DNA of 64,000 bases, from assembly GCA_945860545.1 (NCBI GenBank), contig CAMAQM010000001.1:62001-126000 (forward strand), written 5' to 3'. Source of the stretch: Bifidobacterium breve (GTDB lineage Bacteria; Actinomycetota; Acidimicrobiia; Acidimicrobiales; Acidimicrobilacustridaceae). Position 1 is the first letter of the stretch, and every line of letters begins with the position of its first letter. Made by a program: the position numbers and the translations under genes. Under the pieces are notes generated by a model. The model searched no databases and had not been told where the DNA came from. It saw only the letters and a list, made by a program, of their open reading frames with translations. This document shows positions 1-64,000 of this stretch, one piece after another.

Positions 1-832
1 GTGACCGCCAGGCGGACACGGCGAGCGCAACGGTGATGAACAGGGCCAACGCCAGCCCGATCCGGGTGGCGCCGACGTCGGTGACCCAACCGCTGAGGTT
101 GGCCTGAAACTCGGTGAGCGCCTCGGCGGGCCCGCCCGCCTCAACGTTTCCGGCCAGCACCTGCAACTCCCACCAGCCCCAGTAGATGAGGAACCCGCCG
201 GCGAGCACCAGCAGGCCCCCGGCGATGCGGTTCACGTAGCGCAGCGACGCCCGAAGTCGCCGCACCAGTGACGCCTTCGCCAGGGCGAGGGCCACGGTGA
301 GCGCGGTGAGCACCAGGCCCATGCCGAGGCCGTAGGCGACGAAGGCGGCGAGGCCGTCGGTGAACGACTCACTGGAAAAGACGCCGGTGACCGCCACGAG
401 GAACAGGGGGAGGGTGCACGACAGGGAGGCGACGGCGTAGGACACGCCGAACACGAACATCGACCACAACGTCCGCCGGTTGCCACCCCGTTCCAGTTTG
501 GGCAGGGCCAGCACCGGTTGGAACCCGGCCAGCATGGCGATCCCGAGGGCGACCAGGGCAATCCCGATGACGAGCGTGGCAAACGGGACGTTCTCTTGAA
601 TGGGTGCTGCTGCGGCATTGACCAGCACGCCGATCACCGTGAACACGGTGACGAACCCGGCGGTCACGACCAGGCTGACCCCGATGGCCCGCAACACGGC
701 TGATTCGCTGGTGTCTGAGTCGTCGTCGAGCCCGAGGAAGTACGACAGGTAGGCGGGAAGCATGGCGAACCCGCAGGGGTTGATGGTGGCCACCATGCCG
801 GTGGCGAAGGCGTACAGGACGATGGGGCTCAC
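1..832 (-). CDS. ccdA: CcdA/DsbD-like thiol-disulfide membrane transporter (partial)
   Basis: Polytopic membrane protein of the CcdA family, which moves reducing equivalents across the membrane to periplasmic or extracytoplasmic thioredoxin-like proteins. The ORF track shows only out-of-frame shadows here; I translated the minus strand directly. The N-terminus reads VSPIVLYAFATGMV and is followed by the family motif NPCGFAMLPAYL and, in the fourth or fifth helix, LSCTLPLFL, giving the two redox cysteines expected of CcdA. The GTG start at 832 shares a GTGA with the stop of the upstream TlpA-like gene, so the two are translationally coupled and form a transporter/acceptor pair. About 277 codons are visible and the C-terminus lies beyond the left edge. 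Family call is firm; the natural partner is inferred from adjacency. Confidence 0.88.
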   Translation of the reverse strand, partial: MSPIVLYAFATGMVATINPCGFAMLPAYLSYFLGLDDDSDTSESAVLRAIGVSLVVTAGFVTVFTVIGVLVNAAAAPIQENVPFATLVIGIALVALGIAMLAGFQPVLALPKLERGGNRRTLWSMFVFGVSYAVASLSCTLPLFLVAVTGVFSSESFTDGLAAFVAYGLGMGLVLTALTVALALAKASLVRRLRASLRYVNRIAGGLLVLAGGFLIYWGWWELQVLAGNVEAGGPAEALTEFQANLSGWVTDVGATRIGLALALFITVALAVSAWRS

Positions 833-1491
833 GAACCGGTTCCGCCCGGGCCGGTCCCGGTGATGGTGTCGATGCGGTCGTTGAGGCTGGCGGCGTCGAG
901 TGCACCGGCGTGGATGTCGGTGACGGTGCCATCGGCGGCGACGAACACGGTGGTGGGCATGTTCACCACGGCGAAGGTTCGGGCCATCTCGCCGTTGCCG
1001 TCGAGCACCAGTGGGTAGGTGACTCCGGTGCGTTCCGCCAGTTGTTGGGCGGTGACCACGTTGTCACGCACGTTCACACCCACGAAGTCCACCGCCCCAT
1101 CTCGCTCGAGGTGGACCTGTTCGAATTCGGGCATTTCCCTGACGCACGGCGGACACCACGACGCCCAGAAGTTGATGACGGTCGGTCGTTGGAGGTCGGG
1201 TCCGAGGGTGATGGTCCCGCCATCGATGCCGGCGAGGGTGACGGTGGGCAGCGGTTGGCCGATGAGGGCGGTGCCGCCGCCGGGCTGGGCGATGGCGTTG
1301 TTGAGTCGGTCGGGTTCGGCACCGTCGGATCCGGTCAGGGTGACCCACACCATGACGCCGAGGACCACGGCCGCCAGCGCCAGCGCCCACCGCAGACCAC
1401 CCCCCAGTCGACGCCCCCGGACGGGGGTTTCAGCCGACGTGGGCGGGGGGAGGTCGTCGGGGTGTCGTTCAGGGTTGGCCGTGGGTTCCAT
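829..1491 (-). CDS. TlpA/ResA-like membrane-anchored thioredoxin
   Basis: A 220-aa single-pass protein: a proline-rich cytoplasmic N-terminus, one membrane helix at about residues 35-52, then an extracytoplasmic TlpA/AhpC-TSA thioredoxin fold with the active site WCPPC (Cys113/Cys116) and a cis-proline region NMPTTV. It probably keeps extracytoplasmic thiols reduced, for example apocytochrome c, using electrons from the CcdA protein encoded just downstream. The ORF track begins 25 codons earlier, but the ATG at 1491 follows a GGGGAA-like ribosome site and removes an unlikely leader, so I use it. The stop overlaps the ccdA start by 4 bp. It could equally serve a different thiol client; nothing in the window encodes cytochrome c. 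Confidence 0.87.
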   Translation of the reverse strand: MEPTANPERHPDDLPPPTSAETPVRGRRLGGGLRWALALAAVVLGVMVWVTLTGSDGAEPDRLNNAIAQPGGGTALIGQPLPTVTLAGIDGGTITLGPDLQRPTVINFWASWCPPCVREMPEFEQVHLERDGAVDFVGVNVRDNVVTAQQLAERTGVTYPLVLDGNGEMARTFAVVNMPTTVFVAADGTVTDIHAGALDAASLNDRIDTITGTGPGGTGS

Positions 1492-1611
1492 GTCCGTTCC
1501 CCACCGTACCGGTCGGACCGGCGCCCCCGGGCCCCGCCCCGGCGCGCACCAGAGTTCCGCTGTCACCCCGGGAATCCCCAGGGCTCAGTCCACCCTCCGG
1601 TGCGTGCCGGG

Positions 1612-1986
1612 TCATGCCGTGCGCAAAAAGCCCCGCAGGTGCACCGGTACGGGGATCTCGAGCATCTGGTCCTCGGGCCGGGTCACCGCCGAGGGTCGGC
1701 CGGGTCGCCTCTTGCGGGCGACGATGCGCCCACCGGAGAAGAGCTGGCCGCCCCACACACCGGCGGGCTCCCGACGGGCGAGGGCGCCTTCGAGGCACTC
1801 CAGCATGATCGGGCACCGGGCGCACAACGCCTTGGCTGCCGAGATGTCGCCGATGTCGTCGGAGAAGAAGACCTCAGTGAGGTCGCCGTTACCGGTGCTG
1901 CACAACGCCTGGGTGTTCCAGGCGGTGGCCTCCCCGTTGAGTTCAGCGGGTGCTCGCTGGTCGTTGAGTTCGAGTGTTGCCGACAT
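1612..1986 (-). CDS. WhiB-family iron-sulfur transcriptional regulator
   Basis: A 124-aa Wbl protein, a family confined to Actinomycetota and their phages. It holds a [4Fe-4S] cluster on four cysteines, here Cys29, Cys55, Cys58 and Cys64 in the canonical C-x2-C-x5-C arrangement, followed by the GVWGG turn and a basic C-terminus rich in Arg/Lys (RKRRPGR) that contacts DNA. Wbl proteins usually act bound to region 4 of the primary sigma factor. The ATG at 1986 is preceded by AAAGGGACC, a good ribosome site; the longer frame in the ORF track is an artefact. Which Wbl subclass this is cannot be settled without a tree. Confidence 0.93.
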   Translation of the reverse strand: MSATLELNDQRAPAELNGEATAWNTQALCSTGNGDLTEVFFSDDIGDISAAKALCARCPIMLECLEGALARREPAGVWGGQLFSGGRIVARKRRPGRPSAVTRPEDQMLEIPVPVHLRGFLRTA

Positions 1987-2067
1987 GGTGGTCCCTTTCG
2001 GTGCTGTCGGTCGGGCTGGATGGGTGATGGTGGGTTCGGGTGCGGTTGGGTACCCCGGAAACGAAGA

Positions 2068-2093
2068 AGGCCGCCGGCTGGAGCCGGCGGCCT
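2068..2093 (-). terminator. Perfect 11-bp stem-loop terminator
   Basis: AGGCCGCCGGC and its exact reverse complement are separated by the loop TGGA. It lies 26 bp beyond the stop of the 66-aa gene on the minus strand and 80 bp before the whiB start, so it insulates the two. There is no clear U-tract, which is common for high-GC actinobacterial terminators. Confidence 0.7.
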
Positions 2094-2119
2094 GAGTGTT
2101 TCGGGAGCTTCGCTGGTGT

Positions 2120-2320
2120 CTAGGGCGAAGCAACCTCCTCAGGTCGCCGGGTGGGCTTGGTGGCGTGATGCTTGGACACGGCCACCGAACCAATACCGGT
2201 GGTGCCCACAAAGCCGTTGCCAGTTGACGGATACCAGGTGCCCGTGACCACAGACCCGTTGGCACACGCGTCGGCCCGGCGGCTGCCGGACGTCAGGTTG
2301 CGGGGTGAGGTGGTGGTCAT
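2120..2320 (-). CDS. Small protein of unknown function, 66 aa
   Basis: I do not recognise this protein. It is 66 residues, rich in Thr, Ser and Gly, with one cysteine (ADACANG), a central stretch WYPSTGNGFVGTTG and a charged, proline-containing tail. There is no signal peptide or membrane helix. Support for it being real comes from context: it fills the gap between the serpin and whiB genes and is followed within 30 bp by a perfect 11-bp terminator oriented for it. The start has no strong ribosome site; a possible -10 TATCGA lies 31-36 bp upstream with TTGTGA 16 bp before it. An overlapping alternative frame (2139-2363) is less plausible. Confidence 0.5.
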   Translation of the reverse strand: MTTTSPRNLTSGSRRADACANGSVVTGTWYPSTGNGFVGTTGIGSVAVSKHHATKPTRRPEEVASP

Positions 2321-2423
2321 GGTGCTCGTCTTTTGGTTCGATATTTCGCTGGCAAACGTTCACAACACTGCAGCAGGTCTGATCCCACAGGTCAAACCCT
2401 TTTACGGGAACGGCCCGAAACCC

Positions 2424-3758
2424 TTACTGGGTGGGGTCTCCAACCCTGGCGATGACCAGCGGGAGCGAGGTGGACCGGTCAACGACGAGCACCAGGAATG
2501 GCCGGTCGAACGTGATCGATGTCACCGTTTGGGGCCGGGGCGTCGGCTGGGTGACGGTGGCGACCCGAGCGGCGCTTCCCGTCTCATCGACGCTGAGGTA
2601 CACCTCCTGGACGACCTCGGTGAGTGCCAGCCGTTCCGACGGGGCAAGGGTGGTGAAATCGGCGAGGTCTGTGGTGAACGCCGAGGCAACCCCGAGGTCG
2701 GTCAGCGTCACGCTGAGCGCCGGGGTCGAGGTGAACGAGAACCGCGGTAGCGCAACGTCGAGGGGGCGCGGTGAGAGATTGCTGAGTACCTCGTCGATGA
2801 ACGTCCCGGAGAGTTCCGAGGTGATCAGACCCTCCCGACCGGGGTCGGTGCGGACGGCAACCATGGCGAGTTCCCTGCCGAGGTAGGGCATCTCCACCGC
2901 CTGCCAGCCGTCCCCGCCAGCCCACCTGAGACCCGAACCGGCCACGGCACGCATCGTCGGCGCGGTCACGGTCCGGCCGGTGTCGGTCACGAACGGAGCA
3001 TCGCGGGTGGCCTCGGGGTCAAAGGGGACCAGCCACGGACCCGACACCCATTGGGCGCCCGAACTCACGAGTTGGGTCTCAGCATCGATGAGCCCGCGGG
3101 CGACGAGTTGTTCGGTCCGGCCGTCGGTGGCCTGTTGGGTCCAGCGGTTGATCGCCTGTCGGGCAGTCTCGGGGTCGGAGCGGAAGTCGACCGTGCGCAC
3201 GCCCGTGTCGAAGTTGCGGGCCAGCGTCTCAAGGTAGTCACGGTCCACCTCGGTGCCCCGCTGGAGCCACAGCGCCACGGCCTGATCCACCTCGACGGCG
3301 CCCCGCCGATCCGTTGAGGTCTGTATCCCCGCCCGGGATTCGAGCAGCGGCTCGGTGGCCCCGACAGCACCGAGGCGGTCCCCGAACGTCGGTGCGCTCG
3401 GATCCTCGGTGGGCTGGAACAGCCCGTCAATCTCGGTGGCGGTGACGGTGGCGGCCCCGGCGCGCACCATGCCCAACTGAATCGCCAGCATGCTGGGCGC
3501 AACGGCGACGTTGCCGCTTTGGGATGCGGCCAGACGACCGGCGACCCGTGCCCCCCCAGCGGTCACGTTTTCCGAGACCTCCCGTACTTCGCTCAGAGCG
3601 ACGGGTTGGCGAGGTGTGGTGGAGCGGGCCTCACCACCGGTGAATCCGGTGGCACAGGCGGCAACCGTGGCGGCCAGTGCGCCCACCAGCGCCACCCGGG
3701 CGATGCGTCCGGACGCCACCGCAGCGGGTCTGCGACGAGGGGCGGGAGGCCGATCCAC
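2424..3758 (-). CDS. Serpin-family protease inhibitor, predicted lipoprotein
   Basis: A 444-aa serpin. Serpins trap serine or cysteine proteases by inserting a cleaved reactive-centre loop into the central sheet. The N-terminus has basic residues, a hydrophobic stretch and a lipobox ending VAAC at Cys35, so it is predicted to be a lipid-anchored exported protein. The C-terminus has the hallmark hinge ETGSAARVAT and the strand/signature around FDRPFLVLV. By counting from the hinge, P1-P1' would be about Arg-Pro, an odd scissile bond for trypsin-like targets. The ORF track starts at 3833, but that codon lies inside a 16-bp terminator stem for the upstream gene, so GTG 3758 is preferred. Target protease unknown; inhibitory function is inferred from the small-residue hinge. 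Confidence 0.87.
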   Translation of the reverse strand: MDRPPAPRRRPAAVASGRIARVALVGALAATVAACATGFTGGEARSTTPRQPVALSEVREVSENVTAGGARVAGRLAASQSGNVAVAPSMLAIQLGMVRAGAATVTATEIDGLFQPTEDPSAPTFGDRLGAVGATEPLLESRAGIQTSTDRRGAVEVDQAVALWLQRGTEVDRDYLETLARNFDTGVRTVDFRSDPETARQAINRWTQQATDGRTEQLVARGLIDAETQLVSSGAQWVSGPWLVPFDPEATRDAPFVTDTGRTVTAPTMRAVAGSGLRWAGGDGWQAVEMPYLGRELAMVAVRTDPGREGLITSELSGTFIDEVLSNLSPRPLDVALPRFSFTSTPALSVTLTDLGVASAFTTDLADFTTLAPSERLALTEVVQEVYLSVDETGSAARVATVTQPTPRPQTVTSITFDRPFLVLVVDRSTSLPLVIARVGDPTQ

Positions 3759-3800
3759 GTGATCTGTCGTACTACATCTGGCGGTGTCGTACCCGGACGC

Positions 3801-3834
3801 GTTGCTGCCGGTGGCAGGTGCCACCGGCAGCAAC
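3801..3834 (-). terminator. Perfect 16-bp hairpin, terminator for the GSII gene
   Basis: GTTGCTGCCGGTGGCA and its exact reverse complement are separated by only two bases (in practice a 14-bp stem with a 6-nt loop). It sits 20 bp past the GSII stop and upstream of the serpin start, so it ends the GSII transcript and rules out the longer serpin ORF. Confidence 0.8.
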
Positions 3835-3853
3835 GGTTGCGTAGGGGTGGAAC

Positions 3854-4852
3854 TCAGTCGAGTGCCGAGCAGCAGGTGTCCACGATGAGTCGGGTCACCG
3901 TGTACGGGTCACAGTTCGAGTTCGGACGCCGATCCTCGATGTAGCCCTTCTTGTCCACGCCGACCTGCCAGGGGATGCGCACCGACGCACCCCGGTCCGA
4001 CACGCCGTAGGAGTACTCGGTCCACGGGGCGGTCTCGTGCAGACCGGTGAGGCGTCGCTCAACACCGGCGCCGTAGTTGGTGATGTGGAGTTCGGCCTTG
4101 GTGCCGAGCGCCTCACACGCCGTGATGATCGGATCCCAACCTTCGCGCATGGCCTTGGTGGAGAAGTTGGTGTGGGCTCCCGCACCGTTCCAGTCGCCCG
4201 GCATGGGCTTGGGGTCGATGGTGACGGCGACGTCGAAGTCTTCGGCGATGCGGTACAGCAACCAGCGGGCGATGTAGACCTCGTCGGCCACGAGCGGCGG
4301 AGCGACCGGGCCGATCTGGAACTCCCACTGGCCCATCATCACCTCGGCGTTGGTGCCCGAGATGTGCAGACCCGCCTTCATGCAGGCGGTGGTGTGCGCC
4401 TCAACGATGTCGCGGCCCCAGATCTCATCGGAGCCGACACCGCAGTAGTAGGGGCCCTGCGGGCCGGGGTAACCGCCGGCCGGCCAACCCAGCGGCCGGC
4501 CTTCCTTGAGGAAGGTGTACTCCTGCTCGATGCCGAAGATGGGCTCCTGGGTGGCGTACTTCTCGGCCACCTCGGCGCAGGCGGCGCGGGTGTTGGTGGG
4601 GTGTGGGGTCATGTCGGTGAGGAGCACCTCGCACAGCACCAGCTTGTCGCCACCGCCGCGGATCGGGTCGGGGCACACGAACACCGGGCGCAGCACGCAG
4701 TCGGAGTTCTTCCCGGGGGCCTGGTTCGTGCTTGAGCCGTCGAACCCCCAGATGCCGGGAGCCTCAGCGTCCTCAATGATCTTGGTCTTGGATCGCAGCA
4801 GGGGGGTCGGCTCGGTGCCGTCAATCCAGATGTACTCAGCTCGGTAGGCCAC
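3854..4852 (-). CDS. glnII: Glutamine synthetase type II (eukaryote-like GSII)
   Basis: ATP-dependent ligase making glutamine from glutamate and ammonia. At 332 aa it has the short GSII length rather than the about 450-470 aa of GSI, and it carries GSII signatures: a beta-grasp start YIWIDGT, GFDGSSTNQA, the glutamate-binding FGIEQEYT, NAEVMMGQWEFQIG and the ATP-site region MPGDWNGAGAHTNFS. GSII is not controlled by adenylylation. The GTG start at 4852 has GGAGAG ideally placed upstream; the longer ORF start in the track is rejected. It is divergent from a GlnA2-like GSI and a GlnR-like regulator, so all three form one nitrogen locus. Acquired long ago by several actinobacterial lineages. Confidence 0.93.
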   Translation of the reverse strand: MAYRAEYIWIDGTEPTPLLRSKTKIIEDAEAPGIWGFDGSSTNQAPGKNSDCVLRPVFVCPDPIRGGGDKLVLCEVLLTDMTPHPTNTRAACAEVAEKYATQEPIFGIEQEYTFLKEGRPLGWPAGGYPGPQGPYYCGVGSDEIWGRDIVEAHTTACMKAGLHISGTNAEVMMGQWEFQIGPVAPPLVADEVYIARWLLYRIAEDFDVAVTIDPKPMPGDWNGAGAHTNFSTKAMREGWDPIITACEALGTKAELHITNYGAGVERRLTGLHETAPWTEYSYGVSDRGASVRIPWQVGVDKKGYIEDRRPNSNCDPYTVTRLIVDTCCSALD

Positions 4853-4954
4853 AGGTTCTCTCCAGTCTCGGGACGGCGGTCTGCCGTCTTGGTCACGAGC
4901 GTGCTTGTCGATTGGGAGCATTCCACCGAGCGTTTTCAGCGCTGTTGCCCGGTT

Positions 4955-4971
4955 GTGAACGCAATGTGAAC
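4955..4971. promoter_or_regulatory. GTGAAC direct repeat, candidate GlnR-type operator
   Basis: In the 209-bp gap between the divergent synthetase genes, TGTGAAC occurs twice with an 11-bp period. GlnR operators known from Streptomyces consist of half-sites repeating every 11 bp, and a GlnR-like gene lies in this locus. The half-site match to the published consensus is only partial, so the assignment rests on spacing and context. Confidence 0.35.
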
Positions 4972-5061
4972 AGCCAGTCTGACACTGGTTGGGTGCCTGA
5001 CAGGTCCGCTACACCACTGGGAGGACATCGCCCTTTGGGTGGTGGGTGCGGAGGTGAAAGT

Positions 5062-6405
5062 ATGACAGCCATGGAGCGGCAGCAGGAATATGCCCTGCGG
5101 ACAGTCGAAGAGCGCGGGGTCCGGCTGATCCGGCTGTGGTTCACCGACGTTCTCGGTCAACTGAAGTCGGTGGCCATTTCGCCCGCCGAGCTCGAGGTGG
5201 CGTTCGAGGAGGGTGTGCACTTCGACGGTTCGGCCATCGATGGGTTCAGCCGGGTCCAGGAGAGTGACGTGCTGGCACGGCCTGATCCGGCCACGTTCGA
5301 ACTCGTGCCGTGGGGTCGCGAGGAGGACGTTTCGGCCCGCATGTTCTGCGACATCCTGGGCACCGACGGCACCCCGTTCGACGGTGACCCGCGTCACGTG
5401 CTCAAGCGGAACCTCGACCGTGCCCGTCAAGCGGGATTCCAGTTCATGGTGGCGCCCGAGATGGAGTTCTTCTACTTCTCTCACGGGGATCCCACCCGAC
5501 CCCTAGAACCTCTTGACACCGGCTCGTACTTCGATCTCACTACCACCGATGCGGCCAGTGACCTGCGCAAGCGCACCATCGCCATGCTTGAGGCGCTCGG
5601 CATTCCCGTCGAGTACTCGTTCCATGAGGACGCCCCCAGCCAGCACGAGATCGATCTGCGCTACACCGACGCGTTGACCATGGCCGACAACGTCATGACG
5701 TTCCGTCTGGTGGTGCGAGAAATCGCTCTTGAACGCGGCAGTTACGCCACCTTCATGCCCAAGCCCCTCGAAGGAGTGCAGGGGTCAGGCATGCACACGC
5801 ATCTGTCGTTGTTCGGTGAGGACGGCAACGCCTTCCACGACCCGTCGGGGGCCTACGGACTGTCCAAGGTGGCCCACGGGTTCATCGCCGGGCTGTTGGT
5901 GCACGCCCCGGAGATCACGGCGGTCACCAACCAGTTGGTGAACTCCTACAAGCGTCTGGTGCATGGCTACGAGGCACCCACGTGGGTGACCTGGGCCCGC
6001 AACAACCGTTCGGCGTTGGTGCGTATCCCCGTGACCAAGCCGGGCAAGGCGTCATCGACCCGTATCGAGTTCCGGTCCCCCGACCCGGCGTGCAACCCGT
6101 ACCTGGCGTTCGCGCTGATGCTGGCGGCGGGCCTGCGGGGCATCGAGCGGGGGTACGAGTTGCCCGATGAGTCGGTGACCAACGTGTTCGAGCTGACGCC
6201 CGCCGAGCGTGCGGCCGCCGGCATTGGTGCGCTCCCCCAGTCGTTGTCCGAGGCGCTCGACGTCATGGAGGGGTCGGACCTGGTGGCTGAAGCACTCGGG
6301 GAACACATCTTTGAGTGGTTCCTGCGCAACAAGCGCAACGAGTGGCAGGCCTACAAGAGCCACGTCACGCCCTTCGAGTTGGCCCGCTACCTGCCGAGCG
6401 TCTGA
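5062..6405 (+). CDS. glnA2: Type I glutamine synthetase, GlnA2-like
   Basis: A 447-aa GSI that matches the M. tuberculosis GlnA2 class from start to end by recall (FTDVLGQLKSVAI, FDGSAIDGF, MADNVMTFR, the conserved C-terminus FLRNKRNEW). The tyrosine that is adenylylated in GSI-beta enzymes is absent: the loop reads NVFELTPAER. Activity is therefore unlikely to be switched by GlnE. GlnA2-type enzymes are implicated in glutamine or isoglutamine metabolism, and some relatives glutamylate polyamines. Start ATG 5062 has a strong GGAGGTGAAAGT site. The GlnR-like gene follows after 4 bp, indicating one operon. Confidence 0.92.
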   Translation: MTAMERQQEYALRTVEERGVRLIRLWFTDVLGQLKSVAISPAELEVAFEEGVHFDGSAIDGFSRVQESDVLARPDPATFELVPWGREEDVSARMFCDILGTDGTPFDGDPRHVLKRNLDRARQAGFQFMVAPEMEFFYFSHGDPTRPLEPLDTGSYFDLTTTDAASDLRKRTIAMLEALGIPVEYSFHEDAPSQHEIDLRYTDALTMADNVMTFRLVVREIALERGSYATFMPKPLEGVQGSGMHTHLSLFGEDGNAFHDPSGAYGLSKVAHGFIAGLLVHAPEITAVTNQLVNSYKRLVHGYEAPTWVTWARNNRSALVRIPVTKPGKASSTRIEFRSPDPACNPYLAFALMLAAGLRGIERGYELPDESVTNVFELTPAERAAAGIGALPQSLSEALDVMEGSDLVAEALGEHIFEWFLRNKRNEWQAYKSHVTPFELARYLPSV

Positions 6406-6409
6406 GCCG

Positions 6410-7090
6410 ATGGAACCGCTCCTCGTTCATCCCGACCCGCCACCGGCAGACCTGGTGGCGGTGCTCGATGCCAGCGGGTACCCGTGGAAGGCCGTCGGAA
6501 CCGACACCGACGTGGACCGTGCCGAACCCGTCGACGGATGGTCGGGTGCGGTGGTGTGTGCCGATGTCGACCCTGAACGGGCGTTCGCCGTGTGCCGGAC
6601 GTTGCGCAAGCGCGACGTGCCGCTGCAACCACTGTTGTTGATCGTCACCCCAGCACAACTCACCGACCTCGAACTGCGGGACGAGTTGTTCGACGACTTC
6701 TGCCTCACTCCGCTGGCACCGCGCGAGGTGGCGGCACGACTCACCCACCTGTTCTGGCGCACCGGGCAGGGCACCCGTCCCGAGTTGGTGGAGTACGGCG
6801 AGTTGGTCCTCAACCTCGAGACCTACCAGGCCGCCATCAGTGGTTCGCCCATCGACCTCACCTACATGGAGTACGAACTGTTGAAGTTCCTCGTCTCCCA
6901 CCCGGGAAAGGTCTTCACCCGCGAGACACTGCTCAGCCGGGTATGGGGGTACGAGTACTACGGCGGGGCCCGGACGGTGGACGTCCACATCCGGCGTCTA
7001 CGGGCCAAACTTGGTGAGGAACATGCCGGTCTGATCCAGACCGTGCGCTCAGTGGGTTACCGGTTCGGCCAGTCCCGCTGGGGTCTGTAG
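6410..7090 (+). CDS. glnR: GlnR-like OmpR-family orphan regulator
   Basis: A 226-aa two-domain protein. The N-terminal about 115 residues are a degenerate receiver fold without a clear phosphoacceptor aspartate cluster, and the C-terminal winged helix contains DLTYMEYELLKFL and TVDVHIRRLRAKLG, nearly the same wording as in actinobacterial GlnR. GlnR controls glutamine synthetases, ammonium transport and nitrite reductase without a cognate kinase. The gene starts 4 bp after the GlnA2-like stop, so it is probably co-transcribed with a gene it regulates. The glnR name rests on the missing phosphosite, the DNA-binding helix wording and location; another orphan OmpR regulator remains possible. Confidence 0.8.
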   Translation: MEPLLVHPDPPPADLVAVLDASGYPWKAVGTDTDVDRAEPVDGWSGAVVCADVDPERAFAVCRTLRKRDVPLQPLLLIVTPAQLTDLELRDELFDDFCLTPLAPREVAARLTHLFWRTGQGTRPELVEYGELVLNLETYQAAISGSPIDLTYMEYELLKFLVSHPGKVFTRETLLSRVWGYEYYGGARTVDVHIRRLRAKLGEEHAGLIQTVRSVGYRFGQSRWGL

Positions 7091-7108
7091 CGGTCGCTGC
7101 CGGACGTC

Positions 7109-8011
7109 TCAGCACACGGTGACGAAGCTGTACCCCGCAGCGCTCAACCCTTCGATCATCCCCGGAAGGGAATCGAGGGTGGCCTGACGGTTGCCGCCAC
7201 CGTCGTGGAGGACCACCACGAGTGGGCTGGCCGGCCCCAGCGCGGCGGCACGCGCTACCACGTTGTCCACGATGGCCTGAGGCGGGGGGCTGAGGTAGTC
7301 GTTGGGAGCCACGTTCCACATGACCTTGGTCAGCCCGACGCTGGCGGCCACGGCGTCGACCCGGGCGTCGGCAGCCCCGTACGGCGGTCGATAACAGGTC
7401 GGTCGCTTGCCGAGGATCCCTTCGATCACGTCGTCGGTGCCGCTGAGTTGCCCGGCGATGCCGTCGTCGGCGAGCTGGGTCAGGTACGGATGCCCCCACG
7501 TGTGGTTCTGCACGCTGTGACCGGCGTTGGCCATGGCGGTGACGAGTCCGGGGTAGCGCTCGGCGCTCGACCCGATGACGAAGAAGGTGGCGGGCACGTT
7601 GTAGCGGGCGAGCGTGTCCAAGATGGCCTGGGTCCAGGTCGGGTCCGGACCGTCGTCGAAGGTCAGCGCCACCTGCCCCGCGCCCGGCCACGCAGGACCA
7701 CTCGGGCCGACGACAACGGTGGTCACGGGGGCGACGGTGGTGTCGGTGGTCTGCGGAGCGACGGTCTCCTCGGGGGTGACTGGGTTCGGGTCGTCGCCCG
7801 ACGTCGTCGAACTCGGCTCGGCGTTGGCCTGGTCACCTGATTGCAGCGTGGTTCCGGCGGCGGCCCCGAGGTCACTTTGGTTGGCGCCGCCGGGGCGCGA
7901 CGTCACCACGGCCATCAGGACCACGAGCACCGTCACGGTGGCTACGAGAGCGAAGCGTCGTGAGGTGTACGGGGTGGACGGTGGATACCGCCGACGCGGG
8001 AACCCGGACAC
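7109..8011 (-). CDS. Secreted polysaccharide deacetylase (NodB homology, CE4)
   Basis: A 300-aa protein with a basic N-terminus, one hydrophobic segment (about residues 20-40, uncleaved anchor or signal), a Thr/Ser/Pro-rich linker to about residue 105, then a complete NodB domain. All five CE4 motifs are recognisable: TFDDGPD (metal and catalytic Asp), HSVQNHTWGH (metal His pair), RPPYGA, a Trp-containing motif (MWNVAPNDY) and LHDGG. It probably removes N-acetyl groups from peptidoglycan or another surface glycan. The GTG start at 8011 has a weak ribosome site, so the exact N-terminus is uncertain. It is convergent with glnR (18-bp gap) and follows a terminator that separates it from the upstream Fe-S/Mo operon. 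Confidence 0.9.
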   Translation of the reverse strand: MSGFPRRRYPPSTPYTSRRFALVATVTVLVVLMAVVTSRPGGANQSDLGAAAGTTLQSGDQANAEPSSTTSGDDPNPVTPEETVAPQTTDTTVAPVTTVVVGPSGPAWPGAGQVALTFDDGPDPTWTQAILDTLARYNVPATFFVIGSSAERYPGLVTAMANAGHSVQNHTWGHPYLTQLADDGIAGQLSGTDDVIEGILGKRPTCYRPPYGAADARVDAVAASVGLTKVMWNVAPNDYLSPPPQAIVDNVVARAAALGPASPLVVVLHDGGGNRQATLDSLPGMIEGLSAAGYSFVTVC

Positions 8012-8075
8012 AGGACCACAAGGGTACTACCCCTGTGGCGGCTGTACAGGTCGGCAGCGGGGTGGACGTTCACGG

Positions 8076-8094
8076 CGGTGGGCGTCGCCCACCG
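8076..8094 (-). terminator. Hairpin terminator of the Fe-S/Mo operon
   Basis: CGGTGGGCG and CGCCCACCG flank a single T, a 9-bp inverted repeat that can fold as a 7-bp stem with a 5-nt loop. It begins 5 bp after the stop of the 51-aa membrane protein gene, the last gene of a five-gene minus-strand run. Confidence 0.6.
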
Positions 8095-8098
8095 GGTC

Positions 8099-8254
8099 TC
8101 ACGACAACTCGAGGTACTCGGTGCCTTCGTAGCGTCGGTCCACGTCAACCTTGGTGGTCTGGCCCAGAACCCCGGCGAGAACCCCCATGCTCACGAGGAA
8201 CACGACGGGGAACACGACCACGAGGATGGCGGCGATGATGATTGCTCCGACCAT
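8099..8254 (-). CDS. 51-aa single-pass membrane protein
   Basis: Absent from the ORF track; found by reading the minus strand. It encodes MVGAIIIAAILVVVFPVVFL, one long hydrophobic helix over about residues 2-31, followed by a hydrophilic tail that ends DRRYEGTEYLELS. The ATG at 8254 is preceded by AGGGTAGGGAC. It starts 9 bp after the RidA stop and is followed directly by a hairpin, so it is the last gene of the sufR-like/erpA/molybdo/ridA operon. No family recognised. The tail is predicted cytoplasmic or extracytoplasmic with equal uncertainty; a role as membrane anchor for the operon's enzyme is only a guess. Confidence 0.65.
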   Translation of the reverse strand: MVGAIIIAAILVVVFPVVFLVSMGVLAGVLGQTTKVDVDRRYEGTEYLELS

Positions 8255-8263
8255 GTCCCTACC

Positions 8264-8617
8264 CTATAGCCCGCGCGGGTAGGTCCAGGCGTCGATCTCG
8301 ACGAGGGCGTGCAACGGCAGTTCCGCCACCGCAACGGTGGTGCGGGCCGGCCGGTGGTCACCGAACGCCGCCACCCACACCTCGTTCATGATGTCGAAGT
8401 CGCGCATGTGCCGGAGGAACACGGTGGCCTTGACCACCTCACCGAGTCCGGACCCCTCCCCGGCGAGCAGGGTGGCGAGGTTGGCCAGGGCCTGGGTGGC
8501 TTCTTCACGGATGCCTCCCGAGACGATGCGTCCATCGCGCAGCCCGATCTGGCCGGAGGTCACGAGCCAGTCGCCGGCTCGCACGATGGGTGCGTAGGGG
8601 CCGATCGGCGTTGACAT
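8264..8617 (-). CDS. RidA-family (YjgF/YER057c/UK114) deaminase-like protein
   Basis: A 117-aa RidA-fold protein. RidA members hydrolyse reactive imines or enamines released by PLP enzymes; other subgroups act in catabolic pathways. Features include a start SxPIGPYAPIV, the central SGQIGL strand, LATLLAGEGSGLGEVVKATVFL, and ARTTVAVAELP in which Arg is the usual substrate-binding residue of active RidA. Trimer formation is expected. ATG 8617 is preceded by CGAGGAGCACCC. It lies 34 bp after the molybdo-fusion gene and 9 bp before the small membrane protein gene, so it probably detoxifies or processes a product of that enzyme rather than serving general metabolism; this is inference from context. 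Confidence 0.9.
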   Translation of the reverse strand: MSTPIGPYAPIVRAGDWLVTSGQIGLRDGRIVSGGIREEATQALANLATLLAGEGSGLGEVVKATVFLRHMRDFDIMNEVWVAAFGDHRPARTTVAVAELPLHALVEIDAWTYPRGL

Positions 8618-8651
8618 GGGGTGCTCCTCGCTCGGGTCGACGGTGGGGTGC

Positions 8652-10250
8652 TCAGCGCGACCGTAGCGGCACACCGGTGGGCCACGTGTCGGGAAGTCCC
8701 TGGTGGCGCCACACGGCGAGGGCGACGGCGGCGAACACGGCGTCGCCGGCGGGAACCGCCTCGCCGGTCGTGTCGCCGAGCGACGCATCGATTCTCACGG
8801 TGACTGGCGGCATGTCGGTGGCTTTGAGAATGCCGAACGAACGGATCGTGAGGTCCTCAACCGATCCCGTCTCGCCGTCCACGGCGAGGCTCTCGGAAGT
8901 GACCCAACTCGCCGCCATGTGGGCTGCGCCGGTGCACGCCGAGATCAGCACCACATCGTCGAGCGGTTCGCCACAGGCGACGCGGACCGCGATGGTGCCG
9001 TCCGCCTCCACGGCGGCGGCTGCGGTGGCACCCGCGGGTGAGGTGATGCGGTCCACGCCTGTCGCTGCGGCCACGGCCACCGCAGCTTCCACCCATCCCG
9101 CGCCGCGCACCCGCACCGACGTGGGCGGGCCGATGACGTCGCAGGGAGTGACGACGAGACCGGGGGCGACCTCGGCGACGGCGTCGACCACCCCTGGGGT
9201 GTGCGCCACCGCCATGACCCCTGTCCCGTCGGGTCGCACCCCGATGGCTACCGGTGGTCGTTTCGGGCCGAGTCGGACGGCGTCCTCGCGGTCGAACAAC
9301 ACCCGGACGCACCGGTCGTGGTCGTCGGCGAGTTGTCGCGCTGCTTGGGTGACTGGGGAATCGACCTTGCCGCCGAACGCCCCGCCGTTCGCCAATGGCG
9401 TCGCAGGGGTGCCCCCCGGTTCGCACCACGAGGCGTCGGTCTCGAGGTAGGCGGGATCGACCCACGAGGTCCGAAGCGTCACTGACCATTCGCCTTCGGG
9501 CACCTCGAGAGGGGGTTGTGACGCCACGGTGGTGCGGCGGCCCTGCACTTTGCTGGCCTGTCGTCGGGCGTCGGCGACGGTGGTGTCGACCACCCAGCCA
9601 CCTGCGGGGTCGGGGAGTGCCACGAGTGCATCGGGTGGACACGTGTCGCTGGCGAAACCTGCCTGACCGGCAGCGACAGCCGGTCCCACGATCTGGGTGC
9701 TGCCACCCTCAAGCGTGGCTCGTCGACTGGCGGCGGCGGGGTCCCGACAGGCGAGGCCATCCTCGCCGAGTCGAGGGTCGGCCCCCTCACCGGTGGCGAG
9801 GTTCCAGGCGTCGATGATGGGCCGCCACCCGGTGCATCGACACAGGTGGGCGGCCAATGCCCGCTCAACCGTCTCGTCGGGAACCGCGCTGTCGGCGCGT
9901 TGTTCTTCGCCGCGTCGGAGTCCTTCGAGGCGCACGATGATGCCGGGGGTGCAAAAGCCGCACTGGCTGGCACCGCACGCCGTGAACGCCGCCAGCCACC
10001 GTTGTCTGGTCGGAGCGTCGAGTCCGTCGAGTGTGGTCACCTCCCGGTCGGCGACCCGCCGCACCGGGGTCACGCACGCCACCCGCGGTTTGCCGTCGAC
10101 GAGCACCGTGCAGCACCCGCATTGTCCCTGCGGGCTGCAACCATCCTTGACCGAGGTGATTCCGCACTGGTCACGCACGACGTCAAGCAGGCTCGCTTGT
10201 TCGTCGGCGACGACGATCTCCGAACCGTCGACGCGCAACCTCACGGTCAT
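8652..10250 (-). CDS. Fused [2Fe-2S] and short molybdopterin hydroxylase protein
   Basis: A 532-aa xanthine dehydrogenase/aldehyde oxidase relative of unusual build. Residues 1-75 are a plant-type ferredoxin domain (GCSPQGQCGCC plus Cys59); residues 80-150 are the helical second [2Fe-2S] domain (CGFC, CRC). After a linker, residues about 275-532 resemble parts of the molybdopterin subunit: GGAFGGKV, DREDAVRLG.KRPP and, near the C-terminus, a GE (about Glu497) at the place of the catalytic Glu. A normal molybdo subunit alone is about 750 aa and a FAD subunit is usually present; both the size and the missing FAD partner are odd. ATG 10250 is chosen because the domain begins there, although its ribosome site is weak. 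Substrate unknown. Confidence 0.75.
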   Translation of the reverse strand: MTVRLRVDGSEIVVADEQASLLDVVRDQCGITSVKDGCSPQGQCGCCTVLVDGKPRVACVTPVRRVADREVTTLDGLDAPTRQRWLAAFTACGASQCGFCTPGIIVRLEGLRRGEEQRADSAVPDETVERALAAHLCRCTGWRPIIDAWNLATGEGADPRLGEDGLACRDPAAASRRATLEGGSTQIVGPAVAAGQAGFASDTCPPDALVALPDPAGGWVVDTTVADARRQASKVQGRRTTVASQPPLEVPEGEWSVTLRTSWVDPAYLETDASWCEPGGTPATPLANGGAFGGKVDSPVTQAARQLADDHDRCVRVLFDREDAVRLGPKRPPVAIGVRPDGTGVMAVAHTPGVVDAVAEVAPGLVVTPCDVIGPPTSVRVRGAGWVEAAVAVAAATGVDRITSPAGATAAAAVEADGTIAVRVACGEPLDDVVLISACTGAAHMAASWVTSESLAVDGETGSVEDLTIRSFGILKATDMPPVTVRIDASLGDTTGEAVPAGDAVFAAVALAVWRHQGLPDTWPTGVPLRSR

Positions 10251-10278
10251 CGACGGGAGTGCGTCGGTGGCAGAAGCG

Positions 10279-10596
10279 TCAGGAGAACGAGGACCCGCAA
10301 CCGCAGGTGCGCTGCGCGTTGGGGTTCGTGATGGCGAAGCCGCTCTCGAGACCGCCCTTGTAGTCAAGGGTGGCGCCTTGGAGGAGCTGGGCGCTCGACG
10401 GGTCGGTCACGACGGTCACCGGGCCGAACACGGTGGTGATGTCGTTGTCGTCGCGCTCGGAGTCGAAGAACATCTCGTAGGAGAAGCCGGCACAACCGCC
10501 GGGCCGCACGGCCACGCGCAGCATCAGCGCGGTGTCGCCTTCGGCGTCAATGAGATCCTTGACCTTGTCAGCAGCTGCATCGCTCAGGGTGATCAC
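10279..10596 (-). CDS. erpA: A-type iron-sulfur carrier (IscA/ErpA/HesB)
   Basis: A 105-aa A-type carrier that binds an Fe-S cluster and passes it to apo-enzymes. The three ligand cysteines are present: GGCAGF in the middle and CGC near the end (RTCGCGSSF), in the standard spacing. GTG 10596 has GAGGAGGACACC upstream. It is followed after 28 bp by the two-cluster molybdo-fusion gene, whose ferredoxin domains are obvious clients, and preceded by a SufR-like repressor gene. In most actinobacteria the erpA-like gene stands near respiratory genes or ctaC, so this placement is locally distinctive. The symbol is given for class, not for proven orthology. Confidence 0.9.
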   Translation of the reverse strand: MITLSDAAADKVKDLIDAEGDTALMLRVAVRPGGCAGFSYEMFFDSERDDNDITTVFGPVTVVTDPSSAQLLQGATLDYKGGLESGFAITNPNAQRTCGCGSSFS

Positions 10597-10635
10597 GGTG
10601 TCCTCCTCGGGAGTTGCGGTTCTCAGGATAACGGT

Positions 10636-11355
10636 TCAGGTGGGGATCAGGTCCACCCGACACGGGGTGCGGTCGGCAATGGGGTGGAACGTGCTCACCC
10701 GCTGTCCGCCCAATTCGTCGACGAACCCCTCGACCATGCCGCAGTGGAGGCTGCAGATGATCTCGGGTCGTTCCTCGGCGAGTTCACGGAACGGGCAGTG
10801 GGCAAACGCCATGGTGGTGCAGGTGTCGTCGGTCACCGTCTCGGGGTCGAACCCCAGGCGGGACTGTTCCCGGGTGAGCGCGGCGAGGGTGTTGGTGTGG
10901 CCAGCCCAGTGGCGGCGGGCGTCGTCTCGTCCTTGGGCCACGCCCGCTTCCCGCACGTCCTCGCTGCTCAGCCCACCGTCGGTGACGGCGCCGAGCAGCA
11001 TGCGGGCCAGTGCCGGCCACGGTGACGGTTCGAGGCCGAGACCCGGTGCTTCCGGTGCGAGGGCGTAGCGGTGTTGGGGTCGGCCCACCCCGCCGCGGCC
11101 CACGGTGTCCACGCTGAGCAGGCCCACGTCACGCATCCGCTCGAGGTGGGGACGGACGGTGTTGGGGTGCAGGCCGAGGACTTCGGCCACCTCGGCGGTG
11201 GTCTTGGGGGCGGCGGAGCGGGCGAGCTCGAGGTAGATGGCGTAGCGGGTGTTGTCGCCGAGCGCCTTGAGCAGGTCGAGTTCCGCCTCGGGGTCCTGTC
11301 GGCGCGACCGGGGGGCGTCGGGGCGGGAGTTCGACGCGGCGGGCGGGACGGCCAT
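10636..11355 (-). CDS. SufR/ArsR-like HTH repressor with C-terminal cysteine cluster
   Basis: A 239-aa regulator. Residues about 20-95 are a winged helix with the ArsR/DeoR look (LLKALGDNTRYAIYLELA, LGLHPNTVRPHLERM). The C-terminal half has cysteines at DTCTT, AHCPF and CSLHC, the arrangement seen in SufR-type proteins that sense Fe-S status. It heads the operon with erpA and the molybdo-fusion and is divergent from the Mrp Fe-S carrier across only 40 bp. A -10 TAAACT stands 7 nt before the ATG with no ribosome site, so the mRNA is probably leaderless. Cofactor identity and target are inferred; it could sense something else through the same cysteines. Confidence 0.8.
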   Translation of the reverse strand: MAVPPAASNSRPDAPRSRRQDPEAELDLLKALGDNTRYAIYLELARSAAPKTTAEVAEVLGLHPNTVRPHLERMRDVGLLSVDTVGRGGVGRPQHRYALAPEAPGLGLEPSPWPALARMLLGAVTDGGLSSEDVREAGVAQGRDDARRHWAGHTNTLAALTREQSRLGFDPETVTDDTCTTMAFAHCPFRELAEERPEIICSLHCGMVEGFVDELGGQRVSTFHPIADRTPCRVDLIPT

Positions 11356-11362
11356 GGGATGC

Positions 11363-11368
11363 AGTTTA
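11363..11368 (-). promoter_or_regulatory. -10 element (TAAACT) of the SufR-like gene
   Basis: Seven nt separate it from the ATG at 11355, placing the start site at or next to the start codon. It lies 15 bp from the opposing mrp -10, so each promoter's -35 region falls on the other's -10. Confidence 0.5.
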
Positions 11369-11383
11369 CACGGACTTTGTCGG

Positions 11384-11389
11384 TAGAAT
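11384..11389 (+). promoter_or_regulatory. -10 element (TAGAAT) of mrp
   Basis: Six nt separate the hexamer from the GTG at 11396, and there is no ribosome site, so mrp is predicted to be leaderless. The imperfect inverted repeat between the two opposed -10 boxes (ACGGAC-TTT-GTCGGT) is the natural place for an operator. Confidence 0.55.
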
Positions 11390-11395
11390 TGGGCC

Positions 11396-12595
11396 GTGTC
11401 CGCAACGTCGTCTCCTTCCCTGCCCAGCGATGAGGAGGTGTTCGCCCTGCTCAGAGGGGTGATCGACCCCGAACTGGGGAGCGACATCGTGGATCTGGGC
11501 ATGGCCAAGGCCGTCGAGGTCAGCCCCGCAGGTGTCGTCACGGTCACCGTGGCGCTCACGACGTCGGGATGCCCGCTGCGTGCCCAGATCCAAAAGGACG
11601 TCCGCGCCCGCATCGGTTCGCTGCCCGGCGTGACCAAGGTCAAGCTCAACTGGACGGAACTCACGGCTGAGGAAAAAGCCGACACGATGTCGCGGGCGCG
11701 TCTCAACGCTGCGGCCAACGCGCCCGACACGGAGATCCCCGCCACGACCCGGGTGATCTGCGTGGCCTCGGGCAAGGGTGGGGTCGGGAAGTCGTCGGTG
11801 ACGGTGAACCTTGCAGCCGCGCTCGCCGCTCGGGGCCTCACCGTTGGGGTTCTCGACGCCGACATCTGGGGGTTTTCCGTGCCGCGCATGCTCGGCGTGG
11901 AGGGCCGTCTGGGGGGCGAGGTGGTCACCGGCGACACCGCCGACGCAGACCGCAAGATCGTGCCCCACACCAAGCAGGTGGGCGACGGACTGCTCAAGGT
12001 CGTGTCGATGGGGCTGCTCGTCGACGACGAGGAGACGGCGCTGATGTGGCGCGGGTTGATGCTGAACCGTGCGGTGCAGCACTTCTTGGAGGATGTGCGC
12101 TGGGGAGCGATGGATTACCTGGTGATCGACATGCCTCCCGGCACTGGCGACGTGCAGATGGGTCTGGCCCGGATGCTGCCCCGCGCCGAACTCATCGTGG
12201 TCACCACCCCGTCGACGAGCGCCCAGAAGGTGGCCGTGCGGGCCGTGAACATGGCGCGTCGCAGCCACCTGCGAGTGGCGGGAGTCATCGAGAACATGAG
12301 TGCATTCACGTGTGAGCACGGCACTCCATACCCGTTGTTCGGATCGGGTGGCGGGGCGGCACTCGCTGCGGAAGCAGGGGTGTCACTGCTGGCGTCGATC
12401 CCACTCGAGCCGTCGGTGGCCGCCGGTGGTGACGTCGGGTCCCCCATCGCCCTCGGCGAGGGTCCGGCCGCCGAGGCGTTCCGCGACCTCGCCGAACTCG
12501 TGGTCTCCGAGGTGGTGCCCCCCGTGGCGATGGCCGGGTGCTCAGCCCGCATGCTCGACGCTGCGGTCGCCGCCCTCGACGCCGCCGACCTCTAG
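11396..12595 (+). CDS. mrp: Mrp/NBP35-type P-loop iron-sulfur carrier
   Basis: A 399-aa ApbC/Nbp35 protein. Residues about 10-90 are the MIP18/DUF59 domain (VIDPELGSDIVDLG); residues about 120-360 are the deviant-Walker ATPase with GKGGVGKSS, DADIWG and DMPPGTGD. Members bind a bridging Fe-S cluster across a dimer and hand it to apoproteins in an ATP-dependent way. Unlike many orthologues, an obvious C-terminal CxxC pair is not present; the candidate cysteine is in SAFTCEHG, followed by only one more Cys (AGCSAR), so the cluster ligation may differ. GTG 11396 is fixed by the -10 box 6 nt upstream. Divergent from the Fe-S-type repressor. Confidence 0.92.
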   Translation: MSATSSPSLPSDEEVFALLRGVIDPELGSDIVDLGMAKAVEVSPAGVVTVTVALTTSGCPLRAQIQKDVRARIGSLPGVTKVKLNWTELTAEEKADTMSRARLNAAANAPDTEIPATTRVICVASGKGGVGKSSVTVNLAAALAARGLTVGVLDADIWGFSVPRMLGVEGRLGGEVVTGDTADADRKIVPHTKQVGDGLLKVVSMGLLVDDEETALMWRGLMLNRAVQHFLEDVRWGAMDYLVIDMPPGTGDVQMGLARMLPRAELIVVTTPSTSAQKVAVRAVNMARRSHLRVAGVIENMSAFTCEHGTPYPLFGSGGGAALAAEAGVSLLASIPLEPSVAAGGDVGSPIALGEGPAAEAFRDLAELVVSEVVPPVAMAGCSARMLDAAVAALDAADL

Positions 12596-12679
12596 TCGCA
12601 CGGGACGTCGCAGCGAACGGTCACTTCGGGATGGCGAAGCGTCCGATGAGGAACGAAGTACCGGCCGCAACGGCCGTGG

Positions 12680-13132
12680 TCAGCGGACCCGCAATCCCCG
12701 CAGTGCCGCCGGAAGTTCGCCGCGGACCCGCGCACCGGGACGGTCCGGGTCGTTGAGGTCCAGCGTCGTGGCGGGCCGGTCGGGCACGACGCACGACTCG
12801 TCGGCGCCGGTGTCGATGCCGTGGCCTCGCAGGATGAGGCGCTGGCCCCATTCGGTCTCCACCGACAACGACTCCGCCGTCACCTCGACGGCGTCAATGG
12901 TGGGTCCCTGGTCCCCGGGGTAGAGCCGACGGAGATACTCGGGGGCGTAGACGGTGACCCCGTTGACCTCGCCGACGGGTTCCTGGTCGGGTCCCGGCCA
13001 GAAGTCCTCGTAGAGGAACGGGGCGGTTGACTCGCAACAGCCGGTGCCGATGGTGATTGTGAGGGCGCCGGTGCGCGCCTGCCGTGCCCGTTCCACGACG
13101 GCGCGTGCTGCGTCAGTGGCGTCGATGCGCAT
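12680..13132 (-). CDS. DUF779-family protein
   Basis: A 150-aa protein of the DUF779 family, with the diagnostic double cysteine in a Gly-rich turn (GTGCCESTAPFL), a following acidic/aromatic strand and a central VYAPEYLRRLYPG. In many bacteria DUF779 genes sit next to aldehyde dehydrogenase genes, but none is nearby here. The C-terminal about 50 residues, rich in Asp, Arg and Pro, exceed the usual domain. ATG 13132 has GAGG just upstream. Biochemical role is unknown; metal or cluster binding by the CC pair is only a suggestion. The gene is convergent with mrp and divergent from nadE. Confidence 0.8.
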   Translation of the reverse strand: MRIDATDAARAVVERARQARTGALTITIGTGCCESTAPFLYEDFWPGPDQEPVGEVNGVTVYAPEYLRRLYPGDQGPTIDAVEVTAESLSVETEWGQRLILRGHGIDTGADESCVVPDRPATTLDLNDPDRPGARVRGELPAALRGLRVR

Positions 13133-13209
13133 CGCCTCATGGTAGGGCGACGGTGACCTGAAGAGGCCAGCGGGCTTGGCCGTGGGTGGCGCCGTTACGC
13201 TGTCGCACC

Positions 13210-14940
13210 ATGTCCCGACTGCGTCTCGCCCTCGCTCAGGTGAACGCTGTCGTGGGTGACCTCGACGGCAACGTGGATCGCGTTGTGCGAGCCCTCGACG
13301 AGGCGGCTCGCAGCGACGCCGACCTCGTCGTGTTCCCGGAACTTGTCTTGTGCGGGTACCCGCCCGAGGACCTGTTGTTGCGACCGGCGTTCGTCGACGG
13401 GGTGGCGGCGGCGCTGCGCCGGACGGCCGAGGCCACTGGCGCCCACCCGGGTCTCGTGGCGGTGATCGGTTTCGTCGAGCGCGACGGAGACCGACTCCAC
13501 AACGCCGCCGCGGTCTGCGCCGAGGGCCGGGTCCGCGGGGTGTACCGCAAACGACTCTTGCCCAACTATGCCGTGTTCGACGAGGAGCGGTACTTCCAAC
13601 CCGGCGGTGAATCGCCGCTGTTGTGGGGGGTGGCCGGGGTTTCGGTAGGGGTGGCGATCTGCGAGGACGCCTGGGCTGACGATGGGCCGCTCTCACGACT
13701 GGCCGACGGTGGGGCGGAGGTTGTCGTGTTGCTCAACGCTTCGCCCTTCCACGCCGGCAAGCGACTCGAGCGTGAGCACACCGTTGCCCGGCGCGCCGTC
13801 GAGGCGGGATGCGCTCACGTGTACGTGAACCTCGTCGGCGGCCAGGACGAACTGGTCTTCGACGGTGGGTCGTTCGTTGTGGACCCCAGCGGTCAGGTGG
13901 TGCACCGTTCGCCCTCGTTCGTTGACGAGGTGGCTGTCGTGGACCTCGACGTGGCGGCGGCACCCACCCCCGAGGTTGGTCTCCCTGTCGTTGAGATCAC
14001 GACCGGTACCGCTGCCGCATCACAACCGCTTCGGGTCCCGCACGCGGCCCCGCTGCTCTCGGAGGTGGAGGAGGTCTACGCCGCACTCGTGGTGGGGACC
14101 CGCGACTACGTCCGCAAGAACGGGTTCACCGACGTCGTGTTGGGACTCTCGGGCGGGATCGACTCGTCGCTGGTGGCCACCATCGCCGCCGACGCCGTCG
14201 GTTGCGATCGTGTCCACGGGGTTGCGCTTCCGTCGAGGTACTCCTCGGCGCATTCGCTGGCCGATGCCGACGATCTCGCCACCCGGTTGGGAATCGACAT
14301 GCGGACCATCCCCATCGAGGCCGGCCATGCCGCCCTGCTCGACATGCTCTCACCCTCCTTCGCCACCGACGGGGTCGACATCGACGACGCCGAGTTGGGT
14401 TTGACCGGTGAGAACCTCCAGAGCCGGATTCGGGCGGTGGCCATCATGGCGCTGTCGAACCGGTTCGGGTGGTTGGTGCTGACTACGTCGAACAAGAGCG
14501 AGAGCGCAGTGGGGTACTCGACGCTGTACGGGGATTCCGCTGGCGGACTCGCCGTGATCAAGGACGTGCCGAAGCTCCTCGTGTACCGGCTGTGCCGACA
14601 CCGCAACGAACTCGCTGCCGCTGACGGCAAGGTTCCCCCCATCCCGGTTTCGGTGCTCGACAAGCCACCCTCGGCCGAGTTGCGCCCCGGTCAGCGGGAC
14701 GATCAGAGCCTCCCTCCCTATGAGATCCTCGACCCGCTCCTTGAGGCGTACGTCGAAGGTGATCGTTCCGCCGCCGAGCTCGTGGCCGACGGCCACGACC
14801 CCGCGCTTGTCGCCAGGGTGGTCCGACTGGTGGATGGCGCGGAGTACAAGCGTCGGCAGTCCCCTCCGGGTCTGCGGGTCACGACCAAGGCGTTCGGTAA
14901 GGACCGGCGTCTGCCCATCACCAACGCGTACCGTGGGTGA
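13210..14940 (+). CDS. nadE: Glutamine-dependent NAD+ synthetase
   Basis: A 576-aa two-domain enzyme that amidates nicotinic acid adenine dinucleotide to NAD+. The N-terminal nitrilase-type glutaminase (to about residue 270) has the Glu-Lys-Cys triad (FPELVLCG, YRKRLLPN, VAICEDAW). The C-terminal synthetase has the PP-loop GLSGGIDSSLVA and the ENLQSRIRAVAIM region. The length matches the actinobacterial glutamine-dependent class rather than the short ammonia-dependent NadE. ATG 13210 follows a possible -10 TACGCT by 8 nt and no ribosome site is present. With nadB and nadC 30 kb away this completes the last step of de novo NAD synthesis encoded in the window (nadA and nadD not seen). Confidence 0.95.
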   Translation: MSRLRLALAQVNAVVGDLDGNVDRVVRALDEAARSDADLVVFPELVLCGYPPEDLLLRPAFVDGVAAALRRTAEATGAHPGLVAVIGFVERDGDRLHNAAAVCAEGRVRGVYRKRLLPNYAVFDEERYFQPGGESPLLWGVAGVSVGVAICEDAWADDGPLSRLADGGAEVVVLLNASPFHAGKRLEREHTVARRAVEAGCAHVYVNLVGGQDELVFDGGSFVVDPSGQVVHRSPSFVDEVAVVDLDVAAAPTPEVGLPVVEITTGTAAASQPLRVPHAAPLLSEVEEVYAALVVGTRDYVRKNGFTDVVLGLSGGIDSSLVATIAADAVGCDRVHGVALPSRYSSAHSLADADDLATRLGIDMRTIPIEAGHAALLDMLSPSFATDGVDIDDAELGLTGENLQSRIRAVAIMALSNRFGWLVLTTSNKSESAVGYSTLYGDSAGGLAVIKDVPKLLVYRLCRHRNELAAADGKVPPIPVSVLDKPPSAELRPGQRDDQSLPPYEILDPLLEAYVEGDRSAAELVADGHDPALVARVVRLVDGAEYKRRQSPPGLRVTTKAFGKDRRLPITNAYRG

Positions 14941-14941
14941 C

Positions 14942-15529
14942 GTGACTGGCGACGAGCACACCTGGGGAGACCCCGTGGCGAGGGTTCCGGGGTCGGTGGG
15001 GCCGTCGCCACCCCAGGCGTTCACCATGGCGAGGCTCGGGAACCTGCGGTGGGCGGAACTGCAGGTGTTCTCGATCACTGGCGGGTGGGTCGGAACCTCA
15101 GATGATCCGGCGGTCGCAGTGACGCTTTCGGCGGTGTCCGCCCACGCCGCGTGGCGGGCTCGCAACCTCGCCGACCGGCTGCCCACCATCGGCGAGTTCC
15201 GTGCCGCTTCGGTGACGGTCCCGACGTCTGACGCCATGGCTGGGTTCCCCGGTGAACTCGTCAACCTTGACGGGGACCTCAGGCGTGTGGCGGTGCTCGC
15301 TGAGGTCCTCCTTCCGTCGCTGGTCGCCGCGCTCAACGGACTCGCCGAGGTGCTCTCCCCGGTGGCCGACGCGCCCTCGCTCCGCATCATCCCGATCTGT
15401 GTCGCCGACCTCGAGACCGACGTGGGCCGCCTCACCGACGTCCTCGCCACGGCGGGTGCCGAGTTGGAACAACTCGACGTTTTTCTCGCCGGGACCCGAA
15501 CGTCACTGGAGTCCGCCGGAGGGTGGTGA
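14942..15529 (+). CDS. Helical protein of unknown function
   Basis: Not recognised. The 195-aa product is almost entirely helical in appearance: a conserved-looking start DEHTWGD, then FTMARLGNLRWAELQVFS, SAVSAHAAWRARNLADRLP, LLPSLVAALNGL and a C-terminal helix. The spacing of Glu/His/Trp residues in helix-rich segments (RWAELQVF, SAHAAWRA) resembles ferritin-like folds, but I cannot identify the metal ligands with confidence. It follows nadE directly; GTG 14942 (or GTG 14933, overlapping nadE by 8 bp) is used, so the two are probably one operon. No signal peptide or membrane helix. Confidence 0.7.
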   Translation: MTGDEHTWGDPVARVPGSVGPSPPQAFTMARLGNLRWAELQVFSITGGWVGTSDDPAVAVTLSAVSAHAAWRARNLADRLPTIGEFRAASVTVPTSDAMAGFPGELVNLDGDLRRVAVLAEVLLPSLVAALNGLAEVLSPVADAPSLRIIPICVADLETDVGRLTDVLATAGAELEQLDVFLAGTRTSLESAGGW

Positions 15530-15606
15530 CACCCACTTTGAGGCGCAAGGACGCGGATTTCCCGTTCTGTTGGCGTCGGGTTCGGCATGCTGGGGAGATT
15601 CGTGGG

Positions 15607-15634
15607 TTGGGGGTCTTGACCGGTCCGGTATCGT
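15607..15634 (+). promoter_or_regulatory. Candidate promoter of the sigma factor gene
   Basis: TTGGGG and TATCGT are separated by 16 bp in the 248-bp gap before the sigma gene. If used, it gives an about 137-nt leader. Confidence 0.3.
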
Positions 15635-15660
15635 TGCCCCACCTCGCAAGGCGGCGCTGT

Positions 15661-15765
15661 CGGGACGAGTCCCGCATCACCGCCATTGCCGGGTCGGCCC
15701 CTCGGGACCGTCAGTTCGTTGAGAGAAGGCCTGGATCAGGCTGAGGAGCACGGCCCGAAAGGGCC
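15661..15765 (+). promoter_or_regulatory. Hairpin-rich 5' leader before the sigma factor gene
   Basis: Two compact stem-loops are visible: CGGGA-CGAG-TCCCG at 15661-15674 and GGCCC-GAAA-GGGCC (a GNRA tetraloop) at 15752-15765. The second ends immediately before the ribosome site AAGAGGAG. The first could also serve as a weak terminator for the nadE operon. No known riboswitch was recognised. Confidence 0.35.
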
Positions 15766-15777
15766 AAGAGGAGCACT

Positions 15778-16713
15778 GTGGCCAAGGAGCGTGTTGAGCG
15801 CGACGAGGAAGATCTCGTCCGGCTCTACCTCACTGACATCGGCCAGTACCCGCTGCTGACCAAAGAGGACGAGGTGCGTCTCGCCCAGGCCATCGAGGCC
15901 GGCGTGGCGGCCCGGACCGAAATGGAGGCCGGTGGGACCATCACCGCCGCCCGCAAGCGTGAGCTCCGCAAGCAGTTGCGCGCCGGCGAGGATGCGGAGC
16001 GGACCTTCGTGCAGTCGAACCTTCGGCTCGTGGTGTCCATTGCCAAGAAGTACCAGGCGTCCGGACTGCCTCTGCTCGACCTCATCCAGGAGGGCAACCT
16101 CGGTCTGATGCACGCCGTCGAGAAGTTCGACTGGCGCAAGGGCTTCAAGTTCTCGACGTATGCCACCTGGTGGATCCGTCAGGCCATCACCCGAGGGATC
16201 GCCAACACCGGCCGGACCATCCGGTTGCCGGTGCACGCCGGTGACACGCTGGCGCGACTCCAAAAGGCCCGCTCCCGCCTGGAGTTGAAGTTGGGCCGAC
16301 CGGCGACGCTCGCTGAGTTGTCCGCCGAGGTCGAAATGCCCGAGGACAAGGTCACCGAGGCGCTTCGTTTCGCCGCCGAGCCGTTGTCGCTGTCCGAGCC
16401 GTTGCGTGAGGACGGCGATGCCGAACTCGGCGACGTGGTCGAGGACCGTTCGGCCGAGTCACCATTTGAAGTCGCCGCCACGGCGCTGTTGCCCGACGAG
16501 ATCAACCGGCTCCTCGGACCGCTCGACGAGCGGGAACGCGAGATCCTCAAGCTCCGGTTCGGTCTCGATCGTGGCGAACCCCGCACCCTCGAAGAGGTTG
16601 GCGAGCACTTCAACCTCACCCGCGAACGCATCCGCCAGATCGAGGCGCGGGCGATGTCGAAGTTGCGGCACCCCTCGTCTGACACCGGCGCCCGCGACCT
16701 TCTCGCCGTCTAG
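15778..16713 (+). CDS. RpoD/SigB-type sigma-70 factor
   Basis: A 311-aa group 1/2 sigma factor. Region 1.2 begins DLVRLYLTDIGQYPLL; region 2 holds RLVVSIAKKYQ, DLIQEGNLGLMHAVEKFDW and FSTYATWWIRQAITRGI; region 3 ends with the LPVHAGDTLAR segment; region 4.2 is EEVGEHFNLTRERIRQIEARAMSKLR. Region 1.1 is absent and the total length is short, so it is closer to SigB/HrdD-like group 2 factors than to a full primary sigma, although some Acidimicrobiia primaries are short. GTG 15778 has AAGAGGAG well placed. The leader contains hairpins. The sharply conserved region 2.4/4.2 predicts standard -10/-35 recognition. Confidence 0.9.
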   Translation: MAKERVERDEEDLVRLYLTDIGQYPLLTKEDEVRLAQAIEAGVAARTEMEAGGTITAARKRELRKQLRAGEDAERTFVQSNLRLVVSIAKKYQASGLPLLDLIQEGNLGLMHAVEKFDWRKGFKFSTYATWWIRQAITRGIANTGRTIRLPVHAGDTLARLQKARSRLELKLGRPATLAELSAEVEMPEDKVTEALRFAAEPLSLSEPLREDGDAELGDVVEDRSAESPFEVAATALLPDEINRLLGPLDEREREILKLRFGLDRGEPRTLEEVGEHFNLTRERIRQIEARAMSKLRHPSSDTGARDLLAV

Positions 16714-16759
16714 GCGGCGCGTTGTCGGCCCGAGAGGGCGCATCGGTGGCGGTGGGGCT

Positions 16760-16765
16760 TACACT
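16760..16765 (+). promoter_or_regulatory. -10 element (TACACT) of the 25-aa peptide gene
   Basis: Seven nt before the first ATG at 16773 and without a ribosome site, the same layout as the other leaderless genes in this window. Confidence 0.45.
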
Positions 16766-16772
16766 CCCAACC

Positions 16773-16850
16773 ATGATGAAGAAACTGATCATTCTCGCCG
16801 TGGTTGCCGCGCTCGCCGTCTTCGCCGTCAAGAAGCTGCAGGACTCCTGA
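16773..16850 (+). CDS. 25-aa membrane peptide resembling a truncated DLW-39 protein
   Basis: Too short for the ORF track. It reads MMKKLIILAVVAALAVF then AVKKLQDS and stop: a two-lysine start, one membrane helix and a basic tail. Actinobacteria encode about 39-aa DLW-39 proteins with a very similar lysine-led helix and KLQ-type motif, but those continue with a DLW box that is missing here. A -10 box stands 7 nt upstream. Its last 23 bp overlap the 3' end of the HAD gene on the other strand. The reading is plausible but short; comparative conservation would decide it. Confidence 0.5.
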   Translation: MMKKLIILAVVAALAVFAVKKLQDS

Positions 16851-17658
16851 ATCCCGCGGGGCGCGTCGCGGACTGTCCGCTCCGGCGTTGCCTCCACCAC
16901 AGGCTCGCTCCTGCCGCCATCACGACCGCCGCACCGGCGGCCATCGCTCCCGTTCGTCGCTCCGGCAGCGGCACCCGGGAGCGCAACGGCACCGGGTGGT
17001 CGAAGCGCAGCACGGGCCACTGGCGTGCCATGGCCACGCGTTCGAGTTCCCGATCGGGGTTCACTGCCGTGGGGTGACCCACCGCCTCGAGCATGGGGAG
17101 GTCGGTGGCCGAGTCGGAATAGGCGTAGGACTTCGACAGGTCGATGCCGTGTCGTGAGGCGACAGTGGCCATCGCCTCGGCCTTGAACGGACCGTAGGAA
17201 TAGAAGTCGAGTTCGCCGGTGTATCGCCCGTCCTCGTCGATGCGGGCCCGGCTGGCGATGGCCTCGTCCACGCCGAGGTGCTCGGCGAGCGGGCCGACGA
17301 TCTCGTGCGGCGAGGCCGACACGATGAAGACCCGGTGCCCCGCCTGTTGGTGGTGACGGATGAGGGCCAGCGCCTCGTCGTAGACGATCGGAGCGATCAC
17401 CTCCATGAGACCCTCGGCGACCAGCTGGGTGATCTGGCGTTGGTCCCACCCCTGGGTGATGCGCAGGGCGGCGTGGCGGTACTTGTCCATCTTTGCCTGA
17501 TCCGCACCGAACCGTTCGAAGAGGAACTGGGTCCACGCCCCGCGCACCATCAAGCGGCGTGACACCAGACCGGCACGCATCAGCGTCGGCCCGAACGCCA
17601 CCATCGTCGACTTGGCAATGACGGTCTTGTCGAGGTCGAAAAACGCAGCCGTCTCCAC
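16828..17658 (-). CDS. HAD-IB family phosphatase with C-terminal membrane helix
   Basis: A 276-aa HAD hydrolase of the SerB/IB class, like M. tuberculosis Rv3661. The nucleophile motif is FFDLDKTVI, motif II SASPHE, and motif III/IV YSDSATDLPMLEAVG. The alpha-helical cap lies between about residues 20 and 90. After about residue 235 comes a membrane helix (GAMAAGAAVVMAAGASLWW) and a basic tail, so the enzyme is tethered with its catalytic domain cytoplasmic. Substrate is unknown; phosphoserine or a lipid phosphate are usual suggestions for the class. GTG 17658 lies 6 nt after a TAGGCT -10 box. It is divergent from the Tad cluster, as in mycobacteria. Confidence 0.88.
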   Translation of the reverse strand: METAAFFDLDKTVIAKSTMVAFGPTLMRAGLVSRRLMVRGAWTQFLFERFGADQAKMDKYRHAALRITQGWDQRQITQLVAEGLMEVIAPIVYDEALALIRHHQQAGHRVFIVSASPHEIVGPLAEHLGVDEAIASRARIDEDGRYTGELDFYSYGPFKAEAMATVASRHGIDLSKSYAYSDSATDLPMLEAVGHPTAVNPDRELERVAMARQWPVLRFDHPVPLRSRVPLPERRTGAMAAGAAVVMAAGASLWWRQRRSGQSATRPAGFRSPAAS

Positions 17659-17664
17659 GAGCCG

Positions 17665-17670
17665 AGCCTA
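17665..17670 (-). promoter_or_regulatory. -10 element (TAGGCT) of the HAD phosphatase gene
   Basis: Six nt before the GTG at 17658; no ribosome site upstream of that codon, consistent with a leaderless transcript. Confidence 0.45.
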
Positions 17671-17827
17671 GGTGGATGGCTGTCCGATGCCACCGCGGGG
17701 CGCAGCCGTGGGCCGGCCACCACCGTCAGTGAGCGCCCGATCCAACATCGGTGCGTCCGCCCTAAGGTCACGAGCGGTTCCTTCCCCGTGTGGTCCCGGC
17801 AACGGTGATGTGTGGGGAGTGGTGGCA

Positions 17828-18505
17828 GTGATCACATGTTGGAGCGCCAAGGGGGGTTCAGGGACCTCGGTGGTCGCCGCAGCGCTGGCGGTGCTGCTGG
17901 CCCGCCGCCCGCAGGGGGCCCTGCTCGTCGACCTGTGCGGTGACCAGCCCGCACTACTCGGCTGTCGCGAGCCACAAGGCCACGGGGTCAGGGACTGGTT
18001 GGTGTCGGCGACCGACACCCCGCCCGACGCGCTCGGGCGACTCGAGATGGACGTCGTGACGGGACTGCGTCTGCTGCCCACCGGGTCTGGAGGGGACGTG
18101 GGCGCACGGCACCCGGCGGAGACCTCGGCGCAACAGGCGCGGGCGCTCGCTGGCGTGCTGGGCCGCGACCTCCGTGGTGTGGTCGTCGATGCCGGTTGTG
18201 TTCTCGGCGGGCCCTCCCCGGGCGCGGAGGCGGCCGTGACAGCGGGAGCGTCGTCGCTGCTGGTGGTGCGCCCCTGCTACCTGGCGTTGCGTCGGGCGCT
18301 CGCCACCGGGTTGCGTCCGACCGGTGTGGTGGTCGTGAGCGAGCCGTGGCGCGCCCTCGCCGTGGGCGACGTCGCCGAAGTACTCGGTGCACCCGTGGTG
18401 GCCGAGGTCACCGTCGACCCTGCCGTCGGACGCGCCGTCGACGCGGGCGTGCTTGCCCAGCGCCTACCGCGCGGGCTGCATCGTGCTCTGGCCAACGTTG
18501 TCTGA
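17828..18505 (+). CDS. CpaE/TadZ-like P-loop protein of the Tad cluster
   Basis: A 225-aa MinD/ParA-superfamily protein. The P-loop reads SAKGGSGTSVVAAAL: the signature lysine of deviant Walker A (KGG) is kept, but the second lysine-threonine (GKT/GKS) is GTS, as in TadZ/CpaE relatives with weak or no ATPase activity. LLVDLCGD and GVVVDAGC correspond to the later motifs. Such proteins localise the Tad secretion machine to a cell pole or septum. GTG 17828 has GGGGAG 8 nt upstream. It overlaps the next gene by 8 bp and heads a six-gene run of coupled tad genes equivalent to Rv3660c onward. Confidence 0.82.
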   Translation: MITCWSAKGGSGTSVVAAALAVLLARRPQGALLVDLCGDQPALLGCREPQGHGVRDWLVSATDTPPDALGRLEMDVVTGLRLLPTGSGGDVGARHPAETSAQQARALAGVLGRDLRGVVVDAGCVLGGPSPGAEAAVTAGASSLLVVRPCYLALRRALATGLRPTGVVVVSEPWRALAVGDVAEVLGAPVVAEVTVDPAVGRAVDAGVLAQRLPRGLHRALANVV

Positions 18506-19667
18506 CGTCCCATGGGGTTCGGGCCCCCGTCAGCCCTCGGCTGCGGCGGTGGCGGCGGTGGTGCACGCCGACCTGCTCGCCGGTGACGCTGTGACTCGGA
18601 CCCGTGCGGATCGCTCGGCGGTGACCGACCTCGTGCGGCAGCGATGGCCGCTGATGCCTCTCGATGTTGTGGCCGAGGCGGTCGACGCAGTGATGGCCCG
18701 CGCCTACGGGCTCGGGGTGCTCGAGGTGCCGCTGGGTGACCCAGCGGTCGACGAGGTCATGGTCAACGGCGACGGTTCGGTGTGGGTCGAGGTGGGTGGC
18801 CGGGTTCGTCGCACGGCGTTGTCGGTCACCGCCCATGAGGCGCTCGGCATCGCCGAGCGGGTCCTCGCCCCGCTCGGGTTGCGGGTCGATCCCCGTCACC
18901 CGGTGGCTGACGCCCGACTCGCCGACGGCTCCCGGCTCCACGTCGTGGTCCCACCCGTCGCCGTTGACGGGCCGGTCATCACCATCCGACGTTTCGGTGT
19001 GCGTGCCGTTCCGCTCGACGCCTTCTGTGACCCTCGGGTCGCCGAACTTCTGGCGCGTGCGGTTCGCGCCCGGGCCAACATCATCGTGAGTGGGGGGACC
19101 GGTGCGGGAAAGACGACGCTGCTCAACGCCCTCGCCGGGGTTCTGCGCGCCAACGAACGGATCGTGACCATTGAGGACACGGCAGAGTTGCGTCTGCCGG
19201 GGGAACATGTGGTGCGTCTCGAGGCACGCCCGGCCGTCGACGACGTCCCCGGGGTCGGCATTGGGGACCTGGTCCGCACGGCGCTGCGCATGCGACCCGA
19301 CCGCATCATCGTTGGTGAGGTGCGCGGACCTGAGGTGCTCGACATGCTCGTGGCCATGAACACCGGCCACGCCGGGTCGCTGTGCTCAGTGCATGCCAAC
19401 TCCCCACCTGATGCGTTACGCCGTCTTGAAGCGCTGGCGGTGGGGGCGGGTCGTGCCCTCCCACTCGAGGCCGTTCGCGAGCACCTCGTGGCCGCCCTTG
19501 ATCTGGTGGTGCAGGTGACACGCACCGCCACCGGCGGTCGTCGTGTGGTCGCCGTCGACCAGGTCGTTGCCGTCGGTGGCCGACCCACCACACGTTCGTG
19601 GGTGCGTGGCGACGAGATCGTGGGTGGACCCACCGCCGCAACGCCGCTCCCCGCTGCGACGCCGTGA
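18498..19667 (+). CDS. tadA: TadA/CpaF secretion ATPase
   Basis: About 389 aa. The VirB11/PilT-type hexameric ATPase that powers Tad/Flp pilus assembly. An N-terminal domain (to about residue 170) precedes the core with Walker A SGGTGAGKTTLLN, the Asp box (RIVTIEDTAELRL), Walker B RMRPDRIIVGEVRG and the His box GHAGSLCSVHANSP. The start is uncertain: TTG 18498 overlaps the upstream stop by 8 bp and is the only initiation-type codon near the junction; GTG 18552 would shorten the product by 18 residues. It couples through a GTGA to tadB. Confidence 0.9.
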   Translation: MSDVPWGSGPRQPSAAAVAAVVHADLLAGDAVTRTRADRSAVTDLVRQRWPLMPLDVVAEAVDAVMARAYGLGVLEVPLGDPAVDEVMVNGDGSVWVEVGGRVRRTALSVTAHEALGIAERVLAPLGLRVDPRHPVADARLADGSRLHVVVPPVAVDGPVITIRRFGVRAVPLDAFCDPRVAELLARAVRARANIIVSGGTGAGKTTLLNALAGVLRANERIVTIEDTAELRLPGEHVVRLEARPAVDDVPGVGIGDLVRTALRMRPDRIIVGEVRGPEVLDMLVAMNTGHAGSLCSVHANSPPDALRRLEALAVGAGRALPLEAVREHLVAALDLVVQVTRTATGGRRVVAVDQVVAVGGRPTTRSWVRGDEIVGGPTAATPLPAATP

Positions 19668-20356
19668 GCGCGTTGGTGGCCGCAGTTGGTGGAGTCCTTC
19701 TCGGTGGGGCCGTCGTGTCGGTGGTGCGGAACCGACCGGTGCGTTCGACTGCGGCCGGTTGGCCGGTGAGTCGTTGGTGGCGCACCCGCGTCACCCACCC
19801 GAAGGCGCACGAGGACGACACCTCACTCGGGGATCTCGTGGCCGTGCTGGACGCGGTGGGTCGGGCGATGCGCAGCGGCCTTGGGGTGCATGCCGCCGTG
19901 CGGTCGGCGGCGCCGTCGGGTGGTGTGCACCGTCACGATCTTGAGACCGTGGTGGGGGACGTTGATTGCGGGGTCCCACTGGCCACGGCGCTTCGTCAGT
20001 GGCGGACACGGTCGTCCACCCCGGGAGTGGGACTGGCGGCGGCGGTGCTGGCCTTTGGTCTGCATACCGGCGCCTCGCTTCCCCGGGCTGTCGACGGGGC
20101 TGCTGCAACGTTGCGGGAACGCCTGGCGTTGCTCGGGGAGGTGCGGGTCCAGTCCTCGCAGGCCCGGGCGAGCGCCGTGGTGGTGGTGGGCGCACCGGTG
20201 GCGTTCACCGCGGTGGTGGCGGTCGCCGATGCACGCGTCCCCGCCTTCTTGTTCGCCACCCCGGGTGGGTGGTTGTGCGTGGCGGTGGGGGTCGGGCTCG
20301 AGGTCGGGTGTGTGCGTTGGATGCGGGTCCTCATGGCGCGGGCGGGAATGACGTGA
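19664..20356 (+). CDS. tadB: TadB-like inner-membrane platform protein
   Basis: A 230-aa T2SSF-type membrane protein forming part of the pilus assembly platform. A first helix (ALVAAVGGVLLGGAVVSVV) is followed by a cytoplasmic T2SSF domain (LVAVLDAVGRAMRSGLGV, ATALRQW) and two C-terminal helices around VVVVGAPVAFTAVVAV. GTG 19664 shares GTGA with the tadA stop. Shorter than proteobacterial TadB, as usual in actinobacteria. Confidence 0.83.
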   Translation: MSALVAAVGGVLLGGAVVSVVRNRPVRSTAAGWPVSRWWRTRVTHPKAHEDDTSLGDLVAVLDAVGRAMRSGLGVHAAVRSAAPSGGVHRHDLETVVGDVDCGVPLATALRQWRTRSSTPGVGLAAAVLAFGLHTGASLPRAVDGAAATLRERLALLGEVRVQSSQARASAVVVVGAPVAFTAVVAVADARVPAFLFATPGGWLCVAVGVGLEVGCVRWMRVLMARAGMT

Positions 20357-20937
20357 ATCCCCGACGGGACGCCGTCGTCGTGGCGGTGGCCGTGGCCGCG
20401 TGGCTGCTCGCTGGCCCGTTGGTGGCTATTGCGTCGGCCGTCGCCATGGCCGTGGCGGTGTCCGCGCTCCAGCGGTCGGCCGAGCGTCGCCGGATCGAGT
20501 CGCTCCGACGTGCCCTGCCTGACGCCGTGGACCTGTTCCGTCTCGGTGCCGACGCCGGGCTGACCACGCCTCAGGCGGTGGTTGCCGTCGCAGGGCACGG
20601 ACCCGTTCTGGTGGCGCAACAGCTCAGGGTCGTCGTGGCGCGCACCGACCGGGGGATGCGGCTCGTTGACGCGCTCGAGGAACTTCGCCAGCACACACCG
20701 CTCACGGCGCTCGCCGACGCGCTCGTCGACGCCGAACGGTATGGCACACCGCTGACCGATGCGCTGGCCCGGTTGGCGGCCGACGCCCGGGACCAGCGTC
20801 GTCGCGACGCCGAGGTTCGTGCTCGTCGGTTGCCCGTGCAGATGCTCGCACCGCTCGTGGTGTGTGCGCTGCCCGCCACCGTGGTGCTCGCCGTCATCCC
20901 CGTGGTGGTCGTGGCACTCGGTGACCTGCGGTGGTGA
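20353..20937 (+). CDS. tadC: TadC-like inner-membrane platform protein
   Basis: A 194-aa companion of TadB with two N-terminal hydrophobic segments, a T2SSF domain (RALPDAVDLFRLGADAGLTTPQAV, RLVDALEELRQHTPL, ERYGTPLTDALARLA) and a C-terminal pair of helices (MLAPLVVCALPATVVLAVIPVVVV). GTG 20353 overlaps the tadB stop in GTGA, with GGGA upstream. In the ORF track the true frame is buried in a longer shadow. Confidence 0.83.
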   Translation: MNPRRDAVVVAVAVAAWLLAGPLVAIASAVAMAVAVSALQRSAERRRIESLRRALPDAVDLFRLGADAGLTTPQAVVAVAGHGPVLVAQQLRVVVARTDRGMRLVDALEELRQHTPLTALADALVDAERYGTPLTDALARLAADARDQRRRDAEVRARRLPVQMLAPLVVCALPATVVLAVIPVVVVALGDLRW

Positions 20938-21000
20938 CCATCGGCGATCCACTTCACTCATCGGCCCCGCCGATCACCTTGTTGACCTGAGAGGAGTGCC

Positions 21001-21231
21001 ATGTCCGACACCCACCCCCCCACCCCTGTGTGCACCCCCAGTGGCCGACGGCGGCCACAGGGGTGCGGTCCCCACCCTGACGACGCCGGTCAAGCCACCG
21101 CGGAGTACGCGCTCGTGTTGCTCGGTGCGGCGGCGGTGGCGTTGCTGCTCATCGGGTGGGCCACCACCACCGATCAGATCAGTCGGTTGTTCGACTTCGT
21201 CATCGACCAGGTGATCGGTCGGTCGGGTTGA
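21001..21231 (+). CDS. Flp-like minor pilin, DUF4244 family
   Basis: A 76-aa prepilin-like protein. After a proline-rich basic leader of about 30 residues comes DAGQATAEYALVLLGAAAVALLL, with the Glu-Tyr pair at the +5/+6 positions typical of Flp-type pilins and a hydrophobic assembly helix, then an amphipathic tail. DUF4244 proteins occupy this position in actinobacterial tad clusters. GAGAGGAGTGCC precedes the ATG. No prepilin peptidase gene is in the window, so processing must come from elsewhere. Stop overlaps the tadE start in TTGA. Confidence 0.82.
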   Translation: MSDTHPPTPVCTPSGRRRPQGCGPHPDDAGQATAEYALVLLGAAAVALLLIGWATTTDQISRLFDFVIDQVIGRSG

Positions 21232-21659
21232 GCGGTCGCCGTCGGTTCGGCGGGGACGTCGGGCAGGCAACGGTGGAACTGGCGCTCGTGTTGCCCGTGG
21301 TGGTGGTGCTCATGTTGGTGGTCGTGCAGGTGGGCAACGTGGTGTACCACCGGGTGCTCGTGGTGCACGTGGCGCGCGAAGTGGTGCGTGCCGCGTCGGT
21401 GTCGCCGCTCGCTCCCGACGCCGCGACGGTCGCCGCACGCCACGGTCTCGACGCCTCGCGGCTCGAGGTCGACGTCGGCGTTCCCGACCCGTCAGGGTTC
21501 GTGCGCGCCGGGGTTTCCTACGGCGTCCCCACCGACGTGGCCGTGGTCGGGTCGCTGCTCCCCGACGTGACCGTCAGTGCCGAGGCCCACATGTCGGTGG
21601 AGTGGACGCGTCGTGAGTCGTCGCTCAAACCCCGGCGTGGTCGTCGCCGGCGATGGTGA
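21228..21659 (+). CDS. TadE-like pseudopilin
   Basis: A 143-aa TadE-domain protein: a short basic leader, then GQATVELALVLPVVVVLMLVVVQ, which has the Gly/Glu prepilin-type junction and one hydrophobic helix, followed by an about 100-aa periplasmic-type domain. TTG 21228 overlaps the DUF4244 stop (TTGA). The last 35 bp overlap the 3' end of the convergent helicase gene. TadG-like third member (as Rv3654c) is not seen, so this is a reduced set. Confidence 0.82.
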   Translation: MSGRRRFGGDVGQATVELALVLPVVVVLMLVVVQVGNVVYHRVLVVHVAREVVRAASVSPLAPDAATVAARHGLDASRLEVDVGVPDPSGFVRAGVSYGVPTDVAVVGSLLPDVTVSAEAHMSVEWTRRESSLKPRRGRRRRW

Positions 21660-24003
21660 CGAGCAGCCGTCGGGCGCCGTCCTTGTCGAGCGGTTCGTTC
21701 CCGTTGCCGCATTTCGGCGACTGCACACACGATGGACATCCCGAGACGCACGGGCATGAGGCGATCACTTCGGCGGTCGCCGACACCAGTTCGGCGGCGC
21801 GGTCGAAGGCGAGTTCCGACAGGCCCGCCCCGCCGGGGTGGGCGTCGTGGATGAACACGGTGGGCAGTCCGGTGTCGGGGTGCAGGGCGGTCGACACCCC
21901 CCCGACGTCGGACCGGTCGCAGATGGCGAACAGCGGCAGCATGCCGATGGCGGCGTGTTCGGCGGCGTGGAGGGTGCCCGGCAGCGACGCCGGCACGATG
22001 CCGGCGGTTTCACACACCTCGGCGGGCACCGTGAACCAGAACGCCCGGGTGTCGAGCTCGGTGTCGGGCAGGTCGAGTTCCTCGGTGGCGATGGTCCGAC
22101 CCGTGCGGGTCTCGATGCGCTGGTAGCCGACCACCTGGCTGCGGACAGTCACCGCGCCTTCGTGGAGGTCCACGTCCCCGAGACGTCCGAGACGGTCGAT
22201 GGTGATCACCGAGATGTCGGTGGCGGTTCGTGCCCGCGTGTGCTCGCCGGGTGTGGCCGGCTCGACGATGGCTTCGGCGGCGTCAAGGTCGAGCGACAGG
22301 ACTTTCCACGGTTTGCCGCGGTGGAGGTAGACGGCGCCGGGGTGGACCTGTCGTGGGGCGCGGCGGGCGTCGACGGTGCCCACCAGTGTCCCGTCCACCG
22401 TGGTGATGCGCACCTCCCGGCCGCCACCGGAGCGGAGACCCACGCCGTGGGCCGGGTGCCCCCGGCCTGACCACACCGCCACCGGCCCGCCCGGGGCCAG
22501 GCGGTGACGGGGTCGGATGGCGACGAGGTCCTCAAGGGCGAGGAGACGCACCGCCTCGTCAAGCAGTTCCGGCCACCACCTGTGGTCGTTGGTGCCGAGC
22601 GGAAGTTCGTGGGCCGCACAGGCCAACTGGTCGACGAGCACGAACGGGTTCGACGGGTTGATGACGGCCGGTTCGGGGGGACGGGTGAACACTTCGGTGG
22701 GGTGGGCCATGAACCACTGGTCGAGTTGGTCGTCCCCGGCGACGAGGACGGCCACCGACGGCTCACCTCCCCGTCCGGCCCGTCCGGCCTGCTGCCACAT
22801 CGACGCCGTCGTGCCGGGGAATCCGTTGAGCACCACAGCGTCAAGACCGCCGATGTCGACCCCGAGTTCGAGTGCGGTGGTGGCCACCACGCAGCGCAGT
22901 TCGCCGGCGAACATGGCGCGCTCCACCTCGCGACGCTCGGCGGAGAGCATGCCTCCCCGGTAGGGCTCGACGAGTGAGGCGAGCGGTTCGGGGAGTTGTC
23001 GCTGCACGTCGTTGGCGAGAAGTTCGGTTCCCCGGCGACCCCGACAGAACGCCAGGGTGCGCCGGCCCTCGGTGACGAGCAGCGCGGTGACCATGGCGCT
23101 GTCGCGCGACGCCGAACGGCGACGCACCGTCGGCGTCCACGGTTCGTCCTCGTCGTCCACTTCAGTTTCCACCGATGGTTCGTCGGGGACGTCGTCAACC
23201 AGCGGGTTCCACAACACGAAGAGCTGTTCACCCCGGGGCGACCCGTCGTCACCCACCTCGGTGACGGGAAGTCCGCACAGCTCCGACGCCAGGCGGGCCG
23301 GTTCGCCAATGGTGGCCGACGTGAACACGAACACTGGTGACGACCCGTAGTGGTGGCACAGGCGCCGCAGCCGCCGCAGCACGTGGGCGACGTGACTTCC
23401 GAACACGCCGCGCAATACGTGGAGTTCGTCGATGACCACGTGTGTGAGGTTGGCGAGGAACCCGGTCCACTGGTCGTGGCGGGCGAGGATCCCGGCGTGG
23501 AGCATCTCGGGGTTGGTGAGCACCACGTTGGCGTTCGCCCGGACCCACCGGCGTTCCGCCGGGGTGCAGTCACCGTCGTAGGCGGCGGCCACCACCCCGT
23601 CGAGCCGGGCGGCGGCCATGGTGGCGAGCTGGTCGCGTGCGAGTGCCTTGGTGGGGAACACCAACAACGCGGTCGCCTTCGACCCCTGGGCGCTGAGGGT
23701 GTCGAGAATGGGTGCCTGGTAACACAACGACTTTCCGGATGCCGTGCCAGTGGTGATCACCACGGACTCGCCGGCGCGTATGCGGTTGATCGCCTCGGCC
23801 TGATGGGACCACAGGGAGCCGACCCCGAGTGCGTCAAGGACGCTGTCGGCGAGAGGTGGTTCAGCCACCCCGTGCCGAGCGGCGGTGGCGGTGCGGTGGG
23901 CCACGTGGACCACCCTGGGGTCGTCACCGAGCGTGTCGGCGAGGGCGCGCAACGACGGGTCGGCCCCGGTGGGCAACGCAAGGTGTCGGGCGGGGTCGGT
24001 CAT
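21625..24003 (-). CDS. DEAD/DEAH helicase with DUF1998 zinc domain (MrfA-like)
   Basis: A 792-aa superfamily 2 helicase related to M. tuberculosis Rv3649 and B. subtilis MrfA. Motifs: Q-like region LWSHQAEAINRIR, Walker A TTGTASGKSLCYQ, DELHVLRG (DExH), SAT in FTSATIGEP, and GRAGRGGEPSVAVLV (motif VI). The C-terminal domain ends with the four-cysteine cluster C-x3-C-x2-C-x5-C (PCVSGCPSCVQSPKCGNG), the MrfA zinc site. MrfA acts with an exonuclease in mitomycin-crosslink repair; its partner MrfB is not in the window. Start ATG 24003 replaces the longer track ORF. Divergent from the BldG-like gene, as in Streptomyces. Confidence 0.9.
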   Translation of the reverse strand: MTDPARHLALPTGADPSLRALADTLGDDPRVVHVAHRTATAARHGVAEPPLADSVLDALGVGSLWSHQAEAINRIRAGESVVITTGTASGKSLCYQAPILDTLSAQGSKATALLVFPTKALARDQLATMAAARLDGVVAAAYDGDCTPAERRWVRANANVVLTNPEMLHAGILARHDQWTGFLANLTHVVIDELHVLRGVFGSHVAHVLRRLRRLCHHYGSSPVFVFTSATIGEPARLASELCGLPVTEVGDDGSPRGEQLFVLWNPLVDDVPDEPSVETEVDDEDEPWTPTVRRRSASRDSAMVTALLVTEGRRTLAFCRGRRGTELLANDVQRQLPEPLASLVEPYRGGMLSAERREVERAMFAGELRCVVATTALELGVDIGGLDAVVLNGFPGTTASMWQQAGRAGRGGEPSVAVLVAGDDQLDQWFMAHPTEVFTRPPEPAVINPSNPFVLVDQLACAAHELPLGTNDHRWWPELLDEAVRLLALEDLVAIRPRHRLAPGGPVAVWSGRGHPAHGVGLRSGGGREVRITTVDGTLVGTVDARRAPRQVHPGAVYLHRGKPWKVLSLDLDAAEAIVEPATPGEHTRARTATDISVITIDRLGRLGDVDLHEGAVTVRSQVVGYQRIETRTGRTIATEELDLPDTELDTRAFWFTVPAEVCETAGIVPASLPGTLHAAEHAAIGMLPLFAICDRSDVGGVSTALHPDTGLPTVFIHDAHPGGAGLSELAFDRAAELVSATAEVIASCPCVSGCPSCVQSPKCGNGNEPLDKDGARRLLVTIAGDDHAGV

Positions 24004-24123
24004 GGGTGAGGGTGAGTGTACGGACAGCCAATGACGCACCGGTGGGGTCGAGCGTTTCCTTTCGGGCGGCACCCGACGTGGTTTCGTGATGCTCCACTAC
24101 CGTTGGGGTGTGGGGTGCGAACG

Positions 24124-24462
24124 ATGCTGATGGACGTTCAGGTGGGTGAACTTGGCCCATGGACCGTCGTTGCGCCCATCGGGGAACTCGACCTGGCCTC
24201 GGTGCCGCGCCTGCGCCAGGAGGTGCTCGCCGCCCTGTCCGCGTCGGGAGGCGACGTCTTGTTGGACCTCGCCGCGGTGGATTTCGTCGATTCGGTCGGT
24301 CTCGGCGGGGTGGTGGCGGTGGCCAAGCGGGTTGTCGGCGCCGGCGGCCGGTTCGCCGTTGCCCGACCCGACCCACGGGTGTGGGCGGTGTTCACCCTCG
24401 TCGGTCTCGACAAGGTGTTCGACTGTTACGCCGAGTTGGACGGGGCGTTGACCGATGGGTGA
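24124..24462 (+). CDS. BldG-like anti-sigma factor antagonist (STAS domain)
   Basis: A 112-aa STAS protein. The phosphorylatable serine lies in VDFVDSVGLGG, Ser57 by count from ATG 24124, the same number as in Streptomyces BldG. Unphosphorylated antagonists bind the partner anti-sigma kinase and release sigma. The kinase-type gene overlaps by 8 bp. The position next to the DUF1998 helicase and close to topA and the tad genes copies the Streptomyces bldG neighbourhood. No sigma gene is in the same operon. Start could also be GTG 24115. Confidence 0.87.
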   Translation: MLMDVQVGELGPWTVVAPIGELDLASVPRLRQEVLAALSASGGDVLLDLAAVDFVDSVGLGGVVAVAKRVVGAGGRFAVARPDPRVWAVFTLVGLDKVFDCYAELDGALTDG

Positions 24463-24922
24463 GGTGGTCCTCGACGTTCCGGCGCGGCCCGAGTACCTGT
24501 CGTTGGTCCGCCAGGTCGTGGCGTCGGCGGCCGCCGTGCAGATGGTGCGCGACGAACGCATCGACGCGTTGCGTCTGGCGGTGTCGGAAGCAACGACGAA
24601 CGCCATCGAGTCGTACGCCGAGGTGCGGTCGGACGGCACGGACCTCGGGTCCCAGCGCATCGTGGTGCGGTGCAATCTCGACGTGGAGCGTGTCGAGGTG
24701 GAGGTGCGCGACCGTGCCGGCGGCATCGACGCCCACACGACCCAGACCGTTGCCGAACCCGGGTCCCTCGACGACCCCAACCAGGAGCGCGGCCGGGGAC
24801 TGCCGTTGATGCGTCACCTCGCCGACCAGTGGGAGATCACCGCCGGTGACGGTGGCACCTCGGTGCGGCTGGTGGTGTTCACCCCGTGGGCTGACCGGCG
24901 GGGGCAGACCCCCGCTCCCTAA
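24455..24922 (+). CDS. RsbW-like anti-sigma factor / serine kinase
   Basis: A 155-aa GHKL (HATPase_c_2) protein. The N box is [14 protein letters not shown]1 VRDRAGGID and G2 [11 protein letters not shown]. It should phosphorylate the STAS protein encoded just upstream and bind a sigma factor when that antagonist is phosphorylated. ATG 24455 lies inside the STAS gene. The target is not identifiable here; the nearest sigma genes are 8-9 kb away on either side. The stop shares bases with the convergent acyl-CoA dehydrogenase stop (CTAA). Confidence 0.88.
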
Positions 24923-26175
24923 CGGGCGACGCCGAGATCCCCCGATGAGGTCCACGTGGCGGCGTCACCTTCGGCGTAACGGCGCAGTTCCCGTCGGGCG
25001 ATGACCATGCGGTGCACCTCGTCGGGACCGTCGGCGAGGCGCAACGTGCGGATGCCGGCGTACATGGCGGCCAGCGGCGTGTCGTCGGACACCCCGGCGC
25101 CGCCGTGGGCCTGAATGGCGTGGTCGATGACCCGCAGTGCCACGTTCGGTGCCACCACCTTGATCGCTGAGATCTCGGTCCGGGCCGCCTTGTTCCCCAC
25201 GTTGTCCATGAGCCACGCCGCGTACAGCGTCAGCAACCGGGCCTGGTCGATCTCCATGCGGCCGTCGGCGATCCAGGTCTGGATCACCCCCTGGGAGGCG
25301 AGTGGCTTGCCGAACGCGGTGCGGTCCACCACTCGTCGACACATCAGTTCGAGCGCCCGTTCGGCGGCCCCGAGGGTGCGCATGCAGTGGTGGATGCGGC
25401 CCGGGCCGAGCCGGGCCTGGGCGATGGCGAACCCGCCACCTTCCTGACCGAGCAGGTTCGTCACCGGTACGCGCACGTCGGTGAAACTGATCTCGCAGTG
25501 ACCTTCGCGGTCCTGGTAGCCGAACACCGGCAACGCCCGTTCGATGTGCACCCCGGGGGTGTCGAGGGGGACGAGGACCATGGACTGTTGGAGATGGGTG
25601 GCCGCCTCGGGATCGGTCTTGCCCATGAGGATGGCGACCTTGCAGCGATGTGAGGCGGCCCCCGACGTCCACCACTTGCGTCCGTTGATCACGTACTCGT
25701 CACCGTCGCGGCGGATCGAACACTCGATGTTGGTGGCGTCCGACGACGCCACGGCAGGTTCGGTCATGGCGAAACACGACCGGATCTCGCCGGCGAGCAG
25801 GGGCACCAGCCACTGTTCTTTCTGCTCGGGGGTGCCGAACATGGTGAGGATCTCCATGTTCCCGGTGTCGGGGGCGGCGCAGTTGGTCGCCTCCGAGGCG
25901 AGGTGGCTGCGGCCCATGATCTCGGCGAGGGGTGCGTAGTCGAGGTTCGACAGCCCGTCGGTCCACTCGGTGGCGTGAGGCAGGAACAGGTTCCACAACC
26001 CCCGCGAGCGCGCCTCGACCTTGAGGTCCTCGATGATGGGCGGGTGGAAGTGGGGGTCGCCCGAGGCCGCCATCTGGTCCCGGTAGGTCGCCTCGGCGGG
26101 GATGACCCGTTCCTCCATGAACGCCACGAGACGCTGCCGCAACTCTTTGGCCTGAGGGCTGAACTCGAAATCCAT
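24919..26175 (-). CDS. Acyl-CoA dehydrogenase, FadE/ACAD10-11 type
   Basis: A 418-aa flavoprotein that forms enoyl-CoA from acyl-CoA. N-terminal helical domain, a central beta domain with [17 protein letters not shown] and [14 protein letters not shown] (FAD and substrate strand), and a C-terminal helical domain with [13 protein letters not shown] and [17 protein letters not shown]. The wording fits the ACAD10/11-like branch that prefers longer or branched acyl chains, although substrate cannot be read from sequence. ATG 26175 has AGGAGCACGCC. No electron-transfer flavoprotein or thiolase gene is adjacent, so it stands as a single-gene unit. Confidence 0.92.
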
Positions 26176-26290
26176 GGCGTGCTCCTGTAGTGGTGACGGG
26201 CCGCGTTCCCGGGGTGGTCACGGTACCCCGCATTGCCTGTCAGGACAGCAGAGTCGGGGGTCGGCGGGGGGGACGCCGTGCGGTGGCGTG

Positions 26291-26320
26291 TTGACAGGGA
26301 CGCCTCTGGCCTCCCAACCT
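26291..26320 (+). promoter_or_regulatory. Candidate topA promoter
   Basis: A consensus TTGACA is followed after 18 bp by CAACCT, 7 nt before the ATG at 26328. The -35 is perfect and the -10 poor; no ribosome site precedes topA, which suits a near-leaderless mRNA. Confidence 0.4.
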
Positions 26321-26327
26321 GTCGCCG

Positions 26328-29117
26328 ATGCCCAAGTCGCTCGTCATCGTGGAGTCGCCCGCCAAGGCCCGCACCATCGCCGGATTTCTCGGCGATGGTT
26401 TCACCGTGGATTCCTCGGTCGGCCACATCCGTGACCTCCCCACGTCGTCAGAACTTCCTGAGTCCTACAAGCACGAACCGTGGGCCAGTTACGGCATCAA
26501 CGTGTTCGACGGGTTCAAACCGGTGTACGTGGTGGCCGCCGAGAAGAAAAAGAAGGTGGCCGAACTCAAACGTCTGATGCGTGACGCCGACGAGTTGTTC
26601 CTCGCCACCGATGAGGATCGTGAGGGCGAGGCCATTGCCTGGCACCTGCTCGAGGTGCTCAACCCGCCGCCCGACATGCCCGTCAAGCGCATGGTGTTCC
26701 ACGAAATCACCCCGGCGGCCATCGCCGAGGCGATCGCCAACCCCCGTCAGATCGACCGACGTCTCGTCGACGCCCAGGAGACCCGCCGGATCCTCGACCG
26801 TCTCTACGGCTGGGACGTCACCTCGGTGGTGCGACGTGTCGTGAGCCATGGCGCCTCGGCCGGTCGGGTGCAGAGCGTGGCGGTCCGCATCGTCGTTGAC
26901 CGCGAGCGGGAACGCATGGCGTTCGTCACCGCCGGGTACTGGAGCATCGAGGCGGAACTCAGTCGCACCGACGGTGACCAGCGGCCGTTCACCGCGGCAC
27001 TGGTTTCTCTCGACGGGGCCCGGGTCGCCACCGGACGGGACTTCGACGCGACGGGTGCGGCCAAGGCCGGCACCGTGGTGCTCGACGAGGCGGGAGCGGC
27101 CACGGTCGCCGACGAACTCCGGGTTGCGGCGGTGGCGGTGCGTTCCGTGGAGCGCAAGCCGTACCGCCGTCGCCCGGCTGCTCCGTTCATCACGTCGACG
27201 TTGCAACAGGAAGCCGGTTCGAAACTCCGCTACAGCGCCCAGCGGACCATGCGGGCCGCACAGGCGCTGTACGAGCAGGGCTTCATCACCTACATGCGAA
27301 CCGACTCGACGACGTTGTCGGCAACCGCCCTCACCGCGGCGCGCAACGAGATCGTGTCCCGCTACGGCGCGGAGAACCTTCCGTCGGAACCTCGGATGTA
27401 CGCCAAGAAGGTCAAGAACGCCCAGGAGGCCCATGAGGCGATCCGGCCCGCCGGGGAGCAGTTCCGTCACCCCGACGAGGTGGAACGACTCGTGAACGCC
27501 GACATGGCCTCGGTGTACCGGTTGGTGTGGCAGCGAACCATTGCGTCCCAGATGATCGACGCCACTGGTGAGACGGTGAGCGTTCGGATGGGGGCTGCGC
27601 TTTCGTCGGGACGCGACGCCGAGCTCGGTACCAGCGGCACCGTGATCACCCATCCCGGTTTCCGTCTGGCGTACGTCGAGGAGAGCGCCGAGTCGGACAC
27701 CGACGACGACCAGCAGCGTCAGTTGCCGGCGATGGCCGAGGGGGACGTCCTCGGCGTGGGGGAGGTCACCGCCGAGGGGCACAGCACCCAGCCTCCTGCC
27801 CGGTTCACCGAGGCGACGCTCATCAAACGACTCGAGGAACTCGGGGTGGGCAGACCATCGACGTACGCCTCGATCATGAACACGATTCTTGACCGTGGCT
27901 ACGTGTGGAAAAAGGGCACGGCGCTGGTGCCGACGTGGACGGCGTTCGCCGTGGTGAAACTGATGGAGGAACGCTTCACCTCACTGGTGGACTACGCGTT
28001 CACCGCCCGAATGGAAGAGGACCTCGACGCCATCGCAAACGGCGAAGAGGAGATGGTCCCGTGGCTCAGTCGTTTCTACTGGGGCTCCGACGGCCCGATC
28101 CCGCCCGGCGGTCCGGCCGGTGGCGGCAGCGGGCTGCACGCCCTCGTCGAGAACCTGCCTGGTCTCGACGTGCGCGAACTCAACGCCTTTCCCATCGGGG
28201 TCGACGCCGACGGCCAGCCCGTTGAGGCCCGGTCCGGCAAGTACGGACCGTTCGTGAGCCGTGGCGAGGACACCGCTCCCGTCCCCGAAGATCTGCCGCC
28301 TGACGAACTCACACTCGACAAGGCGCTCGAGTTGTTGTCGGCGCCGCGTGAAGGCCGGGTGCTTGGGGTTGACCCCCAAACGGGTCTGAACGTGTACGCC
28401 CGTGCCGGACGGTTCGGGCCGTACGTGCAGCTTGGGGAACTCGTGGACGGCGCCAAGGAAAAGCCGCGCACCTCGTCGCTGTTCGCCCGCATGGCACTCG
28501 ACACCGTCACCTTCGACGAGGCGTTGGCGCTTCTCAGCCTGCCGCGTGAGGTCGGTGTCGATCCCGACGATGGTGGTGTGGTGACGGCACTCAACGGGCG
28601 GTACGGGCCGTACCTCCAAAAGGTTCTTCCCGACGGTTCAACCGACACCCGCAGCATCGACGATGAGGATCTCCTGCTCACCATCGACCTTGACGGCGTC
28701 CGGGCGGCGTTCGCCCAACCGAAGCGACGTCGAGGACAGGCGGCACCCAAGCCTCCGTTGCGGGAACTCGGCAACGACCCGGTGTCGGGCCGGCCGATGG
28801 TGATCAAGGAAGGGCGTTGGGGTCCGTATGTGACCGACGGCGAGACGAACGCCTCGTTGCGCACCGGTGACGACCCGGCATCGATGACCGACGAACGAGC
28901 TGCGGAACTGCTTGGGGATCGGCGGGCTCGAGGCCCGGCCACCAAGAAGAAGGCGGCCAAGAAGGCGTCGAAGAAGGCCGCCAGGAAGAAGCCGGCGAAG
29001 AAGGCGGCCAAGAAGGCACCAGCGAAGAAGGCCGCCAGGAAGGCGCCGGCCAAGAAGGCATCCTCTGGTGATGGTGGGCCGGAGGTTGGCATGGCCGATG
29101 ACGATGGCGCTGACTGA
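26328..29117 (+). CDS. topA: DNA topoisomerase I
   Basis: A 929-aa type IA topoisomerase that relaxes negative supercoils. The Toprim domain starts VIVESPAKA and carries the acidic DEDREGEA metal site. The catalytic tyrosine is Tyr322 in GFITYMRTDST. After about residue 600 there are several TopA_C repeats (GKYGPFVSRG, GRFGPYVQLG, GRYGPYLQK, GRWGPYVTDG) in place of zinc fingers, typical of actinobacteria. The last about 55 residues are Lys/Ala-rich (KKAAKKA-type repeats) which in mycobacteria promote processivity and DNA binding. The 3' end overlaps holB by 20 bp. Order topA-holB agrees with mycobacteria. Confidence 0.96.
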   Translation: MPKSLVIVESPAKARTIAGFLGDGFTVDSSVGHIRDLPTSSELPESYKHEPWASYGINVFDGFKPVYVVAAEKKKKVAELKRLMRDADELFLATDEDREGEAIAWHLLEVLNPPPDMPVKRMVFHEITPAAIAEAIANPRQIDRRLVDAQETRRILDRLYGWDVTSVVRRVVSHGASAGRVQSVAVRIVVDRERERMAFVTAGYWSIEAELSRTDGDQRPFTAALVSLDGARVATGRDFDATGAAKAGTVVLDEAGAATVADELRVAAVAVRSVERKPYRRRPAAPFITSTLQQEAGSKLRYSAQRTMRAAQALYEQGFITYMRTDSTTLSATALTAARNEIVSRYGAENLPSEPRMYAKKVKNAQEAHEAIRPAGEQFRHPDEVERLVNADMASVYRLVWQRTIASQMIDATGETVSVRMGAALSSGRDAELGTSGTVITHPGFRLAYVEESAESDTDDDQQRQLPAMAEGDVLGVGEVTAEGHSTQPPARFTEATLIKRLEELGVGRPSTYASIMNTILDRGYVWKKGTALVPTWTAFAVVKLMEERFTSLVDYAFTARMEEDLDAIANGEEEMVPWLSRFYWGSDGPIPPGGPAGGGSGLHALVENLPGLDVRELNAFPIGVDADGQPVEARSGKYGPFVSRGEDTAPVPEDLPPDELTLDKALELLSAPREGRVLGVDPQTGLNVYARAGRFGPYVQLGELVDGAKEKPRTSSLFARMALDTVTFDEALALLSLPREVGVDPDDGGVVTALNGRYGPYLQKVLPDGSTDTRSIDDEDLLLTIDLDGVRAAFAQPKRRRGQAAPKPPLRELGNDPVSGRPMVIKEGRWGPYVTDGETNASLRTGDDPASMTDERAAELLGDRRARGPATKKKAAKKASKKAARKKPAKKAAKKAPAKKAARKAPAKKASSGDGGPEVGMADDDGAD
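28941..29062 (+). repeat. Tandem coding repeat for the Lys/Ala tail of TopA
   Basis: Imperfect copies of AAGAAGGCGGCC-like units encode (K)KAAKKA/KKAPAKKA motifs. It is a coding low-complexity repeat, prone to length variation, not a CRISPR or intergenic array. Confidence 0.75.
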
Positions 29118-30186
29118 ACCCGATCCGTACGCCGCCGTCGTGGGCCACGGGGCCGCGAAGGCGTTCCTGTCGATGGAGGCTGCGGACCCGGTGCACGCCT
29201 ACCTGTTCGTGGGGGCTTCGGCACTCGGCAGGTTGGATCTGGCTCGGGCGTTCGCCGCTGACATCGTGTCGAGGCGGTTGCCCGCCGATGAACGCGAGCG
29301 GGCGGTCCGACTCATCCTCAATGACGGTCACGCCGACGTCGTCTACCTCGGCGGATCCGGCGAAGCCATCCTGATCGAGGACGCCCGGGAGTGGGTGAGG
29401 AAGGCCGTGCTGACACCGGTGGAGGGACCGGTCAAGGTCATGATCGGCGTGTCCATGGACCTTGCGAGGCCCGACTCGATTCCTGCGCTGCTCAAGGCGG
29501 TGGAGGAGCCGAGCCCGTCGACGGTATTCGTGCTGTTGACCGAGAGCGTGGGTCCTCACCTCCTCACCATTGCTTCGCGCTGTGTGCGCGTCGACATGCA
29601 GCCGCTCACCACCTCTGAGGTGCGGGCGGAACTCACCAAGGATCCTGCGTTCGCCGCCCTGGCGACCGAGCGGCTCGACCGGGCTGCCGCAGGGTCGGTC
29701 GGGGACCTCGCCCGGGCCCGTTTGCTCGTCACCGACGAGCGTTTCGGTCTGCGGATGGACGCGTGGGCAGCGGTGCCCGAATCACTCGACGGCACGGGGG
29801 CTGCGGCGAGCGCGGTGGTCAGGAATCTGATGTCGATGGTCGAGGAGGCCGTCGCCCCCGTGAAGGCGCAGCACGAGGTTGAGGTCGCCGCCGCCGACGA
29901 GGAGTTCGACCGTTACGGCGTGCGGACCGAAACCAAGTCGAAGCAGACGACCCGCCACAAGCGGGAACTGAAGCGTTTCACCGACGGTGAATACGTGGCG
30001 GGTCTCGGGGTGATGGCCCGCACCTACCGCGACGCCGCTGCGGCCGGGGTCACTTCGGTGCCTTCGGCGTCCGAAGCCGTGTCAGCCATCGACGAGGTGT
30101 GTGCCCATCTGGTGTTCAACCCGTCGTGGAAGACGCAGTTGACCGGGTTGTTTCTCGCCTTGCCGCCCTTGCCCCGCGCCCGGTGA
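29098..30186 (+). CDS. holB: DNA polymerase III delta-prime-type clamp-loader subunit
   Basis: A 362-aa AAA+ clamp-loader protein. VHAYLFVGASALGRLDLARAFA occupies the P-loop position, but the GKT is replaced by GRLD, as expected for a non-ATPase delta-prime subunit. The sensor/SRC-like stretch IASRCVRVD is near the trans-acting arginine position. The four-cysteine zinc module normally present in delta-prime is absent (only two Cys in the whole protein). A Lys/Arg-rich segment (TETKSKQTTRHKRELKRF) in the C-terminal third is typical of actinobacterial HolB. ATG 29098 overlaps topA by 20 bp; ATG 29104 is an alternative. Confidence 0.83.
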   Translation: MTMALTEPDPYAAVVGHGAAKAFLSMEAADPVHAYLFVGASALGRLDLARAFAADIVSRRLPADERERAVRLILNDGHADVVYLGGSGEAILIEDAREWVRKAVLTPVEGPVKVMIGVSMDLARPDSIPALLKAVEEPSPSTVFVLLTESVGPHLLTIASRCVRVDMQPLTTSEVRAELTKDPAFAALATERLDRAAAGSVGDLARARLLVTDERFGLRMDAWAAVPESLDGTGAAASAVVRNLMSMVEEAVAPVKAQHEVEVAAADEEFDRYGVRTETKSKQTTRHKRELKRFTDGEYVAGLGVMARTYRDAAAAGVTSVPSASEAVSAIDEVCAHLVFNPSWKTQLTGLFLALPPLPRAR

Positions 30187-30193
30187 CGCCGGG

Positions 30194-30199
30194 TAGGCT
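30194..30199 (+). promoter_or_regulatory. -10 element (TAGGCT) of the tRNA-Thr gene
   Basis: Located 41 bp before the mature tRNA and 7 bp after the holB stop. TTGCCC 19 bp upstream is a weak -35. Confidence 0.35.
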
Positions 30200-30240
30200 C
30201 TGCGTTCGCCTCACGGGTGGTCCCTGACCACTCGTGGCCC

Positions 30241-30316
30241 GCCCGGGTAGCTCAGTCGGCAGAGCAGCTCACTCGTAATGAGCAGGTCAGGAGTTCGATT
30301 CTCCTCTCGGGCTCCA
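30241..30316 (+). tRNA. tRNA-Thr (anticodon CGT)
   Basis: 76 nt including an encoded CCA. The acceptor stem GCCCGGG pairs with CTCGGGC with one G-U; D-arm TAGCTCAGTCGG; anticodon stem CTCA/TGAG with loop CTCGTAA, so anticodon CGT reading ACG; T-loop GTTCGATTC. ACG is a common Thr codon in this GC-rich genome. The spurious reverse ORF across it (30211-30432) is a well-known tRNA artefact. Confidence 0.97.
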
Positions 30317-30442
30317 CATTTTCGTCGCCCACCGCCGTCCGGGCTGTTCTCGAACGGGCTTCGAATCACCCCTGGGCCCCACCTTGGTGGAGGAGTCCCG
30401 ACTGGCACGCACCACCGGGGCAACCACGTCACGTTTCGGGTG

Positions 30443-31708
30443 TCAGACGGCGACGGGCGGTGCGCTGCGACGGGTCCACCACGCGAGTCCCCCCACGGGG
30501 ACGAGCGCGATGAGACACAGCAGTGTGTACGACCCGAACGTCACGACGAGGCCGGCGACGACCCCACCGAGTGCTCCGGCGACGTTCATGGTGAGGTCGG
30601 AAAGACCCTGCACCGCTGGCCGTTCCCTGGCCGCGACGGCGTCGACGATCAGGGTCGACCCGGCGATGAGGGTGCATGACCAGCCGAGTCCGAGGAGGAA
30701 CAGTCCAAGACCAAGCACGGGAACGTTCCCTCCGTGGGTGAGGCCACTGACGAGGCACGCCGCAATGAGGATGGCAACCCCGGCGAAGATCACCCGGAAG
30801 CATCCATGGCGGTCCACGAACCAACCCACCACAGGGGAGAACGCGTACATGCCGAGGATGTGCACACTGATGACGAGGCCGATGAGCGACACGGTGACGT
30901 CCACGTGCGCCATGTGGACCGGGGTCATCACCATGATCATCACCATCACGACGTGACCAATGGCGATCGCCGCCATGCCTGTCACCGCCAACGGCTCGGC
31001 ACGGAGGTGCTTGATGCCTTCGGCGAGCCGGGGTCGTGACGTGTCGGCGTCCGGAGCGCTGTGGCGTTGCCGGTTGGCCACGGCGAGCAGGTACGGGTCG
31101 GGTCGTAGCAGTGCGAACAGGACGATGCCGGCGGCGGCGAGGGTCACGAGGGCGAGGACGTATGGCCCGGCGAGTCGTGGCAGTCCCCATTGTTCGGCGA
31201 GGTTGCCTGAGGGGTCGAGCAGGTTCGGTCCGAGGACCGCCCCGATGGTTGCCGCCCAGATCACCCATGACAGCGACCGGGCCCTGTGTTGTTCGCTGGC
31301 GAGGTCGGTGGCGGCGTAGCGCGCCTGGTAGCCGGCCGCCTGGGCGCCGCCGAGGAGCAGACTGCCCACCAGCACCATCCAGAGCGCTTCGCTCACTGCG
31401 CCTCCGGCGACGACGAGTGCCCCGAGCGCACCGACGCCGAACCCCGCCACGAGCGATGTGCGGCGCCCCCGACTGAGTGCGGAACGGGCAAGGGGGAGTG
31501 CCCACAGTGCTGCCCCGGTCACGGCTGCGGTCTGGGCGAGGCCGGCGGCGGCGTCGCTGCCGGCGATGGAGTCCGCCAGCAGCGCACCGGCCGGCACGGT
31601 CCCGGCGATGGCCATGCCGCTGAGTACCTGACTGGCCGACAGGACCCCGACGCTGCGACGTGCGACGACGGCGACGTTGGTGTCGTTGCTGGCCCCCGTG
31701 GCGGTCAT
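30443..31708 (-). CDS. Major facilitator superfamily transporter
   Basis: A 421-aa protein with about 12 predicted membrane helices. The first half contains RSALSRGRRTSLVAG in the loop after helix 2-3 (MFS motif A-like position) and the second half VGWFVDRHGCFRV (the repeated motif A). The central loop holds a basic segment (ANRQRHSAPDADTSRPR). A cluster of Met and His in helix 7-8 (HVVMVMIMVMTPVHMAHV) is unusual and could hint at metal-related substrate, but export of a drug-like compound is equally likely. ATG 31708 follows a TAGGTT -10 box by 7 nt. The 949-aa track ORF is a shadow of guaB fused to this frame. Confidence 0.85.
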   Translation of the reverse strand: MTATGASNDTNVAVVARRSVGVLSASQVLSGMAIAGTVPAGALLADSIAGSDAAAGLAQTAAVTGAALWALPLARSALSRGRRTSLVAGFGVGALGALVVAGGAVSEALWMVLVGSLLLGGAQAAGYQARYAATDLASEQHRARSLSWVIWAATIGAVLGPNLLDPSGNLAEQWGLPRLAGPYVLALVTLAAAGIVLFALLRPDPYLLAVANRQRHSAPDADTSRPRLAEGIKHLRAEPLAVTGMAAIAIGHVVMVMIMVMTPVHMAHVDVTVSLIGLVISVHILGMYAFSPVVGWFVDRHGCFRVIFAGVAILIAACLVSGLTHGGNVPVLGLGLFLLGLGWSCTLIAGSTLIVDAVAARERPAVQGLSDLTMNVAGALGGVVAGLVVTFGSYTLLCLIALVPVGGLAWWTRRSAPPVAV

Positions 31709-31715
31709 TGCCTGC

Positions 31716-31721
31716 AACCTA
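31716..31721 (-). promoter_or_regulatory. -10 element (TAGGTT) of the MFS gene
   Basis: Seven nt from the ATG at 31708 without a ribosome site; one of the set of leaderless-type starts. Confidence 0.4.
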
Positions 31722-31795
31722 GTGCCACCTGTGGTGTACCCCGCCGTGCGGTCACTGGGGAAGGTGATGCCTTTCCCGCCCGGGGTGACCTCGGG

Positions 31796-31801
31796 TAGCC
31801 T
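31796..31801 (+). promoter_or_regulatory. -10 element (TAGCCT) of guaB
   Basis: 33 bp before the guaB ATG; the short leader contains the AGGTGG ribosome site, so guaB is a leadered transcript in contrast to its divergent neighbour. Confidence 0.35.
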
Positions 31802-31819
31802 TGTCATTCCGACGAGTGA

Positions 31820-33337
<1,518 letters not shown>

Positions 33338-33387
33338 GACCTCGTGGTCCCCTCAACGGGTCGGGTGCCGACGGGAGCATTTCACCA

Positions 33388-33954
33388 ATGGCTGATCAGA
33401 CGTTGTTCGCCGACGAGGCGATGCCGTTCATGAACCAGATCTACTCGGCCGCGTTGCGGATGACCCGCAACGCGTCGGACGCCGAAGATCTCGTCCAGGA
33501 GACGTACCTGCGGGCGTACCGGGGGTTCGGGGGGTTCAAGGAGGGTTCGAACCTTCGGGCGTGGCTGTACCGGATCCTGACCAACACGTTCATCAACCAG
33601 TACCGGGCCCGTCAGCGTCGACCCGACGAGACCGAGCTCGACGAGCAGGAGGACCTGTACCTGCTGCGGCGCATCGGCGGCCTCGAGGCGGTGAACGCCG
33701 GCCGTAGCGCCGAGGACGAACTCATGGACTACTTCACCGACGGGGAGGTCACCTCCGCCCTCGACGACCTGCCGGAGAACTTCCGGCTGCCGGTTCTCCT
33801 TGCCGACGTCGAAGGGTTTTCCTACAAGGAAATCGCCGAAATGCTCGACGTTCCGATCGGGACGGTGATGAGTCGGCTTCATCGGGGAAGAAAAGCCCTC
33901 CAGAAGGGGTTGTACGACTACGCCAGTTCCCGGGGTCTGTCCCCGACGAGCTGA
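33388..33954 (+). CDS. ECF sigma factor, SigR/SigH-like
   Basis: A 188-aa ECF sigma. Region 2 has [28 protein letters not shown] and [16 protein letters not shown]; region 4 has [26 protein letters not shown] and [14 protein letters not shown]. These match the thiol-stress sigma class (SigR of Streptomyces, SigH of mycobacteria), and the downstream gene encodes a zinc anti-sigma with RsrA-like cysteine spacing. GGGAG lies 10 nt before the ATG at 33388. Promoters of the GGGAAT/GTT type would be expected; I did not find a convincing copy upstream of this gene. Confidence 0.9.
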
Positions 33955-34010
33955 ATCCACCTCACAGCGCACCACCACGACCGACACGACGACGCACAGT
34001 GAGTTCAGCC

Positions 34011-34307
34011 ATGACCGACCACGACGAAGCACACGAACATCTCGACGGCTACTGCGTCGACGCGCTGCGGGAGCTGTACCTCTACCTCGATGGGGAGTTG
34101 ACCGTGGAACGGCGCGTCACCATTGAGGTCCATCTCAACGAGTGTTCCCCGTGCATGGAGAAGTACGAGTTCGAAGAAGAACTCCGAATTGGGATCCGCA
34201 AGGTGGTGCAAGGGGTGGAACCGGCCCCCGAGTTCCGTGGCCAGTTGCTGGGCATGATCGACCAGTTGGTCGAGGCGGACCGTCAGTCGAACCCTGGCGG
34301 CGGGTGA
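34011..34307 (+). CDS. RsrA-like zinc-binding anti-sigma factor
   Basis: A 98-aa ZAS protein. Cys15, His41, Cys45 and Cys48 (GYCVD, VHLNECSPC) have precisely the internal spacing of RsrA (Cys11, His37, Cys41, Cys44), in which disulfide formation expels zinc and frees the sigma factor. It lies 56 bp after the sigma gene. ATG 34011 is chosen; GTG 33999 would add four residues. The stop codon falls in the loop of a stem-loop. Confidence 0.9.
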   Translation: MTDHDEAHEHLDGYCVDALRELYLYLDGELTVERRVTIEVHLNECSPCMEKYEFEEELRIGIRKVVQGVEPAPEFRGQLLGMIDQLVEADRQSNPGGG

Positions 34308-34335
34308 ACCCCCTGCCGCCGGCGAGTGTCGCCGG
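34296..34335 (+). terminator. Two overlapping stem-loops after the anti-sigma gene
   Basis: GGCGGC(GGG) at 34296-34304 pairs with CCC-T-GCCGCC at 34311-34320, with the TGA stop in its loop. CCGGCGA-GTG-TCGCCGG (34319-34335) is a second perfect 7-bp stem that shares two bases with the first. Either may terminate the sigma operon before the 42-aa gene. Confidence 0.5.
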
Positions 34336-34350
34336 AGCAGCTTCGCCCTC

Positions 34351-34356
34351 TATCAT
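34351..34356 (+). promoter_or_regulatory. -10 element (TATCAT) of the 42-aa membrane protein gene
   Basis: Exactly six nt before the ATG at 34363; leaderless layout. Confidence 0.5.
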
Positions 34357-34362
34357 CGGCCC

Positions 34363-34491
34363 ATGACCCTTTCCGTCGTATGGACGTTCTGGATCGCCGT
34401 GGCCTTGGTTGTGCCGGCCATCGCCCTGGTTGTCGCCACCATCATCGGGTACGTGGTGAAGGTGTCCAAGCCCCGCTACCCGAGTAGCTGA
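34363..34491 (+). CDS. 42-aa single-pass membrane protein
   Basis: Missing from the ORF track. It reads MTLSVVWTFWIAVALVVPAI with a continuous hydrophobic segment to about residue 30, then a short basic tail VVKVSKPRYPSS. It has its own -10 box after the hairpins of the sigma operon and ends 14 bp before the metalloprotease gene, so it could be co-transcribed with that gene. I do not recognise a family. Confidence 0.6.
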   Translation: MTLSVVWTFWIAVALVVPAIALVVATIIGYVVKVSKPRYPSS

Positions 34492-34505
34492 GCCGAAGTT
34501 CCACG

Positions 34506-35573
34506 ATGCCTCCGTCCGCCGTCGACTGGTCGCTGGCGGAACGGGTGGCGGTGCGGGTGGCGGGACGCGAACCGTTCGCCGAGTCGTACCACGCCGATTC
34601 CCTCGGACCTGACTTCGACCGGTTCACCGCGCTCGCCGAAGACCTGGTTGCGGACTGCACCGGTCTGCGCAGCGGTGCCGGCCCGGCCCGGGCGAGAGTC
34701 ACCGACCGCGCCGGTTGGATCGCCGCCAACGTGGCGTCGTTCGGTCGCCTGTTGCGTCCGGTGCTCGAACGTTTCGACACCGCGGCGGGGGCGCACCTGC
34801 TCGCCCCGGTCACGAGCCGCATCACCGGAGCCGAAGTCGGGTTGATGTTGGGCTGGCTCAGTACCCGCGTGCTCGGTCAGTACGACCTGTTGGTCATCGA
34901 AGACGAGGACCCCGAGGAACAGGACCTCGTGTATTACGTCGGACCCAACGTGTTGTCGCTCGAACGACGGTTCGCCTTCCCACCCTCGGAGTTCCGCTTG
35001 TGGCTGGCGCTCCACGAGGTCACCCATCGCGCCCAGTTCACCGGCGTGCCGTGGATGCGACCCCACTTCCTCGGCATGGTCGAACAGGTGGTGGCCGCCG
35101 TCGGACCGGACCCGGCCCGCTTCGCTGCCGCCATCGGCCGCGCCGCCGACGCGCTGCGTCACGGCCGCAACCCGCTCGCCGACGGTGGAGTGATGGCCCT
35201 CGTGGCCACCGACGAACAGCGCGAGGTGATGGAACAGATGTCGGGGTTGATGAGCCTGCTCGAGGGTCACGGCGACGTCACCATGGATCGGGCCGGCGCC
35301 CATCTGATCCCGTCCGCGCCCCGTTTCGCCCGGGTGCTCCGTCAGCGCCGTCAACAGGTCAGCGGTCTGGCCCGGGTGTTCCAGCAACTCGTCGGTCTTG
35401 AGGCGAAACTGGCCCAGTACGAACAGGGCGAACGGTTCATCGCCGCAGTGGAATCGGCCGATCCGGCCCTCATGGATCGTGTGTGGTCGGACCCGGCGCT
35501 GTTGCCGTCGCTGGCCGAGATCCGCCAACCCGAGATTTGGGTGGCGCGGGTGCGGGCCGGTGCACCCACCTGA
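34506..35573 (+). CDS. DUF2342-type zinc-dependent metalloprotease-like protein
   Basis: A 355-aa protein of the family sometimes labelled coenzyme F420 biosynthesis-associated or zinc-dependent metalloprotease (DUF2342, Rv3626c-like). The HExxH motif is LHEVTHRAQF, and Asp/Glu ligands are expected in the helix that follows. An N-terminal mixed domain carries the motif AGWIAANVASF. The target is unknown. No signal peptide, so a cytoplasmic role is likely. It precedes tilS and hpt as in mycobacteria; the DacB carboxypeptidase normally upstream is absent. Confidence 0.87.
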   Translation: MPPSAVDWSLAERVAVRVAGREPFAESYHADSLGPDFDRFTALAEDLVADCTGLRSGAGPARARVTDRAGWIAANVASFGRLLRPVLERFDTAAGAHLLAPVTSRITGAEVGLMLGWLSTRVLGQYDLLVIEDEDPEEQDLVYYVGPNVLSLERRFAFPPSEFRLWLALHEVTHRAQFTGVPWMRPHFLGMVEQVVAAVGPDPARFAAAIGRAADALRHGRNPLADGGVMALVATDEQREVMEQMSGLMSLLEGHGDVTMDRAGAHLIPSAPRFARVLRQRRQQVSGLARVFQQLVGLEAKLAQYEQGERFIAAVESADPALMDRVWSDPALLPSLAEIRQPEIWVARVRAGAPT

Positions 35574-35587
35574 CCCGGGTCGCTGAC

Positions 35588-36490
35588 GTGCACCGTGACG
35601 ACGTGACGGCGTCGCTTCTCGAGCGGTGTGTGTTCCCCCCCGCCGGTTCGCCACTGGTGTGTGCCGTCTCGGGCGGTGCGGACTCGCTGGCGTTGCTCAT
35701 TTTGGCCACCGCGGCGGGGTGTGACACCACCGCTGTCCACGTCGACCACCAGTTGCGACCCGGCTCGGAGACCGAGTCGGCCGTTGTCGCCGCCGCGGCG
35801 CGGCGCCTCGGGGCCGGGTTCCGTGCCGAACGGGTGACGCTGGCCCCGGGCCCGAACCTTGAAGCCCGTGCCCGGGAGGCTCGTTGGGCGGTGCTCGGTT
35901 CGGACGCCGCCACCGGGCACACCGCTGACGACCAGGCCGAGACGGTGCTGTTGAACCTGTTGCGTGGTGCGGGGGTGTCGGGGCTCGCCGGGATGCGACC
36001 CGGACCCCGTCACCCGATCCTGGGGCTGCGCCGCAGCGAGACCGAGGAGTTGTGTCGGCTGTGGGAGTTCTCCCCCCTGCACGACCCTTCCAACCGGGAC
36101 CCCGCCTACCGACGGAACCGTGTCCGTCACGAGGTCCTCCCACTTCTCGGCGAGGTCGCCGAGCGTGACCCGGTGCCCCAACTGGTGCGGACCGCCGCAC
36201 AGGCCCGCCTGGTGGTCGACCACCTTGAGGCGGAAGCCGACCGTCTCGTTGCTGATCCCACCGACCTCGCTGCGGTGCGATCCGCACCGTGGGCGGTGGC
36301 GTCGGTGGCGTTGCGCCGCTGGTTGCGTCAGTGCTCCCCCGACGGTCAGCCGCCTGACGCGGCGTCGATGGATCGGGTGCGCGCCGTGGTCGACGGGCGG
36401 CATCGGGCCACCGAGGTGGTTGGGGGATGGCGGGTGGTGCGCAGCGCCGGCCGGCTCTCCGTCGAACCGCCGGCCGGAGGCGTCGACTAG
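35588..36490 (+). CDS. tilS: tRNA(Ile)-lysidine synthetase
   Basis: A 300-aa enzyme that converts C34 of the CAT-anticodon isoleucine tRNA to lysidine. PP-loop [11 protein letters not shown] (residues about 22-32), [29 protein letters not shown] and [21 protein letters not shown] are all canonical. Short actinobacterial form lacking the C-terminal TilS domains. GTG 35588 is preferred over the longer track ORF; GTG 35603 is possible. The TAG stop shares the palindrome CTAG with the convergent hpt stop. Confidence 0.93.
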
Positions 36491-37047
36491 GCCGAGTCGT
36501 CGCGGTGCAGCCGGATGTCGTCGAGGTTGCGGTACCGCTCGGCGACGTCGAGGCCGTAGCCCAACACGAAGTCGTCGGGGATGGTGAACCCGACGTAACG
36601 GATGTTGGTGCGTTCCGCCGTCCCGTTGCGGGCCAGAAGTGCGCACACCTCCAACGACGCCGGGTTGCGTGACGCCAGGTTCTTGCGCAGGTAACTCAAC
36701 GTCAGGCCCGAGTCGATGATGTCCTCAACGAGGATGACCTGACGGCCGGTGAGGTCGGCGTCGAGGTCCTTGACGATGCGGACCACCCCGCTCGTCTTGG
36801 TGGCGCTGCCGTAGGACGAGACGGCCATGAAGTCGAATTCGACGGGCAGGTCGATGCTGCGGGCGAGGTCGGCCATGAACATGAACGCCCCTTTGAGCAC
36901 CCCGACGAGCAGTGGGGCTTCACCGACGTAGTCGGCGGTGATTTCCGCTCCGAGTTCGGTGATGCGGGAGCGGAGCTGGTCGGTGGTGACGAGCACCTCA
37001 CCGAGTGCGGGGTCGGTGTGGCGGTTCCAGATGGGGGTGTCACTCAC
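36487..37047 (-). CDS. hpt: Hypoxanthine-guanine phosphoribosyltransferase
   Basis: A 186-aa PRTase salvaging hypoxanthine and guanine. The PRPP loop is [13 protein letters not shown], the PP-loop [16 protein letters not shown] and the purine-specific region [16 protein letters not shown] 37047 starts 109 bp from divergent folE. In mycobacteria tilS and hpt point the same way; here hpt is inverted relative to tilS and overlaps it tail to tail by 4 bp. Confidence 0.94.
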
Positions 37048-37109
37048 GAAGGCGCACCCTAGCGGTCGTCAGTGTGCTCAACGGTCCGGCTGTGTCCCGG
37101 GAGGGCCTC

Positions 37110-37129
37110 ACCCCCTATCCTCAGGGGGT
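37110..37129. promoter_or_regulatory. 7-bp palindrome over the folE -10 region
   Basis: ACCCCCT and AGGGGGT flank the six bases ATCCTC, and the candidate -10 TATCCT (37116-37121) straddles the first arm. It may be an operator, or a hairpin at the 5' end of the folE transcript. Confidence 0.4.
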
Positions 37130-37156
37130 CCGCGCTCGGCGGACCGGAGGCATCCC

Positions 37157-37783
37157 ATGACCGAGACCACTCCTTCCGCAGTCAATGGTTCGTCGGTGGG
37201 CGACCCGGCACCGCCAGTCGACCTCGAGCGCCTCGAGGCTGCCGTTCGGGAGATCCTCGCCGCCATTGGTGAGGACCCGACGCGTGACGGCCTGCTCGCC
37301 ACCCCCGGGAGGGTGGCGCGCATGTACGCCGAAGTGTTCGCCGGGTTGTCCGAGAACCCCGCTGACCACCTCGCCACCGTGTTCGAGGCCGATCACGACG
37401 AGATGGTGATGGTGCGCGACATCCCGTTCGCGTCCATGTGCGAACACCACCTCGTTCCGTTCCTCGGTCGGGCGCACGTGGCCTACATCCCCAACGCCGA
37501 CGGTCGCATCACCGGGCTGTCCAAACTCGCCCGTCTCGTCGACGGGTACGCCCGTCGTCCCCAGGTCCAAGAACGCCTCACCACCCAGGTCGCCGACGCG
37601 CTGGAGGCGCAGCTGCAGCCCAAGGGGGTCCTCGTGATCATCGAGGCCGAGCATCTGTGCATGACCATGCGCGGGGTGCGCAAGCCCGGTTCGTCGACGG
37701 TGACGTCGTCGGTGCGGGGCCTGTTCCGCGACAACGCTGCCACCCGCAGTGAGGCGATGCGGCTCGCCATGGGCCGCGACTGA
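37157..37783 (+). CDS. folE: GTP cyclohydrolase I
   Basis: A 208-aa zinc enzyme making dihydroneopterin triphosphate, the first step to tetrahydrofolate. Zinc ligands are in MCEHHLVPF and [21 protein letters not shown] and [13 protein letters not shown] complete the signature. The first about 25 residues are a divergent tail. GGAGGC precedes ATG 37157. It starts the plus-strand folate run folE-folP-(pseudophosphatase)-folB-folK. The ftsH gene that lies between hpt and folE in mycobacteria is missing. Confidence 0.95.
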
Positions 37784-37788
37784 GTGGT

Positions 37789-38619
37789 GTGCCGGTCTCG
37801 TTGAGTTCCACACCCCGCCCGTCCCCCGTCGTGATGGGGGTCCTCAACGTGACCCCGGATTCGTTCTCCGACGGAGGCCAGCACGACGGTGTGGAACGGG
37901 CGGTCGCCAGGGGGCTGGCGATGGTTGCCGAAGGCGCCGAGGTGATCGACGTCGGCGGCGAGTCGACCCGGCCGGGCGCCGACCCCGTCGGCACCGACGA
38001 GGAACTGCGCCGGGTGGTCCCGGTGGTCGAAGCTCTCGCTGACGCACTCGGTGGCTCGGTTCGCATCTCCGTTGACACCCGGTCTGAGGCGGTGGCTTCC
38101 GCTGCGGTGCGGGTTGGCGCCACGCTCATCAACGACGTGTCGGCCACGCTGTGGCCGGTGGCGGCGGAATGTGGTGTGGGGTGGGTGGCCATGCACGGGT
38201 GTGACGACCCCCGAACCATGCAGGCCAACCCGACGTACCGGGACGTCGTCGCCGAGGTGACGGCGTTCCTCGTGGAGCGGGCCACCGTGGCACGCGCCGG
38301 GGGAGTCGCCGAGGTGTGGATCGATCCGGGGTTCGGGTTCGCCAAGACCCCCGAACACAACCTGAGGGTGCTCGCCCACCTCGACGTGTTGGTGGACACC
38401 GGGTGGCCGGTGGTGGTGGGGACCAGTCGCAAGAGCACGTTGGGGCTGTTGTTGGCCGACGCTGACGGTGTTGGGGATCCTGTGCCCGTCGACGACCGTC
38501 TCGAGGGCTCGGTGGCCACCGCCGTGTGGTCGGCCGCCCAGGGGGTCCCGATGGTGCGGGTCCATGACGTGGACGCCACCGTTCGTGCGTTCCGGGTGGC
38601 CTTCGGTGGGCTCGACTGA
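37789..38619 (+). CDS. folP: Dihydropteroate synthase
   Basis: A 276-aa TIM-barrel enzyme condensing p-aminobenzoate with dihydropterin pyrophosphate; the sulfonamide target. MGVLNVTPDSFSDGG, DVGGESTRPGAD, NDVSA, and GTSRKS are conserved. The PABA loop around the first motif looks intact. GTG 37789 (or 37786) lies 5 bp after the folE stop, so they are co-transcribed. Confidence 0.95.
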   Translation: MPVSLSSTPRPSPVVMGVLNVTPDSFSDGGQHDGVERAVARGLAMVAEGAEVIDVGGESTRPGADPVGTDEELRRVVPVVEALADALGGSVRISVDTRSEAVASAAVRVGATLINDVSATLWPVAAECGVGWVAMHGCDDPRTMQANPTYRDVVAEVTAFLVERATVARAGGVAEVWIDPGFGFAKTPEHNLRVLAHLDVLVDTGWPVVVGTSRKSTLGLLLADADGVGDPVPVDDRLEGSVATAVWSAAQGVPMVRVHDVDATVRAFRVAFGGLD

Positions 38620-38663
38620 GCCCTCTAGGGACCCCGGTCAGCCTCACCGGGAGCGTCCGAGCC

Positions 38664-38672
38664 TGTGGATAA
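38664..38672. promoter_or_regulatory. Consensus DnaA box (TTATCCACA on the minus strand)
   Basis: TGTGGATAA is a perfect 9-mer DnaA box inside a 134-bp gap of lower GC content than the surroundings. A single box suggests a titration or regulatory site, not an origin. Confidence 0.5.
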
Positions 38673-38681
38673 CTGATGTTT

Positions 38682-38717
38682 GGTGGTTATTTTCCCCAAC
38701 GGTGAGCGGTTTTCCCC
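38682..38717 (+). repeat. Two imperfect direct repeats ending in TTTTCCCC
   Basis: GGTGGTTATTTTCCCC (38682-38697) and GGTGAGCGGTTTTCCCC (38701-38717) are separated by 3 bp, just after the DnaA box and 37 bp before the next start codon. Possible binding sites for a regulator. Confidence 0.45.
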
Positions 38718-38741
38718 GCGTTTCGTCCCCGGCCTCGTGTC

Positions 38742-38747
38742 AAAAAT
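38742..38747 (+). promoter_or_regulatory. -10 element (AAAAAT) of the phosphatase-like gene
   Basis: Six nt before the ATG at 38754, as in the other leaderless starts. The hexamer itself is a weak match. Confidence 0.35.
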
Positions 38748-38753
38748 GGCACG

Positions 38754-39275
38754 ATGTCCGCCGTGGCAGTCAAAGGCAAGTGGCAGCAGGGGATCGTTCC
38801 TCGCAATTTTCACTGGATCATCGACGGGCAACTCGCCGTGTGCGAGCGGCCCGGCGGGTACGGGGTGAATCACCGACGGGTCCGTCGGCAGGAGGAGATC
38901 GTCTGGATCCGTGAGCAGGGGTTCACCTCGGTGATCTCGCTTATCGGGGCGCCACACAACCTTCACAACTACGACGAACTCGGGGTCTCCTGGCAGCACT
39001 GGCCGTTCCACCGCGACGAGGACGTCTCGGGGTTCCAGCGCCGGAACTTCCCCCAGATCACCGCAATGATCTCCGGTGGCGGCAAGTTGCTGATCCACCA
39101 AGAGGAACTCGGGGACAACGTGTGTGGCCTGATTGGGGCCTACCTGTTGTGGTCGGGACTCGTCGACAACGCCCCGGACTCGGTGACCATCCTCGAACGC
39201 ATGGTGCAGCGCCAACTCGGCCCGCACGGGCGCGAGATCGTGGCGGTGGCGGACCGACTCGTCAGCCGGGCGTGA
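38754..39275 (+). CDS. Dual-specificity-phosphatase-like pseudoenzyme
   Basis: A 173-aa protein whose pattern follows the cysteine-phosphatase fold: a strand WIIDGQLAV near the start, EIVWIREQGFTSVISL, a WPFHRDED segment where the general acid aspartate loop should be, and GGGKLLIHQEELGDNVCGLIGAYLLW where the P-loop HC-x5-R belongs. The cysteine is Gln116 and the arginine Asn122, so classical catalysis should be impossible. It lies inside the folate cluster between folP and folB but has its own upstream gap with a DnaA box and repeats. It could bind phospho-ligands as a regulator or be a different enzyme. I know of no name for it. Confidence 0.65.
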   Translation: MSAVAVKGKWQQGIVPRNFHWIIDGQLAVCERPGGYGVNHRRVRRQEEIVWIREQGFTSVISLIGAPHNLHNYDELGVSWQHWPFHRDEDVSGFQRRNFPQITAMISGGGKLLIHQEELGDNVCGLIGAYLLWSGLVDNAPDSVTILERMVQRQLGPHGREIVAVADRLVSRA

Positions 39276-39287
39276 GACGGGCCGGAC

Positions 39288-39665
39288 GTGGCTGATTTCG
39301 CGGTGTCCGGCGACCTCGTTGAAATTCGCGGGCTGCGGCTGTCCGGCATCGTCGGTGTGTTGCCTGAGGAGCAGGTCCGGGCCCAGCCGCTCGAGATCGA
39401 CGTCGACCTCGTCTGCGACCAGTCCGCATCCGGGGTGAGCGACGACCTTGACGACACCGTGAACTACGCGGCGGTCATCGATCGGGTGCAACAGATCGTC
39501 GAGGGTGGTCACCCGGCGCTGCTCGAGTTTCTCGCCGCCCGCATCGCCGAAGGTTGTCTCGACGACCCCCGGGTGGAACGGGTCACCGTTGCGGTGCGCA
39601 AACTCCGGCCCCCGGTTCCCCAGGCGGTCGACACGACGGGTGTGCGCATCACCCGGACCCGATGA
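39288..39665 (+). CDS. folB: Dihydroneopterin aldolase
   Basis: A 125-aa T-fold enzyme that cleaves dihydroneopterin to 6-hydroxymethyl-dihydropterin. EIRGLRLSGIVGVLPEE at the start, DDTVNYAAVIDRV in the middle (the Tyr near the pterin) and VRKLRPPVP with the catalytic Lys toward the end. GTG 39288; stop overlaps folK in ATGA. Confidence 0.94.
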   Translation: MADFAVSGDLVEIRGLRLSGIVGVLPEEQVRAQPLEIDVDLVCDQSASGVSDDLDDTVNYAAVIDRVQQIVEGGHPALLEFLAARIAEGCLDDPRVERVTVAVRKLRPPVPQAVDTTGVRITRTR

Positions 39666-40126
39666 GGGTGCTGTTGGGTCTCGGTTCCAACCTCGGGGAC
39701 CGTAGACGACTCCTTGCTGAGGCCGTCGACTCGCTGAGCGGTGTGGTGGCCGTGTCACCGTTGTATGAGACGGCACCCGTCGGGGGTCCGTCAGGCCAGG
39801 GTGCGTTCCTCAACCTTGTCGTCGAGATCGATTCCGACCTGTCGGCGCGTGAACTGTTGGGGGTGTGCCAGCGGCTCGAAGCCGCAGCGGAACGTGTGCG
39901 CACCGAGCGGTGGGGTCCACGCACTCTCGACGTCGACATCCTGTGGATCGACGGGGTCACGGTGGACGAACCGGACCTCGAGGTGCCTCACCCGCGCATG
40001 TGGTCGCGCCGGTTCGTGATGGCTCCCCTCGTCGATGTCGCCCCCGATGTCGCCCCGGCGGGCTGGGAGCGACAGGTCGAAGGCGACGTGCGACAGGTCG
40101 GCCGCCTCGACGACGAGGACAGCTGA
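39662..40126 (+). CDS. folK: HPPK, 6-hydroxymethyl-7,8-dihydropterin pyrophosphokinase
   Basis: A 154-aa kinase supplying FolP with its pyrophosphorylated substrate. GLGSNLGDR at the start, YETAPVGGPSGQGAFLN, the HPPK signature RWGPRTLDVDILWI and HPRMWSRRFVMAPL. ATG 39662 is coupled to folB. The folE-P-B-K set is complete in order apart from the inserted pseudophosphatase. Confidence 0.95.
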   Translation: MRVLLGLGSNLGDRRRLLAEAVDSLSGVVAVSPLYETAPVGGPSGQGAFLNLVVEIDSDLSARELLGVCQRLEAAAERVRTERWGPRTLDVDILWIDGVTVDEPDLEVPHPRMWSRRFVMAPLVDVAPDVAPAGWERQVEGDVRQVGRLDDEDS

Positions 40127-40151
40127 ACCGAACCCCGGCACGGTTGGGGGT

Positions 40152-40919
40152 GTGACCTGCGAGACTGTGCGGGTGACTGGTCGAGTTGGTGGACCCAAGG
40201 TGGCGGTCGTCGGTCCAGGTCGGGCCGGTGGGGCGATGGCACACGCCCTCGCACAGGCCGACTGGGTGGTCACGGCACGTCTGGGTCGAACCGACGACCT
40301 GCGCGCAGGGGTGCAGGGAGCTGACGTGGTCATCATCGCCACCCCTGATGACGTCATCGCCGACGTGTCGGCGTCGTTGGTGGGCGCCACCGACGCTGCG
40401 GTGATCCACCTGTCGGGAAGTCTGGGTCTGGAGGTGGTCGCCGGGCACCAACGACGAGGGTGTGTGCACCCGCTGGTGTCGTTACCCGATGCCGAGGTGG
40501 GTGCCCGACGGCTCCGGGGTGCGTGGTTCGCCGTGGCGGGGGACCCGGTCACGCTCGACGTCGTGACGGCGCTCGACGGTCGCCACGTCACCGTCGCCGA
40601 CGGGCAGCGGGCCACCTACCACGCTGCGGCGTGCATCGCCTCGAACCACTTCGTGGCGCTGCTCGGGCAGGTTGAGCGTGTCGCCGCCACCGCCGGGCTG
40701 CCACTCGAGCTGTATCTGGATCTGGTCCGTGGCTCACTTGACAACGTGGTCGAACTCGGACCGGCTGGCGCGCTGACCGGTCCGGCGGCCCGGGGCGACC
40801 AGGCCACGCTGGACCGTCACCGTGCGGCGCTCGACCCCGACGAACTCGAGGCGTACGACGCACTGGTCCGTGCCGCCCAGCGTCTCGCCGCCGTCGTACC
40901 GCCGCGAACCGATGGTTGA
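40152..40919 (+). CDS. Rossmann-DUF2520 oxidoreductase-like protein
   Basis: A 255-aa protein of the Rv3603c family. The N-terminal Rossmann fold starts VAVVGPGRAGGAMAHALAQ and has VVIIATPDDVI; the C-terminal DUF2520 helical domain contains AACIASNHFVALLGQVE. The fold resembles 6-phosphogluconate/ketopantoate dehydrogenases, and the gene always sits beside panC in actinobacteria, so a role in pantothenate or pterin metabolism has been suggested. Substrate unproven. GTG 40152 is used, with GGGGGT upstream. Overlaps the antiporter gene by 8 bp. Confidence 0.85.
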   Translation: MTCETVRVTGRVGGPKVAVVGPGRAGGAMAHALAQADWVVTARLGRTDDLRAGVQGADVVIIATPDDVIADVSASLVGATDAAVIHLSGSLGLEVVAGHQRRGCVHPLVSLPDAEVGARRLRGAWFAVAGDPVTLDVVTALDGRHVTVADGQRATYHAAACIASNHFVALLGQVERVAATAGLPLELYLDLVRGSLDNVVELGPAGALTGPAARGDQATLDRHRAALDPDELEAYDALVRAAQRLAAVVPPRTDG

Positions 40920-42366
40920 ACTGTCCACCGCCCTCACCCTCGGGGCGGCGCTGTTGTTGTTGGCGGTGGTGTCGTCCAAGGCGGCGCTGCGACTCGGCGT
41001 GCCGTCACTGCTGCTGTTTTTGGTGCTCGGCATGCTGGCCGGGGTGGACGGGCCGGGTGGCATTGCCTTCGACGACGCCGAGCGCGCCCGTGACCTTGGG
41101 GTGGTGGCGCTGGTGTTCATCTTGTTCTCCGGTGGCCTTGACACCCAGTGGCGCGACGCACGACCGGTGCTGGTCCCCTCGGTGCTGCTCGGCACGGTCG
41201 GGGTGCTCGTCACCGCGGTGGTGACCGGTGCGGTGGCGACACTGGTGTTGGGGTTGCCTTGGGAGGTCGGGTTGCTGTTGGGCGCGATCGTGTCGTCCAC
41301 CGACGCCGCCGCCGTGTTTTCCATCCTGCGGTCCCAGGCCGTCGGCCTGCGTAACCGGATGCGTGAACTGCTCGAGGTGGAGTCCGGTTCGAACGACCCG
41401 ATGGCGGCGTTTTTGACCGTGGCGATGCTCGAGTTCGCCCTCGGCGACGTGTCGGGCTGGGCGTTGGCCCCGCTGTTCGTGGTCCAACTCGTCGTCGGTG
41501 GCCTCGTCGGGTTCGTCGTCGCACGGTTGGCCGTGGAGGGTCTCAACCGGCTGCGCCTCGAATTCGACGGGTTGTACCCGGTGGTCACGGTGTCGCTCGC
41601 TGCGCTGGTGTATGGCGTGGCGTCGCTGGCGGGAGGCAGCGGGTTCCTCGCCGTGTACGTGGCCGGTGTGGTGATCGGCAACAGCCACGTCGTGCACCGT
41701 CGTAGCCTTGGCCGGTTCCACGACGCCCTGGCGTGGCTGGCCCAGATCGCCATGTTCCTCGTCCTCGGACTGCTCGTCACCCCGTCGGACATGGTTGAGG
41801 TCGTCCTGCCCGCGCTCGCCGTGGCGGGGGTACTCATCTTCGTGGCCCGGCCGCTCGCCGCTGCGCTGTGTCTGCTGCCGCTGCGAACCCCGGTGCGTGA
41901 CACCACCATGGTGGGATGGGTCGGGTTGCGTGGCGCGGTACCCATCGTGCTCGCCACGTTCCCGCTCGAAGCCGGCATCGAGGGGGCGGACACGTTGTTC
42001 AACGTCGTGTTCTTCGTGGTGCTCGTGTCGGTGCTGGTGCAGGGCACCACCATCCCCACCGTGGCCCGCTGGCTCGGCGTGACCGGGCCACTACCTGCCG
42101 CTCCGGCGTACCCGATCGAGTCGGTGGCCCACGCCGACGCCTCGGCCGCGCTGCACGAGATCAACGTCCCGGCCGCATCGCGGATCGCCGGCCGGCGGGT
42201 GTTCGAACTCGGGTTGCCCCCTGACGTGCTCATCGTGCTCATCGACCGTGACGGTGACGTGATCGTGCCGCGGGGGGAGACCACGGTGCAGCCCGGTGAT
42301 CGGCTCATGGTGCTCGCCGACCTCGAGGACCTCGCCGTGGTGCGCCACCGGGTCGCCTCTGGGTGA
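40912..42366 (+). CDS. CPA1-type K+ or Na+/H+ antiporter with TrkA-C domain
   Basis: A 484-aa NhaP2/CvrA-like protein. About 12-13 membrane helices include the ion-binding region SSTDAAAVFSIL and VESGSNDPMAAFL; GLRGAVPIVLATFP is the later conserved helix. Residues about 410-480 are a cytosolic RCK_C/TrkA-C ligand-binding domain (VPAASRIAGRRVFELGLP). Such C-domains often bind nucleotides or c-di-AMP; disA lies in the same window, but a link is speculative. ATG 40912 overlaps the previous gene by 8 bp; insertion between DUF2520 and panC is not the usual mycobacterial order. Confidence 0.9.
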   Translation: MVELSTALTLGAALLLLAVVSSKAALRLGVPSLLLFLVLGMLAGVDGPGGIAFDDAERARDLGVVALVFILFSGGLDTQWRDARPVLVPSVLLGTVGVLVTAVVTGAVATLVLGLPWEVGLLLGAIVSSTDAAAVFSILRSQAVGLRNRMRELLEVESGSNDPMAAFLTVAMLEFALGDVSGWALAPLFVVQLVVGGLVGFVVARLAVEGLNRLRLEFDGLYPVVTVSLAALVYGVASLAGGSGFLAVYVAGVVIGNSHVVHRRSLGRFHDALAWLAQIAMFLVLGLLVTPSDMVEVVLPALAVAGVLIFVARPLAAALCLLPLRTPVRDTTMVGWVGLRGAVPIVLATFPLEAGIEGADTLFNVVFFVVLVSVLVQGTTIPTVARWLGVTGPLPAAPAYPIESVAHADASAALHEINVPAASRIAGRRVFELGLPPDVLIVLIDRDGDVIVPRGETTVQPGDRLMVLADLEDLAVVRHRVASG

Positions 42367-42396
42367 GCCGTTGTGCGCCGTGGCGGCCAACCGTGG

Positions 42397-42402
42397 CAAT
42401 GT
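42397..42402 (+). promoter_or_regulatory. -10 element (CAATGT) of panC
   Basis: Six nt before GTG 42409; this layout supports that start over the earlier codon used in the ORF track. Confidence 0.4.
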
Positions 42403-42408
42403 TCGCCC

Positions 42409-43269
42409 GTGGAGGTCCACCAACGCATCGACGGTTTCCGGGCGTCGCTCGACGAGCGCCGCGCCGCGGGAGTGGCCGTGGGGTTCGTGCCCACCATGGG
42501 GTACCTCCACGACGGCCACGGCTCGCTGATCGGTCGGGCGGCTGCGGACTGTGGTGCGGTGGCGGTGAGCATTTTCGTCAACCCGTTGCAGTTCGCCGCC
42601 AACGAGGACCTCGCCTCCTACCCCCGGGATCTCGAATCGGACCTGGCGTTGTGTGAACGGATGGGGGCCACCCACGTGCTGGTCCCGTCGGTGGACGAGA
42701 TGTACCCCCAACCGGTGTTGACCACCGTGTCGGTGGCGGAGGTGTCGATGCGGATGGAGGGCGCCGTGCGACCCACCCATTTCGCCGGGGTGGCCACGGT
42801 GGTGGCCAAGCTGTTCTCCATCGTCGGGCCGTGTCGGGCGTTCTTCGGTGAGAAGGACTTCCAGCAGCTCGCCGTGGTGCGGCGCATGGCCTCGGACCTG
42901 TCGATGCCCGTTGAGGTGGTGGGCTGTGCCACCGTGCGCGAACCCGACGGGTTGGCCATGTCGAGCCGCAACGTCTACCTCGACGCGACCGAACGCCAGG
43001 TGGCGCTCGTGTTGCACCGCGCCCTCGACGCCGGGGTCGCCGCCGTGGTCGCAGGCGCCGCCGACGCCGGGTCGGTGCGGGCCGTGATGGACGAGGTGTT
43101 CGCCACGGAACCATCTGCCATGGTCGACTACGCCGAGGTTGTGGACGCCGCCACCCTCGCCCCGCTCGAGGCCCTCATACCCGGCACCGAGATCCGGCTC
43201 ATCGTCGCCGCCAAGGTGGGGGCGCCCCGACTCCTCGACAACGCCGGCGTCGTCGTCCCCGCCCGTTAG
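42409..43269 (+). CDS. panC: Pantothenate synthetase
   Basis: A 286-aa enzyme joining pantoate and beta-alanine with ATP. VPTMGYLHDGHGSLI contains the HxGH adenylate motif, FVNPLQFAANEDL, the FGEKDFQQ helix and SSRNVYL complete the active site. The start is set by the 6-nt distance to a -10 box. panB is not in the window. Beta-alanine comes from PanD encoded next. Confidence 0.94.
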   Translation: MEVHQRIDGFRASLDERRAAGVAVGFVPTMGYLHDGHGSLIGRAAADCGAVAVSIFVNPLQFAANEDLASYPRDLESDLALCERMGATHVLVPSVDEMYPQPVLTTVSVAEVSMRMEGAVRPTHFAGVATVVAKLFSIVGPCRAFFGEKDFQQLAVVRRMASDLSMPVEVVGCATVREPDGLAMSSRNVYLDATERQVALVLHRALDAGVAAVVAGAADAGSVRAVMDEVFATEPSAMVDYAEVVDAATLAPLEALIPGTEIRLIVAAKVGAPRLLDNAGVVVPAR

Positions 43270-43286
43270 TGCCCGTCCCGGCCTGC

Positions 43287-43317
43287 TTGCGGAAACGGCC
43301 CGGCGCACTGCTAGCGT
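43287..43317 (+). promoter_or_regulatory. Candidate panD promoter
   Basis: TTGCGG and TAGCGT separated by 19 bp, giving an about 50-nt leader that contains the AAGGAG site of panD. Confidence 0.3.
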
Positions 43318-43374
43318 GGCCCCATTGCCGGATGGTGACCCACAAGGCACCAAGCCAAGGAGATGCGTGACCGC

Positions 43375-43839
43375 ATGCGCCGACGGATGATGAAGTCGAA
43401 GGTTCACCGGGCCGTCGTGACCGACGCCAACTTGCACTACGTGGGCTCGGTCACCATCGACCGGGAACTCATGGCTGCCGCCGACATCCTCGAATGGGAG
43501 CAGGTGCAGATCGTCGACATCGACAACGGCGCCCGCTTTGAGACGTACGCCATCCCCGGAGGCCCCGGCGACCTGTGTCTCAACGGTGCCGCCGCCCGCC
43601 TGGTCCAACCCGGCGACCGGGTCATCGTCATCACCTACGCCGAGTTCGAGGATGAGGAACTCGACGGGTACGAACCCACCGTCGTGCACGTCGACACCGC
43701 CAACCGGCCGGTCGACGAAGCCACCGCCCGCACCCTCGCCCGCCGTGACGGCGACGGTCCGTTGCGCTACGTGGAGATCGAGGCCGAGGTGGGCCGTCAC
43801 ATGGCGGGCCTCGATGCCGAACTCGACGGTCTGGGCTGA
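43375..43839 (+). CDS. panD: Aspartate 1-decarboxylase (pyruvoyl enzyme precursor)
   Basis: A 154-aa precursor that self-cleaves between Gly24 and Ser25 (HYVGSVTI) to form the pyruvoyl cofactor and makes beta-alanine from aspartate. Lys10-type active-site region MKSKVHR and NGAAARLV are conserved. The start is decided by alignment with mycobacterial PanD, which begins M-x-R-x-M-x-KSK: ATG 43375 gives Gly24-Ser25 exactly. The C-terminal extension after about residue 115 is acidic and longer than usual. Confidence 0.93.
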
Positions 43840-43884
43840 TCGGCCCGGCTCCCCGGTGGGAGCCACTGTTGCGAGTGTGCTGCG

Positions 43885-45489
43885 GTGACTGACCCCGTTG
43901 TGGACCTGTTGGTACTCGGCAGCGGCATCGCCGGGCTGTCCGCCGCGGTGCGAGCCGCACGTGAGCACGGTCTCGACGTCGGGGTGGTGACCAAGGGCAG
44001 CCTGTCCGACGCCGCCACCCGCTGGGCCCAGGGTGGGGTCGCCGCGGTCGTCGACGAGGTGTCGGACTCCACCGAGTTGCACGTCGCCGACACGTTGTCG
44101 GTCGGTGCCGGGTTGTGCGACGTGGACGCGGTGCGCACCATGGTGGCCGAAGGTCCCGCCCGGGTAGGCGAGCTCATCGCGTGGGGTGCCCGTTTCGACC
44201 GGGACGCCGAGGGCGCCTTGTCGCTGGGTCGTGAAGGTGGCCACTCGGCGTCGCGTGTGGTGCACGCCGGTGGGGCGGCCACCGGAGCGGAGATCGAGCG
44301 GGTGCTGGTGGACACCGTGCGGGCCACCGCCGCCGCCGTGCACGAGCACGTGTTCGCCGTGGACCTCGTCGTTGACGGTGGCCGGTGTTGCGGGGTGCGG
44401 GTGCGACACGCCGACGGTTCGGTGGGCACGTTGGCGGCCCGCAACGTCCTGTTGGCCACCGGTGGTGCCGGCCAGTTGTACTCGGTGACCACCAATCCGC
44501 TCGAGGCCACCGGTGACGGCATCGCCATGGCGTTGCGCGCCGGGGTGGCGTGCGCCGACCTCGAGTTCGTGCAGTTCCACCCCACCGCCCTCGCCGTGGA
44601 CCGTCATCCCCGTCCGCTCATCACCGAGGCGTTGCGGGGAGACGGCGCCGTGTTGCGCGACTCCGCCGGTGAACGGTTCGTCGACGAGTTGTCGGCCCGT
44701 GACGTGGTGAGCCGGGCCATGACCCAACGCATGCTCGAGCTCGGGGTCGCCCACCTGTGGTTGGACTGCACCGACGTCGACGACCTCGCCGGTCGCTACC
44801 CGACCATCGCGGCCATGTTGGCCAACGCCGGTCTCGACCCGACGGTCGACTGGCTGCCGGTGGCGCCCGCCGCCCACTACCTGTGTGGTGGGGTCATCAC
44901 CGATCTGGACGGCGCCACGACCATGGCGGGGTTGTGGGCGGCGGGTGAGGTGGCGTGCAGTGGGGTGCACGGCGCGAACCGTCTGGCGTCGAACTCGCTG
45001 CTCGAAGGACTCGTGTTCGGCACACGTGCCGCCGCTGCGGTCGCCGCCGGTCGCAACGGTCCGTCCCCCACCGGGGCGATGGCCGGCGTGCTCGGGTCCG
45101 GCGGCGACTTCGGGTCGTTGCCCGTCGAGGTGGTCGGCACCGGCGTGGCGGGGTGTGACCCGTCGATGCGCGCATCGTTGCAGCGGGCCATGACCGAGGG
45201 GGCAGGGGTGGTGCGCGACGAAGGGTCGCTCGCTGTGGTGGCTGGTGTGCTCGACGAGGTGGCGGCGACCCCCGGTGACGGGTCGGTGGCCGCGCTCGAG
45301 GTGGCCAACCTCGCCGCCGTCGGGTCGGCGCTCGTCGCCGCAGCCCGACGCCGCACCGAGAGTCGCGGCGCCCACACCCGCATCGACGCCCCCGACCTCG
45401 ACGGCGAACAGGCCCGACGGGTCGTGTGTCGCCGTGTCGATGGTGGCGCCGAGCCGTTCGACGTCGCCACCGTCGGTGGGGCAGGCTGA
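43885..45489 (+). CDS. nadB: L-aspartate oxidase
   Basis: A 534-aa FAD enzyme oxidising aspartate to iminoaspartate, the first step of NAD synthesis. FAD-binding VLGSGIAGLSAAVRAA, the capping region TRWAQGGVAAV, GHSASRVVHAGGAATG, FVQFHPTAL and CGGVITDLDGATTMAGLWAAGEVACSG-type region are present. nadA, whose product would capture iminoaspartate, is not in the window. Located between panD and nadC; both PanD and NadB use aspartate, so the cluster groups aspartate-consuming steps. Confidence 0.95.
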   Translation: MTDPVVDLLVLGSGIAGLSAAVRAAREHGLDVGVVTKGSLSDAATRWAQGGVAAVVDEVSDSTELHVADTLSVGAGLCDVDAVRTMVAEGPARVGELIAWGARFDRDAEGALSLGREGGHSASRVVHAGGAATGAEIERVLVDTVRATAAAVHEHVFAVDLVVDGGRCCGVRVRHADGSVGTLAARNVLLATGGAGQLYSVTTNPLEATGDGIAMALRAGVACADLEFVQFHPTALAVDRHPRPLITEALRGDGAVLRDSAGERFVDELSARDVVSRAMTQRMLELGVAHLWLDCTDVDDLAGRYPTIAAMLANAGLDPTVDWLPVAPAAHYLCGGVITDLDGATTMAGLWAAGEVACSGVHGANRLASNSLLEGLVFGTRAAAAVAAGRNGPSPTGAMAGVLGSGGDFGSLPVEVVGTGVAGCDPSMRASLQRAMTEGAGVVRDEGSLAVVAGVLDEVAATPGDGSVAALEVANLAAVGSALVAAARRRTESRGAHTRIDAPDLDGEQARRVVCRRVDGGAEPFDVATVGGAG

Positions 45490-45493
45490 CGCC

Positions 45494-46360
45494 GTGAACC
45501 GCTTCTGTGCGCCGCCGCTCGCCGTGGACGCCGCCGTTCGACGCGCCCTCGACGAGGACCTCACCCCACTTGGGGATCTGAGCGCCTCGCTCATCGACCC
45601 TGCCCGGGTGGCCACGGCGGTGTTCGTGGCCCGTGAGGCGGGCGTGCTCGCCGGTGTGGACTGTGCCCGTCGCACGTTCGAACTGGTGGACGTGTCGGTG
45701 GAGATGGACTGGTCGTGTGCCGACGGGGATCGCCTCGCGCCCGGCACGGTGGTTGCGACGGTGTCGGGGCGCCTGGGCTCGATCCTCACGGCGGAGCGCA
45801 CGGCGTTGAACTTTCTCGGTCACCTCTCAGGCATCGCTTCTGTGACCCGCCGGTTCGTCGACGCCGCCGCCGCCGGTGGCCCGGCACGCATCTGGGACAC
45901 GCGCAAGACCACCCCGGGGTTGCGTGCGCTCGAAAAGGCGGCGGTGCGCGCCGGTGGTGGGGCGAACCACCGGGGCAACTTGTCGGAGTGGATCATGGTC
46001 AAGGACAACCACCTCGCCGGTGGGTCGATCACCGATCTGGTGGCGACCGCCCGCCAGTCGTGGCCGGGACGGATCGTGCACGTCGAGTGCGACCGGATCG
46101 ACCAGGTGCGCGAGGCGGTCGGTGCCGGTGCCGACGCGTTGTTGTTGGACAACATGACGCCCGGGGAGGTCGGCGACGCCGTTGCGCTGGTGGGTGAACT
46201 CGTCGGTGGTCACCGAACGGCCCCACTCGTTGAGGCGTCGGGCGGGATCACGCTCGACACGGTGGCGTCGTACGCCGCTGCGGGGGTGGACTGCATCTCG
46301 ATCGGTGGGCTCACCAACTCGGCGGGTGTGCTCGACATCGGACTGGACCTGGCGGGCTGA
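45494..46360 (+). CDS. nadC: Nicotinate-nucleotide pyrophosphorylase
   Basis: A 288-aa quinolinate phosphoribosyltransferase. DEDLTPLGDLSA at the start, NFLGHLSGIAS, DTRKTTPGLR, NHRGNLSEWIMVKDNHLA, and VEASGGITLDTV carry the substrate-binding Arg/Lys/His residues. GTG 45494 lies 5 bp after nadB, forming a nadB-nadC operon. coaX follows after 25 bp. Confidence 0.95.
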   Translation: MNRFCAPPLAVDAAVRRALDEDLTPLGDLSASLIDPARVATAVFVAREAGVLAGVDCARRTFELVDVSVEMDWSCADGDRLAPGTVVATVSGRLGSILTAERTALNFLGHLSGIASVTRRFVDAAAAGGPARIWDTRKTTPGLRALEKAAVRAGGGANHRGNLSEWIMVKDNHLAGGSITDLVATARQSWPGRIVHVECDRIDQVREAVGAGADALLLDNMTPGEVGDAVALVGELVGGHRTAPLVEASGGITLDTVASYAAAGVDCISIGGLTNSAGVLDIGLDLAG

Positions 46361-46385
46361 GGCCTGCGGTCACGAGGGAGGGACT

Positions 46386-47180
46386 GTGCTTCTCACCATT
46401 GACGCCGGCAACACCCAGACGGTGATCGGGTTGTACGCAACCGACGACGACCCCCATCCCGACCGTCGCGCTGACGACGGGTTGTTGGACCACTGGCGTC
46501 TGGCGACGGAGGCGAAGCGCACCTCGGACGAGACGGCGGTGTTGTTGCAGGGGTTGTTGGGGTTCGGCGGGTACTCCCTTGATGACATTGACGGTATGGC
46601 GGTGTCGTCTGGGGTGCCGCGGGTGACGGCCACGTTGCGTGACCTCGCCGACCGTCACTTCGGGTTCGGGGCGGTGGTGATCGAACCGGGGGTGCGCACC
46701 GGAATCGCCATCCTGATCGAGAACCCCAAGGAGCTCGGTGCAGACCGCATCGCCAACGCCGTGGCCGCCCACGACCTCTACGGGGGCCCGACGATCATCG
46801 TGGATTTCGGGACGGCGACGACGTGTGACGCCGTGAGCGCGGACGGGGAGTACCTCGGCGGTGCGATCGCCCCCGGCGTCGAGATTTCGATGGATGCGCT
46901 GGTGGGGAAGGCGGCGGCGTTGCGCGCCGTGGAGTTGCGCGAGCCCCGCAACGTGCTCGGTCGCAGCACCGTCGAGTCCATCCAGTCGGGTGCAACCTAC
47001 GGTTTCGCCGCCCAGGTCGACGGGTTGTGTGACCGGATCGTGGACGAGTTGGGTCCGTGTGTGGTGGTGGCCACCGGCGGTCTCGCCGAACACATTGCGC
47101 CGTTGTCGCGTCGCATTGAACACACCGAACCGTGGTTGACGCTGCACGGGCTACGTTTGGTGTTCGAGAAGAACTCGTAA
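46386..47180 (+). CDS. coaX: Type III pantothenate kinase
   Basis: A 264-aa ASKHA-fold kinase phosphorylating pantothenate. DAGNTQTVIGLY (phosphate 1), LGADRIANAVAAH, DFGTATTCDAVS (phosphate 2) and the C-terminal VVVATGGLAEH are conserved. GTG 46386 has a strong GGGAGGGACT site. With panC and panD it supplies early CoA synthesis; the intervening nadB-nadC pair is not part of the mycobacterial arrangement. lysS, which follows in mycobacteria, is absent. Confidence 0.94.
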   Translation: MLLTIDAGNTQTVIGLYATDDDPHPDRRADDGLLDHWRLATEAKRTSDETAVLLQGLLGFGGYSLDDIDGMAVSSGVPRVTATLRDLADRHFGFGAVVIEPGVRTGIAILIENPKELGADRIANAVAAHDLYGGPTIIVDFGTATTCDAVSADGEYLGGAIAPGVEISMDALVGKAAALRAVELREPRNVLGRSTVESIQSGATYGFAAQVDGLCDRIVDELGPCVVVATGGLAEHIAPLSRRIEHTEPWLTLHGLRLVFEKNS

Positions 47181-47198
47181 CGACCGCCCGGAGCAGCC

Positions 47199-48161
47199 AT
47201 GCGGATCCTCATCACCGGCATGGGAGGCGAACTCGGTACCCGGGTCGCCCAGTTGCTCGAGGCTGATGAACGTGTCGCCGAGGTGTGTGGCATCGATCTC
47301 GACCCGCCTCGGCGCCGCCTGCGCCGGGCCGACTTCCATCGTGTCGATCCCCGCCTTCGGCACCGCACCGTCGAGATCGTCCGGGATTTCGCCCCCACGG
47401 TTGTGGTGCACCTCGGGGTGTTCGAACCCGACGCCCGGTCCGGGCCTCGACTGGCCGGAGCGTTGACCGCCTCGGGTGCGGTCGGTTTGTTCGAGGCGCT
47501 CGACGGCCTCGACTCGGTGCGTTCGGTGGTGGTGCGTTCCGGTATCGAGGTGTACGGCCGCCGTCGCGGCGCAGCGGTGGCCCCCGACGAGTCGGCACCC
47601 CTTGATCCCGGGTCGGCGTTCGGCCACGCGTTGCGACACACCGAACAGTTGGCCACGGACACCTGTCGGCGTCTCGATGTGCCGCTGGCGGTGTTGCGCA
47701 TGGCACCGGTGGTGGGGCCGCACTTCCCGAGTCCATTGGGTCGGCTGTTGCGGCTGCCGGCGGTGCCGTTCTCAGCCCTCGGAGATCCGCCGTTCTCGGT
47801 GGTGCATCAGGCCGACGCAGCCGCCGCGGTGGCCGCAGCGGCTGCGTTGGGTGTGGACGCCACCCTCAACGTGGTGGCGCCAGGTGCGGTCACCGTGTCC
47901 CAGACCGCTCGGCGCGGTCGCCGGGTTCCGGTTCCGGTGGTGGGTCCAGGGTGGCGGGCTGCCCGCATGGCCGCCGAGATGGCGGGTGCACCGGTGCCCG
48001 ACCACGTCGCCGAGTTGTTGGTGAGGGGTCGCAGCGCCGACGGGTCACGGCTCGCCTCGGTGCTCGGTGTGGCACCACTGATGGACACCCCCGAGGTGGT
48101 GAGCCACCTCTACGACTGGCCGGAGGTCACCACCATCCGCAAGGTGGAGGCGCCGACGTGA
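47199..48161 (+). CDS. NAD-dependent epimerase/dehydratase, Rv0501-like
   Basis: A 320-aa extended short-chain dehydrogenase. NAD-binding ITGMGGELGTRVAQ; the catalytic Tyr is likely in SGIEVYGRR. The rest is poorly matched to sugar-nucleotide epimerases, and the order epimerase then acyltransferase-like gene equals Rv0501-Rv0502. Substrate unknown. The stop shares GTGA with the next gene. Confidence 0.82.
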   Translation: MRILITGMGGELGTRVAQLLEADERVAEVCGIDLDPPRRRLRRADFHRVDPRLRHRTVEIVRDFAPTVVVHLGVFEPDARSGPRLAGALTASGAVGLFEALDGLDSVRSVVVRSGIEVYGRRRGAAVAPDESAPLDPGSAFGHALRHTEQLATDTCRRLDVPLAVLRMAPVVGPHFPSPLGRLLRLPAVPFSALGDPPFSVVHQADAAAAVAAAAALGVDATLNVVAPGAVTVSQTARRGRRVPVPVVGPGWRAARMAAEMAGAPVPDHVAELLVRGRSADGSRLASVLGVAPLMDTPEVVSHLYDWPEVTTIRKVEAPT

Positions 48162-48952
48162 GTGGTGACCCGACGCCGTTCGGTGCGCGTTCCCCCGGTG
48201 GGCACCCCTCCGGTGCGCTGTCACCAGCTGATCTGATCCGCACCGACCGTTCCCTCGGTGCGGTGCTCGGTCGCCGGGTCGACGGGTCGTTCGAGGTGGA
48301 CCCGTGGGGGTTCGACGCCGATCTGATGTCGGTGGTGAGTCGAATGGTGCCGACGCTCGGCGTGCGGGTGTCGGGCGGCGGTCGGGTGCCAGACGGTCCG
48401 GCGCTTTGTCTGTGGCGCGGTCGACGCACCGGTCTGGTGCAACTCCTCGGGGGTCTTGGGGCCGGGACCGGGCGTGCCGTGCGATTCACCGGGGTTCCCG
48501 ACGTCGAACCGTTGGTGGGGGTGTTGCGCCGCTTCGGAGGTGTGGGCGGTGACCCCGCTGACGTGCGTGGTCTGTTGCGTGCCGGCAACCTGGTGGCGGT
48601 CCGTCTCGACAACACCCATGAGTTCGGTGAGGCGCAACTCGCCGGGGTCGGCTGGGTCGGGGAGGACACCGCGACGGCGGCGGGGTCGCCCTCGGGTGGC
48701 GGCGTGGCAGGCGTTGCCGGTGCGGATCGCAGCGACGTCGGGGTGGACGAGTGGCTTCCCGACGACGTGGTGGAGGCCGCCATCGACGTCGGTGTGCCGG
48801 TGGTGCCCGTTGTGGTCCACCCTCCGCGACTGTGGTCGCCGCTGGCCCGGGTGGCGGTCGGGGTGCCCGTCCCCACCCGCACCCGGTTCGCGCCGCGCAC
48901 GATGGCCGAGGTGGCGAGCGGTGTTGCGTCGTCGTTCGGTTCGCTCCGCTGA
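48158..48952 (+). CDS. PlsC/LPLAT-like acyltransferase, degenerate catalytic motif
   Basis: A 264-aa protein that looks like an acyl-glycerol-phosphate acyltransferase in outline: GRVPDGPALCLWRG, then FTGVPDVEPLVGVLRRFGGVGGDPADVRGLLRAG, then the late VPVVPVVVHPP strand. However, the NH-x4-D catalytic motif that should follow PDGPAL is LWRGRRTG, lacking both His and Asp. A Gly/Ala-rich insertion occurs around residue 185. Partner of the Rv0501-like gene. It is either inactive or has another function. GTG 48158. Confidence 0.65.
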   Translation: MSGDPTPFGARSPGGHPSGALSPADLIRTDRSLGAVLGRRVDGSFEVDPWGFDADLMSVVSRMVPTLGVRVSGGGRVPDGPALCLWRGRRTGLVQLLGGLGAGTGRAVRFTGVPDVEPLVGVLRRFGGVGGDPADVRGLLRAGNLVAVRLDNTHEFGEAQLAGVGWVGEDTATAAGSPSGGGVAGVAGADRSDVGVDEWLPDDVVEAAIDVGVPVVPVVVHPPRLWSPLARVAVGVPVPTRTRFAPRTMAEVASGVASSFGSLR

Positions 48953-48981
48953 GCTGACCCGACGGGCCCGACCGACCGCCC

Positions 48982-48987
48982 TACACT
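48982..48987 (+). promoter_or_regulatory. -10 element (TACACT) of the alpha/beta hydrolase gene
   Basis: Exactly six nt before GTG 48994; no ribosome site. Confidence 0.5.
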
Positions 48988-48993
48988 CCGTCG

Positions 48994-49815
48994 GTGCCCT
49001 TCGTTTCCGCTGCCGACGGCACCACCATCCACTACCGAATGGTGGGCCGGCGTGACGGTGAGCCCCTGTTGGCGTTGCAGGGTCTTGGCGCCGACAGTCG
49101 CGGGTGGATCGCCCAGCAGCGTGCGCTCGGTGCCCGATACCGGCTGATCCTGGTGGACAACCGTGGCGTGGGGGCTTCCGACCGGCCCGAGGGCCCCTAC
49201 GACCTCGAGGTCATGGCGGCGGATGCCGTGGCGGTGCTCGACCACGCCGGGGTGGACTCGGCGCACGTGATGGGGGCGTCGATGGGTGGGGTGCTGGCCC
49301 AGGTCATGGCGGTGCGTCACACCGCCCGGGTGCGGTCACTGGTGTTGGCCTGCACGGCGTGCCGGCATCACCGGTGGCGACGTGAACTCCTTGAGGAGTG
49401 GCGGTCGGTGGCGCTCACCGACGGCATGGGCGCCCTCACCTCGGTGGCGGCCCGCTGGTTGGTCGGCCCACGGCTGCTCCGACGGTTCCAGCCCGCCATC
49501 GGCATGTTGGGACCGCTGGCGTTGCGCGTCGGGCCGGAACAGTTCGCCGCCCAGATCGGGGCGATTCTGTCTCTTGACGACGCGTTGCGGCTCGAGCTCG
49601 GTGGGGTGCACGTGCCCACCAAGGTGGTGGTCGGGAGTCAGGACATGTTGACTCCGCTCGGGGACTCCGAGGAGATCGCCGAGTTGGTGCCCCGCGCCGA
49701 GTTGACGATCCTCGGTGGCGCCGCCCACGGGTTGATGGTTGAACAGGCCGGCACCTTCAACCAGGTCGTGCTCGAGTTCCTCGACGAGGTGGTCGGGGTT
49801 CCCGTTCCCCGCTGA
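48994..49815 (+). CDS. Alpha/beta-fold hydrolase
   Basis: A 273-aa hydrolase. Oxyanion region QGLGADSRG, the nucleophile elbow GASMGG (Ser), acid Asp near VGSQDMLTPL and His in GGAAHGLMVEQ form the triad; an NRGVGASDRP segment is typical of the haloperoxidase/3-oxoadipate enol-lactonase branch. Substrate unknown. GTG 48994 is leaderless. Convergent with the polyprenyl synthase gene, 26-bp gap. Confidence 0.88.
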   Translation: MPFVSAADGTTIHYRMVGRRDGEPLLALQGLGADSRGWIAQQRALGARYRLILVDNRGVGASDRPEGPYDLEVMAADAVAVLDHAGVDSAHVMGASMGGVLAQVMAVRHTARVRSLVLACTACRHHRWRRELLEEWRSVALTDGMGALTSVAARWLVGPRLLRRFQPAIGMLGPLALRVGPEQFAAQIGAILSLDDALRLELGGVHVPTKVVVGSQDMLTPLGDSEEIAELVPRAELTILGGAAHGLMVEQAGTFNQVVLEFLDEVVGVPVPR

Positions 49816-49841
49816 GCGTTCTCGCCAGTGATCAGTGGCGG

Positions 49842-50852
49842 TCAGGACGCCACGGAGGCAGCGGCGGCGCGTCCGCTGTCGACGAGCATGCGGGCCTGGG
49901 TGGCGAGCGCCTCGGTGGCCTCTGACTCCCCAACCGTGTCGAGTGCCGCACACGCCGCGTCTACGAACTCCGCTGCGGTGTCGAGCGCCGAGGCCACCAT
50001 GCCCGACGACCGGACGATGTCGCGGGCCCGGTCCACCTCGTCGGCGGACGGAATGCGTCCCACGATCTCGCGAAGTTCGTCGGCGTCGGAACCCCCCGCT
50101 GCGAGCGTGCGAAGCACCGGCAGGGTGTACACGCCTTCGACGAGGTCGTGGCCGGCGGGTTTGCCGAGCTGTTCGTCGGTGGCGGACAGGTCCAACACGT
50201 CGTCGACGATCTGGAACGCCATCCCGTAGTCCCGGCCGAACGAGGTGAGGGCGTCGATCTGGGTGCGGTCCAACCCGGCGACGATGGCGCCGATGCGGCT
50301 GGCGGTGCCGAACAGCGCGGCGGTCTTGCCGTCGATGGACCGGAGGTACGCCTCCTCGGTGCGCAGCGCGTTGAACGTGCTCTGCAGTTCAAGGACCTGG
50401 CCTTCACACAGGCGGGCGATGGTTCGGGCGAGAAGTGCGGCGACCTCGGTGCCGAGTTCGGCGGCGATCTCCGACGCCCGTGCCAACAGGAAGTCCCCGG
50501 CGAGGATGGCGGTCAGGTTCCCCCAGCGGGCGTTCACGCTCTCCACCGTTCGGCGGGTCGTGGCCTCGTCCATCACGTCGTCGTGGTAGAGCGATCCGAG
50601 GTGGACCAGTTCAACGGCGACGCCGCCCATGACGACCCCTTCGGGTGCGGCGGTGATCACCGGGGTGGCGCACGCCCCCGCGGCGAGGGCGAACAGGGGG
50701 CGCCCCCGTTTGCCTCCGGCGGCGAGGAGGTGACTGACGACCTCGGTCAGGAACGGGTCGTCGGCCTGCACGGCGGTCCGCAAGGCCTCCTCGACACGCG
50801 CCAGATCGGTCTGCACGACCGGCATGGAGGCGAGGGGACTGGTGGAAGGCAC
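49842..50852 (-). CDS. Polyprenyl diphosphate synthase (trans, medium chain)
   Basis: A 336-aa all-helical prenyltransferase. First Asp-rich motif LYHDDVMDEATTRR (DDxxD) and second FQIVDDVLDLSATDEQLGKPAGHDL. The residues before the first motif (VELVHLGS) are small and suggest a medium or long chain product such as the menaquinone side chain, which fits an actinobacterium. GTG 50852 lies 6 nt after a TACGCT -10 box. Divergent from clpC. Substrates would come from IspD/IspF encoded 10 kb away. Confidence 0.9.
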   Translation of the reverse strand: MPSTSPLASMPVVQTDLARVEEALRTAVQADDPFLTEVVSHLLAAGGKRGRPLFALAAGACATPVITAAPEGVVMGGVAVELVHLGSLYHDDVMDEATTRRTVESVNARWGNLTAILAGDFLLARASEIAAELGTEVAALLARTIARLCEGQVLELQSTFNALRTEEAYLRSIDGKTAALFGTASRIGAIVAGLDRTQIDALTSFGRDYGMAFQIVDDVLDLSATDEQLGKPAGHDLVEGVYTLPVLRTLAAGGSDADELREIVGRIPSADEVDRARDIVRSSGMVASALDTAAEFVDAACAALDTVGESEATEALATQARMLVDSGRAAAASVAS

Positions 50853-50858
50853 ATGGCG

Positions 50859-50864
50859 AGCGTA
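50859..50864 (-). promoter_or_regulatory. -10 element (TACGCT) of the polyprenyl synthase gene
   Basis: Six nt before the GTG at 50852; supports the longer start over ATG 50825. Confidence 0.45.
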
Positions 50865-50920
50865 GGGGAACCCTCTCGGGGACGGGAAACCGGGCGGCGG
50901 GTCGTCACGGGGTGTTCACC

Positions 50921-50938
50921 GACCCGGATTTTCGGGTC
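50921..50938. promoter_or_regulatory. Inverted repeat GACCCG-GATTTT-CGGGTC upstream of clpC
   Basis: A perfect 6-bp inverted repeat with a 6-bp AT-rich centre, 33 bp before the clpC -10 box. Candidate regulator site; could also be a small hairpin. Confidence 0.35.
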
Positions 50939-50971
50939 CGCCGGGCGCCGTGCGAAGTCACGGGAGGCCGG

Positions 50972-50977
50972 TACACT
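50972..50977 (+). promoter_or_regulatory. -10 element (TACACT) of clpC
   Basis: Gives an about 60-nt leader ending in the GGGAG ribosome site of clpC. Confidence 0.4.
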
Positions 50978-51042
50978 CCTCCTACTACCCACTTAGGGGT
51001 TTCCGTCGGTGGAGGCCCCGCAACGGGAGGACAGGGAGCAAC

Positions 51043-53556
51043 GTGTTCGAGCGATTCACAGACCGGGCCCGTCGGGTCGTCGTCCTGGCTCAGGAAGAAG
51101 CCCGCCTGCTCAACCACAACTACATCGGGACCGAGCACATTCTGCTTGGCCTGATCCACGAGGGTGAGGGTGTCGCCGCCAAGGCGCTCGAGTCGCTCGG
51201 TATCTCCCTTGAGGCGGTCCGCAGCCAGGTCGAGGAGATCATCGGCCAGGGCGGTTCGTCCCCCAGTGGCCACATCCCCTTCACCCCGCGCGCCAAAAAG
51301 GTGCTCGAACTGTCGTTGCGTGAGGCGTTGCAGTTGGGTCACAACTACATCGGCACCGAACACATCCTCCTCGGTCTCATCCGCGAGGGTGAGGGTGTCG
51401 CCGCCCAGGTGCTCGTCAAGCTCGGTGCGGACCTGTCCCGTGTTCGCCAACAGGTCATCCAGTTGTTGAGCGGCTACTCGGGCCCCGCCGCAGAGAAGGC
51501 CGGTGCCACCACCGGCGGCGGGTCCGGCGAGCAGAGCCAGTCGGGTTCACTGGTGCTCGACCAGTTCGGTCGGAACCTCACCCAGTTGGCCCGAGACAAA
51601 AAGCTCGACCCGGTCATCGGCCGGGACCGTGAGACCGAGCGCGTCATGCAGGTGCTCTCTCGCCGTACCAAGAACAACCCGGTGCTCATTGGTGAGCCCG
51701 GTGTCGGCAAGACCGCCATCGTGGAAGGTCTCGCCCAGTCGATCGCTGCGGGCAACGTGCCCGAGACGCTCGAGGGCAAGCAGCTCTACACCCTCGATCT
51801 CGGTGCGCTCGTGGCCGGCAGCCGTTACCGCGGTGACTTTGAGGAGCGCCTCAAGAAGGTGCTCAAGGAGATCAAGACCCGCGGCGACATCATCTTGTTC
51901 ATCGACGAGATCCACACCCTCGTGGGTGCCGGAGCCGCCGAGGGCGCCATCGACGCCGCCAGCATCCTCAAGCCCATGCTGGCTCGTGGCGAACTGCAGA
52001 CCATCGGGGCCACCACCCTCGACGAGTACCGCAAGCACCTCGAAAAGGACGCCGCCCTTGAGCGCCGCTTCCAGCCGGTGAAGGTCGAGGAGCCGTCGGT
52101 CACCCACACCATCGAGATCCTCAAGGGCCTGCGCGACCGTTACGAGCAGCACCACCGGGTCACCATCACCGACCAGGCGTTGGTGGCCGCAGCCAACCTC
52201 GCTGATCGCTACATCTCTGATCGTCACCTCCCTGACAAGGCCATCGACCTCATCGATGAGGCCGGCAGCCGTCTGCGCATCAAGCGCATGGAGACGCCGC
52301 CGGACTACAAGGAACTCGAGAACGAGATCGCCCAGGCCCAGCAGGCCAAAAAGGACGCCGTCGAGGCCCAGGACTTCGAAGAAGCGGGCCGTCTGCGTGA
52401 CCGCGAGAAGGAACTGCTCTCCCGCAAGGAGGAGATGGAGACCGAGATCAAGCAGTCCGGTGTGGACCTGTTCGACGAGGTCGACGAGGAAGCCATCGCC
52501 GAGGTGCTCTCCATCTGGACCGGCATCCCGGTGTACAAGCTCACCGAAGAGGAGACCGCCAAGCTCCTGCGCATGGAAGAGGAACTGCACCATCGGGTCA
52601 TCGGTCAGGAGAACGCCATCAAGGCGGTGTCCCAGGCCATTCGCCGAACCCGTGCGGGCCTCAAGGACCCCAAGCGTCCATCGGGATCGTTCATCTTCTT
52701 GGGCCCGTCCGGTGTGGGCAAGACCGAGTTGGCCAAGACGCTCGCCGAGTTCCTCTTCGGTGACGAGCAGGCGCTCATCCAGCTCGACATGAGCGAGTAC
52801 ATGGAAAAGCACACCGTGAGTCGTCTCGTCGGTTCGCCCCCGGGCTACGTCGGGTACGAGGAAGGTGGCCAGCTGACCGAAGCGGTGCGCCGCAAGCCGT
52901 TCAGCGTCGTGTTGTTCGACGAAATCGAAAAGGCCCACCCCGACGTGTTCAACACGTTGCTGCAGATCCTCGAGGAGGGTCGCCTCACCGACAGCCAGGG
53001 TCGTTCGGTGGACTTCCGCAACACCGTGCTGATCATGACGTCGAACCTCGGTACCCAGGACCTGCGCAAGGCCAACATCGGGTTCTCCAAGGCGGACGAA
53101 GCCGTGTCGTACGAGAAGATGAAGGAAAAGGTCAATGAGGCCCTCAAGGCCCACTTCCGACCCGAGTTCCTCAACCGCATCGACGAAACCATCGTGTTCC
53201 ACGAGCTGTCCAAGGACGAGGTCATCCGCATCGTCGACCTCATGATCGTGCGGGTCACCAACCAGCTCCGCAGCCAGGGCGTGGGTCTCGAGTTGTCCCA
53301 GGCGGCCAAGGTGCTGCTCGCCGATCGGGGTTACGACCCGACGCTGGGCGCCCGACCGTTGCGTCGAGCCATCCAGCGCCTCGTCGAGGACCCGATGTCC
53401 GAACGACTCCTGTGGAAGGAGTTCCGCGCCGGCCAGACGATCCACGTCGACGCCGAGCCGGATCCCGAGACGGGTGAGCGGGTCATCACGTTCACGGCCG
53501 TGGAGGGCTTCGAGCCGCCACCGGTCAGCGAACCGGCTGCTGCCGGCGCCGAGTGA
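51043..53556 (+). CDS. clpC: ClpC-type Hsp100 unfoldase
   Basis: An 837-aa AAA+ chaperone that feeds ClpP. Two N-domain repeats ([15 protein letters not shown] and the matching [14 protein letters not shown]), first ATPase with GEPGVGKT (about residue 217), a UVR motif in the middle domain ([18 protein letters not shown]), second ATPase with [12 protein letters not shown] (about residue 554). The ClpP-contact loop is expected before Walker B of the second domain. GTG 51043 has AGGGAG; the ORF track's longer start is unlikely. No ctsR or mcsAB genes adjacent, so regulation differs from Firmicutes. Confidence 0.96.
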
Positions 53557-53590
53557 TCCCAGCCCGGTGACGGGCGCATCGGTGACGACC

Positions 53591-54316
53591 ATGGCGCGTG
53601 CCGCCCTCGTGGCCCTCGTGCTGTTGGTGGCGGGCACCGCCTGCGAGATGGATGTGGACGTCACGGTCGACGCTACGTCGGCGGGGTCGGGTTCGGTCCA
53701 GGTCGCTGTCGGGTTCGATGAGGCGGCACTCGCCCGCCTCGGTGATCCCGCCACGGCCCTCGCCACGGACGACCTCGCAGCGGCGGGATGGGTGGTGGAC
53801 CCGGCGTCGGTCACCCCCGACGGCATGACCCGGATCGTCGCCACGAAGACCTTCGACGACCCTGCCGGGTTCGCCGCCGCCGTCGACGAGGTGGCCGGAC
53901 CCGCCGGGCCGTTGACCGGAACGTCGCTGACGGTGACCGATGAGGCGTTGACCTACCTCACCACCCTCACCGGCGTGGTCGACCTCTCTGCCGGCCTCGC
54001 TCCCTACACCGACCCTGCACTCGACGCGGCCGCCGACGGGGTGCCCCTCGGCGGGCTGCCCACCGCCGTCGAGGAGGCCGAGGGGCGACCGGTGGCGGAC
54101 ATGGTTGACGTCACCGTCACGTGGCGACTCGACGGCACCGAGGTGCGCGTCGAGCCCGTACTCGGAGCGCCCGCCCCACCGCCGACGGTGTTGTCGGTGG
54201 AGCGGCCCCGGGTGGAGCGCCGAGCGCTGCTCGCCGCCGGTGTCGTGGCGGTTGCGGTGGTGGTCGTGGGTGCCGCCCACGCCATCGCCGTTCGACGCCG
54301 TCGGGTCGGTTCCTGA
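53591..54316 (+). CDS. LppM-like lipoprotein with C-terminal membrane helix
   Basis: A 241-aa exported protein. The N-terminus is a short signal peptide ending GTAC with a putative lipidated Cys around residue 19; residues from EMDVDVTVDATSAGSG resemble the beta-strand pattern of LppM (DUF3153). A C-terminal helix (LLAAGVVAVAVVVVGAAHAI) with basic tail anchors it again. LppM in M. tuberculosis affects phagocytic processing; here the role is unknown. ATG 53591 (alternatives GTG 53582). It follows clpC by 34 bp. Confidence 0.72.
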   Translation: MARAALVALVLLVAGTACEMDVDVTVDATSAGSGSVQVAVGFDEAALARLGDPATALATDDLAAAGWVVDPASVTPDGMTRIVATKTFDDPAGFAAAVDEVAGPAGPLTGTSLTVTDEALTYLTTLTGVVDLSAGLAPYTDPALDAAADGVPLGGLPTAVEEAEGRPVADMVDVTVTWRLDGTEVRVEPVLGAPAPPPTVLSVERPRVERRALLAAGVVAVAVVVVGAAHAIAVRRRRVGS

Positions 54317-54343
54317 ATCGGGGCTGCAGGGACGGCGGGTGGT

Positions 54344-54988
54344 TCAAGGAGCAGGTGCGCTGAACGTCCAACTCATCGTCGGGCGTCCCTCGTCCCAGGA
54401 TTCCTGCCAACTGCCGACTGCCTGCCACGAGGGTTTGCCTTGCTCTGAAGCGTCGAGGAGCACGACGGGGTCGTAGGTGCTGCGCCAATCCGGTGTCGGT
54501 TGGCCGATCTCGCTCCACCCCTCAAAGATGTCAAAGACGTTGAAATCGAATTCCTCGTTGGCGCCGAGGTTCACCCGGGCGAAGGTTCTTGAGCTGGCGG
54601 TGCGGATCTCCCACGCCCAACTGCCGCGGTAGCCGCCGCGTACGTACCCGCTCTGGCTCTCAAGGCCGTCGTCCCCGAGGTAGACGGCTTTGGTCTCCGA
54701 GGTGGACCGAGCTGGCACGGTCATGGTGAGCGACAGTCGGTCGGCGTCGCGCACGTTGAAAAATTCAGACGCGTAGAACTCGATGGTGGTGTCGCTGTCG
54801 TTGCGCACCTGAAAGCTCACCGGAGTCTTGGCACAACCGAAACGGGCCGGGCAGTCCGCGCTGCGGGCTTCGCGATCGCCGGTCGCCTCTGATGTGGTTG
54901 ACGCGTCACCACAGGCGGTGGCACCAAACGTGAGTGTCAACGCCAGTGCGAGGGCGGCAACTCCGGTGAATCGTTTGGTCTGTGTCAT
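54344..54988 (-). CDS. Predicted lipoprotein of unknown function
   Basis: A 214-aa protein. Signal peptide with a hydrophobic core (GVAALALALTLTFG) and lipobox ATAC about residue 26. A second cysteine pair (SADCPARFGC) follows soon after. The mature part has FQVRNDSDTTIEFYASEFFNV, a strand-rich region and many aromatic residues (GYRGSWAWEIR, WRSTYDP), suggesting a beta-sandwich. I do not recognise it. ATG 54988 has GGCGGAGCC upstream. Convergent with the LppM-like gene, 27-bp gap. Confidence 0.72.
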   Translation of the reverse strand: MTQTKRFTGVAALALALTLTFGATACGDASTTSEATGDREARSADCPARFGCAKTPVSFQVRNDSDTTIEFYASEFFNVRDADRLSLTMTVPARSTSETKAVYLGDDGLESQSGYVRGGYRGSWAWEIRTASSRTFARVNLGANEEFDFNVFDIFEGWSEIGQPTPDWRSTYDPVVLLDASEQGKPSWQAVGSWQESWDEGRPTMSWTFSAPAP

Positions 54989-55143
54989 GGCTCCGCCTTG
55001 GGGGTTGTGGTCGCTGCGCCGACGTGGGCGGCGCCTCGTCATTGCGGAACCCTAGTGGTAGGTGAAATCACTCCCCGGTCACCGTTTAGGCGCGCGGTGG
55101 CGACCTTGATCACCGTGGCCGCCCCAGCGTCGCATCCACGCCG

Positions 55144-55149
55144 TAGTGT
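55144..55149 (+). promoter_or_regulatory. -10 element (TAGTGT) of radA
   Basis: Exactly six nt before ATG 55156. Confidence 0.5.
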
Positions 55150-55155
55150 GCGGCC

Positions 55156-56499
55156 ATGGCCCGCGTCCGCACCGTCCACCGATGCCAGGAGTGCGGAGCC
55201 ACGACCCCGCGCTGGCAGGGGCGCTGCCCGTCGTGCGAGGCGTGGAACACGCTCGTGGAGGAGATCGAGACCCCGGCGCCGGCTCCGGTGCTGTCGGGGC
55301 CGTGGGCGTCGTCCACGAGCGAGCCCGCCCTGCCCATCGCCGATGTTGACGTCAACGCCGTGCACGCCGTGCCGGTCGGGGTCCCCGAGGTGGATCGAGT
55401 GCTCGGCGGGGGGTTGGTGCCCGGGGCGGTGACGTTGTTGGGTGGCGAACCGGGGATCGGGAAGTCGACGCTGCTGTTGCAGGTTGCCGCTGGGGTGGCC
55501 GCCACCGGTCGACGGGTGCTGTACGTCACCGCCGAGGAGTCCACCGCGCAGATCCGTGCCCGTGCCGAACGTCTCGGGGCGGTGGTCGACGACTTGTGGG
55601 TGGTGGCGGAAACCTCGGTGCCGCGCATTGCTGAACTGCTCGACGAGGTCGATCCCGCCGTCGTGCTCGTCGACTCGGTGCAGGCACTGGTGGTGCCCGA
55701 GTTGTCTTCAGCACCGGGGTCGGTGGCCCAGGTGCGCGAGTGCGCGTTCCGTCTCGTCACCGAGGCCCGTTCGCGTGGCGCGGCGACGGTGCTGGTCGGG
55801 CACGTCACCAAGGACGGTGCGCTGGCTGGGCCGAGGGTGCTCGAACACGTCGTGGACACGGTGTTGGCCTTCGAAGGTGACCGGCATGGAGGTCTGCGTC
55901 TGTTGCGGGCAACCAAGCACCGGTTCGGCTCCACCTCGGAGGTCGGGGTGTTCGAGATGGGCGAGGACGGTCTGCAGGCTGTGGCCGACCCGTCGGGCCG
56001 GTTCCTCCTCGACCGCCGCACCGGGGTGCCCGGGTCGGTTGTGGCGGCGGTGCTCGAGGGTCGTCGCCCGGTGTTGGTCGAGGTGCAGGCTCTCGTGGGT
56101 GATTCGAATCTGCCCCAGCCGCGTCGCACCGCCCAGGGAATCGATGGTGGACGGTTGGCGCTGTTGCTGGCCGTGCTCGACCGCCGGGTCGGGTTGCCGG
56201 GACTCGGCAAGGTCGACGTGCACACGCTGGCTGTCGGCGGGGTTCGCCTTGGTGAACCAGGAGCCGATCTGGCGGTGGCGTTGGCGGTTGCGTCGGCGTT
56301 GTTGGATCGACCGGTGCCCGATGACCTCGCCGTGTTCGGCGAGGTTGGTCTCACCGGCGAGGTTCGCCGCGTGGGCCGCGGTGAGGAGCGGGTGACCGAG
56401 GCGGAGCGTCTCGGGTTCACCACAGTGCTTGGTCCCGCCGCACCTGCTCGGTCGGTGACGACGCTTGCCGAGGCCATCGAGGCCACCCTTCCCCGCTAA
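55156..56499 (+). CDS. radA: DNA repair protein RadA
   Basis: A 447-aa branch-migration helicase helping RecA recombination. N-terminal zinc finger CQECG...CPSC, RecA-like core with Walker A GGEPGIGKSTLL, the KNRFG-type motif appearing as KHRFGSTSEV (His for Asn), and a C-terminal Lon-protease-like domain (DVHTLAVGGVRLGEPGADL). Leaderless start. radA-disA order is conserved in actinobacteria and links homologous repair with c-di-AMP DNA scanning. Confidence 0.95.
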   Translation: MARVRTVHRCQECGATTPRWQGRCPSCEAWNTLVEEIETPAPAPVLSGPWASSTSEPALPIADVDVNAVHAVPVGVPEVDRVLGGGLVPGAVTLLGGEPGIGKSTLLLQVAAGVAATGRRVLYVTAEESTAQIRARAERLGAVVDDLWVVAETSVPRIAELLDEVDPAVVLVDSVQALVVPELSSAPGSVAQVRECAFRLVTEARSRGAATVLVGHVTKDGALAGPRVLEHVVDTVLAFEGDRHGGLRLLRATKHRFGSTSEVGVFEMGEDGLQAVADPSGRFLLDRRTGVPGSVVAAVLEGRRPVLVEVQALVGDSNLPQPRRTAQGIDGGRLALLLAVLDRRVGLPGLGKVDVHTLAVGGVRLGEPGADLAVALAVASALLDRPVPDDLAVFGEVGLTGEVRRVGRGEERVTEAERLGFTTVLGPAAPARSVTTLAEAIEATLPR

Positions 56500-56565
56500 A
56501 TCCACGGGAATCGGCGAGGGGAAGCGCACGTGAATTCTCCCCGGAGGCACCGGGGTGTGCACGGG

Positions 56566-56571
56566 TAGACT
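56566..56571 (+). promoter_or_regulatory. -10 element (TAGACT) of disA
   Basis: Exactly six nt before ATG 56578; the GGGTAGACT context matches the extended form seen at other genes here. Confidence 0.55.
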
Positions 56572-56577
56572 TCTCCG

Positions 56578-57651
56578 ATGGAGCGCAGCCGTAGCCCTGA
56601 ATTGCTTGATGCTCTTCGCATCGTGGCACCGGGTCGGCCGCTGCGCGAAGGCCTCGACCGGATCCCTCAGGCGTCGATGGGGGCATTGATCGTCATCGGT
56701 GACGGACCTGAGGTCCTCAACATCTGTTCAGGCGGGTTCCTGTTGGACGCCGCCTACTCGCCCCAGCGACTGTCCGAACTCGCCAAGATGGATGGCGCCA
56801 TCATCCTGGCGTCCGACGCCAGTCGGATCGCCAGGGCCAACGTGCACCTGGTGCCGAATCCGAACGTGCCGACGTCAGAGACCGGGACGCGTCACCGGAC
56901 CGCCGAACGGGTGGCCCGTTCGCTGGGGGTGCCGGTGGTGGCCGTGTCGGAGGACATGGCGGTACTCACGGTGTACGTCGGTGACTCCAAGAAGCCCCTT
57001 GAGCCCATCCCGCGCCTGTTGAGTCGGGCGAACACGGCGTTGCAGACCCTTGAGCGGTACAAGACCCGTCTTGATTCGACCAGTGCGGATCTGTCCACGG
57101 CGGAACTCGAGGACGTGGTGACGGTGCGTGACGTGGTGACCATGTTGCAGATCACCGAGATCGTCCTGCGCATCGCCGCAGAGATCGAATTCGACCTCGT
57201 CGAGCTCGGCACCGACGGTCGACTCGTGGCACTCCAGCTCGAGGAGATCATCGTCGGGGTGGAGGACGAGCGTCGTCTCGTGGTGCGCGACTACTTCCAC
57301 GGCGACGGCGGCTGGGATCTCGAAGCGGCCATGACGGGTCTGCGGGAACTCGAGACCGAGGATCTGCTCGACCTCAAGTTGGTGGCCGACGTGTTGCACC
57401 TTGAGGTGAGTGCAGCGGATCTCGAGGCGGCACTCGAACCGAAGGGTTACCGCCTGTTGGCCCGGATTCCCCGGTTGCCCGACAGCATCGTGAGCAACAT
57501 CGTCGAGTCGTTTGGGTCGTTGCCTCGCATCCTGCGGGCCAACGTGGCCGATCTCGACGAGGTGGAAGGGGTGGGGGCGACCCGTGCCCGGGCCATCAAG
57601 GACGGGCTGTCCAAGCTCACCTCATCGTCGATTCTCGACCGCTACACCTGA
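56578..57651 (+). CDS. disA: DNA integrity scanning diadenylate cyclase
   Basis: A 357-aa enzyme making c-di-AMP from two ATP and stopped by branched DNA. The DAC domain has the DGA motif (MDGAIILASD) and RHR motif (GTRHRTAER); a helical linker (residues about 150-290) leads to the C-terminal helix-hairpin-helix DNA-binding domain (LDEVEGVGATRARAIKDG). Octamer expected. The only c-di-AMP enzyme in the window. Followed by a hairpin. Confidence 0.96.
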   Translation: MERSRSPELLDALRIVAPGRPLREGLDRIPQASMGALIVIGDGPEVLNICSGGFLLDAAYSPQRLSELAKMDGAIILASDASRIARANVHLVPNPNVPTSETGTRHRTAERVARSLGVPVVAVSEDMAVLTVYVGDSKKPLEPIPRLLSRANTALQTLERYKTRLDSTSADLSTAELEDVVTVRDVVTMLQITEIVLRIAAEIEFDLVELGTDGRLVALQLEEIIVGVEDERRLVVRDYFHGDGGWDLEAAMTGLRELETEDLLDLKLVADVLHLEVSAADLEAALEPKGYRLLARIPRLPDSIVSNIVESFGSLPRILRANVADLDEVEGVGATRARAIKDGLSKLTSSSILDRYT

Positions 57652-57659
57652 TCGGTGGG

Positions 57660-57675
57660 TCGGTCATGCGACCGA
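57660..57675 (+). terminator. Hairpin after disA
   Basis: TCGGTC-ATGC-GACCGA, a perfect 6-bp stem with a 4-nt loop, 8 bp past the disA stop. Confidence 0.5.
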
Positions 57676-57726
57676 TGTCACGTCAGGGGCCTGTCACATT
57701 GCCGTCACCAGCGTGAGGGTGGCGAG

Positions 57727-57732
57727 TAGAAC
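57727..57732 (+). promoter_or_regulatory. -10 element (TAGAAC) of the dienelactone hydrolase gene
   Basis: Exactly six nt before GTG 57739. Confidence 0.5.
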
Positions 57733-57738
57733 GAGGCG

Positions 57739-58404
57739 GTGCGCGTCACCCTGCCTTCGGGCACACCAGCCGAACTGGCCGTCCCCGAGGGTGCCGACCC
57801 TGCCGGGGTCCCCTCGGGCGGGTTGGTGCTGCTCCCCGACATCATGGGGCTGCGGCCGCTCTTCGACGGCCACGCCCAACGTCTCGCCGACGCGCTGGGT
57901 TGGACGGTGTGCGTCCCCGAACCGTGGCCCGGTCGTGAGGACCTGCCTCTCGCCGCCCGGCTCGACTCGGTGGGCAGTCTCGACGACGCGGCGGTGATCG
58001 CCGACGCCGCAGCGGCCGCCGATCGCACCGGTGCTGCGTCGGTGGCGGTGCTCGGGTTCTGCATGGGCGGCATGTACGCCCTCAAGGCGGCCGCCTCGGG
58101 CCGGTTCGACAAGGCGGTGTCGTTCTACGGGATGATCCGGGTGCCCGAGAACTGGGAGAGTCCGACCCAAGCCCAGCCTCTCGACTTGCTCGCCGGTGCC
58201 CACTGCCCGGTGCTCGCCATCATTGGGGGTGCGGACCCGTGGACCCCCGTTGACGACGTGGCGGCCCTCAAGGCGACCGGTGCCGAAGTGGTGGTGTACT
58301 CCGACGCCGAGCACGGGTTCGTTCACGACCCCGAGCGTCCGGCCCACCGAGCCGACGACGCATCCGATGCCTGGCGGAGAGTCCTCGGTTTCCTCGGGGT
58401 TTGA
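57739..58404 (+). CDS. Dienelactone hydrolase family protein
   Basis: A 221-aa alpha/beta hydrolase with a cysteine nucleophile in the elbow GFCMGG, the acid Asp in GGADPWTP and His in AEHGFVHD, the DLH triad. The upstream motif LPDIMGLRPLFDGHAQRLAD is typical. Physiological substrate unknown; carboxymethylenebutenolidase activity is only the family name. The stop lies 9 bp from the convergent crp-type gene. Confidence 0.9.
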   Translation: MRVTLPSGTPAELAVPEGADPAGVPSGGLVLLPDIMGLRPLFDGHAQRLADALGWTVCVPEPWPGREDLPLAARLDSVGSLDDAAVIADAAAAADRTGAASVAVLGFCMGGMYALKAAASGRFDKAVSFYGMIRVPENWESPTQAQPLDLLAGAHCPVLAIIGGADPWTPVDDVAALKATGAEVVVYSDAEHGFVHDPERPAHRADDASDAWRRVLGFLGV

Positions 58405-58413
58405 GGTCGGCCC

Positions 58414-59073
58414 CTAGCGGGAACGCCGCTCCATCTGGTCGCGGTCGGTGATGCGATAGCGACGGTCCGACTGTTCGATCCAGCCGAGCCGCACGAACGA
58501 CGAGATGGCCTTGTTGACGCGTTCGCGCGACGCACCGATCATGCCGGCGAGTTCCTCCTGGGTGATGGGGAGGACGAACTCGTCCTCCCCCGACGACAGT
58601 TCGAGGAGACGTTTGGCGGTGCGACCGGTCACGTCGAGGAACACCGAGTCGGCGAGTGCCTCGTCGGTGGCGCGCAACCGCTGGGCCAACAGGCCCACCA
58701 CCTGCCACAACAACTCGGGGTGTGCGTCGTAGATCTCCCGCAGGGCGGTGTAGGGGATGTGCACCACCTCGGACGGTTCGAGGGCCCGGGCCGCAGCGGA
58801 ACGGGGTCGTCCGTCGAACAACGGCAACTCCCCGAACAGGTCGCCGCCCTCCATGAGCGCCACCATGGACTCGCGTCCGTCGGCGGCGGTGTTGAGAATG
58901 GCGACCCGACCGTTGAGCACGACGAACAGGGCGTCAGGTTCGTCGTTGTGGTTGAACAACAGGTCACCGCGAGTGAGCTTCACCGGCCGGGCCTGTGCGG
59001 CCACCGCGTCGAGCTGGTCGGCAGGGAGGCTCCCGAGGAGCTCGACTTGGCGAAGGGTTTCGGCGTCGATCAC
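58414..59073 (-). CDS. Crp/Fnr-family transcriptional regulator
   Basis: A 219-aa CRP-like protein. N-terminal cNMP jelly roll (residues about 20-130) with the phosphate-binding cassette region GDLFGELPLFDGRPRSAAARAL, in which the Glu, Arg and Ser/Ala pattern is close to functional cAMP sites. Dimer helix to about residue 145, then HTH EELAGMIGASRERVNKAISSF. This wording is close to mycobacterial Crp (Rv3676). The start GTG 59073 replaces the longer track ORF and stands 6 nt from a TACCAT -10. Divergent from carD. Confidence 0.92.
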   Translation of the reverse strand: MIDAETLRQVELLGSLPADQLDAVAAQARPVKLTRGDLLFNHNDEPDALFVVLNGRVAILNTAADGRESMVALMEGGDLFGELPLFDGRPRSAAARALEPSEVVHIPYTALREIYDAHPELLWQVVGLLAQRLRATDEALADSVFLDVTGRTAKRLLELSSGEDEFVLPITQEELAGMIGASRERVNKAISSFVRLGWIEQSDRRYRITDRDQMERRSR

Positions 59074-59079
59074 AAGGTC

Positions 59080-59085
59080 ATGGTA
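59080..59085 (-). promoter_or_regulatory. -10 element (TACCAT) of the Crp-type gene
   Basis: Six nt before GTG 59073. Confidence 0.5.
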
Positions 59086-59159
59086 CCGGCGGATCGGTGG
59101 AGGACACGCCCGAATCGGGGCCGTGGGAACCCGCCGTCGGGACGAGGACGCGTCGCTGG

Positions 59160-59165
59160 TATCCT
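59160..59165 (+). promoter_or_regulatory. -10 element (TATCCT) of carD
   Basis: Gives an about 68-nt leader containing AGGAG before ATG 59240. No matching -35 was found, compatible with CarD-type open-complex help at its own promoter, but unproven. Confidence 0.35.
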
Positions 59166-59239
59166 GTGGGTCCACCCGTGGCGTCCGTCGCCGGGTCTAT
59201 CCGTTCCCACCAGTTCCTCCAAGCCGTCCCAGGAGAGTC

Positions 59240-59722
59240 ATGCCTTTCGACGTCGGCGACAACGTCGTCTACCCCCATCACGGTGCCGCAGTCATCGAGC
59301 AGCGCAAGATGCTCACCTCACCGACCGGTGAGAAGCGCGAGTACCTGATCCTTCAGCTCGCCTACAGCGACCTGACCCTCATGGTGCCCTCCGACAACAC
59401 CGACGAGGTGGGGTTGCGCGAGGTCATCAACGACGAAGAGGTCGAGGAGGTGTTCGCCGTTCTTCGCAAGAAGGAGGCGCGCATGCCCACCAACTGGTCC
59501 CGACGGTTCAAGAACCACGTCGAGAAGCTTAAGTCTGGTGACATCTACCAGGTCGCCGAGGTGGTGCGGAACCTCACCATCCGTGACAAGGACAAAGGTC
59601 TGTCCGCCGGTGAGAAGCGCATGTTGATCAAGGCCCGCCAGATTCTCGTCTCGGAACTCACCTTCGCCATCAATGTGAGCGAGGAGGAGGCCGAGGCCCG
59701 GCTGGACCAGGAACTCAGCTGA
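59240..59722 (+). CDS. carD: CarD-type RNA polymerase-binding transcription factor
   Basis: A 160-aa CarD protein that stabilises open promoter complexes, especially at rRNA genes. The N-terminal RNAP-interaction domain begins FDVGDNVVYPHHGAAVIE; the C-terminal DNA-binding domain has the wedge tryptophan in PTNWSRRFKNHVEKL and the basic segment NLTIRDKDKGLSAGEKRML. AGGAGAGTC precedes the ATG. It is followed by ispD and ispF in the same operon, as in mycobacteria. Confidence 0.95.
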   Translation: MPFDVGDNVVYPHHGAAVIEQRKMLTSPTGEKREYLILQLAYSDLTLMVPSDNTDEVGLREVINDEEVEEVFAVLRKKEARMPTNWSRRFKNHVEKLKSGDIYQVAEVVRNLTIRDKDKGLSAGEKRMLIKARQILVSELTFAINVSEEEAEARLDQELS

Positions 59723-59751
59723 GCGACCGGTCACGTCCGGCGGTCTGGGCC

Positions 59752-60402
59752 GTGGTGGTCGCCGCCGGCCAAGGGTCACGTTTCGGTTCTGACGTTCCCA
59801 AACAGTTCCTCGAGGTCGCTGGTCGGCGGGTCGTCGACTGGTCGGTGGCCGCGGCGGCGCCGGTGGCCTCCGCCACCGTTCTCGTGGTCCCCCCCGGTCA
59901 CGCCGAGATGTCGTCTCACTCTGCGGGTCTGCGGATCGTCGAGGGCGCCGACACCCGTTCGGGGTCGGTGCGAAGCGGGCTCGCCGCACTCGACGGTCTC
60001 GCCGATGACAGCGACGTGGTGGTGGTCCACGACGCCGCCCGTCCTCTTGCCTCAACGGCACTGTTCGACGCCGTCATCGACGCCGTGGTGGCGGGGGCGG
60101 ACGCTGCGGTGCCGGCGGTCGCGGTGGCTGACACGCTCAAGCGGGTCGACGTCGACGGCCGGGTGGTGGAGACGGTGGACCGCGACGGACTGGTGTGGGT
60201 CCAGACTCCCCAGGCGTTCCGCTGCGGGGTGCTTCGCGCCGCGCATCGTGGCGCACCGGAGGCCACCGATGACGCCGGGTTGGTCGAGGCCGGCGGCGGT
60301 GTCGTGGTGGTGGTTCCCGGCGAGTCGGCCAACCGCAAGGTCACCGTGGCCGGAGATCTCGACGTTGTCGGCGAGGTGCTTCGAGCGGGGGTTCGACCAT
60401 GA
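59752..60402 (+). CDS. ispD: 2-C-methyl-D-erythritol 4-phosphate cytidylyltransferase
   Basis: At least 216 aa. CDP-ME synthase of the MEP pathway: VVAAGQGSRFGSDVPKQFLEV (nucleotide site with the conserved Arg and Lys), VVVHDAARPL, and TPQAFRCGVLR. GTG 59752 is the first ordinary start codon, but it cuts into the first beta strand; the frame is open back to CTG 59719, which overlaps the carD stop as CTGA and would restore AVWAVVVAAG. There is no in-frame ATG, GTG or TTG between. ATGA overlap with ispF. Confidence 0.9.
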   Translation: MVVAAGQGSRFGSDVPKQFLEVAGRRVVDWSVAAAAPVASATVLVVPPGHAEMSSHSAGLRIVEGADTRSGSVRSGLAALDGLADDSDVVVVHDAARPLASTALFDAVIDAVVAGADAAVPAVAVADTLKRVDVDGRVVETVDRDGLVWVQTPQAFRCGVLRAAHRGAPEATDDAGLVEAGGGVVVVVPGESANRKVTVAGDLDVVGEVLRAGVRP

Positions 60403-60884
60403 GCGACCCGATGGATCTGCGTGTCGGCCACGGGTTCGACGTGCATCGGTTCTCCACCGACCCCGGGCGGGTGTTGGTGCTCGGCGGTGTGGTGTTCGAC
60501 GGCGAACCCGGCCTCGTTGGTCACAGTGACGCTGACGCCGTGGCTCACGCCTGTGCCGACGCCTTGTTGGGTGCCGCGGGTCTCGGCGACATTGGGGAGC
60601 ATTTTCCCGACACTGACCCGGCGTGGGCGGGAGCGGACTCGATGGCGTTGTTGGCCGAGGTGGTGAGGATGCTCGCCGATGCCGGTTGGCGGGTCGTGAA
60701 CGTGGACTGCTCGGTGGTGTGTGAACGTCCTCGCATCGCCCCGCAGCGTGCTGCGATGGTGGAGCGGTTGTCCGCGGTCGTTGGTGCACCGGTGGGAGTG
60801 AAGGGCAACCGGGCCGAGAAGCTCGGTGCCATTGGTCGAAACGAGGGAGTCGTGGTGATGGCAGTGGCGTTGGTGACGCGATGA
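60399..60884 (+). CDS. ispF: 2-C-methyl-D-erythritol 2,4-cyclodiphosphate synthase
   Basis: A 161-aa trimeric zinc enzyme of the MEP pathway. Zinc ligands in RVGHGFDVHRF (Asp and His) and HSDADAVAHACADALLG, and the cytidine-binding GVKGNRAEKLGAIGR. Coupled to ispD by ATGA and to rlmB by ATGA. Confidence 0.96.
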   Translation: MSDPMDLRVGHGFDVHRFSTDPGRVLVLGGVVFDGEPGLVGHSDADAVAHACADALLGAAGLGDIGEHFPDTDPAWAGADSMALLAEVVRMLADAGWRVVNVDCSVVCERPRIAPQRAAMVERLSAVVGAPVGVKGNRAEKLGAIGRNEGVVVMAVALVTR

Positions 60885-61933
60885 CGGGCCGCCCAGCGAA
60901 GGGTCGTGGGACGCCGCGCCGGCCGGGCCCGGCCAAGTCGGCCCCGGCCAAGTCAGGTCGTGCCACACCGGGCCGGGCCACACCGGGTCGCGGTTCGGGC
61001 GGCAAGCCGGCTGCGGCCAAGGGTCGTGGCGGGCGCCCCACCGCTGCACGAGGCAACCCCAACCCGACGGGTCGCCGCAGTGGCGGTCGCGCCGGCACCC
61101 CCACACCTGAGCGTCGACGTTCTGCGCCGCGTGATCTCGGTGGGGAGCAGGTTGAGGGGCGTCAGGCGGTGCGAGAGTTGTTGCTCGCCGGTCGTCGTCG
61201 GGTGCGCGAGGTGTTGGTGGCCGAACGACGGGCGACCGACGAGGGTCGCGACGACGTGGCGGAGGCCGCGCTGGCCAACGACGACATCGCCGAGTTGGCC
61301 CGCGACCTGCGGGTGCCGGTGCGGGCGGTGAGTCGGGGACGACTGGCGTCGATGGCCCGCAGCGAGGCACCCCAAGGCGTTCTCGCTCTCGCCGACGCGC
61401 TCGAACCGGTTGACCTCGACCAACTCGCTTCCGTGGACGCCAACGGCCGCGTGCCGTTCCTTGTGGCCGTGGATGGGGTGACCGACCCCGGCAACCTCGG
61501 AGCGTTGCTCCGTGCCGCCGAGTGTGCCGGGGCGACCGGGGTGGTGCTTCCCCGTCACCGGGCCGTGCACATCACTCCCACGGTGGCCAAAGCCGCCGCC
61601 GGTGCCGTCGAGCACCTCCCCATGGCGCTTGTCGGTGGGTTGCCGGCCGCGCTTGGTGAACTGTCGAAACTCGGGGTGTGGAGCGTCGGTCTTGACGCCA
61701 CGGCCGACCAGCGGGTGTGGGATCTGTCGATCGCCGCCGACCCGGTGGTGTTGGTCCTCGGTGCGGAGGGGGCGGGCCTGTCCCGGCTGGTGCGTCAACG
61801 CTGTGACCAGTTGGCTTCCATCCCCCAGGTCGGCAACCTGGCGTCGCTGAACGTGGCGACCGCTGCGGCGGTGGCGTGTTTCGAGGTGGCCCGGCACCGA
61901 TTGGCGGGTTCCGGGGACGCTGGGGGGGACTGA
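60881..61933 (+). CDS. rlmB: SpoU-family 23S rRNA 2'-O-methyltransferase, RlmB-like
   Basis: A 350-aa protein. The first about 85 residues are a Pro/Gly/Arg/Lys/Ala-rich disordered tail (repeats such as KSAPAKSG and RATPGR). Then a substrate-binding domain (GRQAVRELLLAGRRRVREVLVA) and the SPOUT knot domain with motifs DGVTDPGNLGALLRAAE, LGAEGAGLSRL and IPQVGNLASLNVATAAAV. Probably makes Gm2251. The ATG overlaps ispF; cysS, normally between them in mycobacteria, is absent. Confidence 0.92.
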   Translation: MTGRPAKGRGTPRRPGPAKSAPAKSGRATPGRATPGRGSGGKPAAAKGRGGRPTAARGNPNPTGRRSGGRAGTPTPERRRSAPRDLGGEQVEGRQAVRELLLAGRRRVREVLVAERRATDEGRDDVAEAALANDDIAELARDLRVPVRAVSRGRLASMARSEAPQGVLALADALEPVDLDQLASVDANGRVPFLVAVDGVTDPGNLGALLRAAECAGATGVVLPRHRAVHITPTVAKAAAGAVEHLPMALVGGLPAALGELSKLGVWSVGLDATADQRVWDLSIAADPVVLVLGAEGAGLSRLVRQRCDQLASIPQVGNLASLNVATAAAVACFEVARHRLAGSGDAGGD

Positions 61934-61935
61934 GC

Positions 61936-63150
61936 GTGGGCGCCGGGCACAGCCACGGGGGGTCGTCTCAACTGGTGGTGCCATCGCAGGTGAGCCGGTG
62001 GCTGACCGCGGTGGCCGCCGTGATCGGTCTGGTGGCGGTGATCGGCATGGTGGTGCTGTGGCCGTCGGGTGATGTGCAGTCGTCGATCGCCAACGTCAGT
62101 TCCACGTTTGTCGACGGCCGCATCGTGGCCGCCGAGGAGGTGCCGTGCCCCGGCGAGCAGGCCGAGGGGGCGCCGCAACTGTTGTGCGCCGAACTCGACG
62201 TCGAGGTGCTCGAAGGCGACGACGCCGGGTTGCTGGTGCCCCTCGACGTGTACGACGCCGCTTCGGCGGACCTGTCGGTGGGTGACGTCATCGTGCTCGA
62301 GTACGACGAGGCGTCCCCGGCGGGGTTCCAGTATCGCTTCAGTGACCGTGAGCGCAGTACCCCGATGGTGGCGCTCGTGGTGCTGTTCGCCGTGGTGGTG
62401 GTGCTGTTGGGGCGCTGGCGTGGACTCGCGGCGTTGGTCGGGCTCGGGATGAGTCTCGGGGTGCTGTTGGTGTTCACGGTGCCGGCGCTCATTGAGGGGT
62501 CGGACCCGTTGTCGGTGGCGTTGGTGTCGGCCACGGTCATCGCCTTCGCCGGGGTGTATCTGGCTCACGGGTTCAACTCCATGAGCACTGTGGCGTTGTT
62601 GGGCACCCTCGGGGCGCTGGCCGTCACGGCGCTGTTGGCACTGGTGTTCGTGGGGGCGGCGGCGATCACCGGGTTGGCGTCGGAGGAGGCGGTGTACCTG
62701 CAGTTGGGCCCGGTGCGCCTCGGCCTTGCGGGTCTGGTACTCGCCGGCATCGTGATCGGTGCGCTCGGGGCCATTGACGACATGACCGTCACCCAGGCGT
62801 CGGCGGTGTGGGAGTTGCGGGCCACGGGTGGGCGCACCTCCCCAATGGCGTTGTACCGCTCGGGGATCCGCATCGGTCGTGACCACGTGGCGTCGACGGT
62901 GAACACGTTGGTGCTCGCCTATGCCGGGGCGTCGATGCCACTGCTGTTGTTTTTCAGTCTGTCGAACCAGTCGTGGCTGGTGGTGGCCAACGGTGAACTC
63001 GTCGCCACCGAGATCGTCCGCACGCTGGTCGGAAGCATCGGCCTTGTGGCCAGTGTGCCGCTCACCACCGCGCTCGCTGCGTGGGTTGCCCATCGTGCTT
63101 CGGACGCCGGTGGCGACGATCACGATCACGTCGAGGAACACGACGGTTGA
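61936..63150 (+). CDS. YibE/F-family membrane protein
   Basis: A 404-aa protein with one N-terminal helix (residues about 18-40), a soluble extracytoplasmic domain to about 140 with a Cys pair (VPCPGEQ, LLCAEL), and about seven further helices with the conserved SDRERSTPMVALVVLFAVVVV and GAIDDMTVTQASAVWEL segments. The tail is His/Asp/Glu rich (GDDHDHVEEHD), a possible metal-binding patch. YibE/F function is not established. GTG 61936, 2 bp after the rlmB stop. Confidence 0.85.
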   Translation: MGAGHSHGGSSQLVVPSQVSRWLTAVAAVIGLVAVIGMVVLWPSGDVQSSIANVSSTFVDGRIVAAEEVPCPGEQAEGAPQLLCAELDVEVLEGDDAGLLVPLDVYDAASADLSVGDVIVLEYDEASPAGFQYRFSDRERSTPMVALVVLFAVVVVLLGRWRGLAALVGLGMSLGVLLVFTVPALIEGSDPLSVALVSATVIAFAGVYLAHGFNSMSTVALLGTLGALAVTALLALVFVGAAAITGLASEEAVYLQLGPVRLGLAGLVLAGIVIGALGAIDDMTVTQASAVWELRATGGRTSPMALYRSGIRIGRDHVASTVNTLVLAYAGASMPLLLFFSLSNQSWLVVANGELVATEIVRTLVGSIGLVASVPLTTALAAWVAHRASDAGGDDHDHVEEHDG

Positions 63151-64000
63151 CCGAGGTGTCCGACGCCGAGGTGGCCGCACCCCGCACCGTCGATCCGGTG
63201 CGGTTCGCCCTCGGGGCGTTTGCCGCGCTCGGAGTCGTGTTGTGGGTGGTGGCGTTTCTCAGCCACCGGTTCCTGCCCCCCGACCCACTGGTGCGGCAGT
63301 CAGATTTCTTCTTCGTCGGCGACGCACTCATCGGCATGTGGGTCAAGTTCGACGCCGGGTGGTACCACCTCATCGCCGATGAGGGGTACAGCTTCGTCAG
63401 TGTCGACCGTCAGGCCCCCGTGGCGTTCTTCCCCGCCTACCCACTGTTGATGCGGTGGGTGGGTTTCGCCCTCGGCGGCCACCCGTTCGTGGCCGGTGTG
63501 CTCGTCACCGTGGCGTCGGGGCTCGGGGCGGTGGCGTTGTTCGCCCGGTGGTGTGCGGACCGGTTGTCGTCCCCGGCGGTGCGCTTCTCGGTGGCGGCGC
63601 TCGTCGTCTACCCCTTCGCCTTTTTCCTGTTCGGTGCGGTGTACGCCGACGCGTTGTTCCTCGTGGCGGCCGTCGGGGCGTTCGTGCTGCTCGAACGTGG
63701 CCATCCGGTGCTGGCCGGTCTTGCCGGTGCGGTGGCCACCGCCACCCGACCTGTCGGGTTCGCCCTTGTGGTGGGTCTCGTGGTGTTGGCCGTGGTGCGT
63801 CGCGGCGGGTGGCGTCGGTTGCGGCCGGCGGACGCCGGAGTGCTGCTCAGCGCCGGTGGTCTCGCGGCGTGGATGACGTACCTGTGGGTGAACTTCGGTG
63901 ACCCGCTGGTGTTTTCCAAGATCCAAAAGGCGTGGGGCCAGGAGAGCGGCCCGGCCACCTGGTTCAAGTTCGACCTGTTTGACCGGGTGCGTGCCGTGCC
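63147..64000 (+). CDS. PIG-V-like mannosyltransferase family membrane protein (partial)
   Basis: Open at the right edge and not in the ORF track. TTG 63147 overlaps the YibE/F stop (TTGA). After a short cytoplasmic start come a first membrane helix and the luminal-type loop KFDAGWYHLIADEGY followed by APVAFFPAYPLLMRWVG, the pattern of PIG-V-like and related polyprenol-dependent glycosyltransferases (acidic residue plus WY). About six helices are visible in the 284 codons present. The sugar donor is likely a polyprenyl-phosphate sugar; acceptor unknown. Confidence 0.8.
   Translation, partial: MTEVSDAEVAAPRTVDPVRFALGAFAALGVVLWVVAFLSHRFLPPDPLVRQSDFFFVGDALIGMWVKFDAGWYHLIADEGYSFVSVDRQAPVAFFPAYPLLMRWVGFALGGHPFVAGVLVTVASGLGAVALFARWCADRLSSPAVRFSVAALVVYPFAFFLFGAVYADALFLVAAVGAFVLLERGHPVLAGLAGAVATATRPVGFALVVGLVVLAVVRRGGWRRLRPADAGVLLSAGGLAAWMTYLWVNFGDPLVFSKIQKAWGQESGPATWFKFDLFDRVRAV

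Follow-up and report, generated by a model that had tools for sequence, protein, structure and literature searches.

Does the gene at positions 8652 to 10250 (reverse strand) of the window, the stretch of 64,000 nucleotides analysed here, encode a molybdenum hydroxylase in miniature or a protein of another kind? Its reading frame, which begins with an ATG at position 10250, has no internal stop and gives a protein of 532 residues. We refer to the gene and its product, a two-[2Fe-2S]/pseudo-molybdopterin-domain protein, as mini; the gene call draws on the open reading frame and its translation, on orthologs, on dN/dS and on an AlphaFold2 model. A longer reading of 571 amino acids from a TTG start was rejected, as it runs into the upstream ErpA gene and is given no support by the orthologs. 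The Pfam search of mini returned Fer2_2 (PF01799; E 6e-17), with Fer2/Fer2_3, MoCoBD_1 and MoCoBD_2 appearing as sub-threshold fragments only, below the curated cut-offs. No earlier description of the protein was found in the open-access literature searched.

The unusual length of mini raises the suspicion of a frameshift, a truncation or a pseudogene of a normal enzyme, and a sequencing frameshift had been considered in the initial annotation of this DNA. However, homologs of about 500 to 550 amino acids occur across the class, and the same length recurs in hundreds of genomes. Mini matched 58 of 61 relatives, in most of them over the full length, and at least 549 stretches of genome contigs contain candidates. 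Among the best 80 of these stretches, titles naming Acidimicrobiia/Acidimicrobiales or unresolved Actinomycetota MAGs predominated; two MAGs labelled Acidobacteria and one labelled 'bacterium' were also present. Within the class Acidimicrobiia, 117 of 296 genomes carry mini. An Actinomycetota-wide sample yielded 26 carriers among 397 genomes, all 26 belonging to the window's own class and none of the sampled Actinomycetota outside Acidimicrobiia having the gene. In a plasmid collection nothing covered most of the protein, the matches listed being confined to the ferredoxin part. Between close pairs, dN/dS was 0.06–0.27 overall and at most 0.30 in each half, well below 1, and both halves of mini are under purifying selection. 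The class-wide distribution and the dN/dS values, together with the equal-length orthologs and a high-confidence structural model, exclude a frameshifted or decaying gene, to which we assign practically no probability. In genus g43, mini was missing from between the ErpA and RidA genes that flank it in the window in G113, G116, G155, G161, G317 and G285, small genomes in which the two flanking genes are still joined; G107, G140 and G273 are g43 genomes that do carry it.

The N-terminal part of mini consists of a plant-type [2Fe-2S] domain (Fer2, residues 1–72; 10035–10250, reverse strand; C38, C44, C47, C59) and a second [2Fe-2S] domain (Fer2_2, residues 73–152; 9795–10034, reverse strand; C97, C100, C137, C139). 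All eight cysteines are kept in 97 of 97 homologs, confirming the initial impression that the Fe-S ligands are intact. Mini thus possesses the pair of [2Fe-2S] domains, complete with eight Cys ligands, that marks the xanthine oxidase (XO) family.

The remainder of the protein was modelled with AlphaFold2 from an input of 79 homologs (pLDDT 94.2, pTM 0.94). In a Foldseek search of the PDB, whole aldehyde oxidoreductases (AORs) ranked first, with TM scores of 0.52–0.65 by query and 0.33–0.40 by target, the alignments being extended by long gaps. As modelled, mini has the fold of xanthine oxidase/aldehyde oxidoreductase, from which large internal pieces are deleted. The structural check proposed at the outset came out in favour of homology, with residues 160–532 predicted to fall on the molybdopterin-type fold in a shrunken form. 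The C-terminal half of a mini family profile was by itself enough to reach molybdopterin subunits in the PDB (3hrd_A, E 1e-5; PaoC 5g5g_C, E 1e-4), showing that this homology is not due to chance. Taken together, Pfam, AlphaFold2 and Foldseek uphold the architecture first proposed as possibly new, a ferredoxin module joined to a molybdopterin-type domain of reduced length, and the size of the latter was also well estimated (about 250–370 residues then, about 370 now).

We aligned mini by hhalign with fused relatives of 860–880 amino acids from the same order (Acidimicrobiales), leaving out the global alignment over residues 345–430, which was unreliable. Residues 160–255 (9486–9773, reverse strand; segment A) correspond to a remnant of the a/b hammerhead region (PF01315). 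This remnant was recognised by profile alignment only, PF01315 giving no Pfam match in mini, and the alignment of segment A with the full-length relatives (residues 160–300) was weak (E 7e-5, probability 64). Residues 256–345 (9216–9485, reverse strand; segment B, E 1e-10) are a remnant of MoCoBD_1 with a nearly invariant GGxFGxK motif and a sub-threshold PF02738 match, and residues 400–532 (8655–9053, reverse strand; segment D, E 7e-12) are what is left of the C-terminal part of MoCoBD_2. The N-terminal half of the molybdopterin part, first described as missing, is therefore better described as shrunken. Compared with the fused relatives, mini has lost the bulk of the hammerhead and a piece of about 32 residues of MoCoBD_1 with the SGGQGVWDDR (active-site Gln/QG) loop. 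Also missing are a stretch of about 185 residues from the first half of MoCoBD_2 and the loop KGVGE, which bears the catalytic Glu. The complete MoCoBD_1 and MoCoBD_2 domains of the XO family are thus not present.

These deletions strike the residues on which catalysis depends. Functional roles in the XO family have been assigned to Glu1261 of the bovine enzyme, Glu802 and Arg880 (PMC3624778). The KGxGE motif with the catalytic Glu (Glu869 in DgAOR, Glu1261 in the bovine enzyme) was found in none of 97 mini family members. A 'GE' near the C-terminus of the window's protein had been put forward as a candidate for this residue, but its column holds E in 39 of the 97 sequences and P in 44. Residue 296 of mini, which follows FGGK and corresponds to bovine Glu802, is variable (L, V, A, R, T). 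R382 is kept in 95 of 97 sequences, and the alignment of its segment with RGFG (Arg880) was not significant (E 0.08). Other positions are strictly maintained: G290, F292, G293, K295, R321, K330 and R331 are among the invariant residues, as are E388, H444, E453, R470 and S471, and W275-C276 is nearly invariant. The FGxK and R-G stretches, which match cofactor-site motifs of the parent enzymes, are also still conserved.

Could mini nevertheless be a genuine miniature molybdenum hydroxylase, holding the molybdenum cofactor (Moco) in a reduced pocket and using a non-standard acid/base residue? The conserved FGxK, R382 and the invariant E388, H444 and E453 would suit such an enzyme. The presence of Moco genes in most carriers would do so too, and many of these carriers are without another large subunit of the XO family. 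To judge by gene presence, most carriers do make Moco, including the window's genome, which encodes MoaA, MoaC and MoeA together on one contig (C9). In the latter genome, the only PF02738 match is mini itself, and one sub-threshold PF00941 match was all that was found of an FAD subunit, in agreement with the initial annotation, which had noted that none was present. The same annotation had considered an incomplete enzyme that needs a partner elsewhere. This is disfavoured, and a canonical large-subunit partner was rejected as a candidate, since no PF01315 match was found in the window's genome or in twelve further mini carriers.

The 117 carriers are at least 90% complete, except for the window's own genome at 89.6%. 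In 15 of these 117, MoaA was not found, and MoeA was not found in the same 15. PF01315 was absent from 14 of the 15 and MoaC from 6; five comparison relatives scored positive in the MoeA and MoaC searches. At least 14 genomes therefore keep mini without detectable MoaA, MoeA or canonical large subunit, and in the genomes lacking MoaA and MoeA mini retains both its motifs and its genomic place. Occurrence only where Moco is made, as for the XO family, thus does not hold for mini. All 15 genomes are draft assemblies, and twelve of them come from one family, which leaves only a few independent losses. Good MoaC genes without MoaA and MoeA were seen in G107, G140, G210, G223, G252, G261, G266, G273 and G308. 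G085 has three PF01315 large-subunit genes, yet MoaA, MoaC and MoeA were not found, which likely reflects an assembly gap, or else Moco genes beyond the models used.

We conclude that the mini family is independent of Moco. Because the active-site loops are lost and the gene is kept without MoaA, MoeA or a large subunit, mini is most likely a Moco-free descendant of a molybdoenzyme; that it is Moco-free we hold to be very probable, and the window's own protein would share this cofactor-free state. Its initial identification as a molybdenum hydroxylase is not sustained: mini is without the Glu loop, the Gln loop and one half of MoCoBD_2, and the gene persists in genomes without detectable MoaA and MoeA. 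With the Glu802 position variable as well, a working hydroxylase of reduced size appears improbable.

A tree built from the ferredoxin part joined mini to the fused full-length relatives, apart from other Fe-S subunits (support 99/94); the fused relatives formed one clade (98/100), with the root between them and mini not resolved. The closest likeness is to the selenium-dependent-type xanthine dehydrogenases of TIGR03311 and the Acidimicrobiales relatives of 860–880 amino acids (such as L040 and L041). They share with mini the order of parts, the FAD-less single chain and an unusual KDGCSPxGQCGCCTV ferredoxin motif, but mini is about 340 residues shorter, the missing parts including the hammerhead bulk, the Gln loop, the first half of MoCoBD_2 and KGVGE, and it scored 142.5 bits against a curated TIGR03311 cut-off of 830. 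The simplest reading of the sequences is that mini may have arisen when a fused enzyme resembling TIGR03311 lost internal segments. The aldehyde oxidoreductase MOP of Desulfovibrio also has two [2Fe-2S] domains fused to the Mo domain and no FAD (PMC10223205). It was the best fold match to mini (1sij, 1dgj) and shares this FAD-less fusion, but has 907 amino acids, MCD-Mo and Glu869, whereas mini has 532 and is without the Glu. The small Fe-S subunits 4-hydroxybenzoyl-CoA reductase gamma and CoxS resemble the ferredoxin part of mini (E 3e-37, 1rm6_C); unlike mini, they are stand-alone subunits of 160 amino acids that need a large subunit.

What might a Moco-free protein of this kind do? In the window, the order of genes is SufR-like regulator, ErpA, mini, RidA, with Mrp divergent. 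Directly downstream of mini lies a RidA-type enamine/imine deaminase of 117 amino acids (8264–8617, reverse strand; PF01042, E 8e-31; TIGR00004, E 1.5e-27, its 96.3 bits being below the cut-off of 106.25). The catalytic Arg region is conserved (PARxxVAVAxLP, VEI-AW), and both the fold-family match and the catalytic Arg place the protein in the RidA family. Imines, also when produced by amine oxidases, are hydrolysed by RidA proteins that have the conserved Arg (PMC4433059, PMC5619798). RidA is downstream of and co-oriented with mini in 103 of 119 loci and on the opposite strand in none. Of the 103 loci, 92 have RidA as a gene of its own no more than 213 nt from mini, and in about 32 it overlaps the mini stop codon (starts estimated). 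In L156 (6429–8564), mini and RidA share one open frame of 712 codons with an internal ATG preceding the RidA part. This was the only such fusion, in a draft genome without MoaA and MoeA. Mini and RidA are probably co-transcribed and often translationally coupled, and in many genomes ErpA would belong to the same transcript.

A RidA ortholog was found in 108 of 117 mini carriers compared with 67 of 179 non-carriers, a contrast for which the Fisher p-value ignores relatedness. Lineages without mini often still show ErpA followed by RidA. The presence of RidA in most carriers, and also where mini is missing, fits a mini that works with RidA and a RidA that also works alone. The order of genes near ErpA is conserved across Acidimicrobiia as a class, and the adjacency of mini and RidA is therefore weaker evidence than usual. 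On balance we regard a functional coupling of mini with RidA as likely.

The other neighbours suggest a different role, that of an electron donor or cluster-transfer factor in Fe-S assembly serving an ErpA, Mrp and SufR-like regulon, by analogy with the Fdx ferredoxin of isc. An ErpA-type Fe-S carrier (10279–10596, reverse strand; NF010147, E 4e-34) lies directly upstream of mini across a gap of 28 bp, and ErpA is upstream on the same strand in most loci. It is preceded by a SufR/ArsR-like regulator (10636–11394, reverse strand; HTH_20, weak SufR match, start uncertain), and the divergent neighbour, conserved in most loci, is an Mrp/ApbC-type Fe-S carrier (11396–12595, forward strand; PF10609, PF01883, NF041136). 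The adjacency of ErpA is, however, looser than that of RidA: an opposite-strand gene is often interposed, ErpA sits elsewhere in L104, L125 and L143, and several lineages have lost mini yet keep ErpA. A role in Fe-S assembly thus seems rather unlikely.

The interposed gene encodes a conserved lipoprotein/twin-arginine-type protein (for example L063, 6693–7559, and L059, 9170–10036) with the motifs PICTxxPxCPLH and FCQxxxCGPxLD, which on inspection look thioredoxin-like; the only member scanned, that of L063, had no Pfam or NCBIfam match. As a partner of mini it was rejected, being on the opposite strand, without a Pfam match and missing from the window's operon. Near the operon, the window also contains two divergent glutamine-synthetase-like genes (3854–4921 and about 5060–6405) followed by an OmpR/PhoB-like regulator, an arrangement partly conserved in relatives.

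The explanation that we favour, and consider somewhat more probable than all others together, is that mini is a Moco-free redox protein with two clusters on a trimmed molybdoenzyme scaffold, coupled to RidA; the persistence of RidA beside ErpA where mini is lost speaks against it. A fused, FAD-less XDH/AOR ancestor would have discarded its Moco site while retaining both [2Fe-2S] clusters and a trimmed, well-packed molybdopterin-domain scaffold. The clusters might then serve as an electron relay that links a soluble acceptor with a partner or small substrate bound to the remodelled scaffold. An imine or enamine arising in the same reaction or pathway would be hydrolysed by RidA. This specific electron-transfer/imine role is a tentative proposal. 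It has a parallel in the clusters of RidA and FAD amine-oxidase genes, in which Rid removes imines made by oxidation (PMC4433059). Both arrangements place a Rid gene beside a redox protein gene, but the neighbour in the mini locus is an Fe-S pseudo-hydroxylase and not an FAD or PLP enzyme.

More speculatively, the vacated cavity could have been rebuilt as a Moco-independent active site (perhaps with W275-C276, H444, E388, E453 and R470), in which an amine or heterocycle would be oxidised or reduced via the [2Fe-2S] clusters and the imine or enamine handed to RidA. We think this doubtful; if true, mini would represent a new class of iron-sulfur oxidoreductases of molybdoenzyme descent. Conservation of clusters and scaffold with loss of catalysis, and the open-frame fusion with RidA, would also fit a cofactor-free sensor or scaffold in which the redox state of the clusters alters the fold of the pseudo-domain and thereby regulates RidA or another partner. 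Mini has no DNA-binding or signalling domain, and such a protein is indistinguishable here from an electron carrier; we give this possibility little credence.

Our findings have consequences for how Acidimicrobiia are read. Mini-like genes resemble molybdenum hydroxylases in domain searches, and caution is advised when the molybdoenzymes of this class are counted. Mini would also be a natural example of a large molybdoenzyme scaffold stripped down to a redox protein, with RidA as a concrete partner for probing its function. Class-wide and highly conserved, it appears to have outlived the molybdenum cofactor.

Follow-up and report, generated by a model that had tools for sequence, protein, structure and literature searches.

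Most known pseudophosphatases come from animals and protists. In the human pseudophosphatase STYX, the Cys is replaced and the rest of the P-loop is retained. Active cysteine-based dual-specificity phosphatases carry the signature HC-x5-R-[ST] at this loop, and compact members of the fold include DUSP23/VHZ and the archaeal Tk-PTP. In Tk-PTP, Arg127, which lies in the alpha4-alpha5 loop, contacts the P-loop (PMC5965843).

The gene described here, termed X, is flanked by folP and folB in a stretch of DNA of 64,000 nucleotides, the window (Table 1). A sequence-only reading of the window had proposed that X encodes a phosphatase-fold pseudoenzyme with a regulatory or scaffolding role tied to folate or to replication.

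Table 1. Positions in the window of X, its two key segments and its neighbours
Feature	Position	Strand	Basis or remark
folP, upstream neighbour, separable from X	37789..38619	+	ORF list, locus comparison
folP-X gap, 134 bp, one perfect DnaA box	38620..38753	+	not conserved in relatives
X, pseudophosphatase gene, 173 aa	38754..39275	+	ORF, genome searches, AlphaFold2, Foldseek
Invariant basic beta1-alpha1 motif, residues 31-51, ERPGGYGVNHRRVRRQEEIVW	38844..38906	+	conservation; kept in sister family
Degenerate P-loop HQEELGDN, residues 115-122 (canonical HC-x5-R)	39096..39119	+	alignment, conservation
folB, downstream neighbour, 12 bp after X	39288..39665	+	ORF list, locus comparison

Occurrence and conservation of X

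The X ORF opens with an ATG at 38754 and closes with a stop at 39275, and the protein begins MSAVAVKGKWQQGIVPRNF. The observation that this is a real gene, not a chance ORF, is confirmed. X is encoded in all 61 genomes of the first search, which covered its own genome and its relatives, and it is near-universal in the class Acidimicrobiia, where 362 of 395 sampled genomes have it. Across the genome collection there are 582 candidate X stretches, and the record titles assign the family to the Acidimicrobiia. A published signature-protein survey of this class was seeded from A. ferrooxidans (PMC5962788) and may have overlooked X. Compared with the copy from the same genus, X has a dN of 0.186 and a dS of 1.28 (dN/dS about 0.15), and the protein is therefore under purifying selection. 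Its identity across loci is about that of tilS and higher than that of folB.

Some records are irregular. One contig (G006:C50) carries two inverted X copies with equal scores, at 33144-33653 (-) and 34718-35227 (+), which are probably an assembly palindrome. The titles of several MAGs (L087, L099 and L146, Bifidobacterium breve; L100, Thermoanaerobacterales) do not fit their loci, which show the gene order of Acidimicrobiia and the family.

Phosphatase ancestry and predicted fold

The X protein of the window has no match in Pfam or NCBIfam, and among 58 members of the family the matches of DSP type are weak and scattered. A profile of 58 family members (A1), compared with the PDB, has 25xa as its best match (E=2e-11, with most of its length aligned), followed by VHR/DUSP3 at an E of about 0.002-0.01. 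In this alignment HQEELGDNV falls on HCRAGYGRT of 25xa, a solved dual-specificity phosphatase, which bears out the earlier placement of HQEELGDN at the HC-x5-R position.

The AlphaFold2 model of X is confident (pLDDT 94.2, pTM 0.88), and Foldseek matches it at probability 1.00 to DUSP23/VHZ, KAP, Cdc14 and PTEN, with a TM of 0.80 by target for DUSP23 (2img). Because the model matches phosphatases at this probability, the comparison with dual-specificity phosphatases that had been suggested as a check, with an unrelated fold as the adverse outcome, favours the sequence-only reading. Taken together, the 25xa profile match and the Foldseek result indicate that X, as modelled, shares ancestry and fold with the cysteine-based dual-specificity phosphatases. 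A search of the window's own genome for a Tc-R-P phosphatase-type protein found none.

Loss of the active site

P-loop conservation was counted over 179 distinct X sequences. The invariance of HQEELGD, raised as a question in the earlier reading, is not seen; His115, which is His in all 179, is the sole fixed residue of the loop. Most relatives read HxEELGDR, not HQEELGDN, and the family as a whole follows an approximate pattern, H-x-[DE]-x-[LVIF]-x-D, with D121 being Asp in 165 sequences and Glu in 8. The Cys position is occupied by G, Q, A, R, H, S, N, M and others, and by Cys in two sequences (HCDDIDDQL in L070, HCEEVSDKL in L215). The Arg position holds Arg in 126 sequences, Thr in 15 and Asn in 5, the window included. 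Cys and Arg never occur together (0/179), the P-loop Gly is replaced by Leu, Val, Ile, Phe or Met throughout, and the residue after the Arg position is Ser or Thr in one sequence and something else in 178. The HC-x5-R-[ST] signature of active enzymes is absent from all 179, and the failure to find an intact HC-x5-R in any orthologue upholds the claim of a pseudoenzyme.

With Gly lost as well as Cys, a working phosphate cradle is unlikely. The Arg kept in 126 sequences means that residual anion binding may persist at that position. It is extremely improbable that X is still a phosphatase that uses another nucleophile. The invariant His115 and the Cys124 found in many members of the order could be read in this way, but Cys124 is not conserved outside the order, and the substitution of Gly in every sequence should destroy the phosphate cradle.

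The sequence-only reading had also described the acid loop as looking conserved, a description that calls for correction. In the loop before the P-loop, where active enzymes carry their general-acid Asp, Asp or Glu is found at residues 89-90 within the order; in deeper members, acidic residues are scattered and not conserved, the alignment being loose in this loop. With a predicted phosphatase fold, its catalytic residues gone and its selective retention, X is, as far as the model goes, a pseudophosphatase.

A gained basic motif

The strongest conservation in the X family is found in an N-terminal motif and not in the P-loop. Its consensus is ERPGG-x4-HRxVRRxEExxW, also written ERxGG-x4-HRx[VI]RRxEE. 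E31 is present in 175 of 177 sequences, and R41, R44, E48 and W51 are each present in 177 of 177. Throughout the protein, E31, R32, G34, G35, H40, R41, R44, R45, E47, E48, W51, N69, Y73, H115, R153 and R160 are nearly all conserved at 97-100%. The HRxVRR segment is absent from the intact-signature relative 25xa, which in the alignment has a 6-residue gap where helix alpha1 begins. By its place in the fold, this segment corresponds to the loop with which phosphatases recognise their substrates, on the rim of the active site. Judging by their positions in the predicted fold, the invariant residues probably cluster around the old active site. The loss of catalysis combined with the gain of an invariant basic insertion suggests that the old site may have been re-used.

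The acidic residues of the P-loop (E/D117, E118, D121) could pair with the basic ones of the new segment. X might accordingly be a structural subunit, in which internal salt bridges between the acidic loop and the Arg segment would give a stable surface within a complex. Being short, single-domain and single-copy in nearly all genomes, X would suit such a role, but its invariant loop residues H40, R41, R44, N69 and R160 exceed the usual needs of folding, and this explanation is quite unlikely.

A sister family in another actinobacterial class

When 297 genomes of the phylum were searched, a sister family came to light in 4 genomes outside the Acidimicrobiia, all of one family, and a search of 199 genomes of their class found it in 33. 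Aligned profile to profile (hhalign, A1-A2), the two families match at E=2e-31 over 163 columns. The sister profile also has 25xa as its best match (E=1.5e-6), and its predicted model has the same fold as X. The sister family keeps ERPGGGGRSHRxxRRxAExxW and His115, and shares the acidic residue at 121 with X. Its P-loops read HCDRVSEW (e.g. L226, L236), HVNRPGEW or HGNRHTDF; unlike X, it often retains Cys, and Trp or Phe stands at the Arg position, Arg never being in place. The motif is kept while the P-loops differ, and it is therefore the motif, not the P-loop, that defines the superfamily. The active site was thus broken differently in each branch. With a class-wide core family and an outgroup, the claim of a pseudoenzyme is stronger than it was when proposed.

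Sister genes adjoin a 4HBT thioesterase gene, not folate genes. In L221 (4952-5455 (-), with 6248-6673 (-)), and also in L219, L220 and L222, a conserved neighbourhood holds the 4HBT thioesterase, a sigma-70-like factor and a sugar transferase.

Separation from the folate cluster

The usual gene order in the class is tilS-hpt-(gap)-folE-folP-X-folB-folK-DUF2520-panC. The folP-X gap is at most 20 bp, or the genes overlap, in 34 of 60 loci, with a median of 14 bp (n=60). With so little distance between them, and with folP and folB on either side of X in most of the class, co-transcription of these genes is probable. In the window, hpt (36487-37047 (-)) is inverted relative to tilS and folE, as it is in the same-genus locus L082. 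The roughly 2 kb of gene space that many relatives have between hpt and folE is absent; the missing gene, by position, may presumably be ftsH.

From the placement of X between the two fol genes and the separate upstream control region, the sequence-only reading had proposed a regulator or scaffold of the folate pathway, which is now very unlikely. The position of X in most of the class and its small distance from folP fit the proposal, but X is not restricted to folate synthesis genes, and the two can be separated both ways. In 16 loci the flanking folate genes have been lost or moved and X is kept after tilS, at 12-81 bp in the 15 of these loci where the distance is measurable. In ten of the 16 genomes no DHPS scores above the curated cut-off: 6 have folK elsewhere beside a DHPS-like gene below the cut-off, and 4 have neither a DHPS-like gene nor folK, the completeness of these genomes being unstated. 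Conversely, nine genomes from two related families lack X and have DHPS and HPPK, with folP-folB-folK contiguous, and the genes of the sister family lie away from folate genes. The folate role is rejected on this decoupling in both directions. In Acidimicrobiia, X has tilS, a tRNA-modification gene, as a persistent neighbour. To go by gene neighbourhood alone is misleading in this case.

Several of these loci have features of their own. In L111 (5944-7374), L116, L122, L129 and L150, which are without local folate genes, X comes directly after tilS. In L111, X is followed by a formamidopyrimidine-DNA glycosylase gene, then a prenyl diphosphate synthase-like ORF and clpC. In G436, G438, G440, G444, G445 and G449 (e.g. 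G440:C532:7790-8960), folK is divergent beside a DHPS-like gene that scores 118-145 bits, below the cut-off; such a pair is possibly a relocated alternative folate cluster. A closed genome of 2.2 Mb (G073) lacks X.

The earlier reading had also seen a separate control region upstream of X and a possible link to replication. The folP-X gap of the window holds a single perfect DnaA box, TTATCCACA, at 38664-38672 (-), where 0.03 would be expected in the window by chance, and two TTTTCCCC runs are found near it. A DnaA-like box lies upstream of X in 1 of 60 loci and is absent from the same-genus L082, which does not share the 134-bp region either. The control region is local to this genome, and the replication link is rejected on the distribution of the box. 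In relatives, folP and X are usually at most 20 bp apart. A sigma-70 promoter scan upstream of X, an Rfam search and a plasmid search each found nothing. Of the interpretation first offered, the phosphatase-fold pseudoenzyme stands on the profile, the predicted fold and the universal loss of the signature, and the role in folate or replication does not.

Proposed function

It can be held with high confidence that X has the fold and homology of a phosphatase, that Cys, Gly and Ser/Thr have been lost and a basic motif gained, and that the gene is kept without folate genes. The best overall explanation is a pseudophosphatase turned ligand-binding adaptor, which has about an even chance of being right. 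The step to a ligand-binding adaptor, taken by itself, is more tentative. A dual-specificity-phosphatase fold of the DUSP23/VHZ kind would have given up phosphate chemistry at an early stage, no later than the radiation of the class, and strong purifying selection would then have maintained it as a core protein of the cell. The phosphate loop may have become an acidic loop (H-x-[DE]-x-x-x-D), which with the new Arg/His-rich segment would form a putative site for an anionic ligand or partner, such as a phospho-protein, a nucleotide or RNA. On this view X would be a sensor or adaptor and not an enzyme.

The density of invariant charged residues would also fit a new enzyme on the old fold, in which the invariant E, R, H, D, N and Y residues form a non-phosphatase active site. 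About 15 positions, mostly charged or polar, are conserved at 97% or more over the class, many of them common to the second class, and such density is commoner for catalysis than for scaffolding. Against this, family and structure searches give no other enzyme, and no metabolic neighbourhood persists everywhere beside X. A new catalytic function is rather unlikely, though it is the chief rival; an adaptor that binds a ligand or partner on a dead phosphatase is the most likely reading.

The broadest form of this proposal is that an ancient pseudophosphatase family is common to two actinobacterial classes, its dead site having been rebuilt around ERPGG-HRxxRR as a putative receptor for a nucleotide, phospho-protein or structured RNA, or as a new catalytic site; this is conceivable, and on balance doubtful. 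If true, X would be, going by the literature searched, the first bacterial pseudophosphatase reported to be core to a whole class; these searches found no bacterial class-wide pseudophosphatase. X is near-universal in its class, has no Pfam or NCBIfam model and about 15 near-invariant positions, and its sister is broken differently. The family therefore offers a clean system for studying what a phosphatase fold does after catalysis is lost.

Comparison with known phosphatases

The compact dual-specificity phosphatases DUSP23/VHZ and Tk-PTP are similar to X in length and have the same fold as that predicted for it. X differs from them in lacking HC-x5-R, the P-loop Gly and the Ser/Thr that follows, and in having an extra basic insertion. 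The near-invariant R153 of X falls in the alpha4-alpha5 loop, as does Arg127 of Tk-PTP (PMC5965843). The closest match in sequence for both the X family and its sister, 25xa ("Dual specificity protein phosphatase family protein"), has the PGG loop in common with the X family. 25xa has an intact HCRAGYGRT and is without the HRxVRR insertion, whereas the X family has the insertion and has lost the signature. Finally, STYX, represented among the fold matches by 2r0b, shares with X a dual-specificity fold in which Cys has been replaced. X differs from STYX in that Gly and Ser/Thr are also gone and a new motif has become fixed.
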